Source: Caldalkalibacillus uzonensis (GTDB lineage: Bacteria; Bacillota; Bacilli; Caldalkalibacillales; Caldalkalibacillaceae). Taken from it: a DNA stretch of 64,000 nt. A program made the position numbers and the translations under genes. The stretch is taken from the NCBI RefSeq assembly GCF_030814135.1, contig NZ_JAUSUQ010000009.1:62001-126000 (forward strand), written 5' to 3'. Each line of letters starts with the position of its first letter. Position 1 is the first letter of the stretch. This document shows positions 1 to 64,000 of the stretch, in pieces. Under the pieces are notes generated by a model. The model made no database searches. It worked only from the letters and a program-made list of their open reading frames with translations, and was not told the DNA's origin.

Positions 1-360
1 AGATAATGGGTAATCATTTCCCTTTTCATCCATCACTTTCGCTACATTCCCAGTCATCATTGTATCTCCTACAAACATTAGGCGTAGCATTGACTTATTC
101 TCATCAATCTGCTTATCTGTGTCCTGCTTTTCTGAGTCCTGTTTAACTTCATCTTCATACTGACGAACTGCATGATTATCAGCAGCCGCTGGCCGGTCTG
201 GCTCAGGTAAATCCATTTGATCCAACGGTTCATCTGGCTGAGATATCATCTCTTCACCCTGACAAGAAACAAGGACGAACATCAAAAGCAAGAGACAAAG
301 TAACCTTAGTTTTTTTGAAAAATTTAATTTGATAAATATATTGGGCTTCAGAATGATCAA
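1..360 (-). CDS. CapA-family (PGA_cap) lipoprotein, N-terminal part
   Basis: This open frame of 120 codons runs off the left edge. It begins at a TTG preceded by GGGGAGAG at good spacing. The N-terminus has basic residues, a hydrophobic stretch and a lipobox (L-V-S-C), so the product should be a membrane-anchored lipoprotein. An acidic, Pro/Asp/Gln-rich linker of about 60 residues follows. Then comes LMFVGDTMMTGNV, the start of the CapA/PgsA calcineurin-like fold found in poly-gamma-glutamate capsule enzymes and many paralogues of unknown substrate. The catalytic domain lies outside the window, so a capsule role cannot be claimed. No other capsule genes are visible here. Confidence 0.75.
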   Translation of the reverse strand, partial: MIILKPNIFIKLNFSKKLRLLCLLLLMFVLVSCQGEEMISQPDEPLDQMDLPEPDRPAAADNHAVRQYEDEVKQDSEKQDTDKQIDENKSMLRLMFVGDTMMTGNVAKVMDEKGNDYPLS

Positions 361-470
361 ATTATCTCTCCCCTATCCCCTCTGTATCGACGATCATCCC
401 AGTACGATAAAATGTGTTTTTCTCTTTCTTGATGAGCACGCAAAACCATCTTTAGATAAGGGCAATAAAG

Positions 471-512
471 GGGTCCCCCAAAAAGTTATGTCAACATTTG
501 GGTAGCCCCCTA
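471..512. terminator. Probable terminator hairpin
   Basis: A GC-rich inverted repeat (GGGG and CCCAAA arms pairing with TTTGGG and CCCC) lies directly downstream of the CDGSH gene. On the minus strand it is followed only by a short T-rich stretch, so termination is plausible but not strong. Confidence 0.4.
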
Positions 513-523
513 AGTATATTCTA

Positions 524-724
524 TTATTTTGCCCTCACCTTGTTCTCAAATTTTCCTTTGTGGGAACCGTCACAAAAAGGCTTATTACCAGACAGACCAC
601 ATCGGCATAAGAAAGTTGCTTTTTTGGTTTCAATACGTTGCCCTTCTCCATCATACAGTTCGATTTCACCCTTAATGGCAATGGGCCCGTTATCGTTAAT
701 GGTCACTTTCACTTCAGACAACAT
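524..724 (-). CDS. CDGSH-type iron-sulfur protein
   Basis: This 66-residue protein carries the signature [16 protein letters not shown] (C-x-C-x2-S-x3-P-x-C-D-G-x2-H). In mitoNEET-like proteins it binds a [2Fe-2S] cluster through three cysteines and one histidine. The N-terminal half ([17 protein letters not shown]) is the short beta segment typical of bacterial single-CDGSH proteins. Its length fits the stand-alone bacterial family, so no truncation is suspected. The cellular role is unknown for most members; redox sensing or cluster transfer is inferred from the family. It is transcribed alone, with a hairpin downstream. Confidence 0.9.
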
Positions 725-741
725 GATTCACCTCCCTGCAT

Positions 742-969
742 TTAAAAAATTCTGATTATATTTCCTTCTTCATTTAGAAGAACATATATACATTTCCTTG
801 TCAATACTGGGACTTTTTTGCTTTGAATGTTTTTTTCTTTTACTTTTAAAAAGGCTGTAACATAATATTTAAAAAAATCCTTAAGTCCATATCGGTCTAT
901 GAATTTTGTCGAGATGTTAAAACAATACTTTTCTTCTTTTGTTTCCGATTTTAATATAGTACTTTCCAT
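742..969 (-). CDS. Hypothetical protein, 75 aa
   Basis: I do not recognise this frame. It is rich in Lys, Phe, Tyr and Ile and has no signal peptide or metal motif. The ATG lacks a convincing Shine-Dalgarno sequence. It begins 8 nt after the stop of a tiny ORF (978-1046) that does have a strong one, so translation could be coupled. It lies between the CDGSH gene and the fluoride-channel genes and is oriented with the former. It may be a real small gene, the tail of a decayed gene, or chance. Confidence 0.35.
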   Translation of the reverse strand: MESTILKSETKEEKYCFNISTKFIDRYGLKDFFKYYVTAFLKVKEKNIQSKKVPVLTRKCIYVLLNEEGNIIRIF

Positions 970-977
970 TATCTTCG

Positions 978-1046
978 TTATAAAATAGCCTTATTTTCAG
1001 CCATTTTTAAAGGTGTCCACACTTCATGAAATCTGTAGTAGGGCAT
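978..1046 (-). CDS. Possible 22-aa leader or micro-ORF
   Basis: An ATG preceded by AAGGAGGA at ideal spacing opens a 22-codon frame (MPYYRFHEVW...) ending in TAA just 8 nt before the start of the 75-aa ORF at 742-969. The ribosome-binding site is among the best in this neighbourhood, which is the main reason to list it. No family is recognised. It could be a leader that couples translation to the next ORF, or the 5' remnant of a gene whose frame was lost; the two ORFs are in different frames. Confidence 0.3.
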   Translation of the reverse strand: MPYYRFHEVWTPLKMAENKAIL

Positions 1047-1220
1047 TTCTATCCTCCTTCTTCACAACCCTTTAGGCCTGTTTTTATTTCTGGTACATTT
1101 TACGTGCAACAACATGGCATATGCTTATAAAATGAGAAGGAGGTCCTGAAACCCTTTGCCAGGAACACATCACTTCTAAGGAAATAAAAAAACTGATACC
1201 ATATACGGGAGGTTCAACAC

Positions 1221-1634
1221 TTGAAATCATATCTCATTAACTGTCTGGCCGTGGGCATCGGAGGAGCTCTTGGCACCCTTTTCCGTTACTTGATTAACAT
1301 CTCTATCCTTGGGTCTCCTTTTCCTTTGGCAACCGTCATTGAAAATATTGTGGGCAGCTTTGTGCTGGGGGGCTTAACAGGTTGGCTTGTCTTTAAAAAA
1401 ATAAAAGAGTGGTTGAAAACAGGCCTGGGTGTGGGGCTATGCGGAGGATTCACCACCATGTCAACTTTGGCAGCTGATACCGTTATGGTTTACCAAAATA
1501 TGGACATGGGCTGGGCATTTTTCTATATTACATTATCTCTGTTTGGCGGGATCATCTTTGCCGGGTTAGGTTACCTGCTGGGGGTAAAACTGGGTGAGCA
1601 AACCGCCCAAAGGAAAGCAGGTGAACAAACATGA
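1221..1634 (+). CDS. crcB1: Fluoride channel CrcB/FluC, first paralogue
   Basis: This 137-residue four-helix membrane protein belongs to the CrcB/Fluc family of fluoride export channels. Family marks include GGALGTLFRYLIN near the N-terminus, NIVGSFVLGGLTG in helix 2 and the GGFTTMSTLA stretch in helix 3, which contains the Thr/Ser/Phe residues near the pore. A TTG at 1221 with GGGAGG upstream is the likely start. The stop overlaps the start of the second crcB gene by 4 nt, so the two are translated together. In Bacillales, paired crcB genes encode oppositely oriented subunits of a heterodimer, whereas single-gene versions are dual-topology homodimers. I see no canonical fluoride riboswitch upstream. 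Confidence 0.93.
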   Translation: MKSYLINCLAVGIGGALGTLFRYLINISILGSPFPLATVIENIVGSFVLGGLTGWLVFKKIKEWLKTGLGVGLCGGFTTMSTLAADTVMVYQNMDMGWAFFYITLSLFGGIIFAGLGYLLGVKLGEQTAQRKAGEQT

Positions 1635-2014
1635 ACCTTCTTCTGTTAACTTTAGGCGGCGCATTTGGGGCTGTTTCCCGTTATATGGTTGGCATCGTGA
1701 TCATGAGAGCATTCCCTAATCCGCCTATACCTGTTGCGATGGTTAGCGTCAATTTTTTAGGATCGCTTGGTTTAGGCTGTTTTTTGGGCCTCTACTTTGG
1801 TTCCATTCCTTTTGACGCCTATGCCTATCCGCTATTTCTGCTCCTGGGCGTTGGCTTTTTTGGTGCTTTCACCACGTTTTCCACTTTCAGTGTGGAGGCG
1901 GTTCAGCTGATCCGGGATAAACAACCGGCTAAAGCACTGCTTTACATCTCGGCTTCCATCTTAGGGAGCATTGCTCTTTTTTTGCTGGGGTTCAGTTTGT
2001 CCCTAACCGATTAA
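1631..2014 (+). CDS. crcB2: Fluoride channel CrcB/FluC, second paralogue
   Basis: The 127-residue partner of the upstream gene overlaps it by ATGA. It has four predicted helices. The family motifs are GGAFGAVSRYMVG at the N-terminus, VNFLGSLGLG in helix 2 and GFFGAFTTFSTF in helix 3. The two proteins differ enough to suggest an obligate antiparallel heterodimer rather than redundant copies. Function in fluoride export follows from family knowledge; the pairing and overlap are seen directly. Confidence 0.93.
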   Translation: MNLLLLTLGGAFGAVSRYMVGIVIMRAFPNPPIPVAMVSVNFLGSLGLGCFLGLYFGSIPFDAYAYPLFLLLGVGFFGAFTTFSTFSVEAVQLIRDKQPAKALLYISASILGSIALFLLGFSLSLTD

Positions 2015-2044
2015 AATCTTGTCCATTGGCCGGAATCGTTCAAT

Positions 2045-3037
2045 TTATTTAACTACTTCCTTTAAGACCTTTACCATATTCACTTTTTCATTCGTCTCAT
2101 GTCCCCATCCAATTGTTTCCTTAACAATATTTCCGTTGTAGTCCACCTCCATCACTGCCTGAAAAGGGAATGATTGACCAAAGCGGAAGCGGAGATCGGT
2201 CCATTTTAAGCGCAGGATGTCTCCCTCACGGCGCTTTTCAAAGTAAACATATTTGGCGAAATACAAAAAGGCATCCAGCACATCACTTTTCTGTCTCCAT
2301 CTCTGCCAGGCTTGCTGCCAACTCTTGGGTAATTTTATTTCCTCTCGGTACTCACCGTTCCTCAAGCGGCCCAGAATATATCGGTCCTCCGTTTCAACTA
2401 TCACCTGCCAGTTGTTGAAGCGGAATGTGGGAGTCACACTAATGCTTACAGGTTTGTACTTCCGGTACAAGCTTGAAATACGTCCTAGTTGAAAACGGTG
2501 CAGGTAAATCCGTATCAAAACATACAGCAAGGTTAAGCCGTTAAGCCCGGCAAATAATGGCCCAGGCGATATGTTCCCTGTCCACCACAGGATAATCCCG
2601 GCCAGTTGAGTGAGAAAGATATACGGGTCCAAGATCATGAGCACATCTTTGGCCAGCCACTCCTCTGTAAACGGACGTAGTGCCTGTGTACCGTAGGTGT
2701 TTAATACATCCAGACCTACATGAACAAGCACAGCAATAAAACACCACATCCATAGCAAGGACCAAGACAGTCCATCAACAAAGGGGATGATCAACAGGGT
2801 GATCAAGGTTGGCCAAATAAACCAAAAGGGAATGGAGTGTGAAATCCCCCGGTGATATTTGAAATAAGCGGCATCTCCTTTTAAGCGGCAAACACAATCA
2901 AAATCAGGTGCTTGAGAAGCAATCACCGTGCCAATGGTAACAGCCAGCCCAACAGAAGGGGTGGATGCCACCTCAGGATGAAGATGGGCCAAACCACCAA
3001 GTCCGGCCCCAATCAGAAAATGACTCGCCGTATCCAT
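2045..3037 (-). CDS. yfhP: YfhP-like membrane protein (YdjM/DUF457 metal-dependent hydrolase family)
   Basis: This 330-residue protein starts MDTASHFLIGAGLGGL, with several membrane segments in the first 190 residues and a soluble C-terminal half. The histidine-containing motifs HFLIG, KYHRGISHSIPFW and HVGLDVLNTYGTQ are typical of the YdjM (LexA-binding, inner-membrane metal-dependent hydrolase) family and of B. subtilis YfhP. The biochemical activity is unproven for this branch; YfhP has been discussed as a regulator near yfhQ in B. subtilis. The gene is convergent with crcB2 and monocistronic. The ATG at 3037 is preceded by AAGGAAG. Confidence 0.8.
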   Translation of the reverse strand: MDTASHFLIGAGLGGLAHLHPEVASTPSVGLAVTIGTVIASQAPDFDCVCRLKGDAAYFKYHRGISHSIPFWFIWPTLITLLIIPFVDGLSWSLLWMWCFIAVLVHVGLDVLNTYGTQALRPFTEEWLAKDVLMILDPYIFLTQLAGIILWWTGNISPGPLFAGLNGLTLLYVLIRIYLHRFQLGRISSLYRKYKPVSISVTPTFRFNNWQVIVETEDRYILGRLRNGEYREEIKLPKSWQQAWQRWRQKSDVLDAFLYFAKYVYFEKRREGDILRLKWTDLRFRFGQSFPFQAVMEVDYNGNIVKETIGWGHETNEKVNMVKVLKEVVK

Positions 3038-3081
3038 GGTATCCTTCCTTTTAGTGAAATCTTAAAGTCAAAAAGCCGGGA

Positions 3082-3252
3082 TTAAGCATCCCAGCTAAAA
3101 CGCACGCCATATTTTCCGCTTTTCACTTTAAATACTTCAACCATCTGGGGAGCATGGCACCCCATAAGCCACCAATCATGTTCAATACGAATTTTTAAGC
3201 AATTGGCTTGAAATTTGCTGTCATATAGTTTGCCCCAATAAATCCAGTTCAT
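3082..3252 (-). CDS. Small hypothetical protein, 56 aa
   Basis: This short frame begins MNWIYWGKLYDSKF and ends GVRFSWDA. The ATG has GTGAGGG upstream at normal spacing, and the gene fills the space between the PgpA-like and YfhP-like genes on the same strand. It has an unusual number of Trp residues (five) and two Cys, and is predicted to be soluble and beta-rich. I do not recognise the family. Confidence rests on the ribosome-binding site, the clean stop and the syntenic slot. Confidence 0.5.
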   Translation of the reverse strand: MNWIYWGKLYDSKFQANCLKIRIEHDWWLMGCHAPQMVEVFKVKSGKYGVRFSWDA

Positions 3253-3321
3253 TTTTCCCTCACACCTGCATTAACTTGGTCTATTTATCATCATATCCAA
3301 ATGAACCGGATTTAATCGTCA

Positions 3322-3867
3322 TTATCCCGCTTGTTCTTCTCTTTGTTCCAGCTGCACTTCTTCCGCTTCCTCTTGGTCTCGCAGACGGTGGGCCAGGCGG
3401 CTGGACGCACTGGCGGCAATACTGCACACCAGGTCATCCAAAAAAGTATTGACATGTGAACCGATCTTAGAATCCAGCTTTTTGATAATACCCACTTTCT
3501 CTTTATCCAAATAGCCAAAGGTGGTCACGGCAATACTGCCATAACCAAAAACAGAACCCAAGGCTAATGTTTCATCACAGCCGAACAAGCCCTCATCATT
3601 CTCTACAATACTTTGCAACGGCTCGGACAACAGTTTTTTCTCAGCAAGCATGTCCAGCTCAATCCCCACCAAGAGCGCATGCTGAACTTCCCTCTTCTCT
3701 AAAACGGCTTCAACCGACTCCACACATGCAGCCATATCCAAATCCGGTTTGTACGGGGATTGCATTTGATATACAATCTCAGCAATATCCTTGATGGAGA
3801 CACCTCTCTTACGTAGCAGATCTAATGCTGCTTGTTTTACTTCTTTACTATGCACTCTGTTGTACAT
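3322..3867 (-). CDS. Phosphatidylglycerophosphatase A-related protein (YutG type)
   Basis: This 181-residue protein belongs to the PgpA superfamily. Characteristic stretches are FGYGSIAVTTFGYLDKEKVG, the DSKIGSHVNTFLDDLVCSI segment with conserved acidic residues, and an N-terminal helical region (KQAALDLLRKRGVSIKDIA) seen in the Bacillus YutG subgroup. Classical PgpA dephosphorylates phosphatidylglycerol phosphate. The YutG subgroup is shorter and soluble and its substrate is not settled, so I avoid a specific reaction. The C-terminus is a charged tail rich in Glu and Gln. Confidence 0.75.
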   Translation of the reverse strand: MYNRVHSKEVKQAALDLLRKRGVSIKDIAEIVYQMQSPYKPDLDMAACVESVEAVLEKREVQHALLVGIELDMLAEKKLLSEPLQSIVENDEGLFGCDETLALGSVFGYGSIAVTTFGYLDKEKVGIIKKLDSKIGSHVNTFLDDLVCSIAASASSRLAHRLRDQEEAEEVQLEQREEQAG

Positions 3868-4041
3868 CGCAAAACCTCCCTGTTTCCCATTACCCCTGCT
3901 AGATGGAAGTTAAACCATTTCACTTTTGCTAATCGAGTGATTAGTGCTATCATTTTAACATATTCAGCTGTGCAAGGGGAGTGACAAACGCTAAAATATG
4001 ATACAATAACAATATGTATGCCAAGAAGGAGGGTACACATC

Positions 4042-4560
4042 ATGAAATTGGGCATAGCCATTTATCCACCCAAAGATATTCAGGATATTGCCAATTCATT
4101 CCGCAAACGTTACGACCCCCGTTATTCTCTCATTGCACCTCACATTACAATTAAAGAAGCTTTTGAAGTTGCTGAAGATCAATTGCCTGAGATTGTTCAG
4201 TATTTACGCCAAGTGGCTCAAGATACTGAGCCGATCCCACTTCACATTTACAAAGTGAGCCACTTTCACCCGACCAACAATGTGCTTTATCTAGCCATTA
4301 AAGAGGAACCGCGGCTGACAGCGTTACACCATAAATTGCATGAACCGCCACTCTTGAAGCATGAACATAAATATCCTTTTGTTCCACATATCACCATTGG
4401 GCAAGAGATGTCTGACGACGAGTTGCACGATGTCTATGGCCGTTTACGAATGAAGTCATTTGAGTTCTCTTTTACGGCTACCCGCTTCCATCTTCTCTAT
4501 CAATTGGAGAATGAAACTTGGACAACTTATGAAACCTTTCTGCTTGGCCAGCAAGGGTAG
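4042..4560 (+). CDS. yjcG: 2'-5' RNA ligase superfamily protein, YjcG-like
   Basis: The 172-residue product has the two HxTx motifs of the 2H phosphoesterase/RNA ligase superfamily: PHITIKE near residue 34 and PHITIGQ near residue 115. The spacing and length match the B. subtilis YjcG subgroup. I chose the ATG at 4042 because AGGAGGG lies 8 nt upstream; an ATG at 4018 is in frame but has no such site. 2H enzymes act on 2',5' or cyclic phosphodiester bonds, but the physiological substrate of YjcG-type proteins is unknown. A strong hairpin follows the stop. Confidence 0.88.
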   Translation: MKLGIAIYPPKDIQDIANSFRKRYDPRYSLIAPHITIKEAFEVAEDQLPEIVQYLRQVAQDTEPIPLHIYKVSHFHPTNNVLYLAIKEEPRLTALHHKLHEPPLLKHEHKYPFVPHITIGQEMSDDELHDVYGRLRMKSFEFSFTATRFHLLYQLENETWTTYETFLLGQQG

Positions 4561-4579
4561 GTGGTCGTCAAAATGAAAA

Positions 4580-4616
4580 AAGAGTTGTAAGACGGTGACT
4601 TACAACTCTTTTTTTG
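4580..4616. terminator. Bidirectional terminator
   Basis: A 12-bp perfect stem (AAGAGTTGTAAG / CTTACAACTCTT) with a 7-nt loop is followed by a T-run on the plus strand and an A-run (T on minus) on the other side. It serves the YjcG-like gene and overlaps the last codons and stop of the convergent PHP gene. Confidence 0.9.
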
Positions 4617-5460
4617 CTTGTTCATCTTGTGCCTGCTTCATCTGTTTTAAGTGCTCCAGCGCCTCCCTTGGGACCGGCTGAGAACCCAAGTCTGAGTGGA
4701 AAACTTGCCCATTCCGTTCGCCGTGATAATCAGATCCACCGGTCGCAATTAAGTGAAGCTCTTTAGCCATACGGCTATACTTGTCAACCTCACTGTCCGT
4801 ATGATCAGGATGAAACACTTCAATGCCTTTCAGACCAATTGCGGCCAGCTCTTCGATTAAGGGATCATCATCATATAAACCTGGATGAGCCAGAACCGGA
4901 ATGCCCCCATAGCGCAAAATCAGACGGACTGCATCTTCAGGGGAAATCCGCGGAGGATTGACATAGGCTTTGCCTTCCCGCCCTAAATACTGTTCAAAAG
5001 CTTCTTCCATAGAATGAACAATGCCTTTGTCCATTAATACTTCGGCCATGTGGGGACGGCCAACATTGCCCTCAGGTTGTGTCTGTTTGGCCTTTACCTC
5101 TTCCATGGTGATGTCTATGCCCAATTCATTGAGGCGGGCCACCATTAGCTCATTGCGCTTCGCCCGCACATTCCGTAATTTTTTCAGCTCTTGCTGAAGA
5201 CCTTGCTGCTGATATTCAATGTAGTAACCCAAGACGTGTACATCCTGACCATGGCGCAACGTACTGATTTCAATACCAGGAATCACCTCTACCCCAAGCT
5301 GACGTCCAGCCTCAAGCCCTTCTTCTAAGCCACTTACCGTATCATGATCGGTTATGGCAATAGCTTGCAATCCCTTTTTCTTGGCCAGACGCACATTTTC
5401 TGTCGGGGTGTTGGTTCCGTCAGATGCTGTGGTATGGGTATGCAAATCAATGACTGCCAT
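4600..5460 (-). CDS. PHP-domain phosphoesterase (TrpH/YciV family)
   Basis: This 286-residue protein has the PHP metal-binding motifs: IDLHTHTTASDGT at the N-terminus, ITDHDTVSG near residue 40, VLAHPGLYDDD around residue 190 and TGGSDYHGE near residue 240. These ligate a tri-metal centre. Family members such as E. coli YciV/RnaAM act on 3',5'-nucleoside bisphosphates and RNA 5' ends, which is the probable activity. The start is the ATG at 5460, with GGAGGAG upstream inside the end of the GDPD gene; the two genes overlap by 14 nt and form an operon. Confidence 0.87.
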   Translation of the reverse strand: MAVIDLHTHTTASDGTNTPTENVRLAKKKGLQAIAITDHDTVSGLEEGLEAGRQLGVEVIPGIEISTLRHGQDVHVLGYYIEYQQQGLQQELKKLRNVRAKRNELMVARLNELGIDITMEEVKAKQTQPEGNVGRPHMAEVLMDKGIVHSMEEAFEQYLGREGKAYVNPPRISPEDAVRLILRYGGIPVLAHPGLYDDDPLIEELAAIGLKGIEVFHPDHTDSEVDKYSRMAKELHLIATGGSDYHGERNGQVFHSDLGSQPVPREALEHLKQMKQAQDEQAKKEL

Positions 5461-6469
5461 TGAACTCCTCCATTTCATTCATCACACGAATCATTAAGTC
5501 AGGACGGTCGGTGATGATCCCCTCCACGCCCTTCTGAAGCAGATCGCGCATGACCTCCTCTTCATTGATCGTCCAGTAATAGATGGGCATGTTTAACTTT
5601 TGGGCGCCGTCAATCAAGCGTTGGTCGGTCAAACTGAAAAAGTTATACTCTGGTGGCAGAGAGATCACATCGGCTTGCGGCCGATACAAGCGATTGAGAA
5701 ATGTTTTATGATAAAAAGCAAAGCGCATCGCCTCTTGTTGTCCCGCAACAATCGGCACCTGACCCTGGGCATAGGTTTGAAAATGATCAAGAATTTCATC
5801 GTCAAAGGAGGCGACAAGCACTTGATCCTCCATCTTGTACGCCTCAATAAGTTCCCACAGCTTGCGGGCCAGCAGCGCTTTGGGCGTTTCTCCGTCTCCG
5901 GTCACGTCCGGCAAGTAACCGGGGGATTCCTCATCAGGTTCAGCATACTTTAACTCAATCAGCATGCGTGCTTCAGGAAAAGTTTCAAACACCTCACTGA
6001 CGGTGGGGATGGTGATGCCTTGGTTACGATAGATGAAATTGCCACGGATATCACGAAACATATAAGCTGCATCCAAAGCCCTAATCTCCTCCAAGGTGAG
6101 TGCATCCACCCGGCCTTCCCCGTCAGTGGTCCGGTCAACTGTTTCATCATGAATCACCACAAGATGGCCGTCACGGGTCATATGCACATCAAATTCAATC
6201 ACATCAGCCCCCAGCTCCAACGCTAGTTCAAAGGCCAGCAGTGTGTTTTCCGGGGCAATGTCTGCACCCCCCCTGTGGGCGATGACAAGCGGATCCTGAT
6301 CCCCTTCAAAAAAAGGATAAGCGGGTCGCTCAGGCACAACAATTAAAAACAGAGCCAAGTAAGCCAAAGCCAGAAATAAGAGAACGCTTAAGATAATTTT
6401 GAAGATTGGCTTTTTCTTCTTGCGCCGACGAATATACGGCGTTGGTGCATGATGAACACGTGTTTCCAT
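5447..6469 (-). CDS. Membrane-anchored glycerophosphodiester phosphodiesterase
   Basis: The 340-residue protein has a basic N-terminus, one transmembrane segment at about residues 23-46 and an extracytoplasmic GDPD TIM-barrel. Catalytic motifs are IAHRGGADIAPENTLLAF (metal-binding HR and E-N), GADVIEFDVHMTRDG and VVIHDETVDRTTDG, followed by LIELK. GDPD enzymes hydrolyse glycerophosphodiesters to glycerol-3-phosphate and an alcohol. With the N-terminal anchor, likely substrates are lipid headgroup debris or teichoic acid at the outer face. It is the first gene of an operon with the overlapping PHP phosphoesterase. Confidence 0.9.
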   Translation of the reverse strand: METRVHHAPTPYIRRRKKKKPIFKIILSVLLFLALAYLALFLIVVPERPAYPFFEGDQDPLVIAHRGGADIAPENTLLAFELALELGADVIEFDVHMTRDGHLVVIHDETVDRTTDGEGRVDALTLEEIRALDAAYMFRDIRGNFIYRNQGITIPTVSEVFETFPEARMLIELKYAEPDEESPGYLPDVTGDGETPKALLARKLWELIEAYKMEDQVLVASFDDEILDHFQTYAQGQVPIVAGQQEAMRFAFYHKTFLNRLYRPQADVISLPPEYNFFSLTDQRLIDGAQKLNMPIYYWTINEEEVMRDLLQKGVEGIITDRPDLMIRVMNEMEEFNGSH

Positions 6470-6597
6470 CCGGCTTCTCTCCCATATTAATCTGTTTTCA
6501 TCATACCTGTTCTATGTAAGAAAAAAAAGAGAAAATCTGTTACTATCTTATACAAAAGATGGTAAAGCCCATCATATTTTGTTCATGTTTCTGGGCG

Positions 6598-6628
6598 AAA
6601 AAAGACCCCCTGTTTTAATCAGAGGGCA
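6598..6628 (-). terminator. Rho-independent terminator
   Basis: On the minus strand, CCCTCTG and CAGGGGG arms flank a 7-nt loop and are followed by TCTTTTTT. It lies just downstream of the small gene ending at 6659. Confidence 0.75.
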
Positions 6629-6658
6629 GTCACTTGCACTTTTCTAATTATATCCAAT

Positions 6659-6856
6659 TTAGGCATATTGGTCAAAATATAAACCTTTCCCGGTGTGATA
6701 TTTAATCTTTTCCGGCCATTGGACATAACGTTTAACGGGAGAGTTCACTTCTTTTTTGATCACAGGTTGTACTTTCGGGACCTTGGACTGTACAGGGGGA
6801 ATCATATTCATGGCCACCCGGTACGATTCAGGGAAATAAAGAGGATAATAACCCAT
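6659..6856 (-). CDS. Small basic Tyr/Pro-rich protein, 65 aa
   Basis: The ATG at 6856 has GAGGTG at good spacing and the gene has its own terminator, so it is probably real. The product (MGYYPLYFPESYRV...) is rich in Tyr, Pro, Lys and Val with no Cys and no membrane segment. Its composition is reminiscent of small spore-coat-type proteins of Bacillales, but I recognise no family and assign no function. It lies between fabI and the GDPD gene on the same strand. Confidence 0.6.
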   Translation of the reverse strand: MGYYPLYFPESYRVAMNMIPPVQSKVPKVQPVIKKEVNSPVKRYVQWPEKIKYHTGKGLYFDQYA

Positions 6857-6986
6857 CTGTATCACCTCGGCCAGTGACTTCTTGTTATTATCTATATTCC
6901 CCCTGCCCCCTGTTATGAATCATCTTTGTGGATTGAGTTCAGCCAGACAGCCGGATGTCTTAGCTCCAATCATTTATCCACGGCAC

Positions 6987-7766
6987 TTAGATGCTGCCCA
7001 GGATATTAAATCCGGAATCAACGTGAATGATCTCACCAGTGACACCGCTGGATAAATCACTGAGCAAATACAGTGCCGTCTTGCCTACTTCTTCCTGTGT
7101 CACTGTACGGCGCAGTGGTGCTTTTTCTTCAATGGTCTTTAGAATACTGTTGAAGTCTTTCACGCCTTTGGCTGCCAGGGTACGGATCGGCCCCGCTGAA
7201 ATGCTGTTGACACGAATGTTGTGCGGGCCCAGGTCATTAGCCAAATATTTGACAATAGAATCCAAAGCAGCTTTGGCCACACCCATCACATTATAATTGG
7301 GGACAACGCGTTCTCCGCCCAAATAGGTCAGTGTGACAATGCTGCCACCCTCGGTCATCAGCTCTTTGGCTGCCCGGGAGACAGCAACCAGTGAGTAGGC
7401 ACTGATGTCTTGGGCTAAATGGTATCCTTCTCTTGAAGTATGAACAAACTCCCCTTGCAATTCTTCCGTTTTGGCAAAGGCAATGCAGTGGGCCAGGCCA
7501 TGGATGACACCCACTTTTTCCTTAATGGTGGCGAATGCTTCAATAATCTCCTCATCCTTGGTTACATCACAGGGTAAGAGCAGCGAATCATCACGGTCAA
7601 GGGTAGCAACCAATTCCTCTACATTTTTCTTTAAGCGTTCACCTTGGTATGTAAAAATTAAACGTGCGCCGGCATCATGCAATGCTTTGGCAATTCCCCA
7701 GGCAATACTTCTTTTATTTGCAACTCCCATAATGACATATGTGCGTCCAGCCAACATTTGATTCAT
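6987..7766 (-). CDS. fabI: Enoyl-[acyl-carrier-protein] reductase [NADH] FabI
   Basis: This 259-residue classical short-chain reductase shows the FabI-specific cofactor site GVANKRSIAWGIAKAL and the catalytic Y-x6-K pair (YNVMGVAK, about Tyr155/Lys162). The flexible substrate-binding loop region SAGPIRTLAAKGVKDF and the C-terminal VDSGFNILG are also present. It reduces trans-2-enoyl-ACP in the last step of each fatty-acid elongation cycle. The ATG at 7766 has GAGGAGGT upstream; an earlier in-frame TTG would include that site. It is the target class of triclosan-type inhibitors. The gene stands alone, divergent from the rodA-like gene. Confidence 0.95.
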   Translation of the reverse strand: MNQMLAGRTYVIMGVANKRSIAWGIAKALHDAGARLIFTYQGERLKKNVEELVATLDRDDSLLLPCDVTKDEEIIEAFATIKEKVGVIHGLAHCIAFAKTEELQGEFVHTSREGYHLAQDISAYSLVAVSRAAKELMTEGGSIVTLTYLGGERVVPNYNVMGVAKAALDSIVKYLANDLGPHNIRVNSISAGPIRTLAAKGVKDFNSILKTIEEKAPLRRTVTQEEVGKTALYLLSDLSSGVTGEIIHVDSGFNILGSI

Positions 7767-7931
7767 AAGGGACCTCCTCAACTTGATATTTACTATTAGT
7801 ATCTGGTCTTAAACCTATTCTCCATTATATCATGTTTTCCAAGCGAGTGACTAGCTAAATCCGGCTTTTTGTTATATGATGCTATAGGGAATAAAAGTTC
7901 TAGTTTAGTATCACGATAAGGATGAACCACG

Positions 7932-9089
7932 ATGACTAAAGAAAAAAGCGTATGGCAACGTCTTGACTATGGGTTATTATTTCTTGTCTTTTTGCTGTCT
8001 TTATGCAGTTTTATCGCCATCTACAGCGCCACCAATGTCAGTGAAGAATATGGCACGTATCACTTTTTAATCCGCCAAATGATCTGGTATGCGTTTGGTT
8101 TTGCTGTATTATTGGTTATGTTGCTGTTTGACTACCGGCAGTTGAGACACTTATCCATCCCCTTCTACGTCACCGGTATTATCCTGTTGCTCTTGGTCAT
8201 GCAGTTCGGTGAGGAAGCGAAAGGGGCTCAGCGCTGGATTACCATTTTTAATTTTAATCTCCAGCCTTCTGAGTTTATGAAAATCTTTTTGATCATTGCT
8301 ATCGCCCATTTTCTGGTGCGGGAGCAAGCCAAGACACTCAAAGCCTCATTTAAGCAAGATCTATGGCTGACCGTCAAAGTGGGCCTGATTACCATTGTGC
8401 CCTTCTTTCTCATTTTGAAACAGCCTGATTTGGGCACCTCCCTGGTCCTGGTGGCCATTATGGGAACGATGGTGCTGGCAGCCGGGATTTCCTGGCGTGT
8501 TATCTTTCTGATGGCAACCGCCTTTGTGGCCATAATCACTGGCCTTGTTTTTCTGTACTTTGTCAACTTTGATCTGTTCAGCAAATTTATTGCTTCTCAC
8601 CAGCTTAGCCGGATTTACGGCTGGCTGGATCCCTATTCAAGCCCCGGTCAGTTCGGGTATCAGCTGATCCAGGCCCTGATGGCCATTGGCTCAGGCCAGC
8701 TGATGGGTACAGGTTTTAACCAGGGGGTGCAAGCCAGAGGTTATATTCCTGAAGTACACACCGACTTTATCTTTGCCGTGATCGGTGAAGAGTTTGGTTT
8801 TATCGGGGCCAGTGTACTTATCGCCATCTACTTTATTTTAATTTACCGCTTGGTGCAGATCGCCCTGACTTGTAATGACCTGTTTGGCTCTTATCTAGTG
8901 GCCGGTATAATTGGCATGCTTGTCTTTCAGGTCTTCCAAAATATAGGTATGACCATCGGCCTGATGCCCATCACCGGTCTGGCCTTACCGTTTATCAGTT
9001 ATGGCGGGAGTGCGCTCTTAACCAATATGATCGCCATAGGTATTGTGCTCAATGTACACATGCGTACCAAAACGTATATGTTTGACTAG
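7932..9089 (+). CDS. rodA: SEDS-family peptidoglycan glycosyltransferase, RodA/FtsW type
   Basis: The 385-residue protein has about ten transmembrane segments. SEDS family motifs are GAQRWITI...QPSEFMKI, KQPDLGTSLVLVA, YGWLDPYSSPGQFGYQ (with the probable catalytic Asp), GFNQGVQARGYIPEVHTDFI, FAVIGEEFGF and the C-terminal GLALPFISYGGSALLTNM. SEDS proteins polymerise lipid II with a class B PBP partner. Among RodA, FtsW and SpoVE the sequence best suits RodA (lateral-wall synthesis), but this is inference because no partner PBP is nearby. It is monocistronic, followed by prpE. Confidence 0.85.
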   Translation: MTKEKSVWQRLDYGLLFLVFLLSLCSFIAIYSATNVSEEYGTYHFLIRQMIWYAFGFAVLLVMLLFDYRQLRHLSIPFYVTGIILLLLVMQFGEEAKGAQRWITIFNFNLQPSEFMKIFLIIAIAHFLVREQAKTLKASFKQDLWLTVKVGLITIVPFFLILKQPDLGTSLVLVAIMGTMVLAAGISWRVIFLMATAFVAIITGLVFLYFVNFDLFSKFIASHQLSRIYGWLDPYSSPGQFGYQLIQALMAIGSGQLMGTGFNQGVQARGYIPEVHTDFIFAVIGEEFGFIGASVLIAIYFILIYRLVQIALTCNDLFGSYLVAGIIGMLVFQVFQNIGMTIGLMPITGLALPFISYGGSALLTNMIAIGIVLNVHMRTKTYMFD

Positions 9090-9165
9090 TATCATGGTTG
9101 CCGTTTAAATTCAGGCTTAAACCTCCGCTATGCCTTGGAAAGCTATATGACTTGGAGAGAGCGCG

Positions 9166-9900
9166 ATGTACGATATTATCGGAGATGTACATGGGTGTTA
9201 TCATGAACTGCTCAACCTGCTGGAGCAGCTGGGTTACCGGGAGCAAAACGGATTGTATCAGCACCCCCGTGGCCGACGCATGGTCTTTGTGGGCGATATT
9301 ACTGACCGTGGGCCTCACTCCATCCCCACGTTACAGTTCGTTGTCCGGCATGTAAACGCTGGCCGGGCCCTGTATGTGCCCGGCAACCACTGCGACAAGC
9401 TGTACCGCTTTTTCCTGGGGCGCAATGTGCAAATAACCCATGGCTTGGAAACGACGGTGGAGGAATATCAACGTCTTACAACGGAAAAAAAACAGTGGGT
9501 AAAAACACGTTTTATCCATTTAGTTGAAAATGCCCCCCTGTATTTAGTGCTGGATGAAGGACGCCTGATTGTCAGCCATGCCGGCATCCGCCAAAATATG
9601 ATTGGCCAACAAAACAACAAAGCGGTCAAAACCTTTTGCCTGTATGGGGACATTACTGGGGAAAAGGATAAAGACGGTTTTCCTGTCCGCCGGGATTGGG
9701 CCAAGCATTACACTGGAGAGGCCTGGATTGTCTACGGCCATACTCCTGTGAAACAGCCCCGTTTCGTCAACCGTACTGTCAACATTGATACCGGCTGTGT
9801 GTTTGGCGGCCATTTAACCGGACTCTCCTATCCTGAACTGACGTTTGAGATGGTGCCCTCCTCTCTCCCCTTTGTAGCGGAAAAGTTCCGTCTTGATTAA
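9166..9900 (+). CDS. prpE: PrpE-type symmetrical bis(5'-nucleosyl)-tetraphosphatase
   Basis: This 244-residue metallophosphoesterase carries [41 protein letters not shown] and [10 protein letters not shown], the five blocks of the PPP-type phosphatase fold. The GNHCDK variant and the length match Bacillus PrpE, which cleaves Ap4A symmetrically to ADP and has been linked to spore germination. It starts at ATG 9166 behind GGAGAG. The stop is 3 nt from the end of the convergent NAD kinase gene. In B. subtilis the same neighbours (nadF/yjbN, relQ/yjbM, yjbL) surround it, which supports orthology. Confidence 0.9.
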
Positions 9901-9903
9901 CCA

Positions 9904-10710
9904 CTAGTCTATAAACGACTCCCGCACCCGCTTCCAAAAAGGAAAGGGGCGAAAGCGGGCAAAGCGGATCCGTTCCTTAGCCACCTTGAGCCGGATATAC
10001 TCCACATGCTTCTCGATCAAAGACAGATGGTCAATGGTCACCTGATAAGCGACATCATTTTGCGGCTTCAACAAACACGTATGATGGGCCGGTAAAATCA
10101 GGGGAGATCCGATGGTGCGGTAGACCCGGTTATTGATAGAGGCCATTTCCGTAATTTGAATGGAAGCCAGAGAAGGATGGACAATGGCCCCACCTAAACT
10201 TTTATTGTAAGCGGTACTTCCCGAAGGGGTAGAGATACATAGTCCATCCCCGCGGAATGTTTCGAAGTGATCCTCGTTCACTTCCAGGTTCATCACCAGT
10301 GACCCTTCGGTTGTCTTTACTGTGCATTCGTTAAGCGCAAGGTGTCTGGAACGTTGGCCCTGCCCATGAACCACTGTCACTTCCAGCAAAGGATAAGCAA
10401 CAATATCCATGACTCCCTGCTCATCCACGGAACCTTTGGTGATGGAAGTGACCAAAAGGTCCAGCTCTTCCGGGCGCCAGTCGGCATAAAAACCGAGGCG
10501 CCCGGTATGGACGCCCACAAAAGCCACTCTGGCTACATGATGTACATAACGGTGAAAGGCCTCCAGCATGGTACCGTCTCCTCCCACGCTGATAATGAGC
10601 ATGGGATTCCCCCCATCTTCCACCCACTTAGCCTCGGTTAAGCGGCGAACCAATTCCTCTTTCAGTTGGTTGGACAATGTATCTCCACGGGATATAATCG
10701 TAAACCTCAT
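9904..10710 (-). CDS. ppnK: NAD kinase (PpnK/NadF), first paralogue
   Basis: The 268-residue enzyme phosphorylates NAD to NADP. Family hallmarks are [13 protein letters not shown] (GGDGT), [17 protein letters not shown] (NE) and [20 protein letters not shown]. The ATG at 10710 follows AGGTGAG lying over the relQ stop, so translation is coupled with the upstream relQ gene. It is the counterpart of B. subtilis YjbN (NadF). A second NAD kinase of the same family lies at 35064-35858. Confidence 0.93.
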
Positions 10711-10714
10711 CATC

Positions 10715-11344
10715 TCACCTGTTTCTGGTGTTCTTTTTAGCAAAAGCTTTTTGAGCTTCCTGAATCTCATCTTTGATTTTAGACATTTCCTCATCTAAGA
10801 GAAACGAAGCTTCAGCTGCCCGTTGCAGGCGTTTTTGAATATGCGTGGGGATTTCTCCTCCATACTTATAATTAAGAGAATGTTCAATAGTGGCCCAGAA
10901 ATTCATGCTTAAGGTGCGAATTTGGATTTCCACCAAAATATGTCGCGGGCCGGAAACGGTATGAATCGGATATTCAATCACAATGTGATAACTGCGGTAA
11001 CCACTCTCTTTTTGCTCACGGACATAATCTTTTTCTCCCAGCACTTTTAAATCGTTGCGTTGTTTAATCAGTTTAACGACAGTATAAATGTCATCCACAA
11101 ACTGGCAAATAATGCGAATTCCCGCGATATCTTTCATCCGTTTTAAAATTTGGTCTTCAGGGATGTTTTTTCTGGCCGCTTTTTGCAAAATACTAGGCAC
11201 TGGCTTCACTCGTCCCATGACAAATTCAATAGGTGAATGAATACCCATGCTGACATATTCTTCACGGATGCCCTTAAACTTAATCTTCAACTCTTCCACC
11301 GCTTGATGAAAGGGGATCAATTCTTTTTCCCAGTTGATTTGCAT
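10715..11344 (-). CDS. relQ: Small alarmone synthetase RelQ
   Basis: The 209-residue single-domain (p)ppGpp synthetase lacks a hydrolase domain. Motifs are [44 protein letters not shown] as [16 protein letters not shown] and [18 protein letters not shown]. In Firmicutes, RelQ makes ppGpp/pppGpp as a homotetramer during cell-wall and other stresses. The start is ATG 11344, preceded by GGGGGG. The gene ends 5 nt before the NAD kinase start, as in the yjbM-yjbN order of B. subtilis. It links alarmone synthesis and NADP supply in one transcript. Confidence 0.93.
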
Positions 11345-11446
11345 CTGGTACCCCCCTAACCCACATTCTTTTTCGGCAAGATACAATCTTCACACCAAAT
11401 AAGCATCTTGCTCATTCAGCCCAGGCTGGCATCAGCTTGGCCATGA

Positions 11447-11884
11447 TCAACTGAGCAATGTGCTGATGGTTTGAGAAAAATGTTCTTCAACCAGATCAGC
11501 CATATCCTCCCCATAGTTGGCATTGCCTCGCATATTACGGATCAGCTCCACGCACTCGTCATGAAATTTTTTTAAGGGAATGCTGCGGTATGGGGAACCA
11601 TCCTCCGTCACAGATAAGACCAAAAACACATCCTGTTCACCAACCAGCACACCGTCAATCGTTCGCCACAAAGAAAGCGGAAAACGTATGTATTGCCACT
11701 GACCATCTATCTCTATGACATAGATCAGCTGTTTATGATCAGAATCCATCAAGACCCGTTCCACAGGTTGGACTTCTTGTTGTTCATTCAATTGGTTATA
11801 AACTTCATCTTTAAAAAAACACAGGGCCATAAACTTATTTTTCGATTCAATGCGTTCAATGATATATCGCTGCTCTTGACTCAT
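11447..11884 (-). CDS. UPF0738 family protein (YjbL-like)
   Basis: The 145-residue soluble protein has the block RVLMDSDHKQLIYVIEIDG and the C-terminal IRNMRGNANYGEDM, which I associate with the UPF0738/YjbL family of Bacillales. It lies just upstream of relQ, the same place as yjbL in B. subtilis, and this supports the call. Function is unknown. Of two closely spaced ATGs the second (11884) has proper spacing to GGAGGA. It reads toward relQ with about 100 nt between them. Confidence 0.7.
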   Translation of the reverse strand: MSQEQRYIIERIESKNKFMALCFFKDEVYNQLNEQQEVQPVERVLMDSDHKQLIYVIEIDGQWQYIRFPLSLWRTIDGVLVGEQDVFLVLSVTEDGSPYRSIPLKKFHDECVELIRNMRGNANYGEDMADLVEEHFSQTISTLLS

Positions 11885-11999
11885 ACTCATTCCTCCTTCA
11901 TCATTTATTCTAACAGATATCGGCTTAAAATGTCCTTTACTTGCTCGGAGCTTAAGGACAGCTTGTCTACTCCAGTGATCAGAAAACAGGAAGGGAAGA

Positions 12000-12401
12000 A
12001 TGTTTATGAAACAACCCTTGGAAGAATCCTTGTACCACCGTCTAGGCGGGGAAAAAACACTGCAACAACTGGTTGAAGTCTTCTATGACAAAGTGGCCCG
12101 TCACCCCGATCTGGCTCCTATTTTTCCCGATGATTTTACCTTGACCAAAGAAAAACAGTTTAAGTTCTTAAGCCAGTTTTTTGGCGGACCTGATTTGTAT
12201 AACCAAGCCTACGGGCATCCCATGCTAAGAGCCCGCCATCTGCGCTTCCCTATTACTCCCACACGTGCAAGAGCATGGCTGGCCTGCATGCAGGAAACGC
12301 TGGACGAGCTTGGTCTTGAGGATCATATCAAACAGGAGATGATGATGCGTTTGACTTACACGGCCCAGCATATGATTAATACCCCAGAACAAGAAAATTA
12401 A
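12000..12401 (+). CDS. yjbI: Truncated hemoglobin, group II (YjbI)
   Basis: The 133-residue globin is of the TrHbO (group II) class. Diagnostic parts are LYHRLGGEKTLQQLVEVFYD at the N-terminus, APIFPDDF, QFFGGPDLYNQAYGHPMLR and RHLRFPIT, in which the His is the proximal heme ligand. Group II globins bind O2 and can support peroxidase or NO-detoxifying chemistry. In Bacillus, yjbI lies next to yjbH, the Spx adaptor gene. No yjbH follows here; the gene is followed by a small coiled-coil gene. Start 12000 has GGAAGGG upstream; a second ATG at 12006 is possible. Confidence 0.92.
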   Translation: MFMKQPLEESLYHRLGGEKTLQQLVEVFYDKVARHPDLAPIFPDDFTLTKEKQFKFLSQFFGGPDLYNQAYGHPMLRARHLRFPITPTRARAWLACMQETLDELGLEDHIKQEMMMRLTYTAQHMINTPEQEN

Positions 12402-12493
12402 GCTGCCATGTTTCCTCAGATAGGCTACGATGGAGCTATCAACATTGACAAGGCTAAAAGAGTAATAAAACAAGCCAATGAGGGGGGAAAAGC

Positions 12494-12772
12494 ATGACTG
12501 AAGAACGGTTTGATCGTCTGGAAAAAATGGTAAGTGACTTGATCGGTATTGTTGGCACCACCAATACGAAAGTGATTGAATTAATCCAATCAGTGGATCA
12601 TCTCAAACAGGAAATGACAGAGTTCAAACAGGATACACAAAACAGGATGGGAAATATTGAACAATCATTATTTCCTCTGATGCAAATGGAACGGCGCCAG
12701 GACAGCACTGTTGTCCGTCTGGACAGGGTGGAAGCCGATGTGGCGCTGATCAAAGAAAAGCTGCACCTATAA
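12494..12772 (+). CDS. Small coiled-coil protein, 92 aa
   Basis: The protein is almost entirely alpha-helical coiled coil (heptads such as RFDRLEKMVSDLIGIV and VDHLKQEMTEF), with no Cys and no membrane segment. The ATG follows GAGGGGGG. Similar short coiled-coil proteins are common in Bacillales and are often annotated only as hypothetical; some resemble the N-terminal parts of DUF-type chemotaxis or tail proteins, but nothing here allows a function. It is about 90 nt downstream of the truncated hemoglobin and could be cotranscribed. Confidence 0.6.
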   Translation: MTEERFDRLEKMVSDLIGIVGTTNTKVIELIQSVDHLKQEMTEFKQDTQNRMGNIEQSLFPLMQMERRQDSTVVRLDRVEADVALIKEKLHL

Positions 12773-12813
12773 AAAACGAAGCAGGGGCTGTCCGTACTAC
12801 CAAGGGACAGCCC
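12770..12813 (-). terminator. Terminator downstream of pepF
   Basis: A 10-bp stem (GGGGCTGTCC / GGACAGCCCC) is followed on the minus strand by a short spacer and a run of six T. It lies about 15 nt beyond the pepF stop. Confidence 0.7.
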
Positions 12814-12826
12814 CTTATGGTATAGC

Positions 12827-14647
12827 TTATCTTAGAAGCAGATCCTCCAGCTCCGTTAACGTCCCTTCAAACACGTTTAAGGCTTGGCGGACCGGCTCCG
12901 GTGAGGTCATATCCACACCGGCTTTTTTCAACAGTTCAATGGGGTAATCGGAGCCCCCGCTCTTCAGAAACGACAAGTACCGTTCAACAGCCGGTGCCCC
13001 TTCATTCAAAATCTGCTGGCTTAACGCAGTGGCCGCAGCAAATCCTGTGGCATATTTGTACACGTAGAAGTTGTAATAGAAATGGGGGATGCGGGCCCAC
13101 TCCATGGCAATATCTTCATCAACCACCACATCTTCGCCGAAATAGGTCTGGTTCAAAGCGTAATACAGTTCGGAAAGACGGTCAGCTGTCAGTGCTTCTC
13201 CTTCTTCCACTTTCTCATGGATCAGTTTCTCAAATTCAGCAAACATGGTCTGCCGGAAAACAGTACCCCTGAAGCTTTCCAAATAATGATTCAAGATATA
13301 CATGCGCTGCTTGGGATCATCCATGTTCTGCAACAAATAGTGGGTCAACAGGGCTTCATTCAGCGTTGAGGCCACTTCAGCCACAAAGATAGTATAATCC
13401 GAATAGATATACGGCTGTTCTTTCCGTGAAAAATAACTGTGCACCGAATGGCCCATCTCATGGGTTAAAGTAAATACGTTATCCAGATTGTCCTGGAAAT
13501 TGAGCAGAATGTAAGGCGGAGTGCCATAAGTGCCGCTGGAATACGCCCCGCTTCGTTTACCCACATTTTCAAAAACATCGATCCAACCGCAGTTAAATCC
13601 TTCGTCAACAACGGCCAGATACTCTTCTCCTAACGGTTGCAGGGAGTCACGTACCAGTTGCTTGGCCTGTTCATATGTATACTTCATCTCCACATCTTGT
13701 ACAAGCGGAACATAGATATCATACATGTGCAGCTCATCAAGCCCGAGCGCCTTCTTGCGCAATTTCATATAACGTTGGAAAACAGGAAGTGCTTCATGAA
13801 TGGCAGCAATCAGGTTCTCATAGACCTGAACCGGTACATTGTCCTTATCAAGAGAAGCCTCAAGGGACGACGGATACTTACGCACCCGTGCATAAAAAAT
13901 ATCTTTTTTCACATTGGCATTAAGCGTGGCAGCCAAGGTATTTTTTTGTTTCTTAAACGTGTCATACATGGCCTTGAAGGCGTCTTGCCGCACCCGGCGG
14001 TCCTTACTCTCCAGGAACTGGATATACCGCCCGTGGGTTAATTCCTTCTCCTCCCCATCTTCATCCGTAATTGTGGGGAACTTCATGTCGGCGTTATTAA
14101 TCATGGTAAAAATATCGCTGGGGGCGTTGGCCAGCTCCCCGGCCTGGGCCAAGATCGCTTCTTCTGGGGAGGAAAGCGTATGCTCTTGCTGACGTAAAAG
14201 CTCATCCAGATAGTGTGCATATACTTGCAATGCCTCATTCTCTTGCACATAGGACCGAACGGCAGTTTCATCGGCACTTAAAATTTCCGGTGAAAAATAG
14301 GACAAAGCGCTGGAAACCTCCACATACAGGCTGGAGGCCCGGTTATCAAAGGCCACATATTTGGAATTGGTGGTATCTTCATCCTTTTTGAGGTGGGCAT
14401 AGACATAGACCTTGCCCAGTTTTTGGCCTATCTCGTCTCTTTTCCGCAATGCTTCCAACAGTGTATCGGCCGACTCCATCAAGCGCCCCTCATACCCTTT
14501 GATTTGAGGCAGAAGGTTTTTTACCTCTTTAAAAGCCTGCTCCCATTCCTCATCTGATTTAAAAATTTGGGTTAAATCCCACGTATACTTCGGGTCCAGT
14601 TCGGAACGGTTGGGTAACTGGCCGCTTTTCTTTTGTTCTTCAGCCAT
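12827..14647 (-). CDS. pepF: Oligoendopeptidase F (M3B metallopeptidase)
   Basis: This 606-residue zinc peptidase carries the HEMGH active site in FTLTHEMGHSVHSYF at about residue 390, with the downstream zinc-ligand Glu region FVAEVASTLNEALL. The N-terminal part (WDLTQIFKSDEEWEQAF) is typical of PepF. It cleaves short oligopeptides in the cytoplasm. The true start is ATG 14647 behind AAGGAGGA; a longer frame to 14686 lacks a ribosome site. In B. subtilis pepF (yjbG) lies in the same yjb block near yjbI and spx, which matches this neighbourhood. Confidence 0.95.
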   Translation of the reverse strand: MAEEQKKSGQLPNRSELDPKYTWDLTQIFKSDEEWEQAFKEVKNLLPQIKGYEGRLMESADTLLEALRKRDEIGQKLGKVYVYAHLKKDEDTTNSKYVAFDNRASSLYVEVSSALSYFSPEILSADETAVRSYVQENEALQVYAHYLDELLRQQEHTLSSPEEAILAQAGELANAPSDIFTMINNADMKFPTITDEDGEEKELTHGRYIQFLESKDRRVRQDAFKAMYDTFKKQKNTLAATLNANVKKDIFYARVRKYPSSLEASLDKDNVPVQVYENLIAAIHEALPVFQRYMKLRKKALGLDELHMYDIYVPLVQDVEMKYTYEQAKQLVRDSLQPLGEEYLAVVDEGFNCGWIDVFENVGKRSGAYSSGTYGTPPYILLNFQDNLDNVFTLTHEMGHSVHSYFSRKEQPYIYSDYTIFVAEVASTLNEALLTHYLLQNMDDPKQRMYILNHYLESFRGTVFRQTMFAEFEKLIHEKVEEGEALTADRLSELYYALNQTYFGEDVVVDEDIAMEWARIPHFYYNFYVYKYATGFAAATALSQQILNEGAPAVERYLSFLKSGGSDYPIELLKKAGVDMTSPEPVRQALNVFEGTLTELEDLLLR

Positions 14648-14784
14648 GGCAACATCCTCCTTTTTCAACTGGGATATGGTTCCCATTTTATTTCTTTATT
14701 GTTCCCTAAAATCCTGCAAAGGGTTAAACATTTGGCAAAACGACATACTAAGAATGGAAAATGACTGAACAGGGAGGCATGCGC

Positions 14785-15399
14785 ATGGGTTGGTACCAAA
14801 AATTGAGGCAATATTTCCCCCCTGAGGAAATGAAAAAGAAAGAACAAATGGAAGCTTTGCTGAAGCAAAATCCCCATTACAAAAAAGAAGAGACAGACAG
14901 CTATATTATGTTATATGGCGAATACTCCGATTTTATTTTTGTAGATTACATTCTGGTGGATAAAGAGAAGCGTGGGCAAGGCATTGGGCAGCGCCTGTTA
15001 GAAGAACTGAAGGCGAAAGGAAAGACGATTATCTTAGAAGTGGAACCGGTGGATGAAGATGATCCCGATACGGTCAAACGGGAACGGTTTTACCTTTCCA
15101 ATGGGTTTAAACGAACGGAACATATCCGCTATTACAGGGACGTAGGTGAAACTTCCCCTGAGCTGAACCGCATGGAGCTGTACTATTGGTCTCCACAAGG
15201 GGAAGTAGACGAGGAAGTCATCCGCGAGCAAATGGTTAAGGCTTATGAAGATATTCATCACTACCAGTATGAGGAGTACTTTGACCGTTGGGAGCCTGAT
15301 CCGGAAAAGCTGATCCAGTACACACCTGATGCTCCGGAACAGCAGGTACACTACCTTGAGCAGGGAGATGATCATGATCCCGATCAACCACAGGTGTAG
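14785..15399 (+). CDS. yjbC: GNAT-family acetyltransferase, YjbC-like
   Basis: The 204-residue protein holds a GNAT acetyl-CoA-binding motif, VDKEKRGQGIGQRLLEEL (Q/R-x-x-G-x-G/A), and the downstream FYLSNGFKRTEHIRYYRD. The C-terminal region is acidic and Tyr-rich, with an extended EEYFDRWEPDPEKL. Length and layout fit B. subtilis YjbC, a putative acetyltransferase encoded next to spx and induced by thiol and salt stress. Of the close ATGs, 14785 has correct spacing to GGGAGG. No spx gene is visible in the window. The acyl acceptor is unknown. Confidence 0.8.
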   Translation: MGWYQKLRQYFPPEEMKKKEQMEALLKQNPHYKKEETDSYIMLYGEYSDFIFVDYILVDKEKRGQGIGQRLLEELKAKGKTIILEVEPVDEDDPDTVKRERFYLSNGFKRTEHIRYYRDVGETSPELNRMELYYWSPQGEVDEEVIREQMVKAYEDIHHYQYEEYFDRWEPDPEKLIQYTPDAPEQQVHYLEQGDDHDPDQPQV

Positions 15400-15436
15400 G
15401 GGAAACACAGTACCCTTCATGGCAAGTAAAATGGAA

Positions 15437-15488
15437 ATGACATCCTGTCACTCTTATGCTATACTAAAAATGAATGACCATTCACTCG
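15437..15488 (+). promoter_or_regulatory. SigmaA-like promoter with overlapping TetR/FadR-type operator
   Basis: ATGACA at 15437-15442 and TATACT at 15460-15465 are 17 nt apart and form a plausible sigmaA promoter. Immediately downstream at 15471-15488 is TGAATGACCATTCACTCG. It matches 13 of the 16 specified positions of the recalled Bacillus FadR consensus TGAATGANTANTCATTCA. The site is placed where a bound repressor would block the MBL-fold gene at 15579. Confidence 0.5.
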
Positions 15489-15578
15489 AAGCAAATTCTT
15501 ATCCAAACGGGGACGAATTTTGATTAATAAAGTAAGGAATCTTGATGATGTAAGTAAAATGGATAGAGGAGATTAACC

Positions 15579-16388
15579 ATGCTGAAGATATCTCAACACG
15601 GTGATGTGGTTCAAGGCCAATTGTTTCACAAACGCTTCCCGCTTACTGTTTCCTTTTTCCTGATTGACGGATTATTGGTGGATACAGGCGCACCCATCTT
15701 AAAACAGACTTTAAAAGATTATTTTAAAGCCGAGTCCATCGCACAGGTCGTCTTAACCCACCACCATGAAGACCACTCGGGATGTGCAGGCTGGCTGAAG
15801 CGTGCCAAACAGGTGCCGGTTTACATGCATCCGCAAACGAAACGCATTCTGGAAGCACCTCCTTCCATCCCCATGTATCGTAAGCTGGCCTGGGGACAAA
15901 TGGAAGCCGTACAGGGGGTTGAGGTTGGCAATGAACTGGAGACAGACCGGTTTAAGTTTAAGGTGATTGATACTCCGGGCCACTGCCAGGATCATATTAG
16001 TCTCCTGGAGCCTAATCACGGCATTTTATTCAGCGGTGATCTGTTTGTCTCCAAAGTGATCAAGTACAGTTTGCGCGATGAGTCGGTCAAGCAGATGCTT
16101 GATTCCATTAACACGCTGTTAACGTACGACTTTGAAGAAGTCTATTGCGCCCATGCCGGCCGCGTCAAAAATGGCTATCAGGCTTTCAGGGAAAAGAAGG
16201 CCTATCTGGAAGAACTGATTGAGCAAGTGCTTGATTATTACCGGCAAGGCATGAGCATCCAAGAGATTAAAGAAAAAATCAATCCCAAGCCGGACTGGAA
16301 CCATTACTTGACGATGGGGGAATTTTCTTCTTATAACATGGTGAAACATATCATTGACGAATATGGTTCACCGCTCAAGGTCAGCTAA
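15579..16388 (+). CDS. Metallo-beta-lactamase-fold hydrolase
   Basis: The 269-residue MBL-fold protein has the dinuclear metal motif LTHHHEDHSGC (H-x-H-x-D-H) near residue 60. It also has IDTPGHCQDHISLL near residue 128, the metal-ligand Asp in LFSGDLFVS and the later His in YCAHAGRV. A helical C-terminal extension of about 80 residues (AYLEELIEQVLDYYRQG) follows, as in glyoxalase-II/LACTB2-like or AHL-lactonase-like enzymes. The substrate cannot be read from sequence. The gene is monocistronic, preceded by AGAGGAG, and has a promoter with a FadR-like dyad, which hints at a thioester or acyl substrate (inference only). Confidence 0.85.
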   Translation: MLKISQHGDVVQGQLFHKRFPLTVSFFLIDGLLVDTGAPILKQTLKDYFKAESIAQVVLTHHHEDHSGCAGWLKRAKQVPVYMHPQTKRILEAPPSIPMYRKLAWGQMEAVQGVEVGNELETDRFKFKVIDTPGHCQDHISLLEPNHGILFSGDLFVSKVIKYSLRDESVKQMLDSINTLLTYDFEEVYCAHAGRVKNGYQAFREKKAYLEELIEQVLDYYRQGMSIQEIKEKINPKPDWNHYLTMGEFSSYNMVKHIIDEYGSPLKVS

Positions 16389-16424
16389 ATTATCCTGTTA
16401 AAGCAACATAAGGGATCCAACAAG

Positions 16425-16475
16425 TAAGCCCGCCCCTTTTTCCCGGTGTGCCGGAAGCCGGGAAAAAGGACGGGC
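16425..16475. terminator. Long bidirectional terminator hairpin
   Basis: A long imperfect stem (GCCCGCCCCTTTTTCCCGG pairing with CCGGGAAAAAGGACGGGC) lies between the convergent MBL and dynA genes and is followed by T-rich DNA. Confidence 0.75.
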
Positions 16476-16521
16476 CGTTTCATTTTCAACATTATTGTGC
16501 CTTATGATTCCCATGATACTA

Positions 16522-19500
16522 TTAATCTGAATTAAGTTGTGTCAAAAGCTGGGCATAGCGTTCAATCAAGTGGTTCAGTTGTTCTACCGACAGCTCGCCG
16601 CCAATCGCAGCTAAACGCCCCTCAATAACAACTTGCAAAGCCTCCTGCAAGCCGGCAGCCATGGCCTGTTCGGCGTGGTGCCATTCTTGTTCATAGTAGT
16701 TGATCCACTTTACTTGGACCTGATCAAGGTAGCGGCTCACCATCTCTTTTAATGCCGATTCAAGTGTTTCACGCAGTTTTTCTTTTCCGCCTTGCTCGAA
16801 AAATTGTTTGGGCTGCTTGTAGTGTTTCAAAGCCTGAGCCAGGGCCTTATCGTCCAATATGCTCCAATTTTTCTCCAGAGGAGGTTGTGAAGGGCGATCG
16901 TTAACGGCCGGATCCTGGTTGACACTCAATCCCTCTTGCTTCAACCTTATTACCCACTGCTCGCACTCCCGGTTCAGCAACTGACTGAACAGATTTTCTA
17001 TTCTCAATCCGGCAGCTTTCAGTTCATCCTGGAGCTGGCTGAACAGGGAAAATAACAATTCCTCCAGGCATTGCTTCAGCTTTGCCTTGATATTGGTGCG
17101 GTCAGATAAAACCCCCGGATGAAACGCCTCATCCACATACTGCTTAAAATTAAAGAACAAACGCTGATTCACGTAATACAGTTGTTCGGCAATCTCTTTC
17201 TGCAATTCAACCAAGCATGAGTCATACGCTGCCTTCTCCAGCTTCTCGCGCCACGTGTTTCCCAAAGCCAGCAACAATGCCTTCTTCTCTTCTTTGCTCT
17301 CCTTCGCCTGTTCTGTTTCCTGTTTCAGGTCTTGCAGCAATTGGAAACCGTGTTGGAGATCAGCTTTAACCTGAGCTTTGACACCTTCGGCTAACTCATG
17401 GTGCAGGAAAGAGAAAAAGGCGGATTTGAATTGCTCAAATCCTTCATCCCTGCCCTCTATGGCACGGAGGCTGGAGACAGGGAACAGCCTGGGAAAACGG
17501 ATCCCTGATTGCAGCAATTGGTGTTCCACATGCTGCAGCACGGCTGAAAGTTCCTCTTCTGAAGCAGCCAGATCAGCGGCATTGACCACAAAAAACATTT
17601 TATCCAAGGCAAAGTGCTCTTTCACCCGGCCCAATTGGTCCAGAAAGTGACGGTCAGCGCGGCTGAAGGCATGATTATAGTAAGTGAGATAGATGATGAC
17701 ATCCGCCTGCTTGAGAAAGTTGAAGGTTACGTCGGTATGGCGGGTATGGATTGAATCCGCCCCAGGCGTGTCAATGATCTCCAACCCCAAGCGGGTTAAA
17801 GGTGAATCCAGGTGCCCTGTAATATCCTGGACAAAACAGGCCAAGCGCTCATCAGCTACATAGTGTGTATATTGCTCGTGACCGACCACAAACACTTTGG
17901 ACAGATTGTCTTTGACCGTTTCCCAGCCTTTGGCACACGCTTTGAGAAACGCGTAATAGCTCCTGAGTGACGTCCGCAAGGAGGACGGATCAATGTTGTG
18001 CACTTGCCTCAAAGTGTGGCTCATGTCGTCCATCCGTTTTAAGTTCAGCCTTTCAAGGCAAATCTCAATTTCCCGCTCAATATGCTGCCCTGATTTCATG
18101 CGCACCACATAGGTACCATCCGGATGTTTATCTGTGGGAGGTACAATATGGTTTATGGCTGCTGTTGTTGGGTGAGGGGAGACCGGTAGAATAGGCCCTC
18201 CCAAAAGGGCGTTGGCAAAAGATGACTTGCCCGCACTAAATGCGCCAAATAAACAGACGCGGAATCGCCGCTCCTTCAGGCGTTGTCCCTTCACTTGCCA
18301 TTCACGGGCCACATTGTCCAAATGGGGCACTTGTTTTAGTATCTCAGCCCCCTGTTCATAATAAGCGGCCAAAGTGTCAAAATGATGAATCGGCAATGCC
18401 GTCCCTGGATCATGGGCTCCTTGGTCCGCTGCAGCCCTGTATGCCGCGGATCCCTTGTCAGGGGAAGGTGTCTGGGACACCCTAGTTTGCTTCAGGCTGG
18501 CTGATTTATCCCGAGAGCCTTGTTGTTGTTCCCGCTCTCTGCCTGTGCCCTTTCCAGTCCCATCGCTCACCCCTAAAGCTGGCTTTACCATCAGTTGCAG
18601 GTTGACAGCTGCTTCTTGTTCAGCCGGAAGGTGCGGCAGCGTAATGGCAGCGATGGTCTGTTTATACTGTTCCATTTGGGCGTCAACTTCAGCATCTAAC
18701 TGGAGAAGCTGTTCTCCTGCAGCCATTAACATCTGGAAACAGTCCGCAAGTTCGGGCTGCTGCGTTTCAAATCTGTTTGTTCTGTCCTCGTCCAGATAAC
18801 GTTCCAGCCGGTCTGTCACCTGGGTCATTTGTTGCCGGTACAAACTGTGAATCTTTTGTTTTAATTCGTCCAGATAGACATAGACATAATCCCGGGAAAC
18901 TCCGCCGGTACGAATGAGGCTGGTCACCCACTCCTGTGGCACTGTCAGCTGCCAATCCAGGAGCTCCGTAGAGAGATGCTGATTATCGATCCTATATTCA
19001 GCCAGACTTTTCCGGATCACATCCTTTAAATGCCATTCAATCTGTGCCTGAACCCGTTGCGTCAAGTCCGCATAAAACGCTGCCACGCGGCGCTGGCGCT
19101 CTTGTTCTGTTTTTTTAGCAGAAAACAACCAGCCCACTTTAAAATCCTCTTGGTAACTTTCAATCATCTCCCGGGCCAATTGGGTGGTCACATAGGGCGT
19201 GATGATGGCATTTTTTAAAATATCCTGGACAGCCGCTTCCAGGTGCTGTCGTGCGCGCTGTGGCGCTTCCCGGGCCTCAAGGTAAGCTTGATAACGAGCA
19301 GCACCGTCATCACCCAGTGTTGCGAAAAGCTGATCCAGCTGGTCTTGGATGCTCTCCCGCTCGTCACCCTGTTTTTCCAACAGGTATTCCCGGTGTTGTG
19401 ACAAGAGAAGCTCTAGTCCGTGTTTGAAATGCCTGGCCAACAGATAGTGTTTATGCTCACTGACCTTATCCAGCACTTGCTGCAGCTGTTCCAGCATGTT

Positions 19501-20244
19501 GAACGGGTGATCAGTCTGTTTCAACGAGGTGCATAACAGCCCGTCAACATCCAGCCCCCATTCTCTTATTCCGCTATACAATCTGGACAAGTACTCCCCA
19601 AGATCTCCCCCCGGATCCTGGTGCTTGTCAATTTGGTTCACCACAAGATAAAGATACTTACCTTGCTCTTTTAAGCGCTTGACAAAGGAAAAGTTCACTT
19701 CAGACTGAACATAATGATAATCTGTTACAAACACCACGACATCAGCCAAGTGCAACGCCGCTTCAGTCGCCGACTGGTGTCTGGGGTCTGTTGAATCTAC
19801 CCCGGGCGTATCCAGCAAAGTCACACCTTTGGCCAATAATGGATGGGGATAAAAAATGTCCACCCGCTCGGCTTCATCCCCGTTTGTACAAAACGTTTTC
19901 CATTCTTCCAAACGGTCAAGGTCTAACGTCAGCAGGGAACCTGAAGTGAGATAAATAACGGCTCGAGGCTCTCCATAGCGAATGGCCACCACATTGGCAC
20001 TGGTGGGGATAGGGTTGGAGGGGAGTAACGCTTCTCCCAGCAAGGTGTTAATCATGGTTGATTTTCCGGCCGAAAATAACCCGCAAAAACCAATATGCAG
20101 GGTTTGCTCCTGCCACTTCTCTAAATATGCGTCCAGCTTGTGGACCGTTTCCTTGTCACCCGTCTCCAACAACTGCTCTTTCAGTCTGTCTACTGCTTTA
20201 TCTATCTGTTTAACCTGTGGTGATTCAACACTAATAGCACTCAT
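16522..20244 (-). CDS. dynA: Double dynamin-like GTPase DynA
   Basis: This 1240-residue protein is two dynamin modules in tandem, the hallmark of Bacillus DynA (YpbR). Module 1 has Walker A GLFSAGKST at residues 55-63, G3 DTPGVDST near 145 and G4 NQID near 203. Module 2 has GAFSAGKSS near residue 666, DTPGADSIHTRHTD, then NAADLA as a variant G4. Each GTPase is followed by long coiled-coil stalk/bundle regions. A low-complexity Gln/Ser/Gly-rich linker precedes module 2. DynA binds and fuses membranes and protects against phage and pore-forming stress. Start 20244 has GGGAGAGG upstream. No truncation is seen; family length is about 1190 residues. Confidence 0.93.
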   Translation of the reverse strand: MSAISVESPQVKQIDKAVDRLKEQLLETGDKETVHKLDAYLEKWQEQTLHIGFCGLFSAGKSTMINTLLGEALLPSNPIPTSANVVAIRYGEPRAVIYLTSGSLLTLDLDRLEEWKTFCTNGDEAERVDIFYPHPLLAKGVTLLDTPGVDSTDPRHQSATEAALHLADVVVFVTDYHYVQSEVNFSFVKRLKEQGKYLYLVVNQIDKHQDPGGDLGEYLSRLYSGIREWGLDVDGLLCTSLKQTDHPFNMLEQLQQVLDKVSEHKHYLLARHFKHGLELLLSQHREYLLEKQGDERESIQDQLDQLFATLGDDGAARYQAYLEAREAPQRARQHLEAAVQDILKNAIITPYVTTQLAREMIESYQEDFKVGWLFSAKKTEQERQRRVAAFYADLTQRVQAQIEWHLKDVIRKSLAEYRIDNQHLSTELLDWQLTVPQEWVTSLIRTGGVSRDYVYVYLDELKQKIHSLYRQQMTQVTDRLERYLDEDRTNRFETQQPELADCFQMLMAAGEQLLQLDAEVDAQMEQYKQTIAAITLPHLPAEQEAAVNLQLMVKPALGVSDGTGKGTGREREQQQGSRDKSASLKQTRVSQTPSPDKGSAAYRAAADQGAHDPGTALPIHHFDTLAAYYEQGAEILKQVPHLDNVAREWQVKGQRLKERRFRVCLFGAFSAGKSSFANALLGGPILPVSPHPTTAAINHIVPPTDKHPDGTYVVRMKSGQHIEREIEICLERLNLKRMDDMSHTLRQVHNIDPSSLRTSLRSYYAFLKACAKGWETVKDNLSKVFVVGHEQYTHYVADERLACFVQDITGHLDSPLTRLGLEIIDTPGADSIHTRHTDVTFNFLKQADVIIYLTYYNHAFSRADRHFLDQLGRVKEHFALDKMFFVVNAADLAASEEELSAVLQHVEHQLLQSGIRFPRLFPVSSLRAIEGRDEGFEQFKSAFFSFLHHELAEGVKAQVKADLQHGFQLLQDLKQETEQAKESKEEKKALLLALGNTWREKLEKAAYDSCLVELQKEIAEQLYYVNQRLFFNFKQYVDEAFHPGVLSDRTNIKAKLKQCLEELLFSLFSQLQDELKAAGLRIENLFSQLLNRECEQWVIRLKQEGLSVNQDPAVNDRPSQPPLEKNWSILDDKALAQALKHYKQPKQFFEQGGKEKLRETLESALKEMVSRYLDQVQVKWINYYEQEWHHAEQAMAAGLQEALQVVIEGRLAAIGGELSVEQLNHLIERYAQLLTQLNSD

Positions 20245-20394
20245 GGGTCCTCTCCCTCTGTGTTTGATGCTGAATGTGTCAATTTTTTAACTTTAATATT
20301 TCTTTATATTATCACGCTTTGGGCATTTCCTGTCCAGAGCCCTTTTCAAATTCGTTTCTGTCAGGTACAATTGTGAATGTAAGGGGTGAGTTGG

Positions 20395-20577
20395 ATGGAT
20401 TTTTTCATTGACCTGGCTATTTTAGGCGTGTTGATTATCGGTATGACCGCCTTTTTAGGTACCATCGTTCAGGCCATTGTCAGGCCATTCGTCAGCAAAA
20501 AAGGGGAAGTTTCTGTCATCCGTAACTCAGAGATTAAAAAAGGCTGGAAAAAAGTTGGGGGCAATTCACAATCGTAA
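20395..20577 (+). CDS. Small single-pass membrane protein, 60 aa
   Basis: The ATG at 20395 lies behind AAGGGGTGAG. The product starts MDFFIDLAILGVLIIGMTAF, with one transmembrane helix at about residues 4-27 and a basic cytoplasmic tail. It is divergent from dynA and has its own strong terminator. No family is recognised. The placement beside a membrane-remodelling dynamin is suggestive but not evidence of a link. Confidence 0.6.
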   Translation: MDFFIDLAILGVLIIGMTAFLGTIVQAIVRPFVSKKGEVSVIRNSEIKKGWKKVGGNSQS

Positions 20578-20609
20578 CTTGCTTAATGAATGTGTTGGTT
20601 ATACTGCAC

Positions 20610-20657
20610 AAAACCGGTTCTGACCACGGATTGACACTGTGGACGAACCGGTTTTTG
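20610..20657. terminator. Bidirectional terminator
   Basis: A perfect 11-bp stem (AAAACCGGTTC / GAACCGGTTTT) carries an inner CCAC/GTGG helix and is followed by TTTTTG on the plus strand. It serves the small membrane protein gene and lies 13 nt beyond the true coxA stop on the minus strand. Confidence 0.85.
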
Positions 20658-20669
20658 TTGTTCAATATT

Positions 20670-22368
20670 TTACCAGGGACGAATCGGTAGTGAACCTGGT
20701 GAAGGATGGACGATCATATGGTACATGGGAACCGCGTAGGCGATCACGGACAAAGCGATGGAGATGCCAATCCAGACTGACCAGCGTTCCAATATGGGCG
20801 GCGGAGCGGCTGCTTTTTCATTGATGACTCGATGGGAAATTCAGCTGTCTTGTCTGTTTGCGGGGCAAAAAACCAGAGATAAATGAAATTAAATACGGCC
20901 AACAGGACACTGACAAACAACAGAATACCTCCCACGGAAATCACATCATAATAGGGAAGCCAGCTTAAGGCTGTCTGGTGGTCGTTATAAGTAAAATATG
21001 CGCTGCGCCGGGGTGCTCCCATTAACCCCACAATGTGCATGGTTCCAGACATCAACAGCATCCCCAAAGCCCACACAACCGTCTGTACAATCCCCAATCT
21101 GTTCACAGCCGGAGTGAGAACCCGGTTTCTGACAACCGGGATGAGCCAATATAAAGCGGCAAAATAAGTTAACACTACGCTGGTGGCCAAGGTCATATGA
21201 AAGTGACCGGTCACCCACCACGTATTATGGACAATCTGGTTTAACTGATAACTGGCATTAATAATCCCTCCTCCCCCTCCTATAATAAAAACAAGCATTC
21301 CTACCAGTGGAGCAAAGAAGCGCACATCTGTCCATGGTAATTTTTTGACCCAGCCAAATAACCCTGTTGTGCCTTTGGCCCTGCCGGCCAATTCAAATGT
21401 GGCCAAGATGGAAAAGGCTGTGATTAAGGTGGGCACTACAACCATCATGGTCAATATAACCTGCACAAACTTCCAAAAAGATGTAATTCCGGGTTCATTC
21501 AGTTGGTGATGGAATCCCACAGGAATCGAGAAGAGGATAAACAAAAGAAATGTTAACCGGGGCAAGGAGCTGCTGAAAATTTTTCCTCCCACAATTTGTG
21601 GTATATTAACATACCAGTAGATATAGGCCGGCAACAACCAAAAATAGACCAGGGCATGGCCAAAATACCAAAACAGGGTCCTGCTCAGTGTCACATTAAC
21701 CCTCTCCACCCATCCGAAAGACCAAGGGATCAATTGGACCACCACCTCAATGGCCACGAAAAGACTGGCATGCAGCCACAAAATGACGGTAGCCAAGCCA
21801 TATAGGCAAACAACGGGGAACTTTCCTTCCGGTGGGCACGTCTCCAGCGCCAGTAGTTCATGATCACGACCAGAGAGGCCACCCAGCTGCCGACGATAAG
21901 CAAGGCCAAGCCCACATAGAACCAGGGAGAAGCATGCATAGGGGCATAAAAGGTGTATAAAACATTAGCTTCATTGGTCATCATTTTTACCATCGCCAAA
22001 ATTGTCCCAATGGCCATCAGGTAAAAACCAATCCAGGCATACTTGCGGGAATTGGCCGTCAAGTGTCCCCCTAGCGTGCGCGCCAAACCGGCATACAAAT
22101 AACCAAAGATAAACAATGTGGTAAAAACAAGGGCAAGCAAAACCCCATGGATGGTCAGCAGTTGATAATAGTTCAAAAAAATACGAGGAAGCTGGATCCA
22201 TCCAACTCTTTCCAGTGTTTGCAACAACCCGGCCAGTGCCCCCACTAAGAGAGCTGAAATAGCAAGGCCGATATGAGCCAGAATGATCCTTCTGTCTTCC
22301 GCTCTAAAGTTGTGTTCCTCGGCTTGAGTGGCTGTTGAATCATTCATATGCACTTCCTGCCTTTTCAT
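20670..22368 (-). pseudogene. coxA: b(a)3-type cytochrome c oxidase subunit I, two frameshifts
   Basis: The reading frame is broken twice but otherwise encodes a complete heme-copper oxidase subunit I. The first break lies at 21791-21800 (AYMA | LATVILW), the second in 20815-20850 (AEFP | RVINEKAAAPPPILERW). Each behaves as one missing base: 1699 nt plus two gives 567 codons, and the last frame ends in TAA at 20670-20672. Essential residues are intact: TIHGVLLALV, YFGHALVYFWLLPAYIYWY (Cu_B His), VGFHHQLNEPG (Cu_B His pair) and VTGHFHMTLATS (heme ligands). The start is ATG 22368 behind AAAGGAG. It is the third gene of the subunit IIa-II-I operon. Sequencing error and very recent pseudogenisation are both possible. 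Confidence 0.88.
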
Positions 22369-22391
22369 AGTCGGTACTCCTTTCTGCAAAA

Positions 22392-22862
22392 CTATTCAAC
22401 AATCAGACGTCCCTGCATATAATGATGTCCGCTGCCACAATATTCGTGGCATAAAATAAGATACTCTCCCGGTTGCTTAAATTGATGGGTATATTCGGTA
22501 ATATGTCCAGGTGTCAACATCAAATTGACACTTGTTCCAGGGATAAACAACCCATGTATCACATCCCTGCTGGTGACCTTAAAGTGTACGGTAGAACCTG
22601 CCGGAACCCTGATTTCATTGGGCGTATAACCAAAGATGAACGATACAATCCTGGCTTCAAACTCATTCGGCCCTGTTTGATACACACCCGGATCAGCAAA
22701 AGGGGCCACTTCCTCCACCCGTTCCGGTTCCACAGTATGGGCCATGCCATCGGCGGGATGCAACCCCATGTAAACACCCATAAATCCGGTCACAACGAGG
22801 AAAAACAGCAGTGAACCTGATCCAAACCACAACCAGATACGTTCATAGCGAGGAAGATCCAT
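22392..22862 (-). CDS. coxB: b(a)3-type cytochrome c oxidase subunit II
   Basis: This 156-residue protein has one N-terminal transmembrane helix (about residues 9-32) and a periplasm-facing cupredoxin domain. The CuA centre is complete: the His in SRDVIHGLFIPG, then the CHEYCGSGHHYM block with two Cys, His and Met. It accepts electrons from cytochrome c and passes them to subunit I. It is much shorter than caa3/aa3 subunit II and lacks a fused cytochrome c domain, as expected for the ba3 class. It lies 23 nt upstream of the subunit I start and downstream of the subunit IIa gene. Confidence 0.93.
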   Translation of the reverse strand: MDLPRYERIWLWFGSGSLLFFLVVTGFMGVYMGLHPADGMAHTVEPERVEEVAPFADPGVYQTGPNEFEARIVSFIFGYTPNEIRVPAGSTVHFKVTSRDVIHGLFIPGTSVNLMLTPGHITEYTHQFKQPGEYLILCHEYCGSGHHYMQGRLIVE

Positions 22863-22941
22863 CTCAACCTTCCTTTCTCATGATGATTAAACGATAGCAC
22901 CTCTTGGGAGACCTTAGTCCTGTTATAATAGACCGCCACCG

Positions 22942-23085
22942 TTAAAGGGTCCACTTCACATATAAATAAAAAACGCCAAACCACATGACCAGAATAATCC
23001 CGGCAATGACAAACACCAAAAGAAAAGAACCCTTTAAATTGTCCTCATGATGTTTATCCACTTCGTTCAATGGTACCTTGGACAA
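22942..23085 (-). CDS. b(a)3-type cytochrome c oxidase subunit IIa
   Basis: This is a 47-residue protein missed by length-filtered gene callers. A TTG at 23085 follows AGGAGGG at ideal spacing. The product (MSKVPLNEVDKHHEDNLKGS, then one hydrophobic helix VFVIAGIILVMWFGVFYLYV) matches the small subunit IIa of ba3 oxidases: a single transmembrane helix with a short polar N-terminus containing HHE and LKG. In Thermus and Geobacillus-type oxidases this subunit supplies the helix missing from the shortened subunit II. It is the first gene of the oxidase operon. Confidence 0.8.
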   Translation of the reverse strand: MSKVPLNEVDKHHEDNLKGSFLLVFVIAGIILVMWFGVFYLYVKWTL

Positions 23086-23170
23086 ACTATTCCCTCCTAT
23101 CCAAAGGAAATCCATACCATTTTACTCTACTATTGTCTCTTAAAAGCACAGAAATTATGTAAAAAGAAAA

Positions 23171-23197
23171 AAAACGAGCCCTCAATGGAAGACTCGA
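23171..23197 (-). terminator. Terminator at the end of the spoVR 3' fragment
   Basis: CGAGTC pairs with GGCTCG around a loop that includes the last spoVR codons, followed on the minus strand by eight T. The old operon end is therefore preserved although the genes are broken. Confidence 0.6.
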
Positions 23198-23757
23198 TCC
23201 AGCTTCTTTTTGCTCAACGGCTCATCTGTTTGGCTGTTGCAACTGTACAGCATGGTCTGTTCCTCAACAATCGTTTCCAAATGGACGGGCCTGCCCCATA
23301 AGCGGTAAACCATGGGCAATGTTTTTTCTATATAATGGGGATCCAGCTCAATTCCTTCATAACTGTGTTGCAAATACAACTCGCGATTGCGGTTATAGTC
23401 CCCATCCCGTACCACAATATACGGGAAACCGCCGTTCACTTTAGACTGGATCAATGTTTGTTTCACTTTTTCCCATTCCTTATCTGTGATTTGCCACGTA
23501 TGATCAACCTGCTTAAAAATATACAGGTCCATCTCTTCCACCATCTGTTTGGTCAGGTAGTTGCGTAAGAAGGAGAGGTCGTTCTCCCGCTCACGCACCT
23601 CAAAGATAAAATCCCGCCCGTATTCCCGTTCCAGGTATTCAAACATAGAGAGTCCCACATGATAAGGGTTAATACCATAAGGTGAAAGAGCAATGACATC
23701 CGCATTCATCTGGGCAAACTGATTCTCAGCACATGAATCGTTGTCCAACCGGCTGAA
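23182..23757 (-). pseudogene. spoVR: spoVR 3' fragment (C-terminal third)
   Basis: The frame encodes the C-terminal third of SpoVR, from NDSCAENQFAQMNADVIAL through SPYGINPYHVGLSMFEYLE to the end. SpoVR is a roughly 470-residue protein needed for normal spore cortex formation. The rest of the gene is not upstream as expected: the 5' part lies on the opposite strand at 24103-24574. About 120 central residues (between AIQ and the DNDSCAEN region) are absent from the window. The minus-strand TTG at 23748 has no ribosome site, so this is a remnant, not a gene start. The fragment ends at the inverted-repeat copy CGGCTGAA (23750-23757). Confidence 0.85.
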
Positions 23758-23782
23758 AAAACGCGTGTAAGGATAGATATGC

Positions 23783-24103
23783 TATGAATTGGCCTTGGAC
23801 TTGATTGAACAACGTTATCCGGTCGATGTGTACAATATTTATGCTTTTCACATTTCTGACGGAGATAATTGGGAACAAGATAATGAGCGCTGTTTGTAAT
23901 TAGCCGGCGAGCTGGCCGAACGTTGCAATATGGTTGGATATGGGGAAATTCAGACCTATCCCAAGTCCAACTCTCTCTTGACCCGGTTTCAAAAGTTGGA
24001 GAACAAGTCTTTTATCTGCCGCAAAATGCAGCGGAAGGAAGATGTTTATCCCACGCTTAAAGCCTTCTTCTCCAATTCAATTGACGAAAGGGGGTTGGCG
24101 TAA
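23783..24103 (+). pseudogene. yhbH: yhbH 3' fragment (inverted)
   Basis: Starting at TAT GAA TTG (YELALDLIEQRYPVDVYNIY), this stretch reads the C-terminal third of YhbH, a sporulation protein of the DUF444/von Willebrand-like class. An in-frame TAA at 23897-23899 interrupts it where Lys is expected (NERCL-stop-LAGELAERC), an A-to-T nonsense change. The frame then stays open to the proper stop at 24101-24103, which overlaps the spoVR ATG as TAATG, a normal operon junction. It lies inside the inverted segment; its 5' part is on the other strand beyond 24582. Confidence 0.85.
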
Positions 24104-24582
24104 TGCGTGAGGAAGAATTTGAACGGCTTGAACAACAGATTGTCCGCCTCACGGACCTGGCGCTTCAGTTCGGGCTTGACCCGTTTCAAATGCGTTACGA
24201 ACTGTGCCCGGCCGATATATTATATTCCATCGGTGCATACGGCATGCCCAGCCGCTACTCCCACTGGAGTTTTGGCAAAGCCTATGAGCGGATGAAAATG
24301 GCATACGACTTTAACTTGACCAAGATTTATGAGTTGGTGATTAACTCCAACCCCTGCTACGCCTTTTTACTGGAGAACAACAGCTTGTTGCAAAATCAGG
24401 TGATTGCGGCTCATGTGCTGGGACACAGTGATTTTTTTAAAAACAACATATACTTTCACACCACCCAGCGTGATATGCTGGAAAGCATGGCTGTGACCAG
24501 CAAACGGTTCCGCCAGTATGAATTTGAGCATGGCATTGATGCAGTGGAGCAGATTCTGGATGCCGGTCTAGCTATTCAGCCG
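24103..24582 (+). pseudogene. spoVR: spoVR 5' fragment (inverted)
   Basis: The frame begins [16 protein letters not shown] and follows SpoVR through [49 protein letters not shown], the H-x3-H region [12 protein letters not shown] and [12 protein letters not shown]. It then enters the inverted-repeat copy at 24575 and runs on into antisense yhbH sequence, stopping at 24618. It therefore keeps about the first 157 residues of SpoVR on the strand opposite to its own 3' end at 23182-23757. Protein from this fragment would lack the middle and C-terminus. Confidence 0.85.
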
Positions 24583-25102
24583 CTGAGCATCTGGTGCCAC
24601 CGCTTTCAACCTTGGTAAAAAACTGGTCCTCTGTCACTTCTTTGGCCTCTGTGGTATGGGCGATAAACACAACTTTCACCTGGCTGTATTTTCTGCGCAG
24701 ATAGCGGACCATCCAAAAGTAAAAGCTGCGGGCCATATACTTCTCAAATGTGCCCATGGAACCGCTCGTATCCATCATGGCCAGCACTACCGCGGTTGAA
24801 GAGGGGTTCATTTGTTCCTGCCATGTTTTAAAGCGCAGGTCCTCCTCTGTGATCTGAACGTCCGTCCGGCCCTGCCGGGCATTGCGTTTCAAGCTTTCCA
24901 TGATGGTGCGCCGCTTGTCCAGATTACCCAGTATCCCCTTTTTGCGGATATCATGAAACACAATGTCTTCTGAGGTTAAATCATGTTGTTTTTTGGGTTT
25001 TAAATGGGGCAATTGCAAATCTTAAAAATAAGCTCAGCCAAATCATCCACCGTCAATTCAGCTTCATACATATCCACACCCGGCTGGTTCCCAGCGGGCC
25101 CA
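24572..25102 (-). pseudogene. yhbH: yhbH central fragment, frameshifted
   Basis: On the minus strand this carries the middle of YhbH, from GNQPGVDMYEAELTVDDLAEL through VVLAMMDTSGSMGTFEKYMA (a MIDAS-like D-x-S-x-S) to ESGGTRCS. One A is missing at about 25021-25024 (ELIFK | DLQLPHLKPKK), shifting the frame. The 5' end is fused to prkA and about 115 N-terminal residues of YhbH are missing. The 3' end stops at the inversion breakpoint; the remaining third is at 23783-24103 on the plus strand. Confidence 0.85.
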
Positions 25103-26218
25103 TGACCTTGTTTTTTGGAAGGTTTCAACCGTGTTAAAATGCTGAATACCGCTGTGGCCCACAGAGCATGGGGGGCGATATGCACGTGATGGACATTGCT
25201 TTCTCCAATGAGCTTTTGATAAATCTTTTCTTCGGCACTCACCCTTAAGGTGTAAGGCACACGCATGACGATCATCCTGGAATGCAGGGCCTCATTCTTC
25301 TGATTGCTGATAAAATGGCGATATTCCGTTTCGTTGGTGTGGGCGACGATCAGCTCATCCGCACTGATAAGGGCGAAGCGCCCAGCTTTGAAATTGCCTT
25401 CCTGGGTAAGGGAGAGCAGGTTCCACAGAAATTTTTCGTCACATTTGAGCATCTCCTGAAATTCCATCAAACCGCGGTTGGCCTTGTTCAACTCCCCGTC
25501 AAAGCGGTAAGCGCGGGGATCCGATTCCGATCCATAAGTGGAAATGGTGGAAAAATCTATGCTGCCTGTGAGATCAGCAATGTCCTGTGACTTGGGATCA
25601 GACGGAGCAAATGTACCGATCCCTCTCCGCTTGGCCTCGGAAAAAAACAATCCGCTCCACTTTAAACTGCATGATATCCCCGTTATATTCTTCTTCCAGG
25701 CGCAATTGGCATACCGGACACAAATCCCCTTCAATGCGCACCTGATACTCCTCCATGAATGCCTGACGAAGTTCATGGGGAATGAGATGCAGCGGTTCTT
25801 CATGCATGGGGCAGCCCTGAATGGCGTACACCCTTCCCCGGTCAGTCCGTGTGTAAGCTTCCAGCCCTTTTTTAAGCAGTGTGACGATGGTTGATTTCCC
25901 TCCGCTGACCGGCCCCATCAACAGCAATAACCGTTTGCGGACATCAAGCCGTTCCGCCGCGGGTTTAAAATATTCTTCAACCAGGTTTTGAATGGCCTCT
26001 TCCAGACCAAACAACTCAGACTCAAAAAATTTATATTTTTGATGGGTGCCTTGATGTTCCACACCTGCATCACAGATCATCTGATAGATTCGGGCATGGG
26101 CATGTTGGGCAACGGACGGATCTGCTTTGACAATGTCCAGGTACTCGGCAAAGGTGCCCTCCCATCTTAACTGGGATTCCCTGTGTTGGTACTTCGCCAG
26201 TGATTCCAAGAAAGACAT
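25103..26218 (-). pseudogene. prkA: prkA 5' fragment, frameshifted and truncated
   Basis: This is the N-terminal half of PrkA, a roughly 630-residue AAA-type protein linked to sporulation. It starts MSFLESLAKYQHRESQLRW at ATG 26218 behind AAAGGAGG and keeps Walker A in MGPVSGGKSTIVTLLK. A run of seven T (minus strand; 25641-25647) has one T too many: VERIVFF leaves the frame and SEAKRRGIGTFAPSD resumes in another. The protein then matches PrkA to SILTRLKPSKKQG, where it jumps into YhbH. About 260 C-terminal residues are lost. Confidence 0.88.
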
Positions 26219-26349
26219 GACTCCCAGCCTCCTTTTTAAAATAAATGACCGGCCGCATTCTCAAACTATTGTTTAACATGATGACTACCCCACAGCTTGT
26301 CCAAAGAACATTGAGAACCGACCGGCTAACCTTGCATAATATTATTTAG

Positions 26350-26811
26350 TTGTATCTACATTATACTAAATTTTTTGCTATTTTAAAATATTTTGTCCAA
26401 AAATCTGACAAGGAAAATCTACCCAGGTGTATCAGAAAACCGACTCCTTGTTTTTCAAGGAGCCGGTTCGCAGAGAGCGTAAACACCAATCCGGTCATTA
26501 TTCGCAGAATTATTGGCCAGCTAAAAAAAGCCGGATTGGTTGACGTGAGGGCTGGCGCCGGCGGAGCATCCCTGCGAAAGAAACTGAATGAAATTACGTT
26601 GCTCGACGTGTACAAGGCAGTAGAAGTTGTCGAAAGTGGCCAACTATTTAATTTTCATGACCATCCAAACCCGGAATGCCCCATAGGCGCCCATATTGAA
26701 TCGGTACTTCGCACAAAAATGCTTGAAGCCCAATCGGCAATGGAGCAAAAACTGGCTGGAGTGACTCTGGCGCAATTGACAACCGAGCTTAACGAAAAAA
26801 GACGCTCTTAA
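26350..26811 (+). pseudogene. Rrf2-family regulator (YwnA-like), 5' end replaced
   Basis: From about 26473 the frame is a good Rrf2/YwnA protein: FAESVNTNPVIIRRIIGQLK (recognition-helix region), GLVDVRAGAGGASL, EITLLDVYKAVEVVESGQLF and NPECPIGAHIE. The first helix and start (usually MKIS-T-RF followed by a hydrophobic helix) are not there. Upstream sequence instead contains a 13-bp-arm hairpin at 26438-26468, with no ribosome site at the nominal TTG. This suggests that a deletion joined foreign DNA to the regulator. Followed by two dyad operators and a deleted SDR gene. Confidence 0.7.
26438..26468. repeat. Hairpin at the broken 5' end of the Rrf2 gene
   Basis: AACCGACTCCTTG and CAAGGAGCCGGTT pair with a single mismatch around TTTTT. 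The minus-strand side continues GGTTTTC, so this may be the terminator of a gene lost by deletion. Confidence 0.6.
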
Positions 26812-26834
26812 ATAGGCTGATTTTTTTCATAGAG

Positions 26835-26894
26835 TTGTAACATAATCCGTTACACCACCTTTGTTCACAGTTGTTGTAACAACATTGGTTACAA
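26835..26894 (+). promoter_or_regulatory. Two TTGTAAC-N7-GTTACA dyad operators
   Basis: Two copies of the same inverted repeat occur at 26835-26854 and 26874-26894: TTGTAAC-N7-GTTACA, the second extended to GTTACAA. They are 39 bp apart, upstream of the SDR remnant. Position between an Rrf2 regulator and its neighbour suggests they are its binding sites (inference). Confidence 0.65.
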
Positions 26895-26938
26895 AACAAA
26901 CCCTCTCATAAAAATTTCATGAAAGGAAGGAATGGAGG

Positions 26939-27028
26939 ATGAAAATTGTTGTGACCGGAGCCACAGGGCATCTCATCGGCAAGCAGACACCCCTGAAAGA
27001 AACCGTTAAACAGGCTCTGCAGCATTAA
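26939..27028 (+). pseudogene. Internally deleted SDR (NmrA/YwnB-like), 29 codons
   Basis: The frame keeps the first 12 residues of an NAD(P)-binding atypical SDR (MKIVVTGATGHL) and its last residues (IGKQTPLKETVKQAL), joined in frame. The roughly 250 residues between are gone. Full-length relatives sit next to Rrf2/YwnA regulators in Bacillales. It retains GGAAGG upstream and the two operator dyads, so the promoter region survived while the enzyme did not. Confidence 0.7.
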
Positions 27029-27095
27029 TCCCGACAATAGGCCTGATTTTACAAAACCAATCTATCAGAAACAGAACGATGAAAAAGGACCGGTA

Positions 27096-27135
27096 TAAAA
27101 AACAACCTTACCCCGATCAACATCGAGATAAGGTT
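27096..27135 (-). terminator. Terminator of the MecA-like gene
   Basis: AACCTTA / TAAGGTT arms with an inner TCGAT/ATCGG helix are followed by GTTTTTT on the minus strand. Confidence 0.8.
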
Positions 27136-27158
27136 AAGCCCCAACAGCTTAATAGCAT

Positions 27159-27533
27159 CTAGTCCAATAGATGAAAATAATCCCGCACGGTGGCAATGGC
27201 ATTTTCGGCCAGAATCACTTTGCCGTACTCCTCCAAACGGTAAATGGACTCATTGGTTCGTTCCCCATATTCCAAGATGATGCTTTCACCCCAATCGTAC
27301 CGGCGGATCATCCGCTCCTGAGGGTACATCACAGACAAGTAGTAAAAATGGTGATAGCGAATCAGCTTGCTGTTGAAAAAAGGCAGGGGCAGCCGGTGGG
27401 CCAGATTGATCACATCTTCAATGTCCCGAAATTTGTACACGCAGGAATAGTACTGTTTATGTGAAACGGGCTCCGTTTGTTGGTTCACCAAATGCCGTTG
27501 TTCCAGTTTGGACGAATACATGTCATGATTCAC
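27159..27533 (-). CDS. MecA C-terminal-domain-only adaptor-like protein
   Basis: The 124-residue protein aligns by eye with the C-terminal domain of MecA/YpbH: YSCVYKFRDIEDVINLAHRL, FYYLSVMYP and the closing IYRLEEYGKVILAENAIATV. In B. subtilis this domain binds ClpC and drives its assembly, while the missing N-terminal domain binds substrates such as ComK. A GTG at 27533 has GGAGGAGGG upstream and the gene has its own terminator, so it appears to be a genuine short gene rather than a recent truncation. It might activate or occupy ClpC without the usual substrate domain. The first 25 residues are polar and unmatched. Confidence 0.75.
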   Translation of the reverse strand: MNHDMYSSKLEQRHLVNQQTEPVSHKQYYSCVYKFRDIEDVINLAHRLPLPFFNSKLIRYHHFYYLSVMYPQERMIRRYDWGESIILEYGERTNESIYRLEEYGKVILAENAIATVRDYFHLLD

Positions 27534-27615
27534 GATGAACCCTCCTCCGTTCGGCGTGGTTAAATTTGCCTTTAGTAACGTTATACCCTAAATCGGCTTG
27601 TTTCAATCATCTTGA

Positions 27616-27656
27616 ATAAAAAAGCAGGCCCATTTTTAGAAGAGGCCTGCCACACT
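27616..27656 (-). terminator. Terminator of moaB
   Basis: GCAGGCC and GGGCCTGC arms are followed on the minus strand by TTTTTTATT, 45 nt past the moaB stop. Confidence 0.85.
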
Positions 27657-27700
27657 GACCTGAGGGTTCATCTTTGTCGGTGGTATATTTTTAGCTTTAT

Positions 27701-28216
27701 TTATGTTTTGTCTTTAGTCAATTCCCGGACCACGTGGCCCAATTCAGGCAAAATGATTTTGGACATCGCCAGCTTGACTGCACCGCTGGATCCGGGGGTG
27801 GAAAAAATGGCTTTATCCCGGCAGGTACCGGCAATTGCCCGGCTGAGAATGGCCGCCGAGCCAATATCTTCCGTATAGCTTAAATAGCGAAAAATTTCCC
27901 CAAACCCGGGCATTTCTTTCTCAAGTAAAGCAGCAACCGTCTCATAGGTGGTGTCCCGCTTGGCAATGCCGGTCCCCCCGTTCAAAAGGATCACCTGCAC
28001 CTCAGGGTGAGACAGACCCTCTTCTATGGCTGCCTTAATCCGTTCGGGCTCATCAGGGACAATCGTATAAAGCGCAACCTCGTGCCCTTCCTGGTTCAGC
28101 AATTCCTTCATCAGCTTGCCGCTCTTATCTGTTTGTTCCGTACGGGTGTCTGACACCGTAATCACCATGCAAGTGACCTGTTTGGGGGCCTCCTGCTTGT
28201 GTTCAGCCGTGCTCAA
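27701..28216 (-). CDS. moaB: Molybdenum cofactor biosynthesis protein MoaB
   Basis: This 171-residue MogA/MoaB-fold protein has TVSDTRTEQTDKSGKLMKEL and LLNGGTGIAKRDTTYE near residue 90, then STPGSSGAVKLAM. The family adenylylates molybdopterin before metal insertion (MogA activity) or assists in it. The TTG start at 28216 directly follows the TAG of the EcsC-like gene, with AAAGGAGG in that gene's last codons, so the two are translationally coupled. No other moa/moe genes are present; cofactor genes must lie elsewhere. Confidence 0.9.
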   Translation of the reverse strand: MSTAEHKQEAPKQVTCMVITVSDTRTEQTDKSGKLMKELLNQEGHEVALYTIVPDEPERIKAAIEEGLSHPEVQVILLNGGTGIAKRDTTYETVAALLEKEMPGFGEIFRYLSYTEDIGSAAILSRAIAGTCRDKAIFSTPGSSGAVKLAMSKIILPELGHVVRELTKDKT

Positions 28217-29104
28217 CTATACGTCCTCCTTTCTCTCCTCCAAGAACCGGTAACGGTAAAAAAGCGAGGCAAATTGACCGACCCGCTTGGTCCATTGATA
28301 GTTCATGTTGGCCCCAAAGACCATGCCAACTAAAGACCAGTTTTTCTTGCTGGTTTTTTTCAATCCGTAAAGCACAACAGCTTTGACCCACTGTTTAACC
28401 AGCGTTTCCAGCCACTCCTCCTTAATAAGGGTTTGGCCGTTATCAAACAAAGTCAGCTCACGGGCTTGTCCCCTATGAACATGGTGTTCGATGAGCCAGT
28501 CCCAGGCTGCCCGCTTGTGGTGCCGGGGAAGGGTCGCAGCATGAAGCACTTTCAACACCAACATTTGCTCGTAGGGGTGTTTCAAAGAGTAACCATAAGT
28601 ACTAGCCACATAATGGAGCATCTTTAGATTAATAGACAACAGAGCCGGAAAATCGATGGCCAATAAGAGAGGGTGACCTGATCCCGCCAGTCCACCTTCA
28701 ACCAGAGCATACAAGGGATAACGGGAGCGGAATTTCTGTTCTATATACTGCAGACGATAAAAGTCCACAGAGGGTATCTCTTCAAAACTGGATAAGCCGG
28801 ACTCAAACAGCCGGGCTTCCATGACAATGCTTCGTTCAATTTCCTCACAGTTGGAATGCTTGTGAAAGAAGTTGGATATGTAGATCACCAAGTGATCAAT
28901 GATGTCAATAACCGTTTTCTTCTGTTCAGCAGGAAGTGTGTTCAACCACTGAGTCAGCCAGTGATTCAGTTCCGCCTGACTGACTAACAGGTTTTTGTTA
29001 AAGGCATTCTCCTCAAGGACGTTATCCCATTCATACGTCTGCTCAGCCAGCCATTGTTCAATTTCTACACGCAATTGTTCACGTTCCTGCTCCAAGTCCG
29101 TCAT
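28217..29104 (-). CDS. EcsC-family protein
   Basis: The 295-residue protein matches the EcsC family by VEGGLAGSGHPLLLAIDFPA, LLSINLKMLHYVASTYGYS and the C-terminal GMVFGANMNYQWTKRVGQFA. In B. subtilis ecsC follows the EcsAB transporter genes, but free-standing relatives are widespread and of unknown function. Two semi-amphipathic glycine-containing stretches suggest membrane association. The ATG at 29104 is best placed behind AGGGGTGA. It runs directly into moaB with no gap. Confidence 0.8.
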   Translation of the reverse strand: MTDLEQEREQLRVEIEQWLAEQTYEWDNVLEENAFNKNLLVSQAELNHWLTQWLNTLPAEQKKTVIDIIDHLVIYISNFFHKHSNCEEIERSIVMEARLFESGLSSFEEIPSVDFYRLQYIEQKFRSRYPLYALVEGGLAGSGHPLLLAIDFPALLSINLKMLHYVASTYGYSLKHPYEQMLVLKVLHAATLPRHHKRAAWDWLIEHHVHRGQARELTLFDNGQTLIKEEWLETLVKQWVKAVVLYGLKKTSKKNWSLVGMVFGANMNYQWTKRVGQFASLFYRYRFLEERKEDV

Positions 29105-29150
29105 CACCTTCACCCCTATTTTGTACCATTATAAAACATTAGCACGGCTG

Positions 29151-29190
29151 AAAAAAGCCAGGGAGATCCACTTTTCCCCTTGGCTTCTTC
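29151..29190 (-). terminator. Terminator of pduL
   Basis: AAGCCAAGGG and CCCTGGCTT pair on the minus strand, followed by TTTTTTC, between the pduL stop and the EcsC-like gene. Confidence 0.75.
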
Positions 29191-29234
29191 GTCTGCACCC
29201 ATCACAGTGCTTCTTGCTTTCATCCCAGAACCTT

Positions 29235-29810
29235 TTAGTCACGAATCAGTTCCACAAAGTCTCCTGTTTTTAAGCCGGCTGCATTGCCTTCATCTGTATC
29301 CAGATGACAGTCCAAAGCGTAGTTATCCGAGACGCGGCACAAGACGTTTTCAAAAATAACAGCCCGTTCACCACTGGTACGGATACGCACCCGGTCGCCG
29401 TCCTTCACCCCAAATTTTTCCGCATCAGATGTATGAAAGTGAATATGACGGCTGGCAATAATCACACCTTTGTCCAGTTCCACTTCCCCTTTGGGTCCAA
29501 TGATTTTGATCCCTGGTGTCCCTTCAATGTCACCGGAATCCCGGACGGGCGGATGGATCCCTAACTTAAATGAATCGGTTTTGGAAATCTCTACCTGGGA
29601 ATGGCCGCGGGCGGGACCGAGGATACGCACCTTTGGAATCTCCCCCTTGGGACCGACCAAAGTGACTGTTTCCTTGGCGGCAAATTGACCGGGCTGGGAC
29701 AGCGGCTTCAGTTCAGTCAGTTCATACCCTTGGCCGAACAATTGCTCCAGATGTTCGGGGGACAGATGCACATGGCGGTTGGAAATGCCAACTGGTATTT
29801 TGTTCTCCAT
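29235..29810 (-). CDS. pduL: Phosphate propanoyl/acetyltransferase PduL
   Basis: The 191-residue protein is the PduL class of phosphotransacylase, unrelated to classical Pta. It has two barrel halves with the zinc motifs GISNRHVHLS and IASRHIHFH, plus LDCHLDTDEGNAAGL near the C-terminus. It interconverts acyl-CoA and acyl phosphate. No microcompartment-targeting N-terminal extension is seen; the chosen ATG 29810 has AAAGGAGGAG upstream. It lies immediately downstream of ackA (39 nt), so the pair can turn acetyl-CoA into acetate and ATP. No other microcompartment genes are present. Confidence 0.92.
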   Translation of the reverse strand: MENKIPVGISNRHVHLSPEHLEQLFGQGYELTELKPLSQPGQFAAKETVTLVGPKGEIPKVRILGPARGHSQVEISKTDSFKLGIHPPVRDSGDIEGTPGIKIIGPKGEVELDKGVIIASRHIHFHTSDAEKFGVKDGDRVRIRTSGERAVIFENVLCRVSDNYALDCHLDTDEGNAAGLKTGDFVELIRD

Positions 29811-29848
29811 TTGGTCTACTCCTCCTTTGTTTGACATGGCAGGATGAT

Positions 29849-31057
29849 TTACATTGATTCGGTCCGTGCAAAGCTTAACCTCATCGTATCTCTGGCAATC
29901 ATAACCTCTTCATTCGTTAGAATGACCAACACTTTCACAGGTGAGTGGGGATAATTGAGGAACGTTTCTCTGCCCCGGATACGGTTAAGGGCAGGATCCC
30001 AGTATACACCCATAAATTCCAGCCCTTTTAACACCCTTGCCCGGATCACGGGACTGTTTTCCCCAATTCCCGCTGTAAAAATAATCGCATCCACCCCCGA
30101 CATGCGGGCGGCATAACTGCCAATATATTTGTGAATCCGGCTGGCAAACAGGTCTAAAGCCAGCTCAGCCCGGGGATTGCCGTTTTGGGCTTCATCCTCA
30201 ATTTCCCGAAGGTCACTGGAGATACCGGAAACCCCCAATAGACCGCTTTTTTTGTTTAATACTTCAAACACCACCTCATCGGCTGTTTTGCCTGTTTTTT
30301 TCATGATATAGGGAATAAGAGCAGGGTCGATATTACCTGAACGGGTGCCCATTGTCACACCGGCCAATGGTGTAAAGCCCATGGAAGTGTCAATCGATTT
30401 GCCATGCATAACGGCAGCGATACTGGCCCCATTGCCCAGATGACAGCTGATCAGGCGCAACTGATCCAAAGGCAGGTTGAGAATCTCAGCGGCACGGTGG
30501 GTGACATATTTATGGGATGTCCCGTGAAAGCCGTATTTACGGATCCCGTATTTTTTGTAATACTCATAAGGCAGACTGTATAAAAACGACTGTTCCGGCA
30601 TTGTTTGATGAAAAGCAGTGTCAAAGACGGCCACAGCAGGGACATTGGGCAGAACCTCTTGAAAGGCCCGTATACCAACCAGGTTGGCCGGATTATGCAA
30701 GGGTGCAAGCTCGGAACATGCTTCAATGCCTTTGATCACATCCTCATCAATTAAGACGGAATCATGAAACCGTTCGCCGCCGTGAACCACACGGTGACCC
30801 ACTCCTTCGATGTCATCAATAGAGTCAATGATCCTGTACTCCACCAATTTTTCCAATAACAGTGTGACTGCTGCTTGATGGTCGGGAACATCGACACTTT
30901 CCCTCTTCTTAGCCCCGTTAACAGTGATCGTTAAGATGCCATCATCCAGTCCAATCCTCTCAATGACACCTTTAGTTAACACTTCTTCCTCAGGCATTTG
31001 CAGCAGCTGAAATTTCAACGATGAGCTTCCGCAGTTAATGGCCATTATCTTGGGCAT
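29849..31057 (-). CDS. ackA: Acetate kinase
   Basis: The 402-residue kinase has [13 protein letters not shown] at the N-terminus, [22 protein letters not shown] and [11 protein letters not shown]. These are followed by [12 protein letters not shown] and, near the C-terminus, [16 protein letters not shown], all core ASKHA acetokinase motifs. It makes ATP and acetate from acetyl phosphate. ATG 31057 follows GAGGTGA and lies inside the end of ytxK (13-nt overlap). The ytxK-ackA order is shared with B. subtilis; the downstream pduL is the difference of note. Confidence 0.95.
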
Positions 31058-32049
31058 GATTTGTTCACCTCGATCCACTCTTCAATCTGAGCCCAGACCC
31101 TGCCCAGCTGATGTTTATTTGTAAATGAGGGCAGCTGGGCCAGCAAGGTTTGGCGGGGTGGCTTCACAGCTTCTCCTTTTTTTTGCAGAATGAAAATACT
31201 TTTATGTATGCTCCCTGTTTGGAACAGGCTGTCCGGCAACTGCAGCAAGGCTTGAATATGGGTTTCCCTGGTGATCAACTCCCTCAGCCGGGCAGCACCC
31301 GGTTCAGTGAACAGGCGGTTGGGAATTAGGAAAAACAGGTATGCGGCCTCGTCAGCCAAATGAATGGCTTGCTCTATAAACAAATGATGGATAAAATTCT
31401 CCTGATCATCCCGATAAAGCTCATACCGTTTGGCATTGTCATAGTCAGGATAGATCCCCACAGGCATATCGCACACCACCAGGTTGACCCGGGAAAAATA
31501 AACCGGCTTTAAGGCATCCTGGCGAAAGAATTCTATCGAATGTTTCTGTAAGTTGGCATTCACATAGGCCAAACGAACCAGCACAGGATCCGCTTCCACA
31601 CCGATTCCTTCTGTTTTCCCTTGTAGATGGTTAAGTACACAGGTTAACAGATTACCGGAACCACAGGCTAAATCTACAACTGTTTCCGGCTGTTGTGCCT
31701 CTCTTGAACAAAAAAGTTGAGCCAAATGGGCTATCAAGAGAGCCACAGCGTCAGGGGTTAGTCCGGCGCCGGGTGGAAGGGAACCTTCTTTCATCCCTTT
31801 CAGCGTGGCCAGTTGAAAGGCCCGCCTGATCTCCTCACGTCCTGAAGTGAGGGTCCCAAAACGACTAATGATATGACCCAGTTTTTGAACTGTCTCTTCA
31901 TCTGCGTCAATCACTGGCTCACCTTGGAACAAACTTTTGCCGAGGTCAATTAAGGCTTCCACATAGGGTTTACCCTGTGCCTGTTTGATTAATTGTGCCC
32001 CTTGATCCATGAGTTCAAACAACACTTCGGTATTCGCCTTACTGTTCAT
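31045..32049 (-). CDS. ytxK: YtxK-like adenine-N6 methyltransferase family protein
   Basis: The 334-residue Rossmann methyltransferase has SAM motif [19 protein letters not shown] near residue 120. The catalytic-region motif [17 protein letters not shown] follows around residue 190, where DNA methylases usually read NPPF/Y. Length and companion genes match B. subtilis YtxK, upstream of ackA. Despite family labels as a DNA methyltransferase there is no target-recognition domain, so the substrate is unclear. ATG 32049 follows GGGGAGAGG. Confidence 0.88.
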
Positions 32050-32113
32050 GACGTCCTCTCCCCTCTGCTGGTCCCTCCCCATTATAACGTCTGGAGTGAA
32101 GGTAAAAAATGAA

Positions 32114-32145
32114 AATTGTGTTGAGTTTACAAACCCAACACAATT
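32114..32145 (-). terminator. Terminator of ytfJ
   Basis: AATTGTGTTG and CAACACAATT form a 10-bp perfect stem followed on the minus strand by TTCATTTTTT, immediately past the ytfJ stop. Confidence 0.85.
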
Positions 32146-32148
32146 CTA

Positions 32149-32628
32149 TTATAAACCTAATTCATCCGCTGATGTCCGTTTGGAGTCGAATGTTTTTTTC
32201 TTGTTTTTATTCGTCATGTTTTGAATTTTATCCATTAGTTGTGGAGCAAACTCCAGGATGCGGTCATACAAGTGGGTTTGACCATCGATATGCACCATTT
32301 TGATTCCGCCGGCATTGACCACAAGGAAGGCGACCGGAGTAATGGAGACACCGCCCCCGCTGCCCCCGCCGAATGGAAGCTTTTGTCCGTTACCTTGGTT
32401 GCCGCCGTTACCATACGGGCTGCCACCATTTCCAGCTGCACTGGTCTGGTCATCAAAATCAAATTCACTTCCCCCTGCAGCAAAACCAAATCCTACTTTG
32501 GATACAGGCAGGATGACACTGCCATCCGGCGTCTCAACTGGATCACCGACAATGGTGTTCACATCAACCATCTCTTTCAGGTTTTCCATTGCGGTTTTCA
32601 TTAAGCCTTGAATGGGGTGTTCTTCCAT
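32149..32628 (-). CDS. ytfJ: Sporulation protein YtfJ (GerW family)
   Basis: The 159-residue protein starts MEEHPIQGLMKTAMENLKEM and shows the family block VNTIVGDPVETPDGSVILPV, then SKVGFGFAAGGSEF. A Gly/Asn-rich low-complexity middle (residues about 66-95) and the hydrophobic VSITPVAFLVV follow. GerW/YtfJ proteins are made in sporulation and affect germination with certain nutrients in B. subtilis. It overlaps the end of ytfI by 28 nt. The polar tail is Lys/Asn-rich. Confidence 0.9.
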   Translation of the reverse strand: MEEHPIQGLMKTAMENLKEMVDVNTIVGDPVETPDGSVILPVSKVGFGFAAGGSEFDFDDQTSAAGNGGSPYGNGGNQGNGQKLPFGGGSGGGVSITPVAFLVVNAGGIKMVHIDGQTHLYDRILEFAPQLMDKIQNMTNKNKKKTFDSKRTSADELGL

Positions 32629-33266
32629 GTTACATCACGCCTCTTTCTCAGATTTAGAAGGATTCGTATTCCTGCTAAGATAGCATGTCCAAATCGAAAT
32701 CGGATCATACATGTAAATTCCGTTTCTAATTTTTTTTCTTGAAAGAGCGGTTGAACATACATCCGGGGCACGGTACGCAAGGTGAGATAGGCGCTTAACA
32801 AACCGACCAATGTTGATTTGATGCTCCACGCCACTCCAGTGAGCATACCGGTTTCATCGGCATACCCAGTGCCGATTCTGGAGTGCCACTCCATTTTGAC
32901 CAGCCGGATCCGGTTTAAAAATGATTTGACAATGCCATGCAAACCATGAATACGTTTAATCAGGTTGTAGATGCGATGATGGAGTTGAAACATCTCGCCA
33001 GGTGTCATCTTAAAATTTTTTTGATCCTGTGGCTGCTCCTCGCTCTCCACCTCCACCTGGTAGATCATTCCTGATAAATCATTGGCCAATTTGAAAATTT
33101 GGAGCTCATTTTTGAAATTAATCAGGCCAAACCAGGCTCTGACCTGGGTTCTAAGCAAATCATTCTTATCCTGACGTATAAAATGGATAGAAATGTGCAG
33201 CTGGGTCAGCAGCATAATGAGAATGAAACAGCACTGGGCCAGTACAGTAGCAAGCACGTAGGTCAT
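32601..33266 (-). CDS. ytfI: DUF2953 protein YtfI
   Basis: The 221-residue protein has an N-terminal transmembrane segment (about residues 4-26, VLATVLAQCCFILIMLLTQL) and a C-terminal DUF2953 domain. The domain is recognisable from the WHSRIGTGYADETGMLTGVA block and FRFGHAILAGIRILL. Function is unknown, but it is always coupled to ytfJ in Bacillales, as here by a 28-nt overlap, suggesting a joint role in spores. Confidence 0.85.
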   Translation of the reverse strand: MTYVLATVLAQCCFILIMLLTQLHISIHFIRQDKNDLLRTQVRAWFGLINFKNELQIFKLANDLSGMIYQVEVESEEQPQDQKNFKMTPGEMFQLHHRIYNLIKRIHGLHGIVKSFLNRIRLVKMEWHSRIGTGYADETGMLTGVAWSIKSTLVGLLSAYLTLRTVPRMYVQPLFQEKKLETEFTCMIRFRFGHAILAGIRILLNLRKRRDVTWKNTPFKA

Positions 33267-33330
33267 TTCTGTTACCCCCTAGCCCCAGTATGGACGTCAC
33301 CATGGAAAAACATTCAATTTCAGGAAAAAC

Positions 33331-33376
33331 AAAAAAGCTGTCTGGTTTTGTTACAACCACACCGGACAGCCTTTTT
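33331..33376. terminator. Bidirectional terminator, end of sppA-yteJ
   Basis: GCTGTCTGG and CCGGACAGC pair (one G-T) and are flanked by A and T runs on the two sides. It separates yteJ from ytfI. Confidence 0.8.
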
Positions 33377-33438
33377 CTTATTTGTACATATTCTTAATTG
33401 AAACACCCAACATGTAACTGAGGGCGTTCTGTTATACC

Positions 33439-33969
33439 TTACTGTTCACTAACGCCCAGCCTGATTTGCATGCGCTTCTCTTCCTCTTTATCGTAAACAA
33501 CATAAGTATCGGCAATATAGTCGTGCCATCCCTTTTTCTGTGGATGAAAGGCGATCCAAATATAACCGATATGAAAGGCAAACTGGGCCAAAAAGCGGCC
33601 TACCCCTTCCCGAAAAATGACGGTGCCCCAATCCAGGGGGGTGCCATCCGCCTTGACCACCCGCAAGCCGAACAGCATTTTGCCAATGGATTGACCCAGC
33701 ACTTTGGTCATCACCGTAAAGTAGAGACTGCCAATCAATCCGATATAGAAGAAAGTAACCGTCAACACGCGCCAGGTCACTTCAAGGCCGAACACGGAGA
33801 AGAATGGCGTCACAAGCAGATAAGACAAAGCAGAAACGACAATCAGATCAACCAGATAGGCGAGCGCACGTATCCAAAACCCGGCCAACCGGTACGCCGG
33901 AGCTTCATCTTCCAGTAAGTACTTTTGGTTTTGGGCTTCATTATGATTTTCGTTGGGATTCATATTCAT
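33439..33969 (-). CDS. yteJ: RDD-family membrane protein YteJ
   Basis: The 176-residue protein has the RDD layout: an Arg in AGFWIRALAYLVDLIVVSAL (R..D in the first helix), and three helices. The conserved GQSIGKMLFGLRVVKADG and the VIFREGVGRFLAQ segment follow. It is the second gene after sppA with 6 nt between. In B. subtilis YteJ and SppA form a complex in which YteJ restrains the SppA peptidase and lantibiotic resistance is affected; the gene order is the same here. Confidence 0.9.
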   Translation of the reverse strand: MNMNPNENHNEAQNQKYLLEDEAPAYRLAGFWIRALAYLVDLIVVSALSYLLVTPFFSVFGLEVTWRVLTVTFFYIGLIGSLYFTVMTKVLGQSIGKMLFGLRVVKADGTPLDWGTVIFREGVGRFLAQFAFHIGYIWIAFHPQKKGWHDYIADTYVVYDKEEEKRMQIRLGVSEQ

Positions 33970-33975
33970 GCCCCC

Positions 33976-34938
33976 TTACCACTTTAACAAATACATCAGA
34001 CTTGGCGTTGGCGGGTGATTAATGATTTCACGGACACCTAATAAATCATTTGCCCCTGAAAAACGGACAAAAAATGTATTAAAGGCTGACCAGCCCGTCT
34101 TGTATGAAATCACTGTCGGATTTTCAATCCCAGCCATCTCAGCAGCGTGATCAATGGCGTCATCCAAGAAACCAAGTTCATCCACCAGTCCCAGTTCCTT
34201 GGCTTGCTGTCCGCTGTAAATACGCCCGTCAGCCAACTGGAGTACTTTGTTACGCTCCATGCCCCGTCCCTCTATAATCACATCAACGAAGTTATCATAC
34301 ATTTCATCCACCAAAGACTGCAGAATGGCCCGCTCCCCATCGGTCACTTCTTTCATCGGGGAAAGGATATCTTTATACGGTCCGCTGGTGATGGATTCTT
34401 CTTTGATGCCCCAGTTTTCGGCCAGTTCATGAATGTTATAGGTACTAATGATGACGCCGATAGAACCCGTTATGGTGTTACGGTTAGCTACAATTTTATC
34501 TGCCGCAGCAGAAATGTAGTATCCTCCGGAAGCAGCCGTATTGCCCATGTACACCACAAACGGTTTATCATATTCTTCTTTCAGCTCTCTGACGGTATGG
34601 AAAATTTCATCACTTTCCACAACGCCGCCGCCCGGTGAATTGACTCGCATCACAACTGCAGCAACCGTCTCATCTTCGAACGCATGTTTTAATTGCTTTA
34701 AAAACAGGCGATGGTTATAATTGACACTGGTAAAAAAAGTTCCCGGTGTCTGATCCATAATGACACCTTCCACCTCTAATAAGGCAATCCGGTCCAGGCC
34801 ACCATATTGGTAGACTTCCTCTTTCCACTCGAGGTCTCCGATGCCCATCTCAGGGAGTGCTTCAATGGTCTGGAAAAAGGTATAAAAGCCAAATAATAAA
34901 ACAAACACAACCAAAGCAATCCAGCGCTTGCGACTCAT
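33976..34938 (-). CDS. sppA: Signal peptide peptidase SppA
   Basis: The 320-residue membrane serine protease has one N-terminal transmembrane helix (about residues 5-24) and the peptidase domain outside. Motifs are MRVNSPGGGVVESDEIF, the nucleophile Ser in GNTAASGGYYISAAADKIVA, TGSIGVII, and the likely general-base Lys in SGPYKDILSP. It degrades leftover signal peptides in the membrane. It is followed by yteJ, its probable regulator. Divergent from the second NAD kinase gene, as in B. subtilis order. Confidence 0.93.
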   Translation of the reverse strand: MSRKRWIALVVFVLLFGFYTFFQTIEALPEMGIGDLEWKEEVYQYGGLDRIALLEVEGVIMDQTPGTFFTSVNYNHRLFLKQLKHAFEDETVAAVVMRVNSPGGGVVESDEIFHTVRELKEEYDKPFVVYMGNTAASGGYYISAAADKIVANRNTITGSIGVIISTYNIHELAENWGIKEESITSGPYKDILSPMKEVTDGERAILQSLVDEMYDNFVDVIIEGRGMERNKVLQLADGRIYSGQQAKELGLVDELGFLDDAIDHAAEMAGIENPTVISYKTGWSAFNTFFVRFSGANDLLGVREIINHPPTPSLMYLLKW

Positions 34939-35063
34939 GCCAACGACCCTTTCTGTTGAATTTTATCAGACATCATCCATATCATTATAGCGGATGTTGG
35001 AAATAAAATCCATAGATTGTCCACTTCTCATGATAAAAAGCTGATGCAAAGGAGAGACGGTTC

Positions 35064-35858
35064 ATGCCACGACGCAAAGTCTTTTTTTACTACCGGGAAG
35101 ATGATCCATCACAACGGGCAGCTCAATACATTAAAGAGCGCTCACAGGAATACGGCTTTACCATCCTGGATACCCATCACCAAGCCGACATTATTTGCAG
35201 TATCGGCGGGGATGGCACCTTTTTGCAAGCCGTACGCCATACGGGTTTTCGTACCAATTCCCTCTATGTCGGTATCCATCTTGAAGGACTGGGCTTTTAT
35301 TGCGATTTCTCCGCTAAAAAAATTGATGACATGTTTGAAGCCATGAATAAAGAGCTTTTAGAAGTACGCCGGTACCCTGTCATCCACAGTACCATTAATG
35401 AAACAAGTTCGTTCTACTGTTTAAATGAATGTTCCATTCGTTCCAGCATTTTAAAAACTTTTGTCATGGATGTGTATATCGACGGTGAACACTTTGAAAC
35501 CTTCCGTGGAGACGGCATGGTGATCGCCACACCAACCGGAAGTACCGGATATAACAAATCAGTGGGCGGAGCTGTCGTTGACCCTAAATTACCATGTTTT
35601 CAAGTCTCAGAAATCTCCTCCATCAACAATAACGATTACCGCACCTTGGGCTCCTCATTCATTTTGGGCGAAAAACGGCAGCTCACGCTTAAAATTACCC
35701 ACGAAGGCCTGCAGCATCCACTGATCGGGATGGATAACGAAGCGATTAATTTTAGCGCCGTCAGGCAGGTGGATGTCAAACTGGCTGATTTTCGCATCAA
35801 AACGTTAAAAATGAAATCCAATTCGTTCTGGGATAAGGTGAAACGGCGCTTCTTGTAA
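35064..35858 (+). CDS. ppnK2: NAD kinase, second paralogue (PpnK2/YtdI type)
   Basis: The 264-residue enzyme has CSIGGDGTFLQAV, GIHLEGLGFYCDF, LNECSIR and ATPTGSTGYNKSVGGAVVDP. It is a separate lineage from the copy at 9904-10710: the N-terminus (RRKVFFYYREDD) and C-terminus differ. Bacillus carries the same two paralogues, one near relQ and one near sppA/thiI. Here it is on the strand opposite to sppA. GGAGAG precedes the ATG. Two paralogues may serve different NADP demands, for example growth and sporulation (inference). Confidence 0.92.
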   Translation: MPRRKVFFYYREDDPSQRAAQYIKERSQEYGFTILDTHHQADIICSIGGDGTFLQAVRHTGFRTNSLYVGIHLEGLGFYCDFSAKKIDDMFEAMNKELLEVRRYPVIHSTINETSSFYCLNECSIRSSILKTFVMDVYIDGEHFETFRGDGMVIATPTGSTGYNKSVGGAVVDPKLPCFQVSEISSINNNDYRTLGSSFILGEKRQLTLKITHEGLQHPLIGMDNEAINFSAVRQVDVKLADFRIKTLKMKSNSFWDKVKRRFL

Positions 35859-35888
35859 AAACATGATTTCAAAGCATTTTTCAATAGG

Positions 35889-35916
35889 AAAAGGGCCGGC
35901 AGAACCGGCCCTTTTC
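35889..35916. terminator. Bidirectional terminator
   Basis: GGGCCGG / CCGGCCC with a 5-nt loop is flanked by AAAA and TTTT, between the convergent ppnK2 and sspA genes. Confidence 0.9.
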
Positions 35917-35938
35917 AAGATCCATCACTATTTACATG

Positions 35939-36160
35939 TTATTGTTGAGGAAATTGACCACTTAATTGTTGTTGAGCTTGACGCACTAAACGCTTGGTGA
36001 TTTCACCACCTACAGAACCGTTAGCACGAGAGGTGGTTTCAGCACCAAGTTGAACACCAAATTCTTGAGCGATTTCAGCTTTCATTTGGTCCAAAGCTTG
36101 AGCAACGCCAGGTACAAGCAATTGGTTGTTGTTATTGTTTCTTTGGTTTTGTTGAGCCAT
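35939..36160 (-). CDS. sspA: Alpha/beta-type small acid-soluble spore protein
   Basis: The 73-residue protein has the two SASP blocks: [20 protein letters not shown], which includes the E-F/G region cut by the germination protease GPR, and [18 protein letters not shown], which binds DNA. The Asn/Gln-rich N-terminus ([12 protein letters not shown]) is usual. In spores these proteins coat DNA and protect it against UV and heat. AGGAGGTGA precedes the ATG. Its position beside thiI and the YkoN-like gene partly mirrors the thiI-sspA order of B. subtilis. A sigmaG-like promoter lies upstream. Confidence 0.96.
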
Positions 36161-36191
36161 TTGGTTTCACCTCCTCTGCCTGGTGTAGTCT

Positions 36192-36222
36192 TAGCATGTA
36201 ACGGAGGAAGTGAAACCATGCA
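36192..36222 (-). promoter_or_regulatory. SigmaG-like promoter of sspA
   Basis: On the minus strand, TGCATG (36217-36222) and CATGCTA (36192-36198) are 18 nt apart, close to the recalled sigmaG consensus (TGNATR, 17-18, CATNNTA). It lies 31 nt upstream of the SASP ATG. Confidence 0.45.
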
Positions 36223-36315
36223 TCCTGGCCTTGTACAATTGATGGAAATCCTAACGTATCATTTTGTTCAAATTGTCCGTTTCATTTTTCATTGTAGAAC
36301 AATGGCCGCATGGCG

Positions 36316-37419
36316 TTAAGGGAAAATATAACTGAGCACCTGTCTGGCAATGTGATAAGCCGCCTGTTCCTTACGGTGTTCCCGCACCCGCTCTTCCCAT
36401 TCCAAGCGGGCTTGTTCGTCCTCCAGCCACTCCAGTACTGTTCGGGGAAGATCCTCAATGTTTTCAATGCACCGGCTCAGGCCATATTGCTCCAGATACA
36501 ACCGGTTGCCGTGTTCCTGCCCCGGTATGGGACTGATCATCAACAACGGGGTGCGGCACACCAATGTTTCAGCCACAGTTAAACCACCGGGCTTGGAAAT
36601 CACCACATCCGCCTTTTGAATCCATTCAGCCATATTGGTGACATAGCCCAGAACCTCGATATGGGGAGCGGCACACCGGCTCAGTTTGTTGTACAGAGAC
36701 CTGTTTTTTCCGCAAATAATGGTCAGTTTAAACTGAGAGATCCGGTCTCTAAATTGTTCCATAATATCGGCGATGGGACCAATCCCCATGGCTCCACCCA
36801 AAATAAGCAGGTGAATCGGTTTGTCCGGCGAGAGTGCCCCGCCCGCAGCTTTGGGCCTGGCCCCCTTCACTTGCTCCTCATAGGCCGGATGAACCGGGAT
36901 ACCAAAATCGAATATTTTATGAGGATGAATGTCAAATTCTTGGACCAGTCTTTCTTTAATGGAATGATGGGGGACAAAGTAATAGTCCACATAGGGTGAG
37001 ACACCAAAGGGATGAAAGCAAAAGTCGGTCAATACCATGCCCAACTTGAAGGAAAAGGGGGATGTTGATTTCAGCCGGGCAAGGGCGGCAATACAGGTCG
37101 GGTGCGTACAAAGAATCATATCGGGCTGTTCTCTTTCTAACCACCGCTTCAGTTTCCAGCTAAACACCACCCGTTGAAAGAAAGAAGGACGGCGTAAATG
37201 AGTATACATAAAGTCCCACAAGGAAGGGATATAATGAATCATGGCAAAATAAGTTTTGACGATAATCCACTCCACTGCTGGATGGATACATCTTAATCCA
37301 CAGACAATGTTAGTCTCCACTTGGCCCGAAGACAGTTCGCCCAGGGCATGGCTGATCGCTTTAGCGGCTTGATAATGGCCTTCCCCCACTTTATCTTCGG
37401 TGAAAATGACGACTTTCAT
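36316..37419 (-). CDS. Diacylglycerol glucosyltransferase/MGDG-synthase family protein (YkoN-like)
   Basis: The 367-residue GT28-type enzyme has FTEDKVGEGHYQAAKAISHAL at the N-terminus (MGDG_synth domain). Its C-terminal nucleotide-sugar site is LLILGGAMGIGPIADIM, with VVISKPGGLTVAETLVCRTP. Relatives such as UgtP add glucose to diacylglycerol; the Bacillus YkoN branch is less well defined. ATG 37419 lies behind GGGAAGGAA, 2 nt after the stop of the YkoP-like gene, so the two are one operon. In B. subtilis ykoN and ykoP are also neighbours, which supports the identification. Confidence 0.82.
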   Translation of the reverse strand: MKVVIFTEDKVGEGHYQAAKAISHALGELSSGQVETNIVCGLRCIHPAVEWIIVKTYFAMIHYIPSLWDFMYTHLRRPSFFQRVVFSWKLKRWLEREQPDMILCTHPTCIAALARLKSTSPFSFKLGMVLTDFCFHPFGVSPYVDYYFVPHHSIKERLVQEFDIHPHKIFDFGIPVHPAYEEQVKGARPKAAGGALSPDKPIHLLILGGAMGIGPIADIMEQFRDRISQFKLTIICGKNRSLYNKLSRCAAPHIEVLGYVTNMAEWIQKADVVISKPGGLTVAETLVCRTPLLMISPIPGQEHGNRLYLEQYGLSRCIENIEDLPRTVLEWLEDEQARLEWEERVREHRKEQAAYHIARQVLSYIFP

Positions 37420-37420
37420 C

Positions 37421-38047
37421 TTATCCGTTCCTTCCCGTCCATGATTTTGTGCCAGTGGGAAGACCGGGGGGCAACACCACCTGTTCATCCCGATGTGGGT
37501 ACAAGCTGTGCAGCTCTTCCACCGACATCACCAAGTGTTTAGATTGCAGGCGCTTGCCGTGACGTTTCAAATAGCCCCATCCTTGAGGATGAATGAGCCA
37601 ATAAATCACCTTGTACAACAGACCTTTGATCCGGAAATACCAGGTGTTGTCCACCTCACAGATGGTAAAACCCAGCCGATCAGCCCCCCGGTTAAACATG
37701 GATGTGCCCATGATGCCTTTAATACGGTGACGGTCCGGCAACTCTTCAATATACCGGCTTAATCCGTATAAAGAGGACTCCAGTGAGCGTTTAAAATAAA
37801 ACATAAAGGCAATTTCAGAGGGAAAGGATTTGATTTCTTTGGCAATGCGGTAATTATATAAATGAATTTTGATGATGTCATCACCTGAACGAATCCAGTA
37901 CCCGTCCCTGGTTTGAATGGGCGGTCCTTTATATGTTTTGCGTACAATGCGAAAAAAATTGTGCTGTTTGGAGACATATTGCATGCGATTGCAGTGGTAA
38001 TAAATCCAATCCCAAACTGCCCACAGATGTAAGATCAGGCCTTTCAC
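37421..38047 (-). CDS. YkoP-like protein
   Basis: The 208-residue basic protein (HLWAVWDWIYYHCNRMQYV...) is rich in aromatic and Arg/Lys residues. I recognise it mainly by its linkage to a YkoN-like glycosyltransferase and by the stretch IKIHLYNYRIAKEI, reminiscent of the YkoP domain. There is no signal peptide, although the N-terminus is hydrophobic. The GTG start has GGAGGG upstream. It may assist the partner glycosyltransferase with lipid substrates, but no activity is known. Confidence 0.6.
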   Translation of the reverse strand: MKGLILHLWAVWDWIYYHCNRMQYVSKQHNFFRIVRKTYKGPPIQTRDGYWIRSGDDIIKIHLYNYRIAKEIKSFPSEIAFMFYFKRSLESSLYGLSRYIEELPDRHRIKGIMGTSMFNRGADRLGFTICEVDNTWYFRIKGLLYKVIYWLIHPQGWGYLKRHGKRLQSKHLVMSVEELHSLYPHRDEQVVLPPGLPTGTKSWTGRNG

Positions 38048-38107
38048 GCCTATCCCTCCACTTGATCAATGCAACAGTTATTATGTGAACTTTGCCTGCC
38101 GTTGATA

Positions 38108-38137
38108 CAAAAAACCCCCTTCCTAAAGAAGGGAGTT
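38108..38137 (-). terminator. Terminator of thiI
   Basis: CTCCCTTC / GAAGGGGG with a short loop and TTTTTTG on the minus strand lies at the thiI stop. Confidence 0.85.
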
Positions 38138-39362
38138 AAAACAGATGATCAATGGTGTCTTTTTTCTGTTCTTCTCTTGTTAAGCGGAGGGTTTCCGTGT
38201 TTTCAACTGCCCTCTCAATCAGGGGTTCCACATTCAGCCGTTCCTCAAGCTGGCCCGCTGTCAACCGGTCCGGTTTTGTCTTGGGGTTTTTGGGCTGGAA
38301 CACGGTACAGCAATCTTCATAGGGCAGGATGGAAATGTCATAGGTGCCTATTGTCTGGGCAATATCGATAATTTCAACTTTGTCCATAGTTACTAAAGGG
38401 CGGAGAACAGGGTAGTTGGTCACTTCATTAATGGTATGCATACTTTCCAATGTCTGGCTGGCCACTTGGCCCACGCTTTCTCCAGTGGCAATGCCCAACG
38501 CCTTGTGCTTTTTGGCTAAAGCTTCAGTGATGCGCATCATCAAGCGCCTCATGATGGTAATGCTGTATTCATCAGGGATGTGCTTTTTAATTTCCGTTTG
38601 TATCTCTGTAAACGGGACAATATGCAATTTCACAGGACCGGCGTATTGAGACAGTTGCATGGCCAAATCAACCACCTTTTGTTTGGCCCGTTCACTGGTA
38701 AAGGGGAAGCTGTGAAAATGGACGCCTTCAAAACGCAAGCCCCGCTTCAGGCATAAATAACCGGCTACCGGGCTGTCAATCCCGCCGGACATCATCAGCA
38801 TCACTTTGCCGCTCGTGCCAACAGGCAAGCCGCCTGCTCCTCTAAACTTTTGGGACATAATGTAGGCTGCATCTTCCCGGATCTCAACCAAGAGCTCCAC
38901 TTCCGGCTTGTGCACGTCCACCTTTAAGTTGTCCGTATGGATCAAGATATGAGCGCCCAGTTTGTGATTCATCTCCTGAGAAGTATAAGGAAAACGTTTG
39001 TTCGCCCGTTTAACACTGACCTTAAATGTTTTGGGGAAGGGTGAATGGGCACGGATCGCCTTGAGGGCAGTCTCCTGGATGTCTTTTAACTCTAACGATG
39101 TTTTTATAGCAGGGCTGTAGGATGAAATGCCGAAAATATGTTTAAGCCGGGCATGAACGGTTTCAAAAGATTCGTCATGCAAATATAAATAAAGACGTCC
39201 ATGGGTTTTTTTAAGCTTGACGTTTAAGTCTTTCAGTTGGTTGACAATATTCTCCTGTAACTGGTTTTCGAACAGCTTGCGGTTTTTCCCCTTCAGGGCA
39301 AGTTCACCATAACGGATCAACACATAGTTATAGCTAAGTTCCTGCTTCATATCCTGACTCAT
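38136..39362 (-). CDS. thiI: tRNA 4-thiouridine sulfurtransferase ThiI
   Basis: The 408-residue enzyme has an N-terminal ferredoxin-like/THUMP region (VLIRYGELALKGKNRKLFEN, HKLGAHILIHTDNLKVDVHK). The adenylating PP-loop is LMMSGGIDSPVAGYL at about residue 182. There is no rhodanese domain, as is usual in Firmicutes, so sulfur is taken directly from a dedicated cysteine desulfurase, here the preceding gene. It makes s4U at position 8 of tRNA; a role in thiazole synthesis is not expected for this form. The C-terminus has the conserved CC (EDCCTVF). ATG 39362 overlaps nothing but is 5 nt from the desulfurase stop. Confidence 0.95.
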   Translation of the reverse strand: MSQDMKQELSYNYVLIRYGELALKGKNRKLFENQLQENIVNQLKDLNVKLKKTHGRLYLYLHDESFETVHARLKHIFGISSYSPAIKTSLELKDIQETALKAIRAHSPFPKTFKVSVKRANKRFPYTSQEMNHKLGAHILIHTDNLKVDVHKPEVELLVEIREDAAYIMSQKFRGAGGLPVGTSGKVMLMMSGGIDSPVAGYLCLKRGLRFEGVHFHSFPFTSERAKQKVVDLAMQLSQYAGPVKLHIVPFTEIQTEIKKHIPDEYSITIMRRLMMRITEALAKKHKALGIATGESVGQVASQTLESMHTINEVTNYPVLRPLVTMDKVEIIDIAQTIGTYDISILPYEDCCTVFQPKNPKTKPDRLTAGQLEERLNVEPLIERAVENTETLRLTREEQKKDTIDHLF

Positions 39363-39367
39363 GTTTC

Positions 39368-40525
39368 TCACACCTTCATGATTTTTTGATAATGGGGCAA
39401 AATGTCCTCTAAGGTTTGCAGAAAATAATCGATATCTTCTTTGGTGTTATAGACCGACATACTGACTCTGAGTGCAGAATGAAGGCGGGTTTGCGGCAGG
39501 CCGATCGCCTGTAGTGTCCGGCTGTGTTGCTGCTGGCGGGACGAACAGGCTGAAGTGGTGGACACATAAATATCCCGTTCCCCCAGGGCATGGACAAGCA
39601 CCTCCGGTTTAACGCCCGGACAGGACAGATTGACAATGTGCGGAGCCGAGATCCGTTTATCCAGTGGGGTATTGATCTGAACCCCGTGTATAGTGGCCAG
39701 TCCCCCAAGCAGGGTTTGCTTGAGCCCTAGTAAATGTTCAATATGTACCTTTTCATTTTCTTTTGCTAGGCGAAGTGCCTTAGCCAGAGCCACAATCCCC
39801 GGTACATTTTCGGTTCCGGAACGCAAGCCCTGCTCTTGCCCCCCGCCGTGCAACAAAGGATACAAGCGCACCCCTTCCCGCACGTAAAGCAATCCTGTCC
39901 CTTTGGGAGCATGAATCTTATGTCCTGAAATACTTAACAAATCAATGCCGCTTTGTTTAATATCCAAAGGAACTTTCCCCACGCCTTGCACATCGTCCAC
40001 ATGAAAGAGCACTTTCGGCCTGTTTTTGAGCAGGCGCCCTATCTTTTCAACAGGCTGGACCGACCCCAGCTCATTATTGACGTGCATCACAGAGACCAAA
40101 ATGGTATCCTCTCTCAGGGCCTGTTCTACATCTTGAACAGAAACAACCCCGTTTTTGTCAACCGGCAAATAAGTAACCTCAAAGCCAAAATCCTTTTCCA
40201 GGGTTTTACATACCTGATACACGGCCGCATGCTCAATCTGCGTGGTAATGATGTGCTTGCCCCTGGATTGATACTGAAAAGCCACCCCTTTAATGGCCAG
40301 ATTATTACTTTCCGTTCCTCCCGACGTGAATAACAGCTCACCCGGATTGACGCCCAGAACATGAGCTGCCACTTCCCGGGCCTTGGCCATTAATTTCTCC
40401 GCTTCTCCGCCGATACGGTGCAGAGAAGAAGGATTGCCATAATAGTTGGCCACCACTTCCAGCAGCGCTTGTTGAACCTCAGCCGCCACGGGCGTCGTAG
40501 CACTGTTGTCCAGATAAACAGCCAT
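39368..40525 (-). CDS. Cysteine desulfurase (NifZ/IscS type) partner of ThiI
   Basis: The 385-residue PLP enzyme has FTSGGTESNNLAIKG, HVDDVQGVGKVPLDIK and the PLP lysine in LLSISGHKIHAPKGTG. The persulfide Cys lies in STTSACSSRQQQHSRTL. It frees sulfur from L-cysteine. Being directly upstream of thiI, it is the likely donor for tRNA thiolation, as NifZ is in B. subtilis, rather than the general Fe-S enzyme. It begins at ATG 40525. Confidence 0.93.
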   Translation of the reverse strand: MAVYLDNSATTPVAAEVQQALLEVVANYYGNPSSLHRIGGEAEKLMAKAREVAAHVLGVNPGELLFTSGGTESNNLAIKGVAFQYQSRGKHIITTQIEHAAVYQVCKTLEKDFGFEVTYLPVDKNGVVSVQDVEQALREDTILVSVMHVNNELGSVQPVEKIGRLLKNRPKVLFHVDDVQGVGKVPLDIKQSGIDLLSISGHKIHAPKGTGLLYVREGVRLYPLLHGGGQEQGLRSGTENVPGIVALAKALRLAKENEKVHIEHLLGLKQTLLGGLATIHGVQINTPLDKRISAPHIVNLSCPGVKPEVLVHALGERDIYVSTTSACSSRQQQHSRTLQAIGLPQTRLHSALRVSMSVYNTKEDIDYFLQTLEDILPHYQKIMKV

Positions 40526-40610
40526 GGCTCATCATTCCCTTTATGTTTTTGTCGTAACACATCTTACCACATTCCGTTAAAACTTAAAACACAACCGTCA
40601 TCTCCTGATG

Positions 40611-40642
40611 TAAAAAAGCCCCTTGCCCAAAAGACAAGGAGC
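40611..40642 (-). terminator. Terminator of the DUF4190-like gene
   Basis: GCTCCTTG / CAAGGGGC with TTTTTTAC following on the minus strand, 20 nt past the stop at 40664. Confidence 0.7.
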
Positions 40643-40663
40643 ACAGGAGGTGAGAAAAAGTGA

Positions 40664-41167
40664 CTAAAACCTGAGGAGGAACGGGGTAAAAAACAAAGCG
40701 ACAACAAGAGAAAACAGTCCCACACCGATCGCCCACAGTCCCAGGGTACGGGCACCGCCACGGTAGGCAAAGAATCCCGTTACAATACCCGCTGTGGCAG
40801 TCAGTACGGGCAGGAAAAACAGAGACACAATGGACAAAACCAAAGCAGTCCAGCCTAAAGCTGTGCCACCCTCTTCTGCTTCTTCCATCGTTTCAATATT
40901 TTCCATTTGTTCTCTGTAACCTTCTTCTTCTCCGTTTAAGGGCTCAGCTTCATTACGCCTGTTTTCGTCCGGACTGCGAGCATCGTTCACATTAGGTGCT
41001 ACTTCAGCCGCGGTCTCTTCGTCATACTCAGCCAAAGTTTCATTGGCTCCTTCATTTACTTCAAAGTCACCGTTGTTATCATCTGCCACTTGATCCCCCG
41101 GATTGTCACCGGCAATTTGATCAAAAGGCAAATCAATACGGCGTTCATCACGGTTTTCATCAGTCAT
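40664..41167 (-). CDS. DUF4190-like membrane protein with acidic N-terminus
   Basis: The 167-residue protein has a strongly acidic, Asp/Glu/Asn-rich N-terminal 95 residues. Two transmembrane helices follow (ALGWTALVLSIVSLFFLPVL and GLWAIGVGLFSLVVALFF) around a Gly-rich loop, the DUF4190 pattern. ATG 41167 follows AAGAGGG. Function is unknown; the acidic domain would be cytoplasmic. Charge bias rather than family alignment drives the description. Confidence 0.65.
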   Translation of the reverse strand: MTDENRDERRIDLPFDQIAGDNPGDQVADDNNGDFEVNEGANETLAEYDEETAAEVAPNVNDARSPDENRRNEAEPLNGEEEGYREQMENIETMEEAEEGGTALGWTALVLSIVSLFFLPVLTATAGIVTGFFAYRGGARTLGLWAIGVGLFSLVVALFFTPFLLRF

Positions 41168-41309
41168 GTGCGATCCCTCTTTTCTGTTTGAATGAACGGA
41201 GAAGCAAAAGAAGGTGTATGCATAGTATGAACCGCTATCTGCAAAACAACAAATGTAATGTATGGTATAATACACGGTAATGGCAACAAAAAACTGGAAG
41301 GGATCCTAA

Positions 41310-41891
41310 ATGGCAAAGGAAAAAATCCGAAAAAAGCTTGGCATAGATATTGACGGTACGGTCACCGACCCAGCCACTTTTGTGCCGTACTTGAACAGAG
41401 CCTTTAATAAAAATTTAACCTTGAATGATATTACTCGATATCATTTACCACCGCTTCTGGGGGTGACTGATGATGAGTTCTGGGCCTGGATGAAGAAACA
41501 CGAAGAAGAGATTTATGCCCGGGCCCCTGTGGCAGATTCGGCCAAGGATGTCTTGCATGAACTTGCCGGCCGCCACCGCCTGATATATATCACTGCCCGT
41601 CCCCCTCACTTAGAAAGTGTTACACGCCAGTGGTTTAAACGGTACGGACTGCCCTATCACCACATTGAACTTGTGGGCTCCCATGACAAAGTGGAGCAGG
41701 CCAAACAGCACGGTGTGGAGCTGTTTTTGGAAGACCGGCTTGAAACGGCCAATGCCATGGCCGAAGAACTGGACATCCCCGTTATTCTGTTTAACACACC
41801 TTATAACAGGGGGACGGCCCACCGTCTTATTCATCGTGTCCACAACTGGCCAGAGGCCAAACAGAAGCTTACCCTGCTGTTGGACAGCTGA
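41310..41891 (+). CDS. HAD-family 5'(3')-nucleotidase-like protein
   Basis: The 193-residue HAD hydrolase begins KKLGIDIDGTVTDP (motif I D-x-D-G-T). It has LIYITARPPHLES (motif II Thr) and FLEDRLETANAMAEEL (motif III/IV acidic residues). The arrangement fits the NT5C-like deoxyribonucleotidase/YqfW group that dephosphorylates pyrimidine nucleotides. Substrate is inferred only. It precedes the exchanger gene by about 50 nt on the same strand. Confidence 0.8.
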   Translation: MAKEKIRKKLGIDIDGTVTDPATFVPYLNRAFNKNLTLNDITRYHLPPLLGVTDDEFWAWMKKHEEEIYARAPVADSAKDVLHELAGRHRLIYITARPPHLESVTRQWFKRYGLPYHHIELVGSHDKVEQAKQHGVELFLEDRLETANAMAEELDIPVILFNTPYNRGTAHRLIHRVHNWPEAKQKLTLLLDS

Positions 41892-41950
41892 TTGATTGAC
41901 CAGGTTCTTGGTTATTCTAAATATGAGTAAACCTCAAAAGGGTGAGTGCA

Positions 41951-43006
41951 GTGTTTAACCGTTTGTTTCCCATGGTGCTTATCGCCGGATTGCCGTTGTC
42001 TGTGGCAGGCAGTCTCTTTCACTGGCCTGAAGCGCTTATGTTTATGATCTACTGTGCTACTATTATCGCTTTAGCAGCATATATGGGCCGGGCGACAGAA
42101 AACTTGTCCATTGTCTCCGGTCCACGGATTGGCGGCTTGCTAAATGCGACATTTGGCAATGCAGTCGAGCTGATCATTTCCATTTTTGCCCTTAAAGCCG
42201 GATTTGTTTCCATTGTGCTTGCCTCCTTAACTGGTGCAGTTCTGGGAAATTTATTGCTGGTAGGAGGGCTTGCCTTTTTAGTGGGAGGATTCCGGTTTAA
42301 ACGTCAACGATTTGATATTCACGACGCCAGGTTTAACGCGGTTTTACTTATGTTTGGTGTTGTTGTGGCCTTTGTCTTTCCTGAGATTTTCTCCATGTAC
42401 TTAACCGATCAAGAAGCTTTAACCCTCAGTGTCTGGATCGCTGTTATTCTGATTCTGCTGTATTTTGCGGCCTTACTGTTCAGATTGGTCACGCACCGCG
42501 GGATGTATCAAAGCGGCAAAGAGGAAGAGAAGCATGAGGAAACTGCCGAGTGGAGTAAACGAAAATCGATCATGATTCTCGCCTTATCTACCATCGCAGT
42601 GGCTTATATCAGTGAAAGTCTGGTCCATACCTTTGAAAGTGTGGGGGAAACTTTTGGCTGGAGTGACGTCTTTATCGGGGTGATCATTGTGGCCATTGTG
42701 GGCAATGCTGCTGAACATGCCTCGGCCATTATTATGGCCTATAAAAACAGGATGGACGTCGCAGTGGAAATTGCGATCGGATCCACCCTGCAAATTGCCA
42801 TGTTCGTGACTCCTCTGTTGGTTCTTATCTCCCTTTTTTTCCCATCCCCAATGCCCTTAGTCTTTACCGTACCCGAACTGGTCACCATGGTCCTGGCCGT
42901 TCTGTTGACAAACACCATTGCTATTGACGGTGATACAAACTGGTTCGAAGGGGCCATGATGCTGGGCGCTTATTTGATCATGGGCGTAGGTTTTTATTTA
43001 TTGTAG
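41951..43006 (+). CDS. Ca2+/H+ antiporter (CaxA/ChaA, YfkE-like)
   Basis: The 351-residue integral membrane protein has about eleven helices and two inverted alpha-repeats. The repeat motifs are GLLNATFGNAVELIISIFAL (c-1) and AIVGNAAEHASAIIMAY (c-2), with the essential Glu residues. An acidic cytoplasmic loop (GKEEEKHEETAEW) lies between the halves. The CaCA-family member exports Ca2+ in exchange for protons. The start is probably GTG 41951 behind AGGGTGAG; an in-frame GTG at 41942 would consume that site. Confidence 0.9.
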   Translation: MFNRLFPMVLIAGLPLSVAGSLFHWPEALMFMIYCATIIALAAYMGRATENLSIVSGPRIGGLLNATFGNAVELIISIFALKAGFVSIVLASLTGAVLGNLLLVGGLAFLVGGFRFKRQRFDIHDARFNAVLLMFGVVVAFVFPEIFSMYLTDQEALTLSVWIAVILILLYFAALLFRLVTHRGMYQSGKEEEKHEETAEWSKRKSIMILALSTIAVAYISESLVHTFESVGETFGWSDVFIGVIIVAIVGNAAEHASAIIMAYKNRMDVAVEIAIGSTLQIAMFVTPLLVLISLFFPSPMPLVFTVPELVTMVLAVLLTNTIAIDGDTNWFEGAMMLGAYLIMGVGFYLL

Positions 43007-43012
43007 CTGTGA

Positions 43013-43744
43013 TTATCCCCTTTTCCCAATGATAATCATCCGGGGTGAGCGAACCGGATCATACGCCTGTCGTTCCAGACTGCCGTATACCTTGGTCACT
43101 TCCAGGCCGGCCTCCTTCAGCATAGCCGCCATTTCCTCATATGTGAACAGTTGCACTTGTTCCTTATAATGACGTGCCTCTTCTCCTTCACGCACTTCAA
43201 TTGTTTTGACCACCTGTTTGCCTTGTATCTGCCGCCGCTCAATAATGTGCAGTTGGCCTGCTTCCCTTTCGGTATAGGGCTTCAAATTGTGCTTAACATA
43301 TTCCGGATTTAAAAAGTCGATCAGAAACTGGCCGTTTGTTTGCAGTGCCCGGCGGATGCCCCGAAAGACACTCAAATTGTCATCCCATTTTTCAAAGTAA
43401 CCGAAACTGGTAAACAGATTGAGGATATAATCAAACTCATGTTCAAAGGGGATTTTGCGCACATCGCCCTGAACATACCTGATGTTGTATTCCGCACTCC
43501 GTTTTTCAGCTTCAGCCAAAAGGACAGAGGAAAGATCCAGCCCGGTGACCTGAAATCCCCTGCGGGCCAAAGCCCGGCTGTGCCGCCCTTGGCCGCAGCA
43601 CAAGTCCAAAACAGCGCTTCCTTTTTCCATGTCCAGTAAGTTGACAATCTGGTTCACTTCCCGCTCTGCGGCTTCATCATTGCGGTGGGCATAAATTTTT
43701 AAATAATCCTGTTTAAAACTTTGCACATACCACGGTTCACCCAT
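43013..43744 (-). CDS. Class I SAM-dependent methyltransferase
   Basis: The 243-residue protein has motif I AVLDLCCGQGRHSRALARRG, the acidic TGLDLS of motif II, and DYILNLFTSFGYF after RYVQGDVRKIPF. It resembles small-molecule methyltransferases annotated YxaB/UbiE-like in Bacilli. Neither substrate nor partner is evident. It is convergent with the antiporter gene, 6 nt apart. Confidence 0.85.
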   Translation of the reverse strand: MGEPWYVQSFKQDYLKIYAHRNDEAAEREVNQIVNLLDMEKGSAVLDLCCGQGRHSRALARRGFQVTGLDLSSVLLAEAEKRSAEYNIRYVQGDVRKIPFEHEFDYILNLFTSFGYFEKWDDNLSVFRGIRRALQTNGQFLIDFLNPEYVKHNLKPYTEREAGQLHIIERRQIQGKQVVKTIEVREGEEARHYKEQVQLFTYEEMAAMLKEAGLEVTKVYGSLERQAYDPVRSPRMIIIGKRG

Positions 43745-43815
43745 TGGCTCTTCTCCTTTGTCTCTTGTGAATGATTTTGCTCATCCGCAGAACACGAAAC
43801 GGGACGGCGAATTGC

Positions 43816-44778
43816 TTAATAAAATTGGAAACTAGGATAAACGTAAGGGGTTTCCGGTGCTTCCACTTCGGTAATCTCCGTAATATCCAAAGCCGGAATC
43901 AGCCAGCCATTGTAATCTTTCTCAACTAGCGTTCCGGTTACCCGAATCCAAGTATCCTCTTCATATTGTTTGGCTTGCTCCCCTTGTGTCAACATCCCGT
44001 ACACACCGGAGTCAGCTGTACAACACGTCATGGAAAAACGGGCCACAACCAGGTGATCCGCTTTCATCCCTTCTTCCCGGTAAACAAAGCCCATCAGTTC
44101 AAAATTTTTGCCCAACAATTGATCTTGATACATGTTAATCACTGATAACATATCCAAAAAGTTATCATCAGTAATTTGCACCACTTCCTGCTCAAGCGCT
44201 TCCTGCAACAGTTGCCCATAAAAGTCCTCTATATCAGTCGCGCCCACTAAATCCTCATAGGTGTAGTGCTCACCAAGTTCACGTTTCTCAAGTTCCGCCA
44301 AATAGTCATCCGCCGTCTTAGAGGCATTGCCCTCCGCTTGCTCAGCCAATTCAAGACCGTCAAGTTCAGATTGTTTTTCTAACAATGTTCTGGTATTCAC
44401 CCCATCATTCAACTGAACACCTCTCATGGCAGCAACCGAACTGTCCAACACCTTGTCGGGCAGGAGAAAACCGCTTAACACTGGAAATAAGAAAATTGAG
44501 TAAAACAAGACTTTCTTCCAGCGCCTGTCAGGTAACTGATGGCCGCCTTCACATCCACATTCTTCTTCTGCTGCTGTTCCGGCTTTAACTGTACTTCTCA
44601 AGATTTGCACCACACTTAAAACCAGTAAAACAGCAACAGCAAAATAGATAAACGGCATCATGCGAGGGGCGATATAATATTGGATATTGCCTGTAAAAAT
44701 CAAACTGAGAAACAGCATGGTAAAGCCAAACAGAATAATTCCCCTGAGAAAATGCTGGAAGCCACGTTCCTCTTCCAT
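43816..44778 (-). CDS. TIGR03943/DUF1980 permease-associated protein (YcgQ-like)
   Basis: The 320-residue protein has N-terminal transmembrane segments (residues about 10-60 and 92-112), a short CGCEGG motif in the loop, and a large outside domain. The C-terminal OB-like region (LMGFVYREEGMKADHLVVARFSMTCCTADSGVYG) is typical of TIGR03943. It is always coupled with a DUF318/ArsP-type permease, here directly upstream. The CC pair and the zur-led operon suggest metal handling. Function remains unproven. Confidence 0.85.
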   Translation of the reverse strand: MEEERGFQHFLRGIILFGFTMLFLSLIFTGNIQYYIAPRMMPFIYFAVAVLLVLSVVQILRSTVKAGTAAEEECGCEGGHQLPDRRWKKVLFYSIFLFPVLSGFLLPDKVLDSSVAAMRGVQLNDGVNTRTLLEKQSELDGLELAEQAEGNASKTADDYLAELEKRELGEHYTYEDLVGATDIEDFYGQLLQEALEQEVVQITDDNFLDMLSVINMYQDQLLGKNFELMGFVYREEGMKADHLVVARFSMTCCTADSGVYGMLTQGEQAKQYEEDTWIRVTGTLVEKDYNGWLIPALDITEITEVEAPETPYVYPSFQFY

Positions 44779-44816
44779 TTTGCTCTCCCCTCCCCTTTAC
44801 AGGTTTCCCCTTGCTT

Positions 44817-45890
44817 TTACAAGACAAACAACTGCAACAGCATCACGGCCACAAAGACAACAATGGTGACAGTGGCCATAAAGGCCAGAGCAAATCTAAG
44901 TTTAAAGTAAGCAAACAGCATCACGGTGTTTTTCAGATCCAGCATGGGACCATAAACCAAAAAGGCAACCAAGGAGCCGGTGGTAAACATGCTGCCAAAG
45001 GATGCAGCGACAAACGCGTCTGCTTCTGAACACAAGGACAAGAGATAAGCAAAGGCCATCATCACCATAGTTGAGCTCCATTCATTGTCCCCAATTGCCA
45101 ATAGAAGCTGCCGGTCCAGGAATGTCTGCACCACGCCTGCTACAAAGGCGCCGGCAATCAAGTACTTGCCCATATCAAAAAATTCATCAGCTGCATGGTA
45201 CATGGTCTGCTTCAACTTGGCTAAAGGGCCTGGAGCTAAGGTTTGCTGGTTATGTTGATGCCCGTGTTCATGCCCGGAATGATGAGCGTCACTGGTCTCC
45301 CGCCTTAATTGATCGCTGTTCTTAAAGATCAGGTATAAGATCAAGCCAATCAGCATGGCTAGAATAAAAGCCAAGACCATACGGCTGTATAACACAGTCA
45401 GATCGTTACGGAAGGCAAAGAAAGTTGAGCCAAATACAACCGGATTTAAAATCGGAGCCCCTACCAGAAACACAACCCCAACATGAAGTGGCATGCCTTT
45501 TAAAATAAGGCGGCGCACGACAGGAATAATGGCGCACTCACAGATTGGAAAAACCGCACCCAACACCGCTGCCGGAAAAAGAGCAGCATACGCATTTTGG
45601 GGTAAATAGCGCTGGATGGTCTCTTCTTTGACATACACCTGAATCAAACCGGAAATAAACACACCCAGCAAAATAAACGGGATCGCCTCAATCACTATGC
45701 TGAGAAAAATGGTGTTGACACTTATCCACGAATCAGGAATGGTGATGAGTGGATCGTCTCCTTTAAAACGATCTATATTAAAGAATAAGAGTAAAAAGAA
45801 CCCCAGCAACAACAAGCCCAATATGTCTGTCAGCCATGCTCTGCCTTGTCTTGCTTGTGTTGGTTTTGGTGAACTGGGCTCCACAATCAA
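44817..45890 (-). CDS. Permease of the DUF318/ArsP superfamily (YcgR-like)
   Basis: The 357-residue protein has about eight helices, the FPICECAIIPVVRRLI cysteine motif and GAPILNPVVFGSTFFAF, both typical of DUF318 permeases. A cytoplasmic His-rich loop (HHSGHEHGHQHNQ) could bind zinc. Its start overlaps the zur stop by 4 nt, so regulator and permease are cotranslated. With the next gene it forms a two-component permease proposed to move a metal or a metal complex. Zinc is suggested by zur and znuABC nearby. Confidence 0.85.
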   Translation of the reverse strand: MIVEPSSPKPTQARQGRAWLTDILGLLLLGFFLLLFFNIDRFKGDDPLITIPDSWISVNTIFLSIVIEAIPFILLGVFISGLIQVYVKEETIQRYLPQNAYAALFPAAVLGAVFPICECAIIPVVRRLILKGMPLHVGVVFLVGAPILNPVVFGSTFFAFRNDLTVLYSRMVLAFILAMLIGLILYLIFKNSDQLRRETSDAHHSGHEHGHQHNQQTLAPGPLAKLKQTMYHAADEFFDMGKYLIAGAFVAGVVQTFLDRQLLLAIGDNEWSSTMVMMAFAYLLSLCSEADAFVAASFGSMFTTGSLVAFLVYGPMLDLKNTVMLFAYFKLRFALAFMATVTIVVFVAVMLLQLFVL

Positions 45891-46306
45891 TCGCCACCTT
45901 TACATTGGGTACAATAGCCGTATATCTCAAATTTATGACCGGTTATCGTAAAATCCTGTGGTTCACCAAACATGGCGTCCATAGGGCACATATCAATTCG
46001 TTCGGTACGGCCGCATTCGGTACAAATGAGATGATGATGGTGTTCATGGGGTGAACAAGCCATCCGGTAGATCCGTTCATCCTTTAATTGAGTGGCTTCC
46101 ACAATTTCCAGTTGTTCAAACAGAGCCAAATTGCGATAGATGGTATCAAAACTGATACTAGGATAATCCTCCTGCATTTTTTCCAGCATTTCTTTGGCTG
46201 TCATATATCGTTTTTCAGCTGCAAAAATACGGATCATCTCTTCCCGCTTGCCGGTGTATTTATACCCCTTATCTTTTAAAATCTTGAGCGCTTCTTCCAC
46301 CGTCAT
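45887..46306 (-). CDS. zur: Zinc-uptake regulator Zur (Fur family)
   Basis: The 139-residue Fur-family repressor has a winged helix (YKYTGKREEMIRIFAAEKRY, SISFDTIYRNLALFEQL) and a regulatory HEHHHHLIC region. The structural zinc site is formed by CTECGR...MCP and YCTQCKGG (two C-x2-C pairs). The Bacillus Zur/Fur/PerR assignment rests on sequence character and the adjoining znuABC. The ATG at 46306 follows GGAGGAA. It would repress znuA under zinc sufficiency. It is the first gene of an operon with the two permease genes. Confidence 0.88.
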   Translation of the reverse strand: MTVEEALKILKDKGYKYTGKREEMIRIFAAEKRYMTAKEMLEKMQEDYPSISFDTIYRNLALFEQLEIVEATQLKDERIYRMACSPHEHHHHLICTECGRTERIDMCPMDAMFGEPQDFTITGHKFEIYGYCTQCKGGD

Positions 46307-46397
46307 AAACGTTCCTCCATTAAGAATCATTCGCGTTTTCCACTGCCAATCTATACGTCATTGTAACGTTAATTTTATTTTTTATCAATGACAACAG

Positions 46398-46412
46398 GAG
46401 TGTAAAACACTC
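46398..46412. repeat. Short palindrome GAGTGT-AAA-ACACTC
   Basis: A perfect 6-bp inverted repeat with a 3-nt spacer lies in the divergent region between zur and the broken Xre gene. It could be an operator for either gene; no evidence beyond position. Confidence 0.4.
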
Positions 46413-46420
46413 TTTACATT

Positions 46421-46620
46421 ATGATAAAGGTATTTTACAATTCAATGCATAATCTGACACAGGAGGATTTGGCCAAAAAGCTGGGAGTGACCAGAGCGAC
46501 CATTAACGCCATTGAAAATGGCCGCTATGACCCCTCCCTAAAATTGGCTTGGCTTTTAAAATAGCCCGCTTCTTTCACGTACGTATTGAAGATGTGTTTA
46601 TTGATGAAGAAGAGCATTAA
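46421..46620 (+). pseudogene. Xre-type regulator (YgzD-like), frameshifted
   Basis: The first frame reads a helix-turn-helix protein (MHNLTQEDLAKKLGVTRATI, NAIENGRYDPSLKLA) and stops at 46562-46564. A second frame continues as FKIARFFHVRIEDVFIDEEE to the end at 46620. The break contains TTGGC twice in tandem (46544-46553). Removing one copy restores KLAFKIARFF, the usual family sequence, so a 5-bp duplication is the simplest cause. The N-terminus is also slightly off the normal pattern and no ribosome site is well placed. Confidence 0.82.
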
Positions 46621-47456
46621 TCAGTCTTGATGACCCATTTTTTAACACCCAGCACGGTGATGAGAATCAGGAAGGCAATGACCACAATGGTTCCACCTGG
46701 GGCCAAGTTAAAGGTATAGGAGCAATATAAACCCAGGATAACGGCCAGCTCCCCAAACAATATAGCGTAGATAAACGTTTGTTTGAAACTGTTCGCTAAC
46801 TGAATACTGGCTGCCACAGGCAAAACCATCAAGGCCGAGACAAGCAAAATGCCCACAATCCGCATCGCTGAAGCAATGACAAGGGCAACCAAAATGGTAA
46901 AAACAAGATTGATCCACTTACGGGGAATGCCGGTAATACGCGCATGCTCATCGTCAAACGACAGTGAAAACAATTCTTTATACAATAAAGTCACAACCAG
47001 CAGGACAACTGCACCGATCACCATAATCGTATTCCGGTCGGTCCGGGTAATGGCGATAATGCTGCCAAATAAATAATTGAATAAGTCCACATTAAAACCA
47101 TTGGCAATGGAAATGAAGACCACACCCAAACCAATACCGGTAGATAAAATAATCGGAATCGGCAGTTCCTGATAAAACCTGTAACTTTTGCGCAGCCGTT
47201 CAATGATCAGTGCCCCGGCAACAGAGAACCCCATGCCCATGTATACAGGATTTAACCCGGCAAAAAACCCGACATATTTGGCCAGCAGCAAATTGAAGGC
47301 AATGCCGGTCAAGGTGACATGGGACAAAGCATCGGCAATCATGGACAATCGCCGGACCACAAGAAAAACACCTAATAAAGGTGCCAAAAAACCGATGATT
47401 AGCCCTGAAATAAGTGCGTGGCGCATAAACTCAAAATGAATCAGTATTTCAATCAT
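46617..47456 (-). CDS. znuB: Zinc ABC transporter permease ZnuB
   Basis: The 279-residue permease of the ABC-3 family has about eight helices: MRHALISGLIIGFLAPLLGV at the N-terminus, then SMIADALSHVTLTGIAFNLL, the coupling-helix region. GYLLVSAL appears as MRIVGILLVSALMVLP. It forms the channel of the zinc importer with ZnuC and ZnuA. It is the third gene, 12 nt after znuC. The stop overlaps the end of the convergent Xre remnant. Confidence 0.92.
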   Translation of the reverse strand: MIEILIHFEFMRHALISGLIIGFLAPLLGVFLVVRRLSMIADALSHVTLTGIAFNLLLAKYVGFFAGLNPVYMGMGFSVAGALIIERLRKSYRFYQELPIPIILSTGIGLGVVFISIANGFNVDLFNYLFGSIIAITRTDRNTIMVIGAVVLLVVTLLYKELFSLSFDDEHARITGIPRKWINLVFTILVALVIASAMRIVGILLVSALMVLPVAASIQLANSFKQTFIYAILFGELAVILGLYCSYTFNLAPGGTIVVIAFLILITVLGVKKWVIKTD

Positions 47457-47468
47457 AGATAAGACTCC

Positions 47469-48239
47469 TCAATGTGAATGTTCTAATATGCGCACATGAT
47501 GTCCGTAGGCCGTGGCCAGAATGGCATCCTGATTCTGGACAAACTCGTGAGGGTCACCATGAAAAAAGAGTTTCTTATTTAAACAAGCAACTTGCTTCAC
47601 TTTATCCGTAATCACACCGATATCGTGGCTGACCAGTAACAAGGAAATTCCCAATTCCTGATTCAGCTGTTCCAACAGATCAAAGAAGCGGCTGACTGAG
47701 TCAGCATCCACGCCTACCGTCGGTTCATCCAGTATCAGAAGTTCCGGGGTGCTGACCAAAGCCCGGGCAATAAACGTCCGCTGTTGCTGGCCACCTGACA
47801 GTTTACCAATATTACGGTGAGCCAGATCTTCCAATCCGACCAGTTTGATAGCGTGCATGATTTGTTCTTTTTCCTGTTTTCCGATCCAGCGAAAGAGTCC
47901 CATCTTACCGAACAGACCGGTGGCAACCACCTCATACACAGTGGCTGGAAAGCCTGTGTTGAAGCTGTTAGCCTTTTGAGACACATAACCCACTTTGGAC
48001 CAGTCCTTAAAAGTGGAAATAGGCTGCCCAAACAGTTTAACCTCACCCGTTGGCGAGTGGAGCAACCCCAAAATAATTTTAATTAATGTTGATTTTCCAG
48101 ATCCGTTAGGTCCCACCAGACCCAGGAAATCCCCCCGGGTCATGGTGAGGTTAACATCCTCAAGCACTTTGGTTTTGGCATCATATTGAAAATTAATATG
48201 CTTTAACTCGATCACAGTTTTAGATTGATTGGGTCTCAT
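47469..48239 (-). CDS. znuC: Zinc ABC transporter ATP-binding protein ZnuC
   Basis: The 256-residue ATPase has Walker A GPNGSGKST, signature LSGGQQQR, Walker B LLILDEPTVGVD and the switch LLVSHDIG. Its closest type is ZnuC/AdcC. It energises zinc uptake. It overlaps znuA by 4 nt and leads into znuB. Confidence 0.93.
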   Translation of the reverse strand: MRPNQSKTVIELKHINFQYDAKTKVLEDVNLTMTRGDFLGLVGPNGSGKSTLIKIILGLLHSPTGEVKLFGQPISTFKDWSKVGYVSQKANSFNTGFPATVYEVVATGLFGKMGLFRWIGKQEKEQIMHAIKLVGLEDLAHRNIGKLSGGQQQRTFIARALVSTPELLILDEPTVGVDADSVSRFFDLLEQLNQELGISLLLVSHDIGVITDKVKQVACLNKKLFFHGDPHEFVQNQDAILATAYGHHVRILEHSH

Positions 48240-49270
48240 TGTTCCTGGTAGCCCAGAGCCTTTTTCAGTACATCCAAATTTTGCTCCATAATGGAGAAAT
48301 AGTCTTCACCCTGGGCCAGTTCCTCCTCCGTCAAGGATTCAAGATTATGCAACACCAACGATTCCGCCCCGGTTTCGCTCTTAATCACTTCGGCCACCTT
48401 AAGTGTGACCGTATTTTCAAACAAGATATAGTCGATATCGTTCTCTTGGACAAACTCAATAATTTCACTCAAGCGTTGGGGACTTGGCTCCTGGGAAGGG
48501 CTCAGGCCGGCAATTCCCACCTGGTTCAGCTCATAGCGCAAAGCCAAATAACCAAAAGCTTCATGGGAAACAACAAAATCTCTGCGCTCTATATTTTGGC
48601 TCATCTCTTCAAATTTAGCATGAAGATCATCAAACCCTTGAGCCAATTCGCTGTAATTCTGCTCATAAAAGTCAGCATACTCCGGATCAATCTCTACCAA
48701 AGCATCTTTAATGGCCTCAGCCTGTTGCTTGGCCCGCAATGGGTCGACCCAGACATGGGGATCCAGTTCCCCGTGCTCATGCTCATGTTCATGAGCGTGG
48801 TCATGATCCTCTTCTTTACCGTGGTCATGAGCATGACCCGTTTCCTCATTGGTCAACAGCTGTACATGAGCTGTGCTCTCCACAACTTTCAAGTCAGGAT
48901 TATCAATGGCTTCAACAATTTTTTCAATCCATCCTTCGAAGCCACCCCCATTATATACGAATAAATCCGCTTTGTGAAGTTCAACAATGTCGTTGGGTGT
49001 GGGTTCAAAGTCGTGAGGTTCTGCTCCGGGTGGAATTAAGTTAATCACTTCGGCGCGCTCGCCGGCAATTTTCTGGGCAAAATCATAGAGTGGAAACAGA
49101 CTGGTGTAAATAAGCAGACGCTCTTCTTCATGGGAATCAGCTTCGTCCTGTCCTTGTTCGGAGCCATCCTCTTCAGATGCAGGCCCTACCTCAGCGGGGC
49201 TGCAGGCCATCAGCGTCAAGGATAAAACCAACATGGTGCTGAACAGGACTAAAATGGATTTGCGGTACAA
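48236..49270 (-). CDS. znuA: Zinc-binding lipoprotein ZnuA
   Basis: The 344-residue cluster A-I substrate-binding protein has a lipobox (L-M-A-C), an acidic linker and zinc-ligand His residues in PPGAEPHDFEPT, LDPHVWVDP and FVVSHEAFGYLALRYEL. A His/Asp-rich loop (HDHAHEHEHEHGE) precedes the second ligand, as in ZnuA/AdcA. TTG 49270 follows AAAGGGGG. The upstream region has a sigmaA promoter and two Zur-box-like sites. It captures Zn2+ outside the cell for ZnuBC. Confidence 0.93.
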   Translation of the reverse strand: MYRKSILVLFSTMLVLSLTLMACSPAEVGPASEEDGSEQGQDEADSHEEERLLIYTSLFPLYDFAQKIAGERAEVINLIPPGAEPHDFEPTPNDIVELHKADLFVYNGGGFEGWIEKIVEAIDNPDLKVVESTAHVQLLTNEETGHAHDHGKEEDHDHAHEHEHEHGELDPHVWVDPLRAKQQAEAIKDALVEIDPEYADFYEQNYSELAQGFDDLHAKFEEMSQNIERRDFVVSHEAFGYLALRYELNQVGIAGLSPSQEPSPQRLSEIIEFVQENDIDYILFENTVTLKVAEVIKSETGAESLVLHNLESLTEEELAQGEDYFSIMEQNLDVLKKALGYQEQ

Positions 49271-49292
49271 TATACGTTCCCCCTTTAATTTT

Positions 49293-49374
49293 TATAAATC
49301 ATAATGAATCTTATTTAACACAGGTGACATTATACCGTACTTTTTCCGATTTGTAAATCATAATTACATTTTAT
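49293..49374 (-). promoter_or_regulatory. znuA promoter with two Zur-box-like sites
   Basis: On the minus strand TTTACA (49352-49357) and TATAAT (49329-49334) are 17 nt apart. AT-rich dyads resembling the Zur/Fur-family box flank it: one around 49352-49374 (AAATCATAATTACATTTTA-like) covering the -35, the other at 49293-49315 (ATAAATCATAATGAATC) downstream of the start point. Two bound dimers would block transcription. Confidence 0.7.
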
Positions 49375-49415
49375 ATAAATGCTTACGCTGCTTTTAAAAG
49401 GGGCAGCCCAGATGC

Positions 49416-51071
49416 TCAGGCTGCCGCCAACAAATGCCTGATTACGCTATACGTCAGAAGGGGAACGATTTCCAAGGAGTAAGTCAGCTCCAAGCGTTCA
49501 AATTTTTTATGGGCATCAAAACCGTAAGGACCAATGTTGCAGACAGGAACATTGATGGCCCGGATATCTTCCACATTGAGACGGTAACGTTCTCCCCACA
49601 CCGGAACATTTTGCTCATAAGTGTGGATGCTCTGTTCACCGTCACTTAAGGCCATGTAGCTCATATCTGAAATATAGGGGTAGAACTTTTTCATGACAAT
49701 CGGTTTGGGGCAGTCGGGCTGAACCTGTTCCACTGCTTGCCCAATGGCCCGGATCAGGCGAGAACCTTCCGCTGTTTGTTCTGAAACGGCCACACGCGGG
49801 ATATACAAGTTGGAATAAAACACAATCATAACAGGTTCTTTAACCTTGTCCCACTTCCAGACTTGCTCAACCACACGACAAGCATAACTGCGGATATCCA
49901 GGGTTTGCTGCTCTACAACGTGCTGACAGAAATCGCCGATCGTCCGTTCGAAAGTGGATCCATGCTGTGCTTTGACCCGTTGATAATACTCCTCAAACGT
50001 GTAGACGCGGGGCTGAATTGGTGGGGGATCGAATCGGGTTCCGCTCAATTTGCCGTACAGTTCATAACGCTCCTGGTAAGTTTCTATGGCCCGTTCAAAG
50101 GCGCGTAGCCCGTGTGCTTTCAATTTTTCCAGTACCTGGTCAGGGGACCAGGAGTGGACAAACAAATTGTAATAGGCAAAAGCAGTTAAAGGGGTCTGCA
50201 CATCATAAAAAGGTTTTAAATCTGTTTGCTTCAAGGAAACGGGAGGCAAGGTCCATTCTCCGTATAATTCATCACACAGCAAGGGGTTATAGTCTATTTC
50301 CCGCGTCAGTTCCGAGATGATTAAATTGGGATCAAATCCCTCAAACACTTGGCCCACATGGGTCTCTTTTCCGGCGATGAAGAAAGTAGGCAACAGCTTG
50401 CCAACGGTGCCCACATAAATATACCGGTTCTCATCGCCGGAGTAGCGGGCTGAGGTATAGTCTGAATTGATGGCTGCAATGAATGCAAATCCTTCCTTCT
50501 CCTTGATGCGTCTTAAATCCTTTAAGGCTGAGCGTATGCCGTGGGAGCTGTCCTCTTCATCACTGGTCAGTACAACGAGGATGTTTCCCTGTAATTCTTC
50601 AGGATGTTGGGCAAAATGCTTCAGCACGTACAAATGACTGGCCACACCGCTTTTCATGTCGACACTTCCCCGTCCAAACAGCCAGTCTTCTGAGTGAGCA
50701 TGGGCTTGTACCTCTGGCGGAAGTTGATATTCTCTGATGATATGTTTTAACTGATCCGGGTCTGTTGCCTGTCCCTGCCATGCACCGTAATCATCCATGC
50801 CCACGGTGTCGAAATGGCCCATAAGGATGACAGTCTCTGAGGACTGGACAGCTGAGCCCCTGACATAAGCGATCACATTATAACGTTCCTGGTAATCATG
50901 ATAAGTCCGGGTCAGCAGCACTTGCTCCGGTCGTTGTTGAAAATATGGTAACTCAACAATATAACGGTACAGAACTTCAGCCATTTCCCGCTCGCCTTGT
51001 GTATTAACCACACTGGCATGACTGATAAGATCTTTGACCAGCTGTTCCATCTCTGTCCGGTTCACTTTCAC
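49416..51071 (-). CDS. M20-family peptidase, RocB-like
   Basis: The 551-residue di-zinc hydrolase has VILMGHFDTVGMDDYG (His and Asp ligands), LFGRGSVDMKSGVASHL (bridging Asp), and LTSDEEDSSHGIRSAL (catalytic Glu pair). The length and the long middle insert match B. subtilis RocB, an arginine-catabolism protein of unclear activity, rather than dipeptidases. The start is probably GTG 51071 behind GGGGGAA. No other roc genes are near. It is 57 nt downstream of the OmpA-like gene on the same strand. Confidence 0.82.
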   Translation of the reverse strand: MKVNRTEMEQLVKDLISHASVVNTQGEREMAEVLYRYIVELPYFQQRPEQVLLTRTYHDYQERYNVIAYVRGSAVQSSETVILMGHFDTVGMDDYGAWQGQATDPDQLKHIIREYQLPPEVQAHAHSEDWLFGRGSVDMKSGVASHLYVLKHFAQHPEELQGNILVVLTSDEEDSSHGIRSALKDLRRIKEKEGFAFIAAINSDYTSARYSGDENRYIYVGTVGKLLPTFFIAGKETHVGQVFEGFDPNLIISELTREIDYNPLLCDELYGEWTLPPVSLKQTDLKPFYDVQTPLTAFAYYNLFVHSWSPDQVLEKLKAHGLRAFERAIETYQERYELYGKLSGTRFDPPPIQPRVYTFEEYYQRVKAQHGSTFERTIGDFCQHVVEQQTLDIRSYACRVVEQVWKWDKVKEPVMIVFYSNLYIPRVAVSEQTAEGSRLIRAIGQAVEQVQPDCPKPIVMKKFYPYISDMSYMALSDGEQSIHTYEQNVPVWGERYRLNVEDIRAINVPVCNIGPYGFDAHKKFERLELTYSLEIVPLLTYSVIRHLLAAA

Positions 51072-51127
51072 GGCAGTTCCCCCATTTAAACTGTTTTTAA
51101 TTCTTATTTTTTTACATTGTATCATCA

Positions 51128-51835
51128 TTAATCCACCGCTTGCAGTTCTCCCTCTAACAGCTGGTACATTTTTTGCTGCCATTTTTCATCATCGACAATA
51201 ATTTGAAAGGAGATACGCCGGTTTTGTTGCAAGGATTTGGGGTCGTTTCCTTCAGCAATGGGCTTAAACTCCGAGTAACCGGTAGCCGCAAAATATTGTG
51301 CATACTCATCACGGGCCAAAACGGGATTCACTTCAAATAAATATTGAACCACGGCAACCGCCCGTTGCGTGGAGAGTGTCCAGTTGTCATAAGGGACTGT
51401 ATCCGTGTGTCCTTCGATTAAGATAATATACAGGTATTGGCTTACCTCTTCCAGTTCAATAATTCTTTGAAAGGCAATAGACAACGGACGCAAAATAGCT
51501 TTGCCTTGCTCACTGATTTCCGCTTCACCTGTTTCAAATAAAATGTCACCTTCAATAGAAATCGTGTTATTCGGACCGCGGATAATCTTATCCTCCCCCA
51601 CCCTTTCTTCCAGTTCTTCCTGGATAAGATCGGCAATATGTTTTTTGACCGCAGCAACCTGAGCCATCTCCCTTTTGATCTCCCGCTGGGCATAAGCATC
51701 GAAAATACTTTGCACAAATGCAACCAGGGCCACAAAGAGCATAACCAGCACAATCGTGGACATCATATCCGTAAATGAAGGCCAGAAGGAGGCAGGTTCC
51801 TGCTCCTCTTCAAAATAACTCTTTCGTTTCCTCAT
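51128..51835 (-). CDS. MotB/ZorB-like OmpA-domain protein
   Basis: The 235-residue protein has one N-terminal transmembrane helix (SFWPSFTDMMSTIVLVMLFV) with an Asp placed like the proton-carrying Asp of MotB and ZorB. A short coiled linker and a C-terminal OmpA domain follow: EGHTDTVPYDNWTLSTQRAVAVVQYL, FAATGYSEFKPIAEG, QNRRISFQI. The OmpA part should bind peptidoglycan outside the cell. With the MotA-like partner 11 nt upstream, it would form an ion-driven stator-like motor. Flagellar MotB is unlikely because the partner is quite different from MotA. Confidence 0.82.
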   Translation of the reverse strand: MRKRKSYFEEEQEPASFWPSFTDMMSTIVLVMLFVALVAFVQSIFDAYAQREIKREMAQVAAVKKHIADLIQEELEERVGEDKIIRGPNNTISIEGDILFETGEAEISEQGKAILRPLSIAFQRIIELEEVSQYLYIILIEGHTDTVPYDNWTLSTQRAVAVVQYLFEVNPVLARDEYAQYFAATGYSEFKPIAEGNDPKSLQQNRRISFQIIVDDEKWQQKMYQLLEGELQAVD

Positions 51836-51846
51836 CGTTGCCCCTC

Positions 51847-53433
51847 CTAATAGTTGCCTTCCCTGACCATAGGGGGCCGGCTTGTTTCAGCCGGGTAAGC
51901 ACGGGGGCCCATTTGGGACCGTCCCCACTCAAACATGCTGACCAAAATATGCTGGATATCCTGGGAGAAGCGGTAGATATTTTGAAACTCCCGCTCCAGC
52001 AAGTGTTGGATACTTTCCAATTCCCGGATCATTTCCCGCCATTCCCGCTCCTGATGGCCCCCATGGGCCTGACGGTGCCAGGACTTTTCAAACACCTGCT
52101 GCAACAGTCCTGCCAGTTCCCGCTTGAAACGTTCCAAACCATCTTCCCACTGTCGCTCCAGATACTGGACAGCCTGACCGAACGATTCGGCTGCCCTGAC
52201 AAATTGATCATTCTTCTCCTGGAAACGGTAATACCACTCATCCTGGTTTTGCTCATACTGACGCCTGTTCTCTTCCAACATATCCCGTACATGCCGCTGG
52301 AGCTCTTCTGTCAGTCCCCTTACAAATTGGACCAACTCTTCGTTTTTACGCTCCGCCTGTTTGATCAGTTGATCAGACCGTTCCACCACCAGTTGCAAAT
52401 ATTTGGCGCTCTCTTGGTTGCGGTCCGTTAATCGTTTAAATTCCTGCCCCACTGCGCCAATCGTTTTGGACAGTTCACCCAGCTGCCTGGCTGTTTGCTC
52501 CTCCTGCTTTTTAAACTGTTGAATGTTGCCTTCCAGTACCTGCCCAAACTCCAACAGGCGGGCCGTTCCCTGTTCAAACCGGGAAGTGAAAGATGCCGAT
52601 TGGCGAATGACGGTGTCTAGACCCTCAATATTTTGTTGCAACATTTGTGTAGTTTTTAGAATTTCATCGCCAAAGGCCTTAACACTTTGATCAAAGCTTT
52701 CTTTGACCTTGGCCACCAGACGGTCCAGGACCCGCTCCAAGGAGTCTTTCGGTTTGTCTTGCTGCACCATAATTTGGACCTGATGATCAAGCAAACTCTC
52801 TGCCCTGGTGAAAAAAAGATTTTTCAATTGTGACCAGCTTGGCCCGATCCCCAGCTTGGCAAAGAGACCGGAATGCAGCACATGCAAACAAAATGCGGTC
52901 CCGATACCGGCGATGCTGGTAATAAAAGCAAAACTCATCCCCCTAAAAGGCTCACTAATAGCCGCCACAATGACGGCCACACTCATCACTTCCGAGCCAG
53001 AGTCCGCTCCTAAGCGCAGGAGCGTGTCTTGCATGGCAAACAAGGCCATGGTCAGCCCCAAAAACGTCCCCAACAATCCGGAGATAATGGCCCAAGACGG
53101 CAATTGGTGAAGGAGGCGCTCCACTACACCCAGCGGCAGGCGGAACACCCCAAACAGATTGAGTTGCTGCTCATAAACTTTCTTTTCAATAATCGCCTGT
53201 GTATTGACAAACTCAATGCCCTGTGAACGATGCTGGCGGTATTCACTGATCATCCCTTCAATCAGTTCATCTTCTCTGGGCTTATCCGGCCAGCCTCCCC
53301 TCATTTCATAGTCTCTTAAACGTTCCAACCACTTTAGATAGCAGTTGGCCAGTTGAATGTTTCCAACAATTCCCATTAAACCAATCAAGGAAATAAGGCT
53401 CAAGACAATATAAAAAAACTGAGGTGATTCCAT
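51847..53433 (-). CDS. MotA/TolQ/ExbB-superfamily protein with long coiled-coil tail, ZorA-like
   Basis: The 528-residue protein has three hydrophobic segments in the first 230 residues. One is SPQFFYIVLSLISLIGLMGI. The conserved pore pair is AIISGLLGTFLGLTMALFAM and FRGMSFAFITSIAGIGTAFC. About 280 residues of alpha-helical coiled coil run to the end. The arrangement (proton-channel core plus a cytoplasmic tail) is that of ZorA of the Zorya anti-phage system and of some undefined MotA-like proteins. The ATG at 53433 follows GGGAGGG. ZorC, ZorD or ZorE partners are absent here; the next genes are the OmpA-like gene and a RocB-like peptidase. Confidence 0.8.
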   Translation of the reverse strand: MESPQFFYIVLSLISLIGLMGIVGNIQLANCYLKWLERLRDYEMRGGWPDKPREDELIEGMISEYRQHRSQGIEFVNTQAIIEKKVYEQQLNLFGVFRLPLGVVERLLHQLPSWAIISGLLGTFLGLTMALFAMQDTLLRLGADSGSEVMSVAVIVAAISEPFRGMSFAFITSIAGIGTAFCLHVLHSGLFAKLGIGPSWSQLKNLFFTRAESLLDHQVQIMVQQDKPKDSLERVLDRLVAKVKESFDQSVKAFGDEILKTTQMLQQNIEGLDTVIRQSASFTSRFEQGTARLLEFGQVLEGNIQQFKKQEEQTARQLGELSKTIGAVGQEFKRLTDRNQESAKYLQLVVERSDQLIKQAERKNEELVQFVRGLTEELQRHVRDMLEENRRQYEQNQDEWYYRFQEKNDQFVRAAESFGQAVQYLERQWEDGLERFKRELAGLLQQVFEKSWHRQAHGGHQEREWREMIRELESIQHLLEREFQNIYRFSQDIQHILVSMFEWGRSQMGPRAYPAETSRPPMVREGNY

Positions 53434-53487
53434 GTCTTTTCCCTCCCTTATTGCCCATGTATATTCACAGCTTGACAAAACATGAGG

Positions 53488-53520
53488 ACATTAAAAAGGG
53501 AAGCCGATGAGCTCCCCTCT
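53488..53520 (-). terminator. Terminator of perR
   Basis: GGGGAGC / GCTTCCC around a 6-nt loop is followed by TTTTTAAT on the minus strand, just past the perR stop. Confidence 0.75.
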
Positions 53521-53530
53521 TGTTTATCAT

Positions 53531-53962
53531 TTATTCTTCTCTCTTTTCCCGGCATGACCGGCATTGGCCATATAGTTCGATATTGACTGCATCCAACTTA
53601 AAGCCAAAACGCTCGGCAATGGCACCAAAGTTAATAAACAAGTCCAGGTCCATATCTTCAATGCAACCACATGTTTCACAGATGAGATGATTGTGACTCT
53701 CTTTAGATACTTCAAACCGTGTGCAATCTTCACCACAGTGAATGTCCCGTACAAGTCCGGTCTGTTTAAAATAGCGCAGTGTATTATATACTGTGGCCAT
53801 GCTCATATTAGGGTAATCTGGCCGCAGCTGATTCATGATTTGCTCAGCTGTGGGATGCTTCATTTTTTTCAGGGCTTCAAAAATGGCCACACGTTGGGGA
53901 GTCACGCGTATATTGTGAGCGCTTAACAGTTCTACTGTGGAGCCATCCAACTGCTGGGACAT
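53531..53962 (-). CDS. perR: Peroxide-stress regulator PerR (Fur family)
   Basis: The 143-residue repressor has the winged helix (NIRVTPQRVAIFEALKKMKH, MSMATVYNTLRYFKQTGL) with the conserved regulatory-site residues. The His of KKMKHPTAEQI, the Asp of CGEDCTRFEVSKESHNHL and the HNH His residues correspond to the Fe/Mn site oxidised by H2O2. Two C-x2-C pairs (ICETCGC and QCRSCREK) bind structural zinc. It would control peroxide defence genes. It follows a small gene on the same strand. Confidence 0.93.
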   Translation of the reverse strand: MSQQLDGSTVELLSAHNIRVTPQRVAIFEALKKMKHPTAEQIMNQLRPDYPNMSMATVYNTLRYFKQTGLVRDIHCGEDCTRFEVSKESHNHLICETCGCIEDMDLDLFINFGAIAERFGFKLDAVNIELYGQCRSCREKREE

Positions 53963-53983
53963 GCGTTCACCCCCCCTCTCCTC

Positions 53984-54181
53984 TTAGCACCAGCCTAGAT
54001 CACAATCCTCCACATATTGCTTGACTCTTTCTTGCTTTGGTGTTTGCCCGCCAGACTCTCTATTTAGTACAACATCCCAATTCACTTCAATGGAACCCAG
54101 AGTTTTTCCTCTATAGGCTATCACCACTTTGTCTTCACTCAGATCAATGCGCATCTCTTTAAGCAGTTCTTTTTTATTCAT
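53984..54181 (-). CDS. Small conserved-looking protein, 65 aa
   Basis: The ATG follows AGGAGGA at ideal spacing. The product (MNKKELLKEMRIDLSEDKVV...) is soluble, charged, with two Cys near the C-terminus (DCDLGWC). It lies 21 nt upstream of perR, transcribed with it. I recognise no family. The strong ribosome site and operon position argue that it is real; the C-x5-C ending may bind a metal or be redox-active (speculation). Confidence 0.6.
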   Translation of the reverse strand: MNKKELLKEMRIDLSEDKVVIAYRGKTLGSIEVNWDVVLNRESGGQTPKQERVKQYVEDCDLGWC

Positions 54182-54275
54182 TATATTCTCCTCCTGTTGT
54201 AAAGCTTTTTATTAGTATTGTCAAATGGTTTGTAAATCAATCTTGTCCTTTGTATGAGCAAAAATAATATCAATT

Positions 54276-54292
54276 ACTTATTTATAATAAGT
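54276..54292. promoter_or_regulatory. Perfect dyad ACTTATT-TAT-AATAAGT
   Basis: A 7-bp inverted repeat with a 3-nt centre. The AT-rich dyad is of the size of Fur-family sites and lies upstream of perR, but it is not a clear PerR box (TTATAATNATTATAA). Confidence 0.45.
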
Positions 54293-54442
54293 ATAAAATA
54301 GAACTTGATCTTGTCAATACCAGGCAAAACTATATTCCAGGAATTAATATGATGATATCTCTTGTTGTTAAACCTGCAAACTCCTACAAGCAATATTGTC
54401 ATAAGAAGGAAATAAACGTTTTATATTAATTATAAATTTGTA

Positions 54443-54470
54443 TTGATTTTAAGTTTGTATCTGCTATAAT
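54443..54470 (+). promoter_or_regulatory. SigmaA-like promoter of the GRDB-family gene
   Basis: TTGATT (54443-54448) and TATAAT (54465-54470) are separated by 16 nt and lie about 40 nt upstream of the ATG. Confidence 0.6.
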
Positions 54471-54507
54471 TCTTTATGGAACTCAATTCTTCAAGAAGAG
54501 GAGTGAG

Positions 54508-55218
54508 ATGATGCAAATCACCAAAAAAGCGATACCTTACACGCCTAATACGAAGCCGTTGCATGAGCTGAACATTATGATTGTCTCAACAGCCGGAGTT
54601 CACCATAAAGATCAGGAGCCATTTAACACGGATCCAACTGTCGGAGATGCCACTTTCCGCATCATCCCGGGTGACGTTAATTCTGCTGAGCTGACCGTAA
54701 CACATGCAGCGCCAAAGGAACATTACAATACGGATGCACCCAAGGAAGATATTAACTGCGTTTTCCCCATTGACCGACTCCGTGAACTGGCTGCAGATGG
54801 AGATATTAAGGGGTTGGCCGAAAAACATATCACGATGATGGGTTACTCTATGAGACTAAAGAAAATCAATGAAGAAACAATTCCAGCCGTCGTCAAGGAA
54901 GTGGTTCGTTCCCAAGCTGACGCTGTTCTGCTTACAGCTGGATGACCGCTTTGTCACCGTACTGTGGTCACAGTACAACGAGCTATTGAAGCACAAGGGA
55001 TTCCAACAACACTGATCACCCTCGATGTGGAACAGTCCAGTTTAATGCGTCCACCTCGGGCCATACATCCCATGCAGTTTCAGTTTGGCCATTCCCTGGG
55101 TAAACCTCATGATAAACAAACGCAAATGAAGGTATTAATGGCTGCCCTGGAGCAACTGACCATCAAACAAGAGCCGGGTCAAATTCACGAGATCCATTTC
55201 CCGAGCTATAATCAATAA
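54508..55218 (+). CDS. Candidate selenoprotein, GrdB/PrdB-related (GRDB family), in-frame TGA
   Basis: The frame is open from ATG 54508 (or 54511; GAGGAG upstream) to TAA 55216-55218 apart from one TGA at 54943-54945, codon 146. Protein: HELNIMIVSTAGVHHKDQEP, FNTDPTVGDATFRIIPGD and ADAVLLTAG, then U-P-L-C-H-R-T, then QRAIEAQGIPTTLITLD and MRPPRAIHPMQFQFGHSLG. I place it in the GRDB family. Relatives have Cys or Sec at this spot (G-[C/U]-P-x-C-H). The TGA falls exactly at the redox position of a U-x-x-C motif, and no residue is missing on either side. A SECIS-like hairpin follows at 54959. Reading TGA as Sec gives 236 residues. It could instead be a nonsense mutation. The substrate is unknown. 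Confidence 0.82.
54959..54976 (+). promoter_or_regulatory. SECIS-like hairpin
   Basis: GTACTGT and ACAGTAC form a perfect 7-bp stem closing a GGTC loop. It starts 14 nt after the TGA, with the loop 21 nt after it. The loop resembles the GGUCU apical loop of the E. coli fdhF SECIS. A bulged U in the stem, known to matter in E. coli, is not evident. Confidence 0.6.
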
Positions 55219-55270
55219 GCAGCCTTCCGTCCTGAACCAACATTACCTAAAATACTAGGGCAACTTAATG

Positions 55271-55311
55271 AAGGGACTGTCCTAAACGTTCTTTTTTGGA
55301 CAGTCCCTTTT
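55271..55311 (+). terminator. Terminator of the GRDB-family gene
   Basis: GGGACTGTCC / GGACAGTCCC, a 10-bp perfect stem, is followed by TTTT. Confidence 0.85.
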
Positions 55312-55340
55312 GACGTTACAGAATTTAAGGATTGTGCAAT

Positions 55341-55814
55341 CTATTGTGTAATTTGTGTAATTTCAATCGGTACAGTACGCCTCACTTCTTCACCTTCCTC
55401 TGTTTCGATGACAAATAAATATCCTTGTGTCCCCTCAATCATTCGGATGGGATTTTGCATTGATACCATCAATTCTCCTTGAGCATTTGGTTTAAACGTC
55501 AGTTCACCAACAAATTTGCCCACCTTCGTTTTAACATTATCTTCAGCTCCAAAGAGAACCCCGCGATTATCATTGGTTTTAAAGAAAATCGTATATTCCC
55601 CTTCAGGATCTAAGCTGTGTGCCAAAACAACAAAATCGACAGTACCCTGTTCTTCAAAAACAACAATGGCCCGTCCTTGGCCGTTTTCAAATGGAATATC
55701 ATGTATGTGTTGACTTGCTTGAATTTTGACGATGTCATTTTCTCGTTGATCAGTGGAAAATGAACATCCTGCAACCATGACTATTAAGGCAGAAAGAAAA
55801 AGGAGCATTCTCAT
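55341..55814 (-). CDS. Lipoprotein of unknown function
   Basis: The 157-residue protein has a signal peptide with lipobox (V-A-G-C) at residues 14-17. A beta-rich domain follows (GRAIVVFEEQGTVDFVVLAH, GEYTIFFKTNDNRGVLFG). It should be tethered to the outer face of the membrane. I recognise no family. RBS GTGAGGAGAG lies upstream. A short ORF ends just before it on the same strand. Confidence 0.75.
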   Translation of the reverse strand: MRMLLFLSALIVMVAGCSFSTDQRENDIVKIQASQHIHDIPFENGQGRAIVVFEEQGTVDFVVLAHSLDPEGEYTIFFKTNDNRGVLFGAEDNVKTKVGKFVGELTFKPNAQGELMVSMQNPIRMIEGTQGYLFVIETEEGEEVRRTVPIEITQITQ

Positions 55815-55817
55815 GTG

Positions 55818-55972
55818 TTATCTCTCCTCACTTAAAAACACCATTGCCGCTTGAATTTTTCTTTCGTCCATACTTTGGATTCTATAATCATGCCTTTCAA
55901 ACATATTGTTATTAACAACCGTTACCCATACTTCCTCTTCTTGATCTCTTTCACCTCCCCGCTTATAACTTT
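55818..55972 (-). other. Open stretch upstream of the lipoprotein gene, possible small gene
   Basis: A frame of about 50 codons without stop ends at 55818-55820, overlapping the lipoprotein's ribosome site. It reads ...VVNNNMFERHDYRIQSMDER and has a GGGGAGGTGA at its 5' side. No ATG is well spaced; a frame change near 55925 would connect the ribosome site to it. It may be a small gene with an unusual start, or a broken one. Confidence 0.3.
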
Positions 55973-56024
55973 ATGTTCATTATAGCACCCCAAACCGGAC
56001 GGAACGAAACCAACGGACAAGATA

Positions 56025-57485
56025 TCAAATCCGGTCTTGGCGAGAACTTTTAATTAAATCAGCCAGCCTGGCCAGACTATCCTCAAGATCCTGTAATGGG
56101 GCATACGCATAAGAAAGACGTAGATACTGAGTAGATTGGCGGTCGTAGAGATGACCCGGATTGAGCAGTATTCCTTCTGCCAGTGCCCGTTCAAACAGAT
56201 CCCGTATGGAGACGGGCACGTTGATTTTCAGCCATATATAGAATCCACCCTGTGGCTTGCTCCATTGGGCGATCTCCCGAAAGTGTGTTTCTAACGCTTG
56301 AAGAGCAATCTCTCTGCGCAGCTTCAGCTGCTTTCTGACATACTGGATATGTTGGGCGTACAAGCCGCTGGCCAGCCATTCTGCAACAGCCCATTGAGAC
56401 AGAGAGCTGGAGCCGTAGTCTGTTTGCATCTTAATATCCGCCAAACGGTCAATCACCGGTTCAGGGCCTACCACCCAGCCAATCCTTAACCCGGGGCTTA
56501 ACGTTTTGGACATGCTGCCCATGTACAGCACAAGGCCGTTTTGATCGCAAGCTTTCAGGGGTGGGGGAGGCGGAGCATCCAGCCACAGATCCCGGTAGAC
56601 ATCATCCTCAATGACAGGCAGGCGCTCCTGTGTACATATTTTCAGCAATTCACGGCGGCGCAAGTCTGTCATTAAAGTGCCGGTTGGATTGTGAAAGGAA
56701 GGAATGGTGTATAGCAACGCACCATGATACTGCCGTTTGTACCTTGACACGATTGCGGGTTGTATACCTTCTTTGTCTAAGGGAACCCCCAGCAGTTTCA
56801 TTCCTGCTGATTGAAACACACGGACGGAGTACAAGTAAGATGGTTTTTCCAATAAAACCGTTGATCCCCGGTGCAAGAGACCGATGGAAATTAATTGTAA
56901 AGCTTGCAAGCCACCTGAGACGATCAGAATTGAGGAGGGAGAAGTGTCAATCCCGATCTCTCTCAAATGCTTCACAAGCTGCTCTCGTAAAAACAGATCT
57001 CCTTTCGGCTGTTCATAGCCTAAGGAAATCGTCCGTTTGGGAAGATGCTGAAAAATGGCTTGCATATGTTCAGCCGGCAAGAGGTCGGGGGCCAGCTCAC
57101 CTGTCCCCAGGCGGATGATGTGTGGGTCATATTCCGCTTGATTAATCTCCTGAATGGTCGGCAGATTGGGTTGGTGCATTCCTGACTTAACATAGGTGCC
57201 CCAATCGGGAGGAGGGGTGGACGCCAAAAGATTCCAAGTATGATTAACCACCCTGGTTCCGCCCCCGCTGTTCCCTTTCAGCAGACCTTGGGCAGCAAGC
57301 TCATCCAGTGCGGTTACGACCGTGCTGCGGTTCACTCCGAATGCTTTGGCCAGGGCCCGTTGGGACGGTATTTTGGTACCAACTGTCCATTCCCCGCGCA
57401 TAATCTTTTCTTTGAGATGTTCCTCAATTTGTTTGTGTAAAGGAATGGGAGAATGGCGATCCGGTTTCCAATCTGACACAGCCAT
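56025..57485 (-). CDS. MocR-type GntR/aminotransferase regulator (YisV-like)
   Basis: The 486-residue protein fuses an N-terminal GntR winged helix (GTKIPSQRALAKAFGVNRST) to a fold-type I aminotransferase domain. The PLP Lys lies in MGSMSKTLSPGLRIGWVV, with the Arg in QYLRLSYA. MocR regulators use PLP or an aldimine as signal. It is divergent from a LysE-type exporter gene, as B. subtilis yisV is from yisU, and two CCATTTGG direct repeats lie between the genes. The ATG at 57485 follows GGAGGG. Confidence 0.87.
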   Translation of the reverse strand: MAVSDWKPDRHSPIPLHKQIEEHLKEKIMRGEWTVGTKIPSQRALAKAFGVNRSTVVTALDELAAQGLLKGNSGGGTRVVNHTWNLLASTPPPDWGTYVKSGMHQPNLPTIQEINQAEYDPHIIRLGTGELAPDLLPAEHMQAIFQHLPKRTISLGYEQPKGDLFLREQLVKHLREIGIDTSPSSILIVSGGLQALQLISIGLLHRGSTVLLEKPSYLYSVRVFQSAGMKLLGVPLDKEGIQPAIVSRYKRQYHGALLYTIPSFHNPTGTLMTDLRRRELLKICTQERLPVIEDDVYRDLWLDAPPPPPLKACDQNGLVLYMGSMSKTLSPGLRIGWVVGPEPVIDRLADIKMQTDYGSSSLSQWAVAEWLASGLYAQHIQYVRKQLKLRREIALQALETHFREIAQWSKPQGGFYIWLKINVPVSIRDLFERALAEGILLNPGHLYDRQSTQYLRLSYAYAPLQDLEDSLARLADLIKSSRQDRI

Positions 57486-57537
57486 TGCCAGTCCCTCCGT
57501 GCTGTTCATAATCTGCCTTGACATTTGTTCTATCATA

Positions 57538-57569
57538 CCATTTGGTTGGTTTAATCACCATCCATTTGG
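57538..57569. promoter_or_regulatory. Direct repeat CCATTTGG x2, probable MocR operator
   Basis: Two copies of CCATTTGG (57538-57545 and 57562-57569) are 24 bp apart in the MocR/LysE intergenic region. MocR-type regulators usually bind direct repeats. Confidence 0.5.
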
Positions 57570-57643
57570 CCGGAGACAAGAGACGCCTCTCTTTTTTACA
57601 ATTAAACGTAAGCTTTCAGTCTTTGATGAAAGGGAGAGAAACA

Positions 57644-58258
57644 GTGATTGAAGCCATTATACACGGTATTGTTCTTGCTTTTGGACTGATTTTACCTTTA
57701 GGGGTGCAAAATGTGTTTATATTTAACCAGGGAGCCACCCAGCCAACTTTATTTCGGGCTTTTCCCGCCGTGTTAACCGCCTCAGTTTGCGACACGTTGT
57801 TAATCTTGCTGGCTGTGCTGGGGGTCTCTCTTATTGTACTCACGCTGACCTGGCTTAAAACGATGGTGTTTGGCATTGGCTTTTTATTCTTAATCTACAT
57901 GGGCTGGGTGATTTGGAAAGGTAAGCCAGCGTCTGTAAACCACACAGAAGCCCGGCCCTTATCAGCGAAAAAACAAATTGTGTTTGCTGCTTCTGTGTCA
58001 TTGCTCAATCCCCATGCCATCATGGACACTGTTGGGGTGATCGGTACCAACTCCCTCACTTATGCCGGGGATGACCGCTGGGCTTTTACCCTGGCCACCA
58101 TGATCGTCTCCTGGCTGTGGTTTTGGGGATTGGCCATCGCTGGACGGGCTGTGGGCAGGCTGGATGATTCCGGCAGGGTGATGCAAGCCATGAACAGATT
58201 ATCTGCGCTTGTGATTTGGGGAGTCGCCCTGTATATGGGGTGGACATTGATTTTTTAA
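57644..58258 (+). CDS. LysE-family amino-acid exporter (YisU-like)
   Basis: The 204-residue protein has six helices and LysE family marks: AFGLILPLGVQNVFIFNQGA, ASVCDTLLILLAVLG and SVSLLNPHAIMDTVGVIG. It is a candidate exporter of basic or other amino acids, presumably controlled by the divergent MocR regulator. Start GTG 57644 lies behind AAAGGGAG; a longer frame to 57518 is not needed. Confidence 0.88.
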   Translation: MIEAIIHGIVLAFGLILPLGVQNVFIFNQGATQPTLFRAFPAVLTASVCDTLLILLAVLGVSLIVLTLTWLKTMVFGIGFLFLIYMGWVIWKGKPASVNHTEARPLSAKKQIVFAASVSLLNPHAIMDTVGVIGTNSLTYAGDDRWAFTLATMIVSWLWFWGLAIAGRAVGRLDDSGRVMQAMNRLSALVIWGVALYMGWTLIF

Positions 58259-58270
58259 GTTTAATAGTCA

Positions 58271-58672
58271 CTACATTGACTCAGGAAGCATGTGTTGTTT
58301 CAATTGGATACGAATATCCTCGGGAATTGGCTCAGGTTTCTGGGTTTTCAGATTGAAATTAACATAAGTTGCCGTTGCCTTGACACAAACCTGGCCCGCC
58401 TGATGGATTTCCTCGTATAAGACAATGCTTGTGTTACCGATTTTTTTAATCCATGTTTTAACCGCAACATCCTGGCCAAAATAAATCTGGTTTATGTAAT
58501 CTACATTGGTATTGACAATGACCATCCTCCAATTTTCGAAAGACAGATCGGGCGTAAAAATCTTAAACAGCTCATGTCTTCCTGCTTCCAGCCAGGTGGG
58601 AATAAACGTGTTATTAATGTGCCCAACCCCATCTGTTTCGGAAACCCTGGGTGTTATTTTTGTCTCAAACAT
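58271..58672 (-). CDS. Hotdog-fold acyl-CoA thioesterase (YbgC/YneP-like)
   Basis: The 133-residue 4HBT protein starts MFETKITPRVSETDGVGHIN, with the active-site Asp and the GHINNTFI loop. VDYINQIYFGQDVAVKTWI follows. It hydrolyses acyl-CoA or other acyl thioesters. ATG 58672 has AAGGAG upstream. Convergent with the LysE gene. Confidence 0.88.
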   Translation of the reverse strand: MFETKITPRVSETDGVGHINNTFIPTWLEAGRHELFKIFTPDLSFENWRMVIVNTNVDYINQIYFGQDVAVKTWIKKIGNTSIVLYEEIHQAGQVCVKATATYVNFNLKTQKPEPIPEDIRIQLKQHMLPESM

Positions 58673-58799
58673 CTGTTCTCCTTCACTCCTTAGCCTCATA
58701 TTTAAATAGACTATAACAATTTTTTTCATGATGATAAAGACGTTACAAATGTAACATTTGGTGTATATCAAAGGGACAATTCTTTGAGATTGGGCAAAA

Positions 58800-58842
58800 T
58801 AAAAACCTTCTACACTAACGGTGTAAGAAGGTTTTTATTTTT
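58800..58842. terminator. Bidirectional terminator-like hairpin
   Basis: AAAAACCTTCT / AGAAGGTTTTT with an inner ACAC/GTGT helix and a T-run beyond on the plus strand. On the minus strand it follows the MBL gene that ends at 58869. Confidence 0.85.
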
Positions 58843-58868
58843 AAGACAATAAATGATAGAAAAGCAAA

Positions 58869-59639
58869 TTATAGTTCTATGGTCTCAGCAGGCTGCAGAA
58901 CTCTCGTTCCTACCCCTCTCGTAACAGCTCTCTCATGCATACGGGCTAAGGCATTCTCTGTCTCTATATAATAGGGCGGATTGTGGAAAGTGTTATAGTG
59001 GATTGGGATTAGACTTTTTACACCTAATAAATACGCCGCTTCCACCGCTTCTTCTGGTCCCATGCAGGCAGGCAGTTGGCTTTGTTTGGGTAAGCCAGGG
59101 ATCTCTAAAATCGCTGCGTTAATTGGCAAAAAGGCCACATCAAAAGATCCGTACTTATGAGCTATATTTAACCAATATCCATGCCAAAGCGTATCTCCAC
59201 AATGAATAATCTTTTTCCCTTCTCCTTCAACAATCCAAGCCACTTGCGGACTGCCAAAGCCATCTATGGAATAGGTGGCGGAGACAGTCACCGAACCAAC
59301 TGCAGCAGTTTCGCCTACAGACAATCCTTTAAGCTTGGTAAATCCAGCTTTACCGGCCATAGCAAGCGAGTCGTGCGGCATAAATACCGGTACTTCAGCG
59401 CCAAATGTGTCCAACAGTGTTTTGGGTGAAAAATGATCACTGTGAGCATGGGTGATAAGAATAGCATCCGGTCTAGGTAAACTGGTTAGAGGAATAATAT
59501 CCTCTTGCGGTGCTCCAAATTGAGCAACCAATGGCTTACCCTGATTCTGAACAGTGTCACCTAATGGATCGATTAAAATAGTGGTTTCATTGACCTGAAC
59601 CAAAACACCCGCCCAGTTCAGTTTTGTAATGATCATCAT
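58869..59639 (-). CDS. MBL-fold metal-dependent hydrolase, UlaG-like
   Basis: The 256-residue protein has LITHAHSDHFSPKTL (H-x-H-x-D-H), IIHCGDTLWHGYW (Asp ligand) and LIPIHYNTF (last His). The subgroup of single-domain UlaG-like hydrolases includes lactonases and phosphodiesterases. It is divergent from an HxlR regulator gene, which probably controls it. AGGAGG precedes the start. Confidence 0.88.
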   Translation of the reverse strand: MMIITKLNWAGVLVQVNETTILIDPLGDTVQNQGKPLVAQFGAPQEDIIPLTSLPRPDAILITHAHSDHFSPKTLLDTFGAEVPVFMPHDSLAMAGKAGFTKLKGLSVGETAAVGSVTVSATYSIDGFGSPQVAWIVEGEGKKIIHCGDTLWHGYWLNIAHKYGSFDVAFLPINAAILEIPGLPKQSQLPACMGPEEAVEAAYLLGVKSLIPIHYNTFHNPPYYIETENALARMHERAVTRGVGTRVLQPAETIEL

Positions 59640-59801
59640 CTAAACCTCCTGAAAGTAAAATTTCAATCGAAGTTATTATATTATACTTAATACAAAAAAA
59701 CAACTTACTTTAAAACAAATAATTGATGTGACATAAATATTCTAATATAATAAATGAAAAAATGGCCAGGATAACACATTCCCTAGATGAAAGGAGAAGA
59801 C

Positions 59802-60251
59802 ATGAGTAAAAAATACAATTTAGCCTGTAATATTGCTAAAACGCTAGATATAATAGGAGACCGCTGGACCTTGTTAATCATTCGTGATTTATTAGAGGGA
59901 AAAAATAAATTTAATGAAATAAAAGAATCATTGAAAGGGATTGCACCTAATATCCTTTCAGACAGATTACAAAGCTTAGAAAAGGAAGGAATCATAGTGT
60001 CAAACTTATATAGTCAACACCCTCCCCGATTTGAATACAAGCTGACAAAAAAAGGAGAAGACTTAAGGCATGTTATTCACGCCTTGGGTATATGGGGCAA
60101 CAAATACTTATCGCCAACATATTTTGAATTGGTCCATAAGCAATGTGGACATCAGGTGCAGGTGCAATATTTTTGCCCGAATTGTAACGCAACAGTAAAA
60201 GATATCCATTATGTCAAAGCTGCCACTAGTAACTCAAACTTGTCGTCGTAA
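59802..60251 (+). CDS. HxlR-family regulator with C-terminal zinc-ribbon-like end
   Basis: The 149-residue protein has the HxlR winged helix (IGDRWTLLIIRDLLEGKNKF, LSDRLQSLEKEGII). It also has a less usual C-terminal extension with C-G-H and C-x2-C (KQCGHQVQVQYFCPNCNATV), likely a small zinc site. It starts at ATG 59802 behind AAAGGAG. It probably regulates the divergent MBL hydrolase. The signal is unknown. Confidence 0.85.
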   Translation: MSKKYNLACNIAKTLDIIGDRWTLLIIRDLLEGKNKFNEIKESLKGIAPNILSDRLQSLEKEGIIVSNLYSQHPPRFEYKLTKKGEDLRHVIHALGIWGNKYLSPTYFELVHKQCGHQVQVQYFCPNCNATVKDIHYVKAATSNSNLSS

Positions 60252-60256
60252 TGAAC

Positions 60257-60284
60257 AAAAAAAAGGAAGCCCTTGAGCTCCCTT
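60257..60284 (-). terminator. Terminator of ezrA
   Basis: AAGGGAGC / GCTTCC stem followed by a long T-run on the minus strand. Confidence 0.75.
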
Positions 60285-60319
60285 ACAGTGAATGACGCAC
60301 CTGCTATCAATGTACCAGA

Positions 60320-62035
60320 TTAAACCGAAACACTCTGTTTTTCCTCTAGTTTTTTCCGCCAGTTGCGGTCAGCCAGATCCAAAGCCTGTTCCGCCAGTTC
60401 AACTGCTTCCCTAAACTGCAGATCCCTGAAAGCCTGTTCAGCCCCCTCCAGGATTTCTCTCACTTCAGCATGTTCCCGGCGGAATCGGTTCCCGTATTGA
60501 ATGAGCAGCTCTGACCTGTGGGCTAATTCGATGACGGTTGAGGCGACTTGAGCAATGGACTGCACCTGTGATCTGGCTTCTTTCAACTGATACTGAACAC
60601 GATTCATATCGATCGGGGCCTGTTCCAATGATGCCTGTAGTTCCTGTAAAGCCTCAGTAGCAATGTTCAGACCGGACTGCACATGATCTGGCAGACCTGG
60701 CAGGTTGCTCTTGCGAAGATGGGCCCTTACTTTAGTCAGATTCCGCTTCAAATCCTGAGCTTCCTCTTTGGCATCGAGCTCATCCTTACGGATCGTTTGA
60801 ATCTCTTCTTCGAAAGAAGCGGTTTTCTCCAATAATTGTTCATAATTAGTAAAGTAACGCTCCAACTCGGGCTTTAAAGTGGGATAGAGCTGATCTATTT
60901 TGTCAGGATCCACTTTGAGTGCATCATAAGTATGCTGCATGGCCTTAAACATTTTTTGCAGTGCGTCATGTTTGCTTTCCCATTCATTATCCCAGGAGTA
61001 AGAAAGTTTAAAATCGCCTACTGTACGCTTCAGCTCATTAAATTTTTCCATTAAGGCTGCGTGTCTGGCATCCAATTGCCCGATGTTCTCAACCACATAT
61101 GCCTTGTTCTCCACTTCTTGTTCCAAGCGCTGATAGATCTCTTCAATCCCTTCCAGCACATGGTCCTGCCATTGTTTCATATTGTCTATTTCCCCGTTTT
61201 GCATGTAAGCGACTACTTGATGCTTCGCTTTCAGCATTTCGGCCAATTGCTCTTCTGCTCCGGTGTGGTCTACCTGGTAACCTTTACTTTTCATTTCCTG
61301 TATCGCATCTTCGACTTCTTTAAGTTTACGGGGGATATCATGCTCGATGGTACGAATAATATTTGGGCAAACTTCAATGGCTTCATACAGCTCCTGACAA
61401 GTGAGATCCACCTTGTTGAGCAGTTCTTGGGCCTGGAGATAATTACCGTTGTTGTGGGCTTCTTGAAATTCATTATACCAGTCAGCAGCTTGTTTGTACT
61501 TGTCATACCATACCGGATATGAGATCCCCAGCCCCATGGCGTGCTTTTGCAACAAACGTTTCAATTCTTGTAATTGTTCGTGCAGAACAGTCATTTTTTC
61601 CCGGTTGCCTTTTTCACTCTCTGTCAGTTGATCAATCTCTTCCTTAATGGTTTCTAATGTCTCTTCTACATCCCACAATTTTTCTTGGGCTGTTTGGATC
61701 AGCCGGTGACAAGTAACAAACCGAAAGCGCAAGGCATAATCTTCAATATCAATCAAGGTTTCTTCCAAATCAGGCAGGATAACCGTGACAATTTCTTCCC
61801 ACTGCCCCTTCCACTTCTCAAAGCTGGCTTCCGTTTCACCTGCCATCTTTAAGCTTTTTAACCGTGCCAGTTCTTCGGCTACTGGACGGTTTTCGATGTC
61901 AATCTTCCATTGCTCCAGCTTATCCACGTGCCGGTAAATGCGCCGGCGGTAAAGCAAACCTGCAAAATAAAGCAAAAAAACAAGAATGACCAATAATACT
62001 GTTATATTCAGCAATACTGTTATATTCAGCGACAT
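60320..62035 (-). CDS. ezrA: Septation-ring formation regulator EzrA
   Basis: The 571-residue protein has an N-terminal transmembrane helix, then spectrin-like coiled-coil repeats to the end. It carries the N-terminal RRRIYRHVDKLEQWKIDIEN and the C-terminal FRDLQFREAVELAEQALDLA (QNR-like patch region). EzrA restrains Z-ring assembly and links it to PBPs in Firmicutes. The ATG at 62035 has GGTGGAG upstream. The anchor contains an 18-bp tandem duplication (LNITVL twice). Length is close to the usual 560. Confidence 0.92.
   Translation of the reverse strand: MSLNITVLLNITVLLVILVFLLYFAGLLYRRRIYRHVDKLEQWKIDIENRPVAEELARLKSLKMAGETEASFEKWKGQWEEIVTVILPDLEETLIDIEDYALRFRFVTCHRLIQTAQEKLWDVEETLETIKEEIDQLTESEKGNREKMTVLHEQLQELKRLLQKHAMGLGISYPVWYDKYKQAADWYNEFQEAHNNGNYLQAQELLNKVDLTCQELYEAIEVCPNIIRTIEHDIPRKLKEVEDAIQEMKSKGYQVDHTGAEEQLAEMLKAKHQVVAYMQNGEIDNMKQWQDHVLEGIEEIYQRLEQEVENKAYVVENIGQLDARHAALMEKFNELKRTVGDFKLSYSWDNEWESKHDALQKMFKAMQHTYDALKVDPDKIDQLYPTLKPELERYFTNYEQLLEKTASFEEEIQTIRKDELDAKEEAQDLKRNLTKVRAHLRKSNLPGLPDHVQSGLNIATEALQELQASLEQAPIDMNRVQYQLKEARSQVQSIAQVASTVIELAHRSELLIQYGNRFRREHAEVREILEGAEQAFRDLQFREAVELAEQALDLADRNWRKKLEEKQSVSV
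61995..62030. repeat. 18-bp perfect tandem repeat in ezrA
   Basis: Two adjacent identical 18-bp units (61995-62012 and 62013-62030) encode L-N-I-T-V-L twice at the start of the EzrA membrane helix, adding six residues in frame. Confidence 0.9.
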
Positions 62036-62166
62036 AGCAGGATCTCCACCTTCAATCAACGCTTGTTGTTGTACTGTTTGCAATGAAGTGCATGTTTTTG
62101 TTGTAAACCTTTGTCCGATCCCGGATGATATGTACTCTATTTCGCTATTTTTATACAAAATCCCTG

Positions 62167-62799
62167 CTATCGACAACGATTTTCTACAGAAAAATTTAGT
62201 TGTTCCAAATAGCGCTGCTTAAACTCATGGGAATGGGGTTCAATATAATAGACCTCGCGGATGACTTGGGGCTGTAAGAATGGCATATACAATGTATTGA
62301 GCAGCTGCAAGGTCATCATCTCAATATCACCGCTCCTCAAATCCCCAGCTTCTTTTAACTCTTCAAGCAAGGTCATGTAATAATATTTCTCTCTGCTTAG
62401 GTAAACCGTCATAATTTCTCTAATCAATGTGGAGTCGATCGTTAACTCCCGGTAAATAAACCGGGTCATGTGATAATGTTCAAACAGGTAGTCAAAGCTG
62501 GCTGTGAGGGTGGTGATCAAGCGCTGATAGGCAGACAATTGTACCAGGCTGGATTTTTCCCCAGTATCCCCCGCCTGATGTTGTTCAATCACATTAAAAT
62601 AACCCTCATAAAATTGGACCATCAACTGTTCGAGCAGCCCTTTCTTCCCCTTGAAATAATATGAAATCATCGCCGGGTTGACGTCAGCCCGCCGGGCAAT
62701 TTGGCGTACTGTGGTTGAGTGGAATCCCTGGTAGTAAAAGAGTTCCAGTGCCGCTTCCTTAATCCGTTCTTTCGCCTTTTTCTGTTCCCGGCTGCCCAC
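62167..62799 (-). CDS. refZ: TetR-family regulator RefZ (YttP)
   Basis: The 210-residue protein has a TetR helix-turn-helix (STTVRQIARRADVNPAMISY, YFKGKKGLL). Its C-terminal region and its location beside ezrA suit RefZ, which in B. subtilis positions chromosome segments near the pole and affects FtsZ during sporulation. GTG 62799 with AAGGGGGG upstream is preferred over the ATG at 62829. About 130 nt upstream of ezrA on the same strand. Confidence 0.82.
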   Translation of the reverse strand: MGSREQKKAKERIKEAALELFYYQGFHSTTVRQIARRADVNPAMISYYFKGKKGLLEQLMVQFYEGYFNVIEQHQAGDTGEKSSLVQLSAYQRLITTLTASFDYLFEHYHMTRFIYRELTIDSTLIREIMTVYLSREKYYYMTLLEELKEAGDLRSGDIEMMTLQLLNTLYMPFLQPQVIREVYYIEPHSHEFKQRYLEQLNFSVENRCR

Positions 62800-62914
62800 T
62801 ATGGAATCCCCCCTTGTAAGCTCATCCACCCTTTAATCATAGCATAAGATCAGGCCCCACCGCAGCTCATTCCAATAGGGGATGCTAAAAAACACGTATT
62901 TTTATCGGTAAAAA

Positions 62915-62937
62915 AGCAGGCTTCCAATTAGCCTGCT
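62915..62937 (-). terminator. Terminator of the AtuA-type operon
   Basis: AGCAGGC / GCCTGCT with TTTTTTACC on the minus strand. Confidence 0.85.
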
Positions 62938-62970
62938 TGGTGTGCATGTGATGCTGGGAGTGCTTAGCAA

Positions 62971-63339
62971 CTACGTTTTACCAGGAGGCACTTTTATGCA
63001 ATGTTCCCCGGTTAACAGTTCATCGGGTACTTCAATCTCCAGACGGAGCAAATTGGAGCCGAATGATTTGCCAAGATTATCTGTCCGTAAAGATGACGGA
63101 GCCCCTCCACCCAGGGCATCTTCAAGGACAAATTTGAGAGCATACACATTGTCCACCTCATAGCGGCTGACCTCCCCCTCCACCAGAGGCTCAAAATGGG
63201 CTTTAACCTTTTCTGCCGTTACTTCCCGTTTAAACACCTCATACATCTCTTTTGTTTTGGCAAACAAGCCCAAGTCACAGGTGTTGCCCTTATCCCCGGA
63301 ACGGGCTTGAGCTACATAACGCAATTGCACTTTGGCCAC
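62971..63339 (-). CDS. AtuA C-terminal-like (ferredoxin-fold) protein
   Basis: The 122-residue protein (VQLRYVAQARSGDKGNTCDL...) matches the small domain that follows DUF1446/AtuA enzymes, recognisable by ARSGDKGN and ALGGGAPSSLRTDNLGKSF. In many bacteria it is fused to AtuA; here it is a separate gene 3 nt downstream. The pair is linked with acyclic terpene/isovalerate-type catabolism by family name, though the substrate in Bacillales is unclear. Confidence 0.8.
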   Translation of the reverse strand: MAKVQLRYVAQARSGDKGNTCDLGLFAKTKEMYEVFKREVTAEKVKAHFEPLVEGEVSRYEVDNVYALKFVLEDALGGGAPSSLRTDNLGKSFGSNLLRLEIEVPDELLTGEHCIKVPPGKT

Positions 63340-63342
63340 AGC

Positions 63343-64000
63343 TCAGACCTCCTCCACGTTAATCTTCACGCGTGACTCGATTTCATCCCTTGGGATCAAA
63401 ACAGACCATAAACCTAGCAATTGGCGCACGGAGTACAGATTGGCCAAACCGCCAACAAACGGTGGTCCGTTTAGGGCAAGCGGCGGGAAGAGCCGGCCGA
63501 ATTGTACCGCTTCCTCTTTGGTATTGGTGTGCACGGCAATACGCACATACACCTCATTCAACTTATCTTCATCCACAGGATGAGCGAGCGGACCGTGAAT
63601 AGAATTGTAGCCAATATATTCGGTGTGAATATCATTCACTTGCAGTTCATACAGCTCAATCTGCTTGCGGATGATTTCATCCACTTTCTGCGCTTTCTTT
63701 AAGGCATCAGGCCAGGAGTAACCGATCATACCCGCCCCCATGTAACCATTGGGATAGCCCATGATCGCCTTTAAGGTCGGTGGCTTGGGTTTTCCTTTCA
63801 CACCAGAGATTTGCACCCGGTTCTTTCCTATCTCTTCAAACCGGGCAGCGGAAAAATCGGCGATTACATCAGGTGTGACATAATGGGAAGGATTATGAAT
63901 TTCATACAAGAACTGCTCTTTCAAGGTGTCAATGGAGACTCTGCCCCCTGTGTTATCCGGCTTGGTGATCACAGCTCTCCCGTCTTCATACACTTCGGCA
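63343..64000 (-). CDS. AtuA/DUF1446 family protein, partial (C-terminal part)
   Basis: The frame is open to the right edge and shows the C-terminal part of a DUF1446 (AtuA) protein: TKPDNTGGRVSIDTLKEQFL, YEIHNPSHYVTPDVIADFSA, GYPNGYMGAGMIGYSWPDAL. AtuA and relatives take part in geranyl/citronellyl-CoA type pathways, and the Bacillus relatives are often in operons with acyl-CoA carboxylases. The N-terminus is outside the window. Confidence 0.85.
   Translation of the reverse strand, partial: AEVYEDGRAVITKPDNTGGRVSIDTLKEQFLYEIHNPSHYVTPDVIADFSAARFEEIGKNRVQISGVKGKPKPPTLKAIMGYPNGYMGAGMIGYSWPDALKKAQKVDEIIRKQIELYELQVNDIHTEYIGYNSIHGPLAHPVDEDKLNEVYVRIAVHTNTKEEAVQFGRLFPPLALNGPPFVGGLANLYSVRQLLGLWSVLIPRDEIESRVKINVEEV

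Follow-up and report, generated by a model that had tools for sequence, protein, structure and literature searches.

We analyzed a 64,000-nucleotide window of the Caldalkalibacillus uzonensis genome, located on contig C9 of the 3.88-Mb assembly. It contains a gene for what is almost certainly a selenoprotein related to PrdB, preceded by a divergently transcribed unit. The features of this region, with the evidence for each, are as follows.

53531 to 53962, minus strand: divergent regulator of the Fur family, with PerR as its best match but below the family cut-off (profile match)
53990 to 54181, minus strand: ORF of 63 aa, the first in the divergent unit (sequence; no significant Pfam match)
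54282 to 54296, no strand assigned: PerR-box-like operator TTATAATAAGTATAA with 1 mismatch, which overlaps the -10 element of a divergent promoter-like site (54317-54290)
54421 to 54435, no strand assigned: PerR-box-like operator TTATATTAATTATAA with 1 mismatch, immediately before the -35 element (consensus match)
54443 to 54470, plus strand: sigma-A-type promoter-like site, TTGATT-16-TATAAT (consensus match only)
54496 to 54503, plus strand: ribosome-binding site AAGAGGAG (sequence)
54511 to 55218, plus strand: gene for the PrdB-like predicted selenoprotein, 235 to 236 aa (translation, match to TIGR04483, and homologues; a start at 54508 is also possible)
54943 to 54945, plus strand: UGA predicted to be read as selenocysteine (Sec), codon 146, in the motif U-P-L-C (TGA in relatives, TGT in one paralogue, Sec machinery)
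54959 to 54976, plus strand: predicted SECIS hairpin with a 7-bp stem and the apical loop GGUC (pairing, covariation, low synonymous entropy, and the criteria of PMC13188914)
55270 to 55310, plus strand: terminator-like hairpin of 13 bp with a T run at its end (-22.8 kcal/mol, z -5.8)

Translation of the frame from 54508 to 55218 showed exactly one internal stop, the TGA at codon 146 (context LLTAG-U-PLCHRT), just as the first-pass annotation had claimed. Of the elements that it had ascribed to the gene, the ribosome site was also recovered, as were a promoter-like site, by consensus match, and a terminator-like hairpin. The encoded product is a single 236-aa protein with a U-x-x-C motif (GUPLCH), which a mechanical ORF finder breaks into ORFs of 145 and 84 aa. 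The second ATG, at 54511, is the more likely start, since the homologues begin with M-E-L or M-Q-I and its spacing from AAGAGGAG is better. A scan of the window with the Rfam models yielded no match at gathering score.

To evaluate the candidate selenoprotein proposed by the first-pass annotation, which had suggested a genome search for sel genes and an alignment of homologues at the Sec column, we searched the whole genome for the Sec machinery, and every component was found. A tRNA-Sec is encoded on contig C5 (73.9 bits, where the gathering score is 47; anticodon TCA according to ARAGORN). SelB is encoded at a distance of about 1 kb from it (379.9 bits; cut-off, 242) and SelA on that contig as well (E = 3.7e-177), while SelD is encoded on C9 (E = 4.9e-126). 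SelD (L018, C9:182097-183026) is itself a selenoprotein, with a TGA in the motif GG-U-GCKIG, and no fewer than four Sec genes are present in the genome, namely, two for PrdB-like proteins, one for a peroxiredoxin, and that for SelD. Among relatives, SelA was found in all 15 of the tested scan genomes that bear a homologue, as well as in genomes G001 and G004, and it is absent from the order-mates G002 and G003, both of which are devoid of a PrdB-like gene.

A genome scan recovered 30 close homologues from Bacillales (62 to 83% identical), from Neobacillus, Mesobacillus, Anaerobacillus, Evansella, Ammoniphilus, Aneurinibacillus, and other genera, along with a single distant one, and a class survey found the PrdB-like family in 27 of 399 genomes. 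In the sequences of the close clade pooled from the two sources, which may overlap in a few species and thus do not represent 47 independent lineages, the position of codon 146 is occupied by TGA in 47 of 47. Among these 47 are the same-genus orthologue (L024; 94 to 95% identical) and a second PrdB-like selenoprotein of C. uzonensis itself (L027, C17:54925-55617; 68% identical), which has no PerR-like boxes. A Cys version is found in a paralogue from the same-genus genome G001 (L028, C22:16575-17252), which has TGT at the Sec codon and lacks the hairpin described below. The motif of this paralogue is CPYSH, with Ser at the second position, leaving one redox residue of the pair. The more distant PrdB-like proteins of other Bacilli (L084-L095, L025, and L061; 27 to 41% identical) nearly all have TGA in a U-x-x-C motif; many of these have longer N termini, and no Sec-peroxiredoxin neighbor was seen for them. 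Two properties by which bacterial selenoproteins are recognized are hence present, i.e., an in-frame UGA conserved where the homologues have Cys or UGA and the co-occurrence of tRNA-Sec, SelA, SelB, and SelD in one genome.

The mRNA downstream of the UGA can form the stem-loop GUACUGU-GGUC-ACAGUAC, whose stem begins 13 nt and whose loop begins 20 nt past the UGA. The limits given for bacterial SECIS elements are a loop of 3 to 9 nt, a stem of 4 to 16 bp, a distance of 16 to 37 nt from the UGA, a G in the first two loop positions, and an MFE of ≤-7.5 kcal/mol (PMC13188914). The hairpin lies within these limits, in the case of the energy only with short flanks (-8.3 to -10.4 kcal/mol; -6.8 for the bare 18-nt stem-loop), and its folding energy by itself is ordinary (z -0.7 to -1.8). 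Its pairing is preserved in 100% of 21 distinct sequences, with compensatory changes at two of the pairs, one of which occurs as C-G, U-A, and A-U; the 20 cells with changes on both sides were equaled in none of 500 shuffles (0/500). Codons 151 to 156 show the lowest synonymous entropy of the gene (mean of 0.91 bits versus 1.76 bits elsewhere), a pattern that selection on the RNA, in addition to the protein, would produce.

In light of these comparisons, we regard it as nearly certain that the TGA at codon 146 is read as Sec, yielding a full-length selenoprotein of 26 kDa. SelB and Sec-tRNA would recognize the hairpin just past the UGA, and Sec would be put in at position 146. Competition between release and Sec insertion is common to Sec decoding in bacteria, which would fit a scheme in which the UGA is a regulated stop, with the 145-aa form as the main product and readthrough when selenium is plentiful, but the C-terminal 90 residues, including Cys149 of the redox pair, are conserved as well as the remainder of the protein, making this scheme quite improbable. 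The alternative entertained by the first-pass annotation, that a Cys codon has mutated to a stop, and the related one of a sequencing error, with the gene as a pseudogene, have the TGT of the single Cys paralogue in their favor and are rejected with negligible residual probability by the covarying SECIS, the full Sec machinery, and the presence of TGA, rather than TGT or TGC, in relatives from many genera. Both findings that the first-pass annotation had named as refuting a selenoprotein, a genome devoid of sel genes or tRNA-Sec and a TGT or TGC in close strains, are contradicted by these results.

We then examined the affinities of the predicted selenoprotein. Its closest named family is PrdB, a D-proline reductase subunit known from fermenting clostridia (TIGR04483; E = 2.8e-48), although the score of 164.5 bits is under the curated cut-off of 300. 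The protein shares with PrdB its length, the position of the U-x-x-C motif, and about 40% sequence identity from end to end (42% to that of Peptoclostridium); it differs in that no PrdA/PrdD partner is found in the C. uzonensis genome and that the homologue in relatives is paired with a peroxiredoxin. The first-pass annotation had called it GrdB-like. This holds at the level of the superfamily, as the Pfam GRDB model (PF07355) is matched above threshold (27.9 bits; gathering score, 22) together with the U/C-x-x-C motif, but the match to the GrdB family (E of about 1e-10) is weaker than that to PrdB. The matches to TIGR01918 (GrdB) are under the cut-off, and whereas the C-terminal part of GrdB can be aligned, the GrdB models span about 430 aa, of which the last third alone is matched by the 236-aa protein.

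Searches for the PrdA/GrdE-type subunit (PF09338) recovered none in the C. uzonensis genome or in G001, G005, G010, and G018, while, as a positive control, PrdA/PrdD were detected in the prd plasmid of Terrisporobacter, and full-length PF09338 genes were detected in one Ammoniphilus genome (G013). The gene was thus placed correctly outside glycine-reductase operons by the first-pass annotation. Its accompanying expectation, that Sec is rare in aerobic Bacillales, has to be qualified, the gene being not rare within the Sec-using members of the order. In phylogenetic trees, the close homologues form their own clade (support, 98/93) apart from classical PrdB (100/100), with long deep branches. 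The sub-cut-off score, the separate clade, and the absence of PF09338 lead us to describe the protein as PrdB-like rather than as a subunit of D-proline reductase or of glycine reductase. Membership in a classical D-proline reductase is not supported, given the score and the absent PrdA partner; nor is membership in a glycine, sarcosine, or betaine reductase, for which the protein is too short and the PF09338-type partner is likewise absent. The prdB gene of Peptoclostridium acidaminophilum (L104:5953-6666), which is named as D-proline reductase, also stands alone, with no prdA within the surrounding 12.6 kb. A structure model of the protein is confident (pLDDT, 88.9), and Foldseek and VIA-align searches with it recovered nothing beyond matches of a generic Rossmann-like type (best Z, 9.3, with unrelated folds tied just below), so that no function can be read from the structure; a sequence search of the PDB gave no match.

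In 37 of 43 homologue loci outside the genus (27 from the genome scan and 10 from the class survey), a gene for a Sec-containing peroxiredoxin, whose peroxidatic residue is encoded by an in-frame TGA (LDWTPVUGAQ), lies directly upstream of the PrdB-like gene. Neobacillus niacini is one of the species with this gene pair. The six close homologues outside the genus without it are L056-L058 and L081-L083, and those of them that were placed in the tree constitute one lineage. The C. uzonensis genome encodes such a peroxiredoxin (L062, C13:98485-98982; TPVU with TGA, 77% identical) apart from the PrdB-like gene. Among 39 such peroxiredoxins, no Cys/Sec column other than that of the Sec is invariant, and the C. 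uzonensis copy lacks Cys altogether. A peroxiredoxin that lacks its own resolving thiol depends on some other molecule for its reduction, and the co-encoded U-x-x-C protein would be the obvious candidate reductant. Peroxiredoxins of the PrxU type (NF040737; Eubacterium acidaminophilum) are related in sequence and share the TxxU motif with the partner described here, but the latter scores 80 bits against the PrxU cut-off of 270, has no invariant resolving Cys, and is coupled to a PrdB-like gene.

In C. uzonensis, the two genes appear to be connected by their operators. We take the PerR box consensus of Bacillus to be TTATAATNATTATAA. Sites with ≤2 mismatches to the PerR box are expected by chance 0.23 times per window, and sites with ≤1 mismatch to the consensus occur eight times in the 3.88 Mb of the genome; two of these precede the PrdB-like gene, and another is found about 131 nt upstream of the peroxiredoxin gene. 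The sole perfect box of the genome (L096, C3:93684-93698) precedes a gene for a thioredoxin reductase-like flavoprotein (TIGR01292; 299 bits, just below the cut-off). The divergent unit whose promoter-like site is overlapped by the box at 54282 to 54296 includes the PerR-like regulator, and a perfect box is present upstream of the same-genus orthologue. These shared PerR-like operators link the PrdB-like gene and the peroxiredoxin, though the two are not adjacent in this species. Against a connection with PerR, the neighboring regulator is below the family cut-off, and no Fur-family regulator was found beside the orthologue L024. Furthermore, several of the eight palindromes could also pass for Fur or Zur boxes, the boxes of the Fur family being alike, and no convincing PerR boxes were detected before the operons of other genera.

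The explanation that we favor overall, and consider probable, is that the gene encodes a selenoprotein, a PrdB-like oxidoreductase operating without PrdA or GrdE, that contributes to peroxide defense together with a one-Sec peroxiredoxin. Since it travels with the Sec-peroxiredoxin in Bacillus relatives, the PrdB-like protein probably helps remove peroxides, a role about which we are slightly more reserved, as the gene is not beside the peroxiredoxin in this genus and PerR boxes were not seen at the operons of the other genera. Its action as the specific reductant of the Sec-peroxiredoxin is a more tentative proposal, as the peroxiredoxin might instead receive its electrons from thioredoxin or from low-molecular-weight thiols. 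Under the favored explanation, peroxide would derepress PerR targets, causing both selenoproteins, and perhaps the thioredoxin reductase-like flavoprotein by way of its operator, to be made. The one-Sec peroxiredoxin would then reduce peroxide, leaving Se-OH. In the simplest version of a common electron path, this would be reduced by the Sec146-Cys149 pair of the PrdB-like protein, itself reduced in turn by a thioredoxin-type system.

Two other roles have to be weighed. The pairing in peroxide metabolism may be correct, with the PrdB-like protein acting in parallel to the peroxiredoxin, either as a selenol peroxidase itself or in repair, e.g., of oxidized thiols, bacillithiol mixed disulfides, or methionine. 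The U-x-x-C motif and the shared operators or operon fit this version equally well, nothing argues specifically against it, and as regards the peroxide role it coincides with the favored explanation; we nevertheless consider it unlikely. A touch less likely still is a selenoprotein for the reductive cleavage of a small substrate, such as an amino acid or other amine, with an unrecognized partner, in which case the link to the peroxiredoxin would reflect shared selenium regulation or clustering. The nearest sequence would agree with this, in that PrdB together with PrdA reduces D-proline, but the missing PF09338 subunit, the separation of the clade from classical PrdB, and the coupling to the Sec-peroxiredoxin at 37 loci along with the PerR-like operators all point away from it. 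Returning to the combined action of the oxidoreductase and the peroxiredoxin in peroxide defense, we suggest, with considerable reserve, that PrdA-less PrdB-like selenoproteins and one-Sec peroxiredoxins might constitute a dedicated selenium-based peroxide reduction system, which would be PerR controlled in this genus.

Sec-containing PrdB is a known family. In the Sargasso metagenome, 42 PrdB selenoproteins were reported beside 43 of the Prx (peroxiredoxin) family (PMC1088965), and in the GOS metagenome, the numbers were 235 and 253 (PMC2398784). As far as the available portions of these reports go, the ocean PrdB proteins resemble ours in having UxxC, in being among the commonest redox selenoproteins, and in being close in number to the Sec-peroxiredoxins, but the neighbors they describe are Prx/SelW reads and not a Prx/PrdB pair. 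Selenoprotein gene pairs that have been reported are Prx/SelW and Prx-like/AhpD-like. A study of selenobacteria (PMC11076775) does not describe Sec genes of the PrdB-like/peroxiredoxin kind. Neither the Prx/PrdB pair nor a peroxide role was found in the literature that we examined, within which both are apparently new, and an earlier description is possible. We infer that the pairing of Prx with PrdB-like proteins may also account for the many PrdB and Prx selenoproteins that occur as orphans in the ocean metagenomes.

Several of the Bacillales genera with PrdB-like homologues are presumably aerobic. Many genera of this order maintain the whole Sec machinery, and the PrdB-like and peroxiredoxin families are conserved neighbors in what would be a redox pair, even though Sec is usually seen as costly and as rare in aerobes (PMC13188914). 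The gene is easily missed, as gene finders cut it in two, and databases tend to label PrdB-like selenoproteins of this sort after an enzyme that they probably do not form. The role proposed here would provide PrdB-like selenoproteins without a proline-reductase partner with a concrete and testable function.
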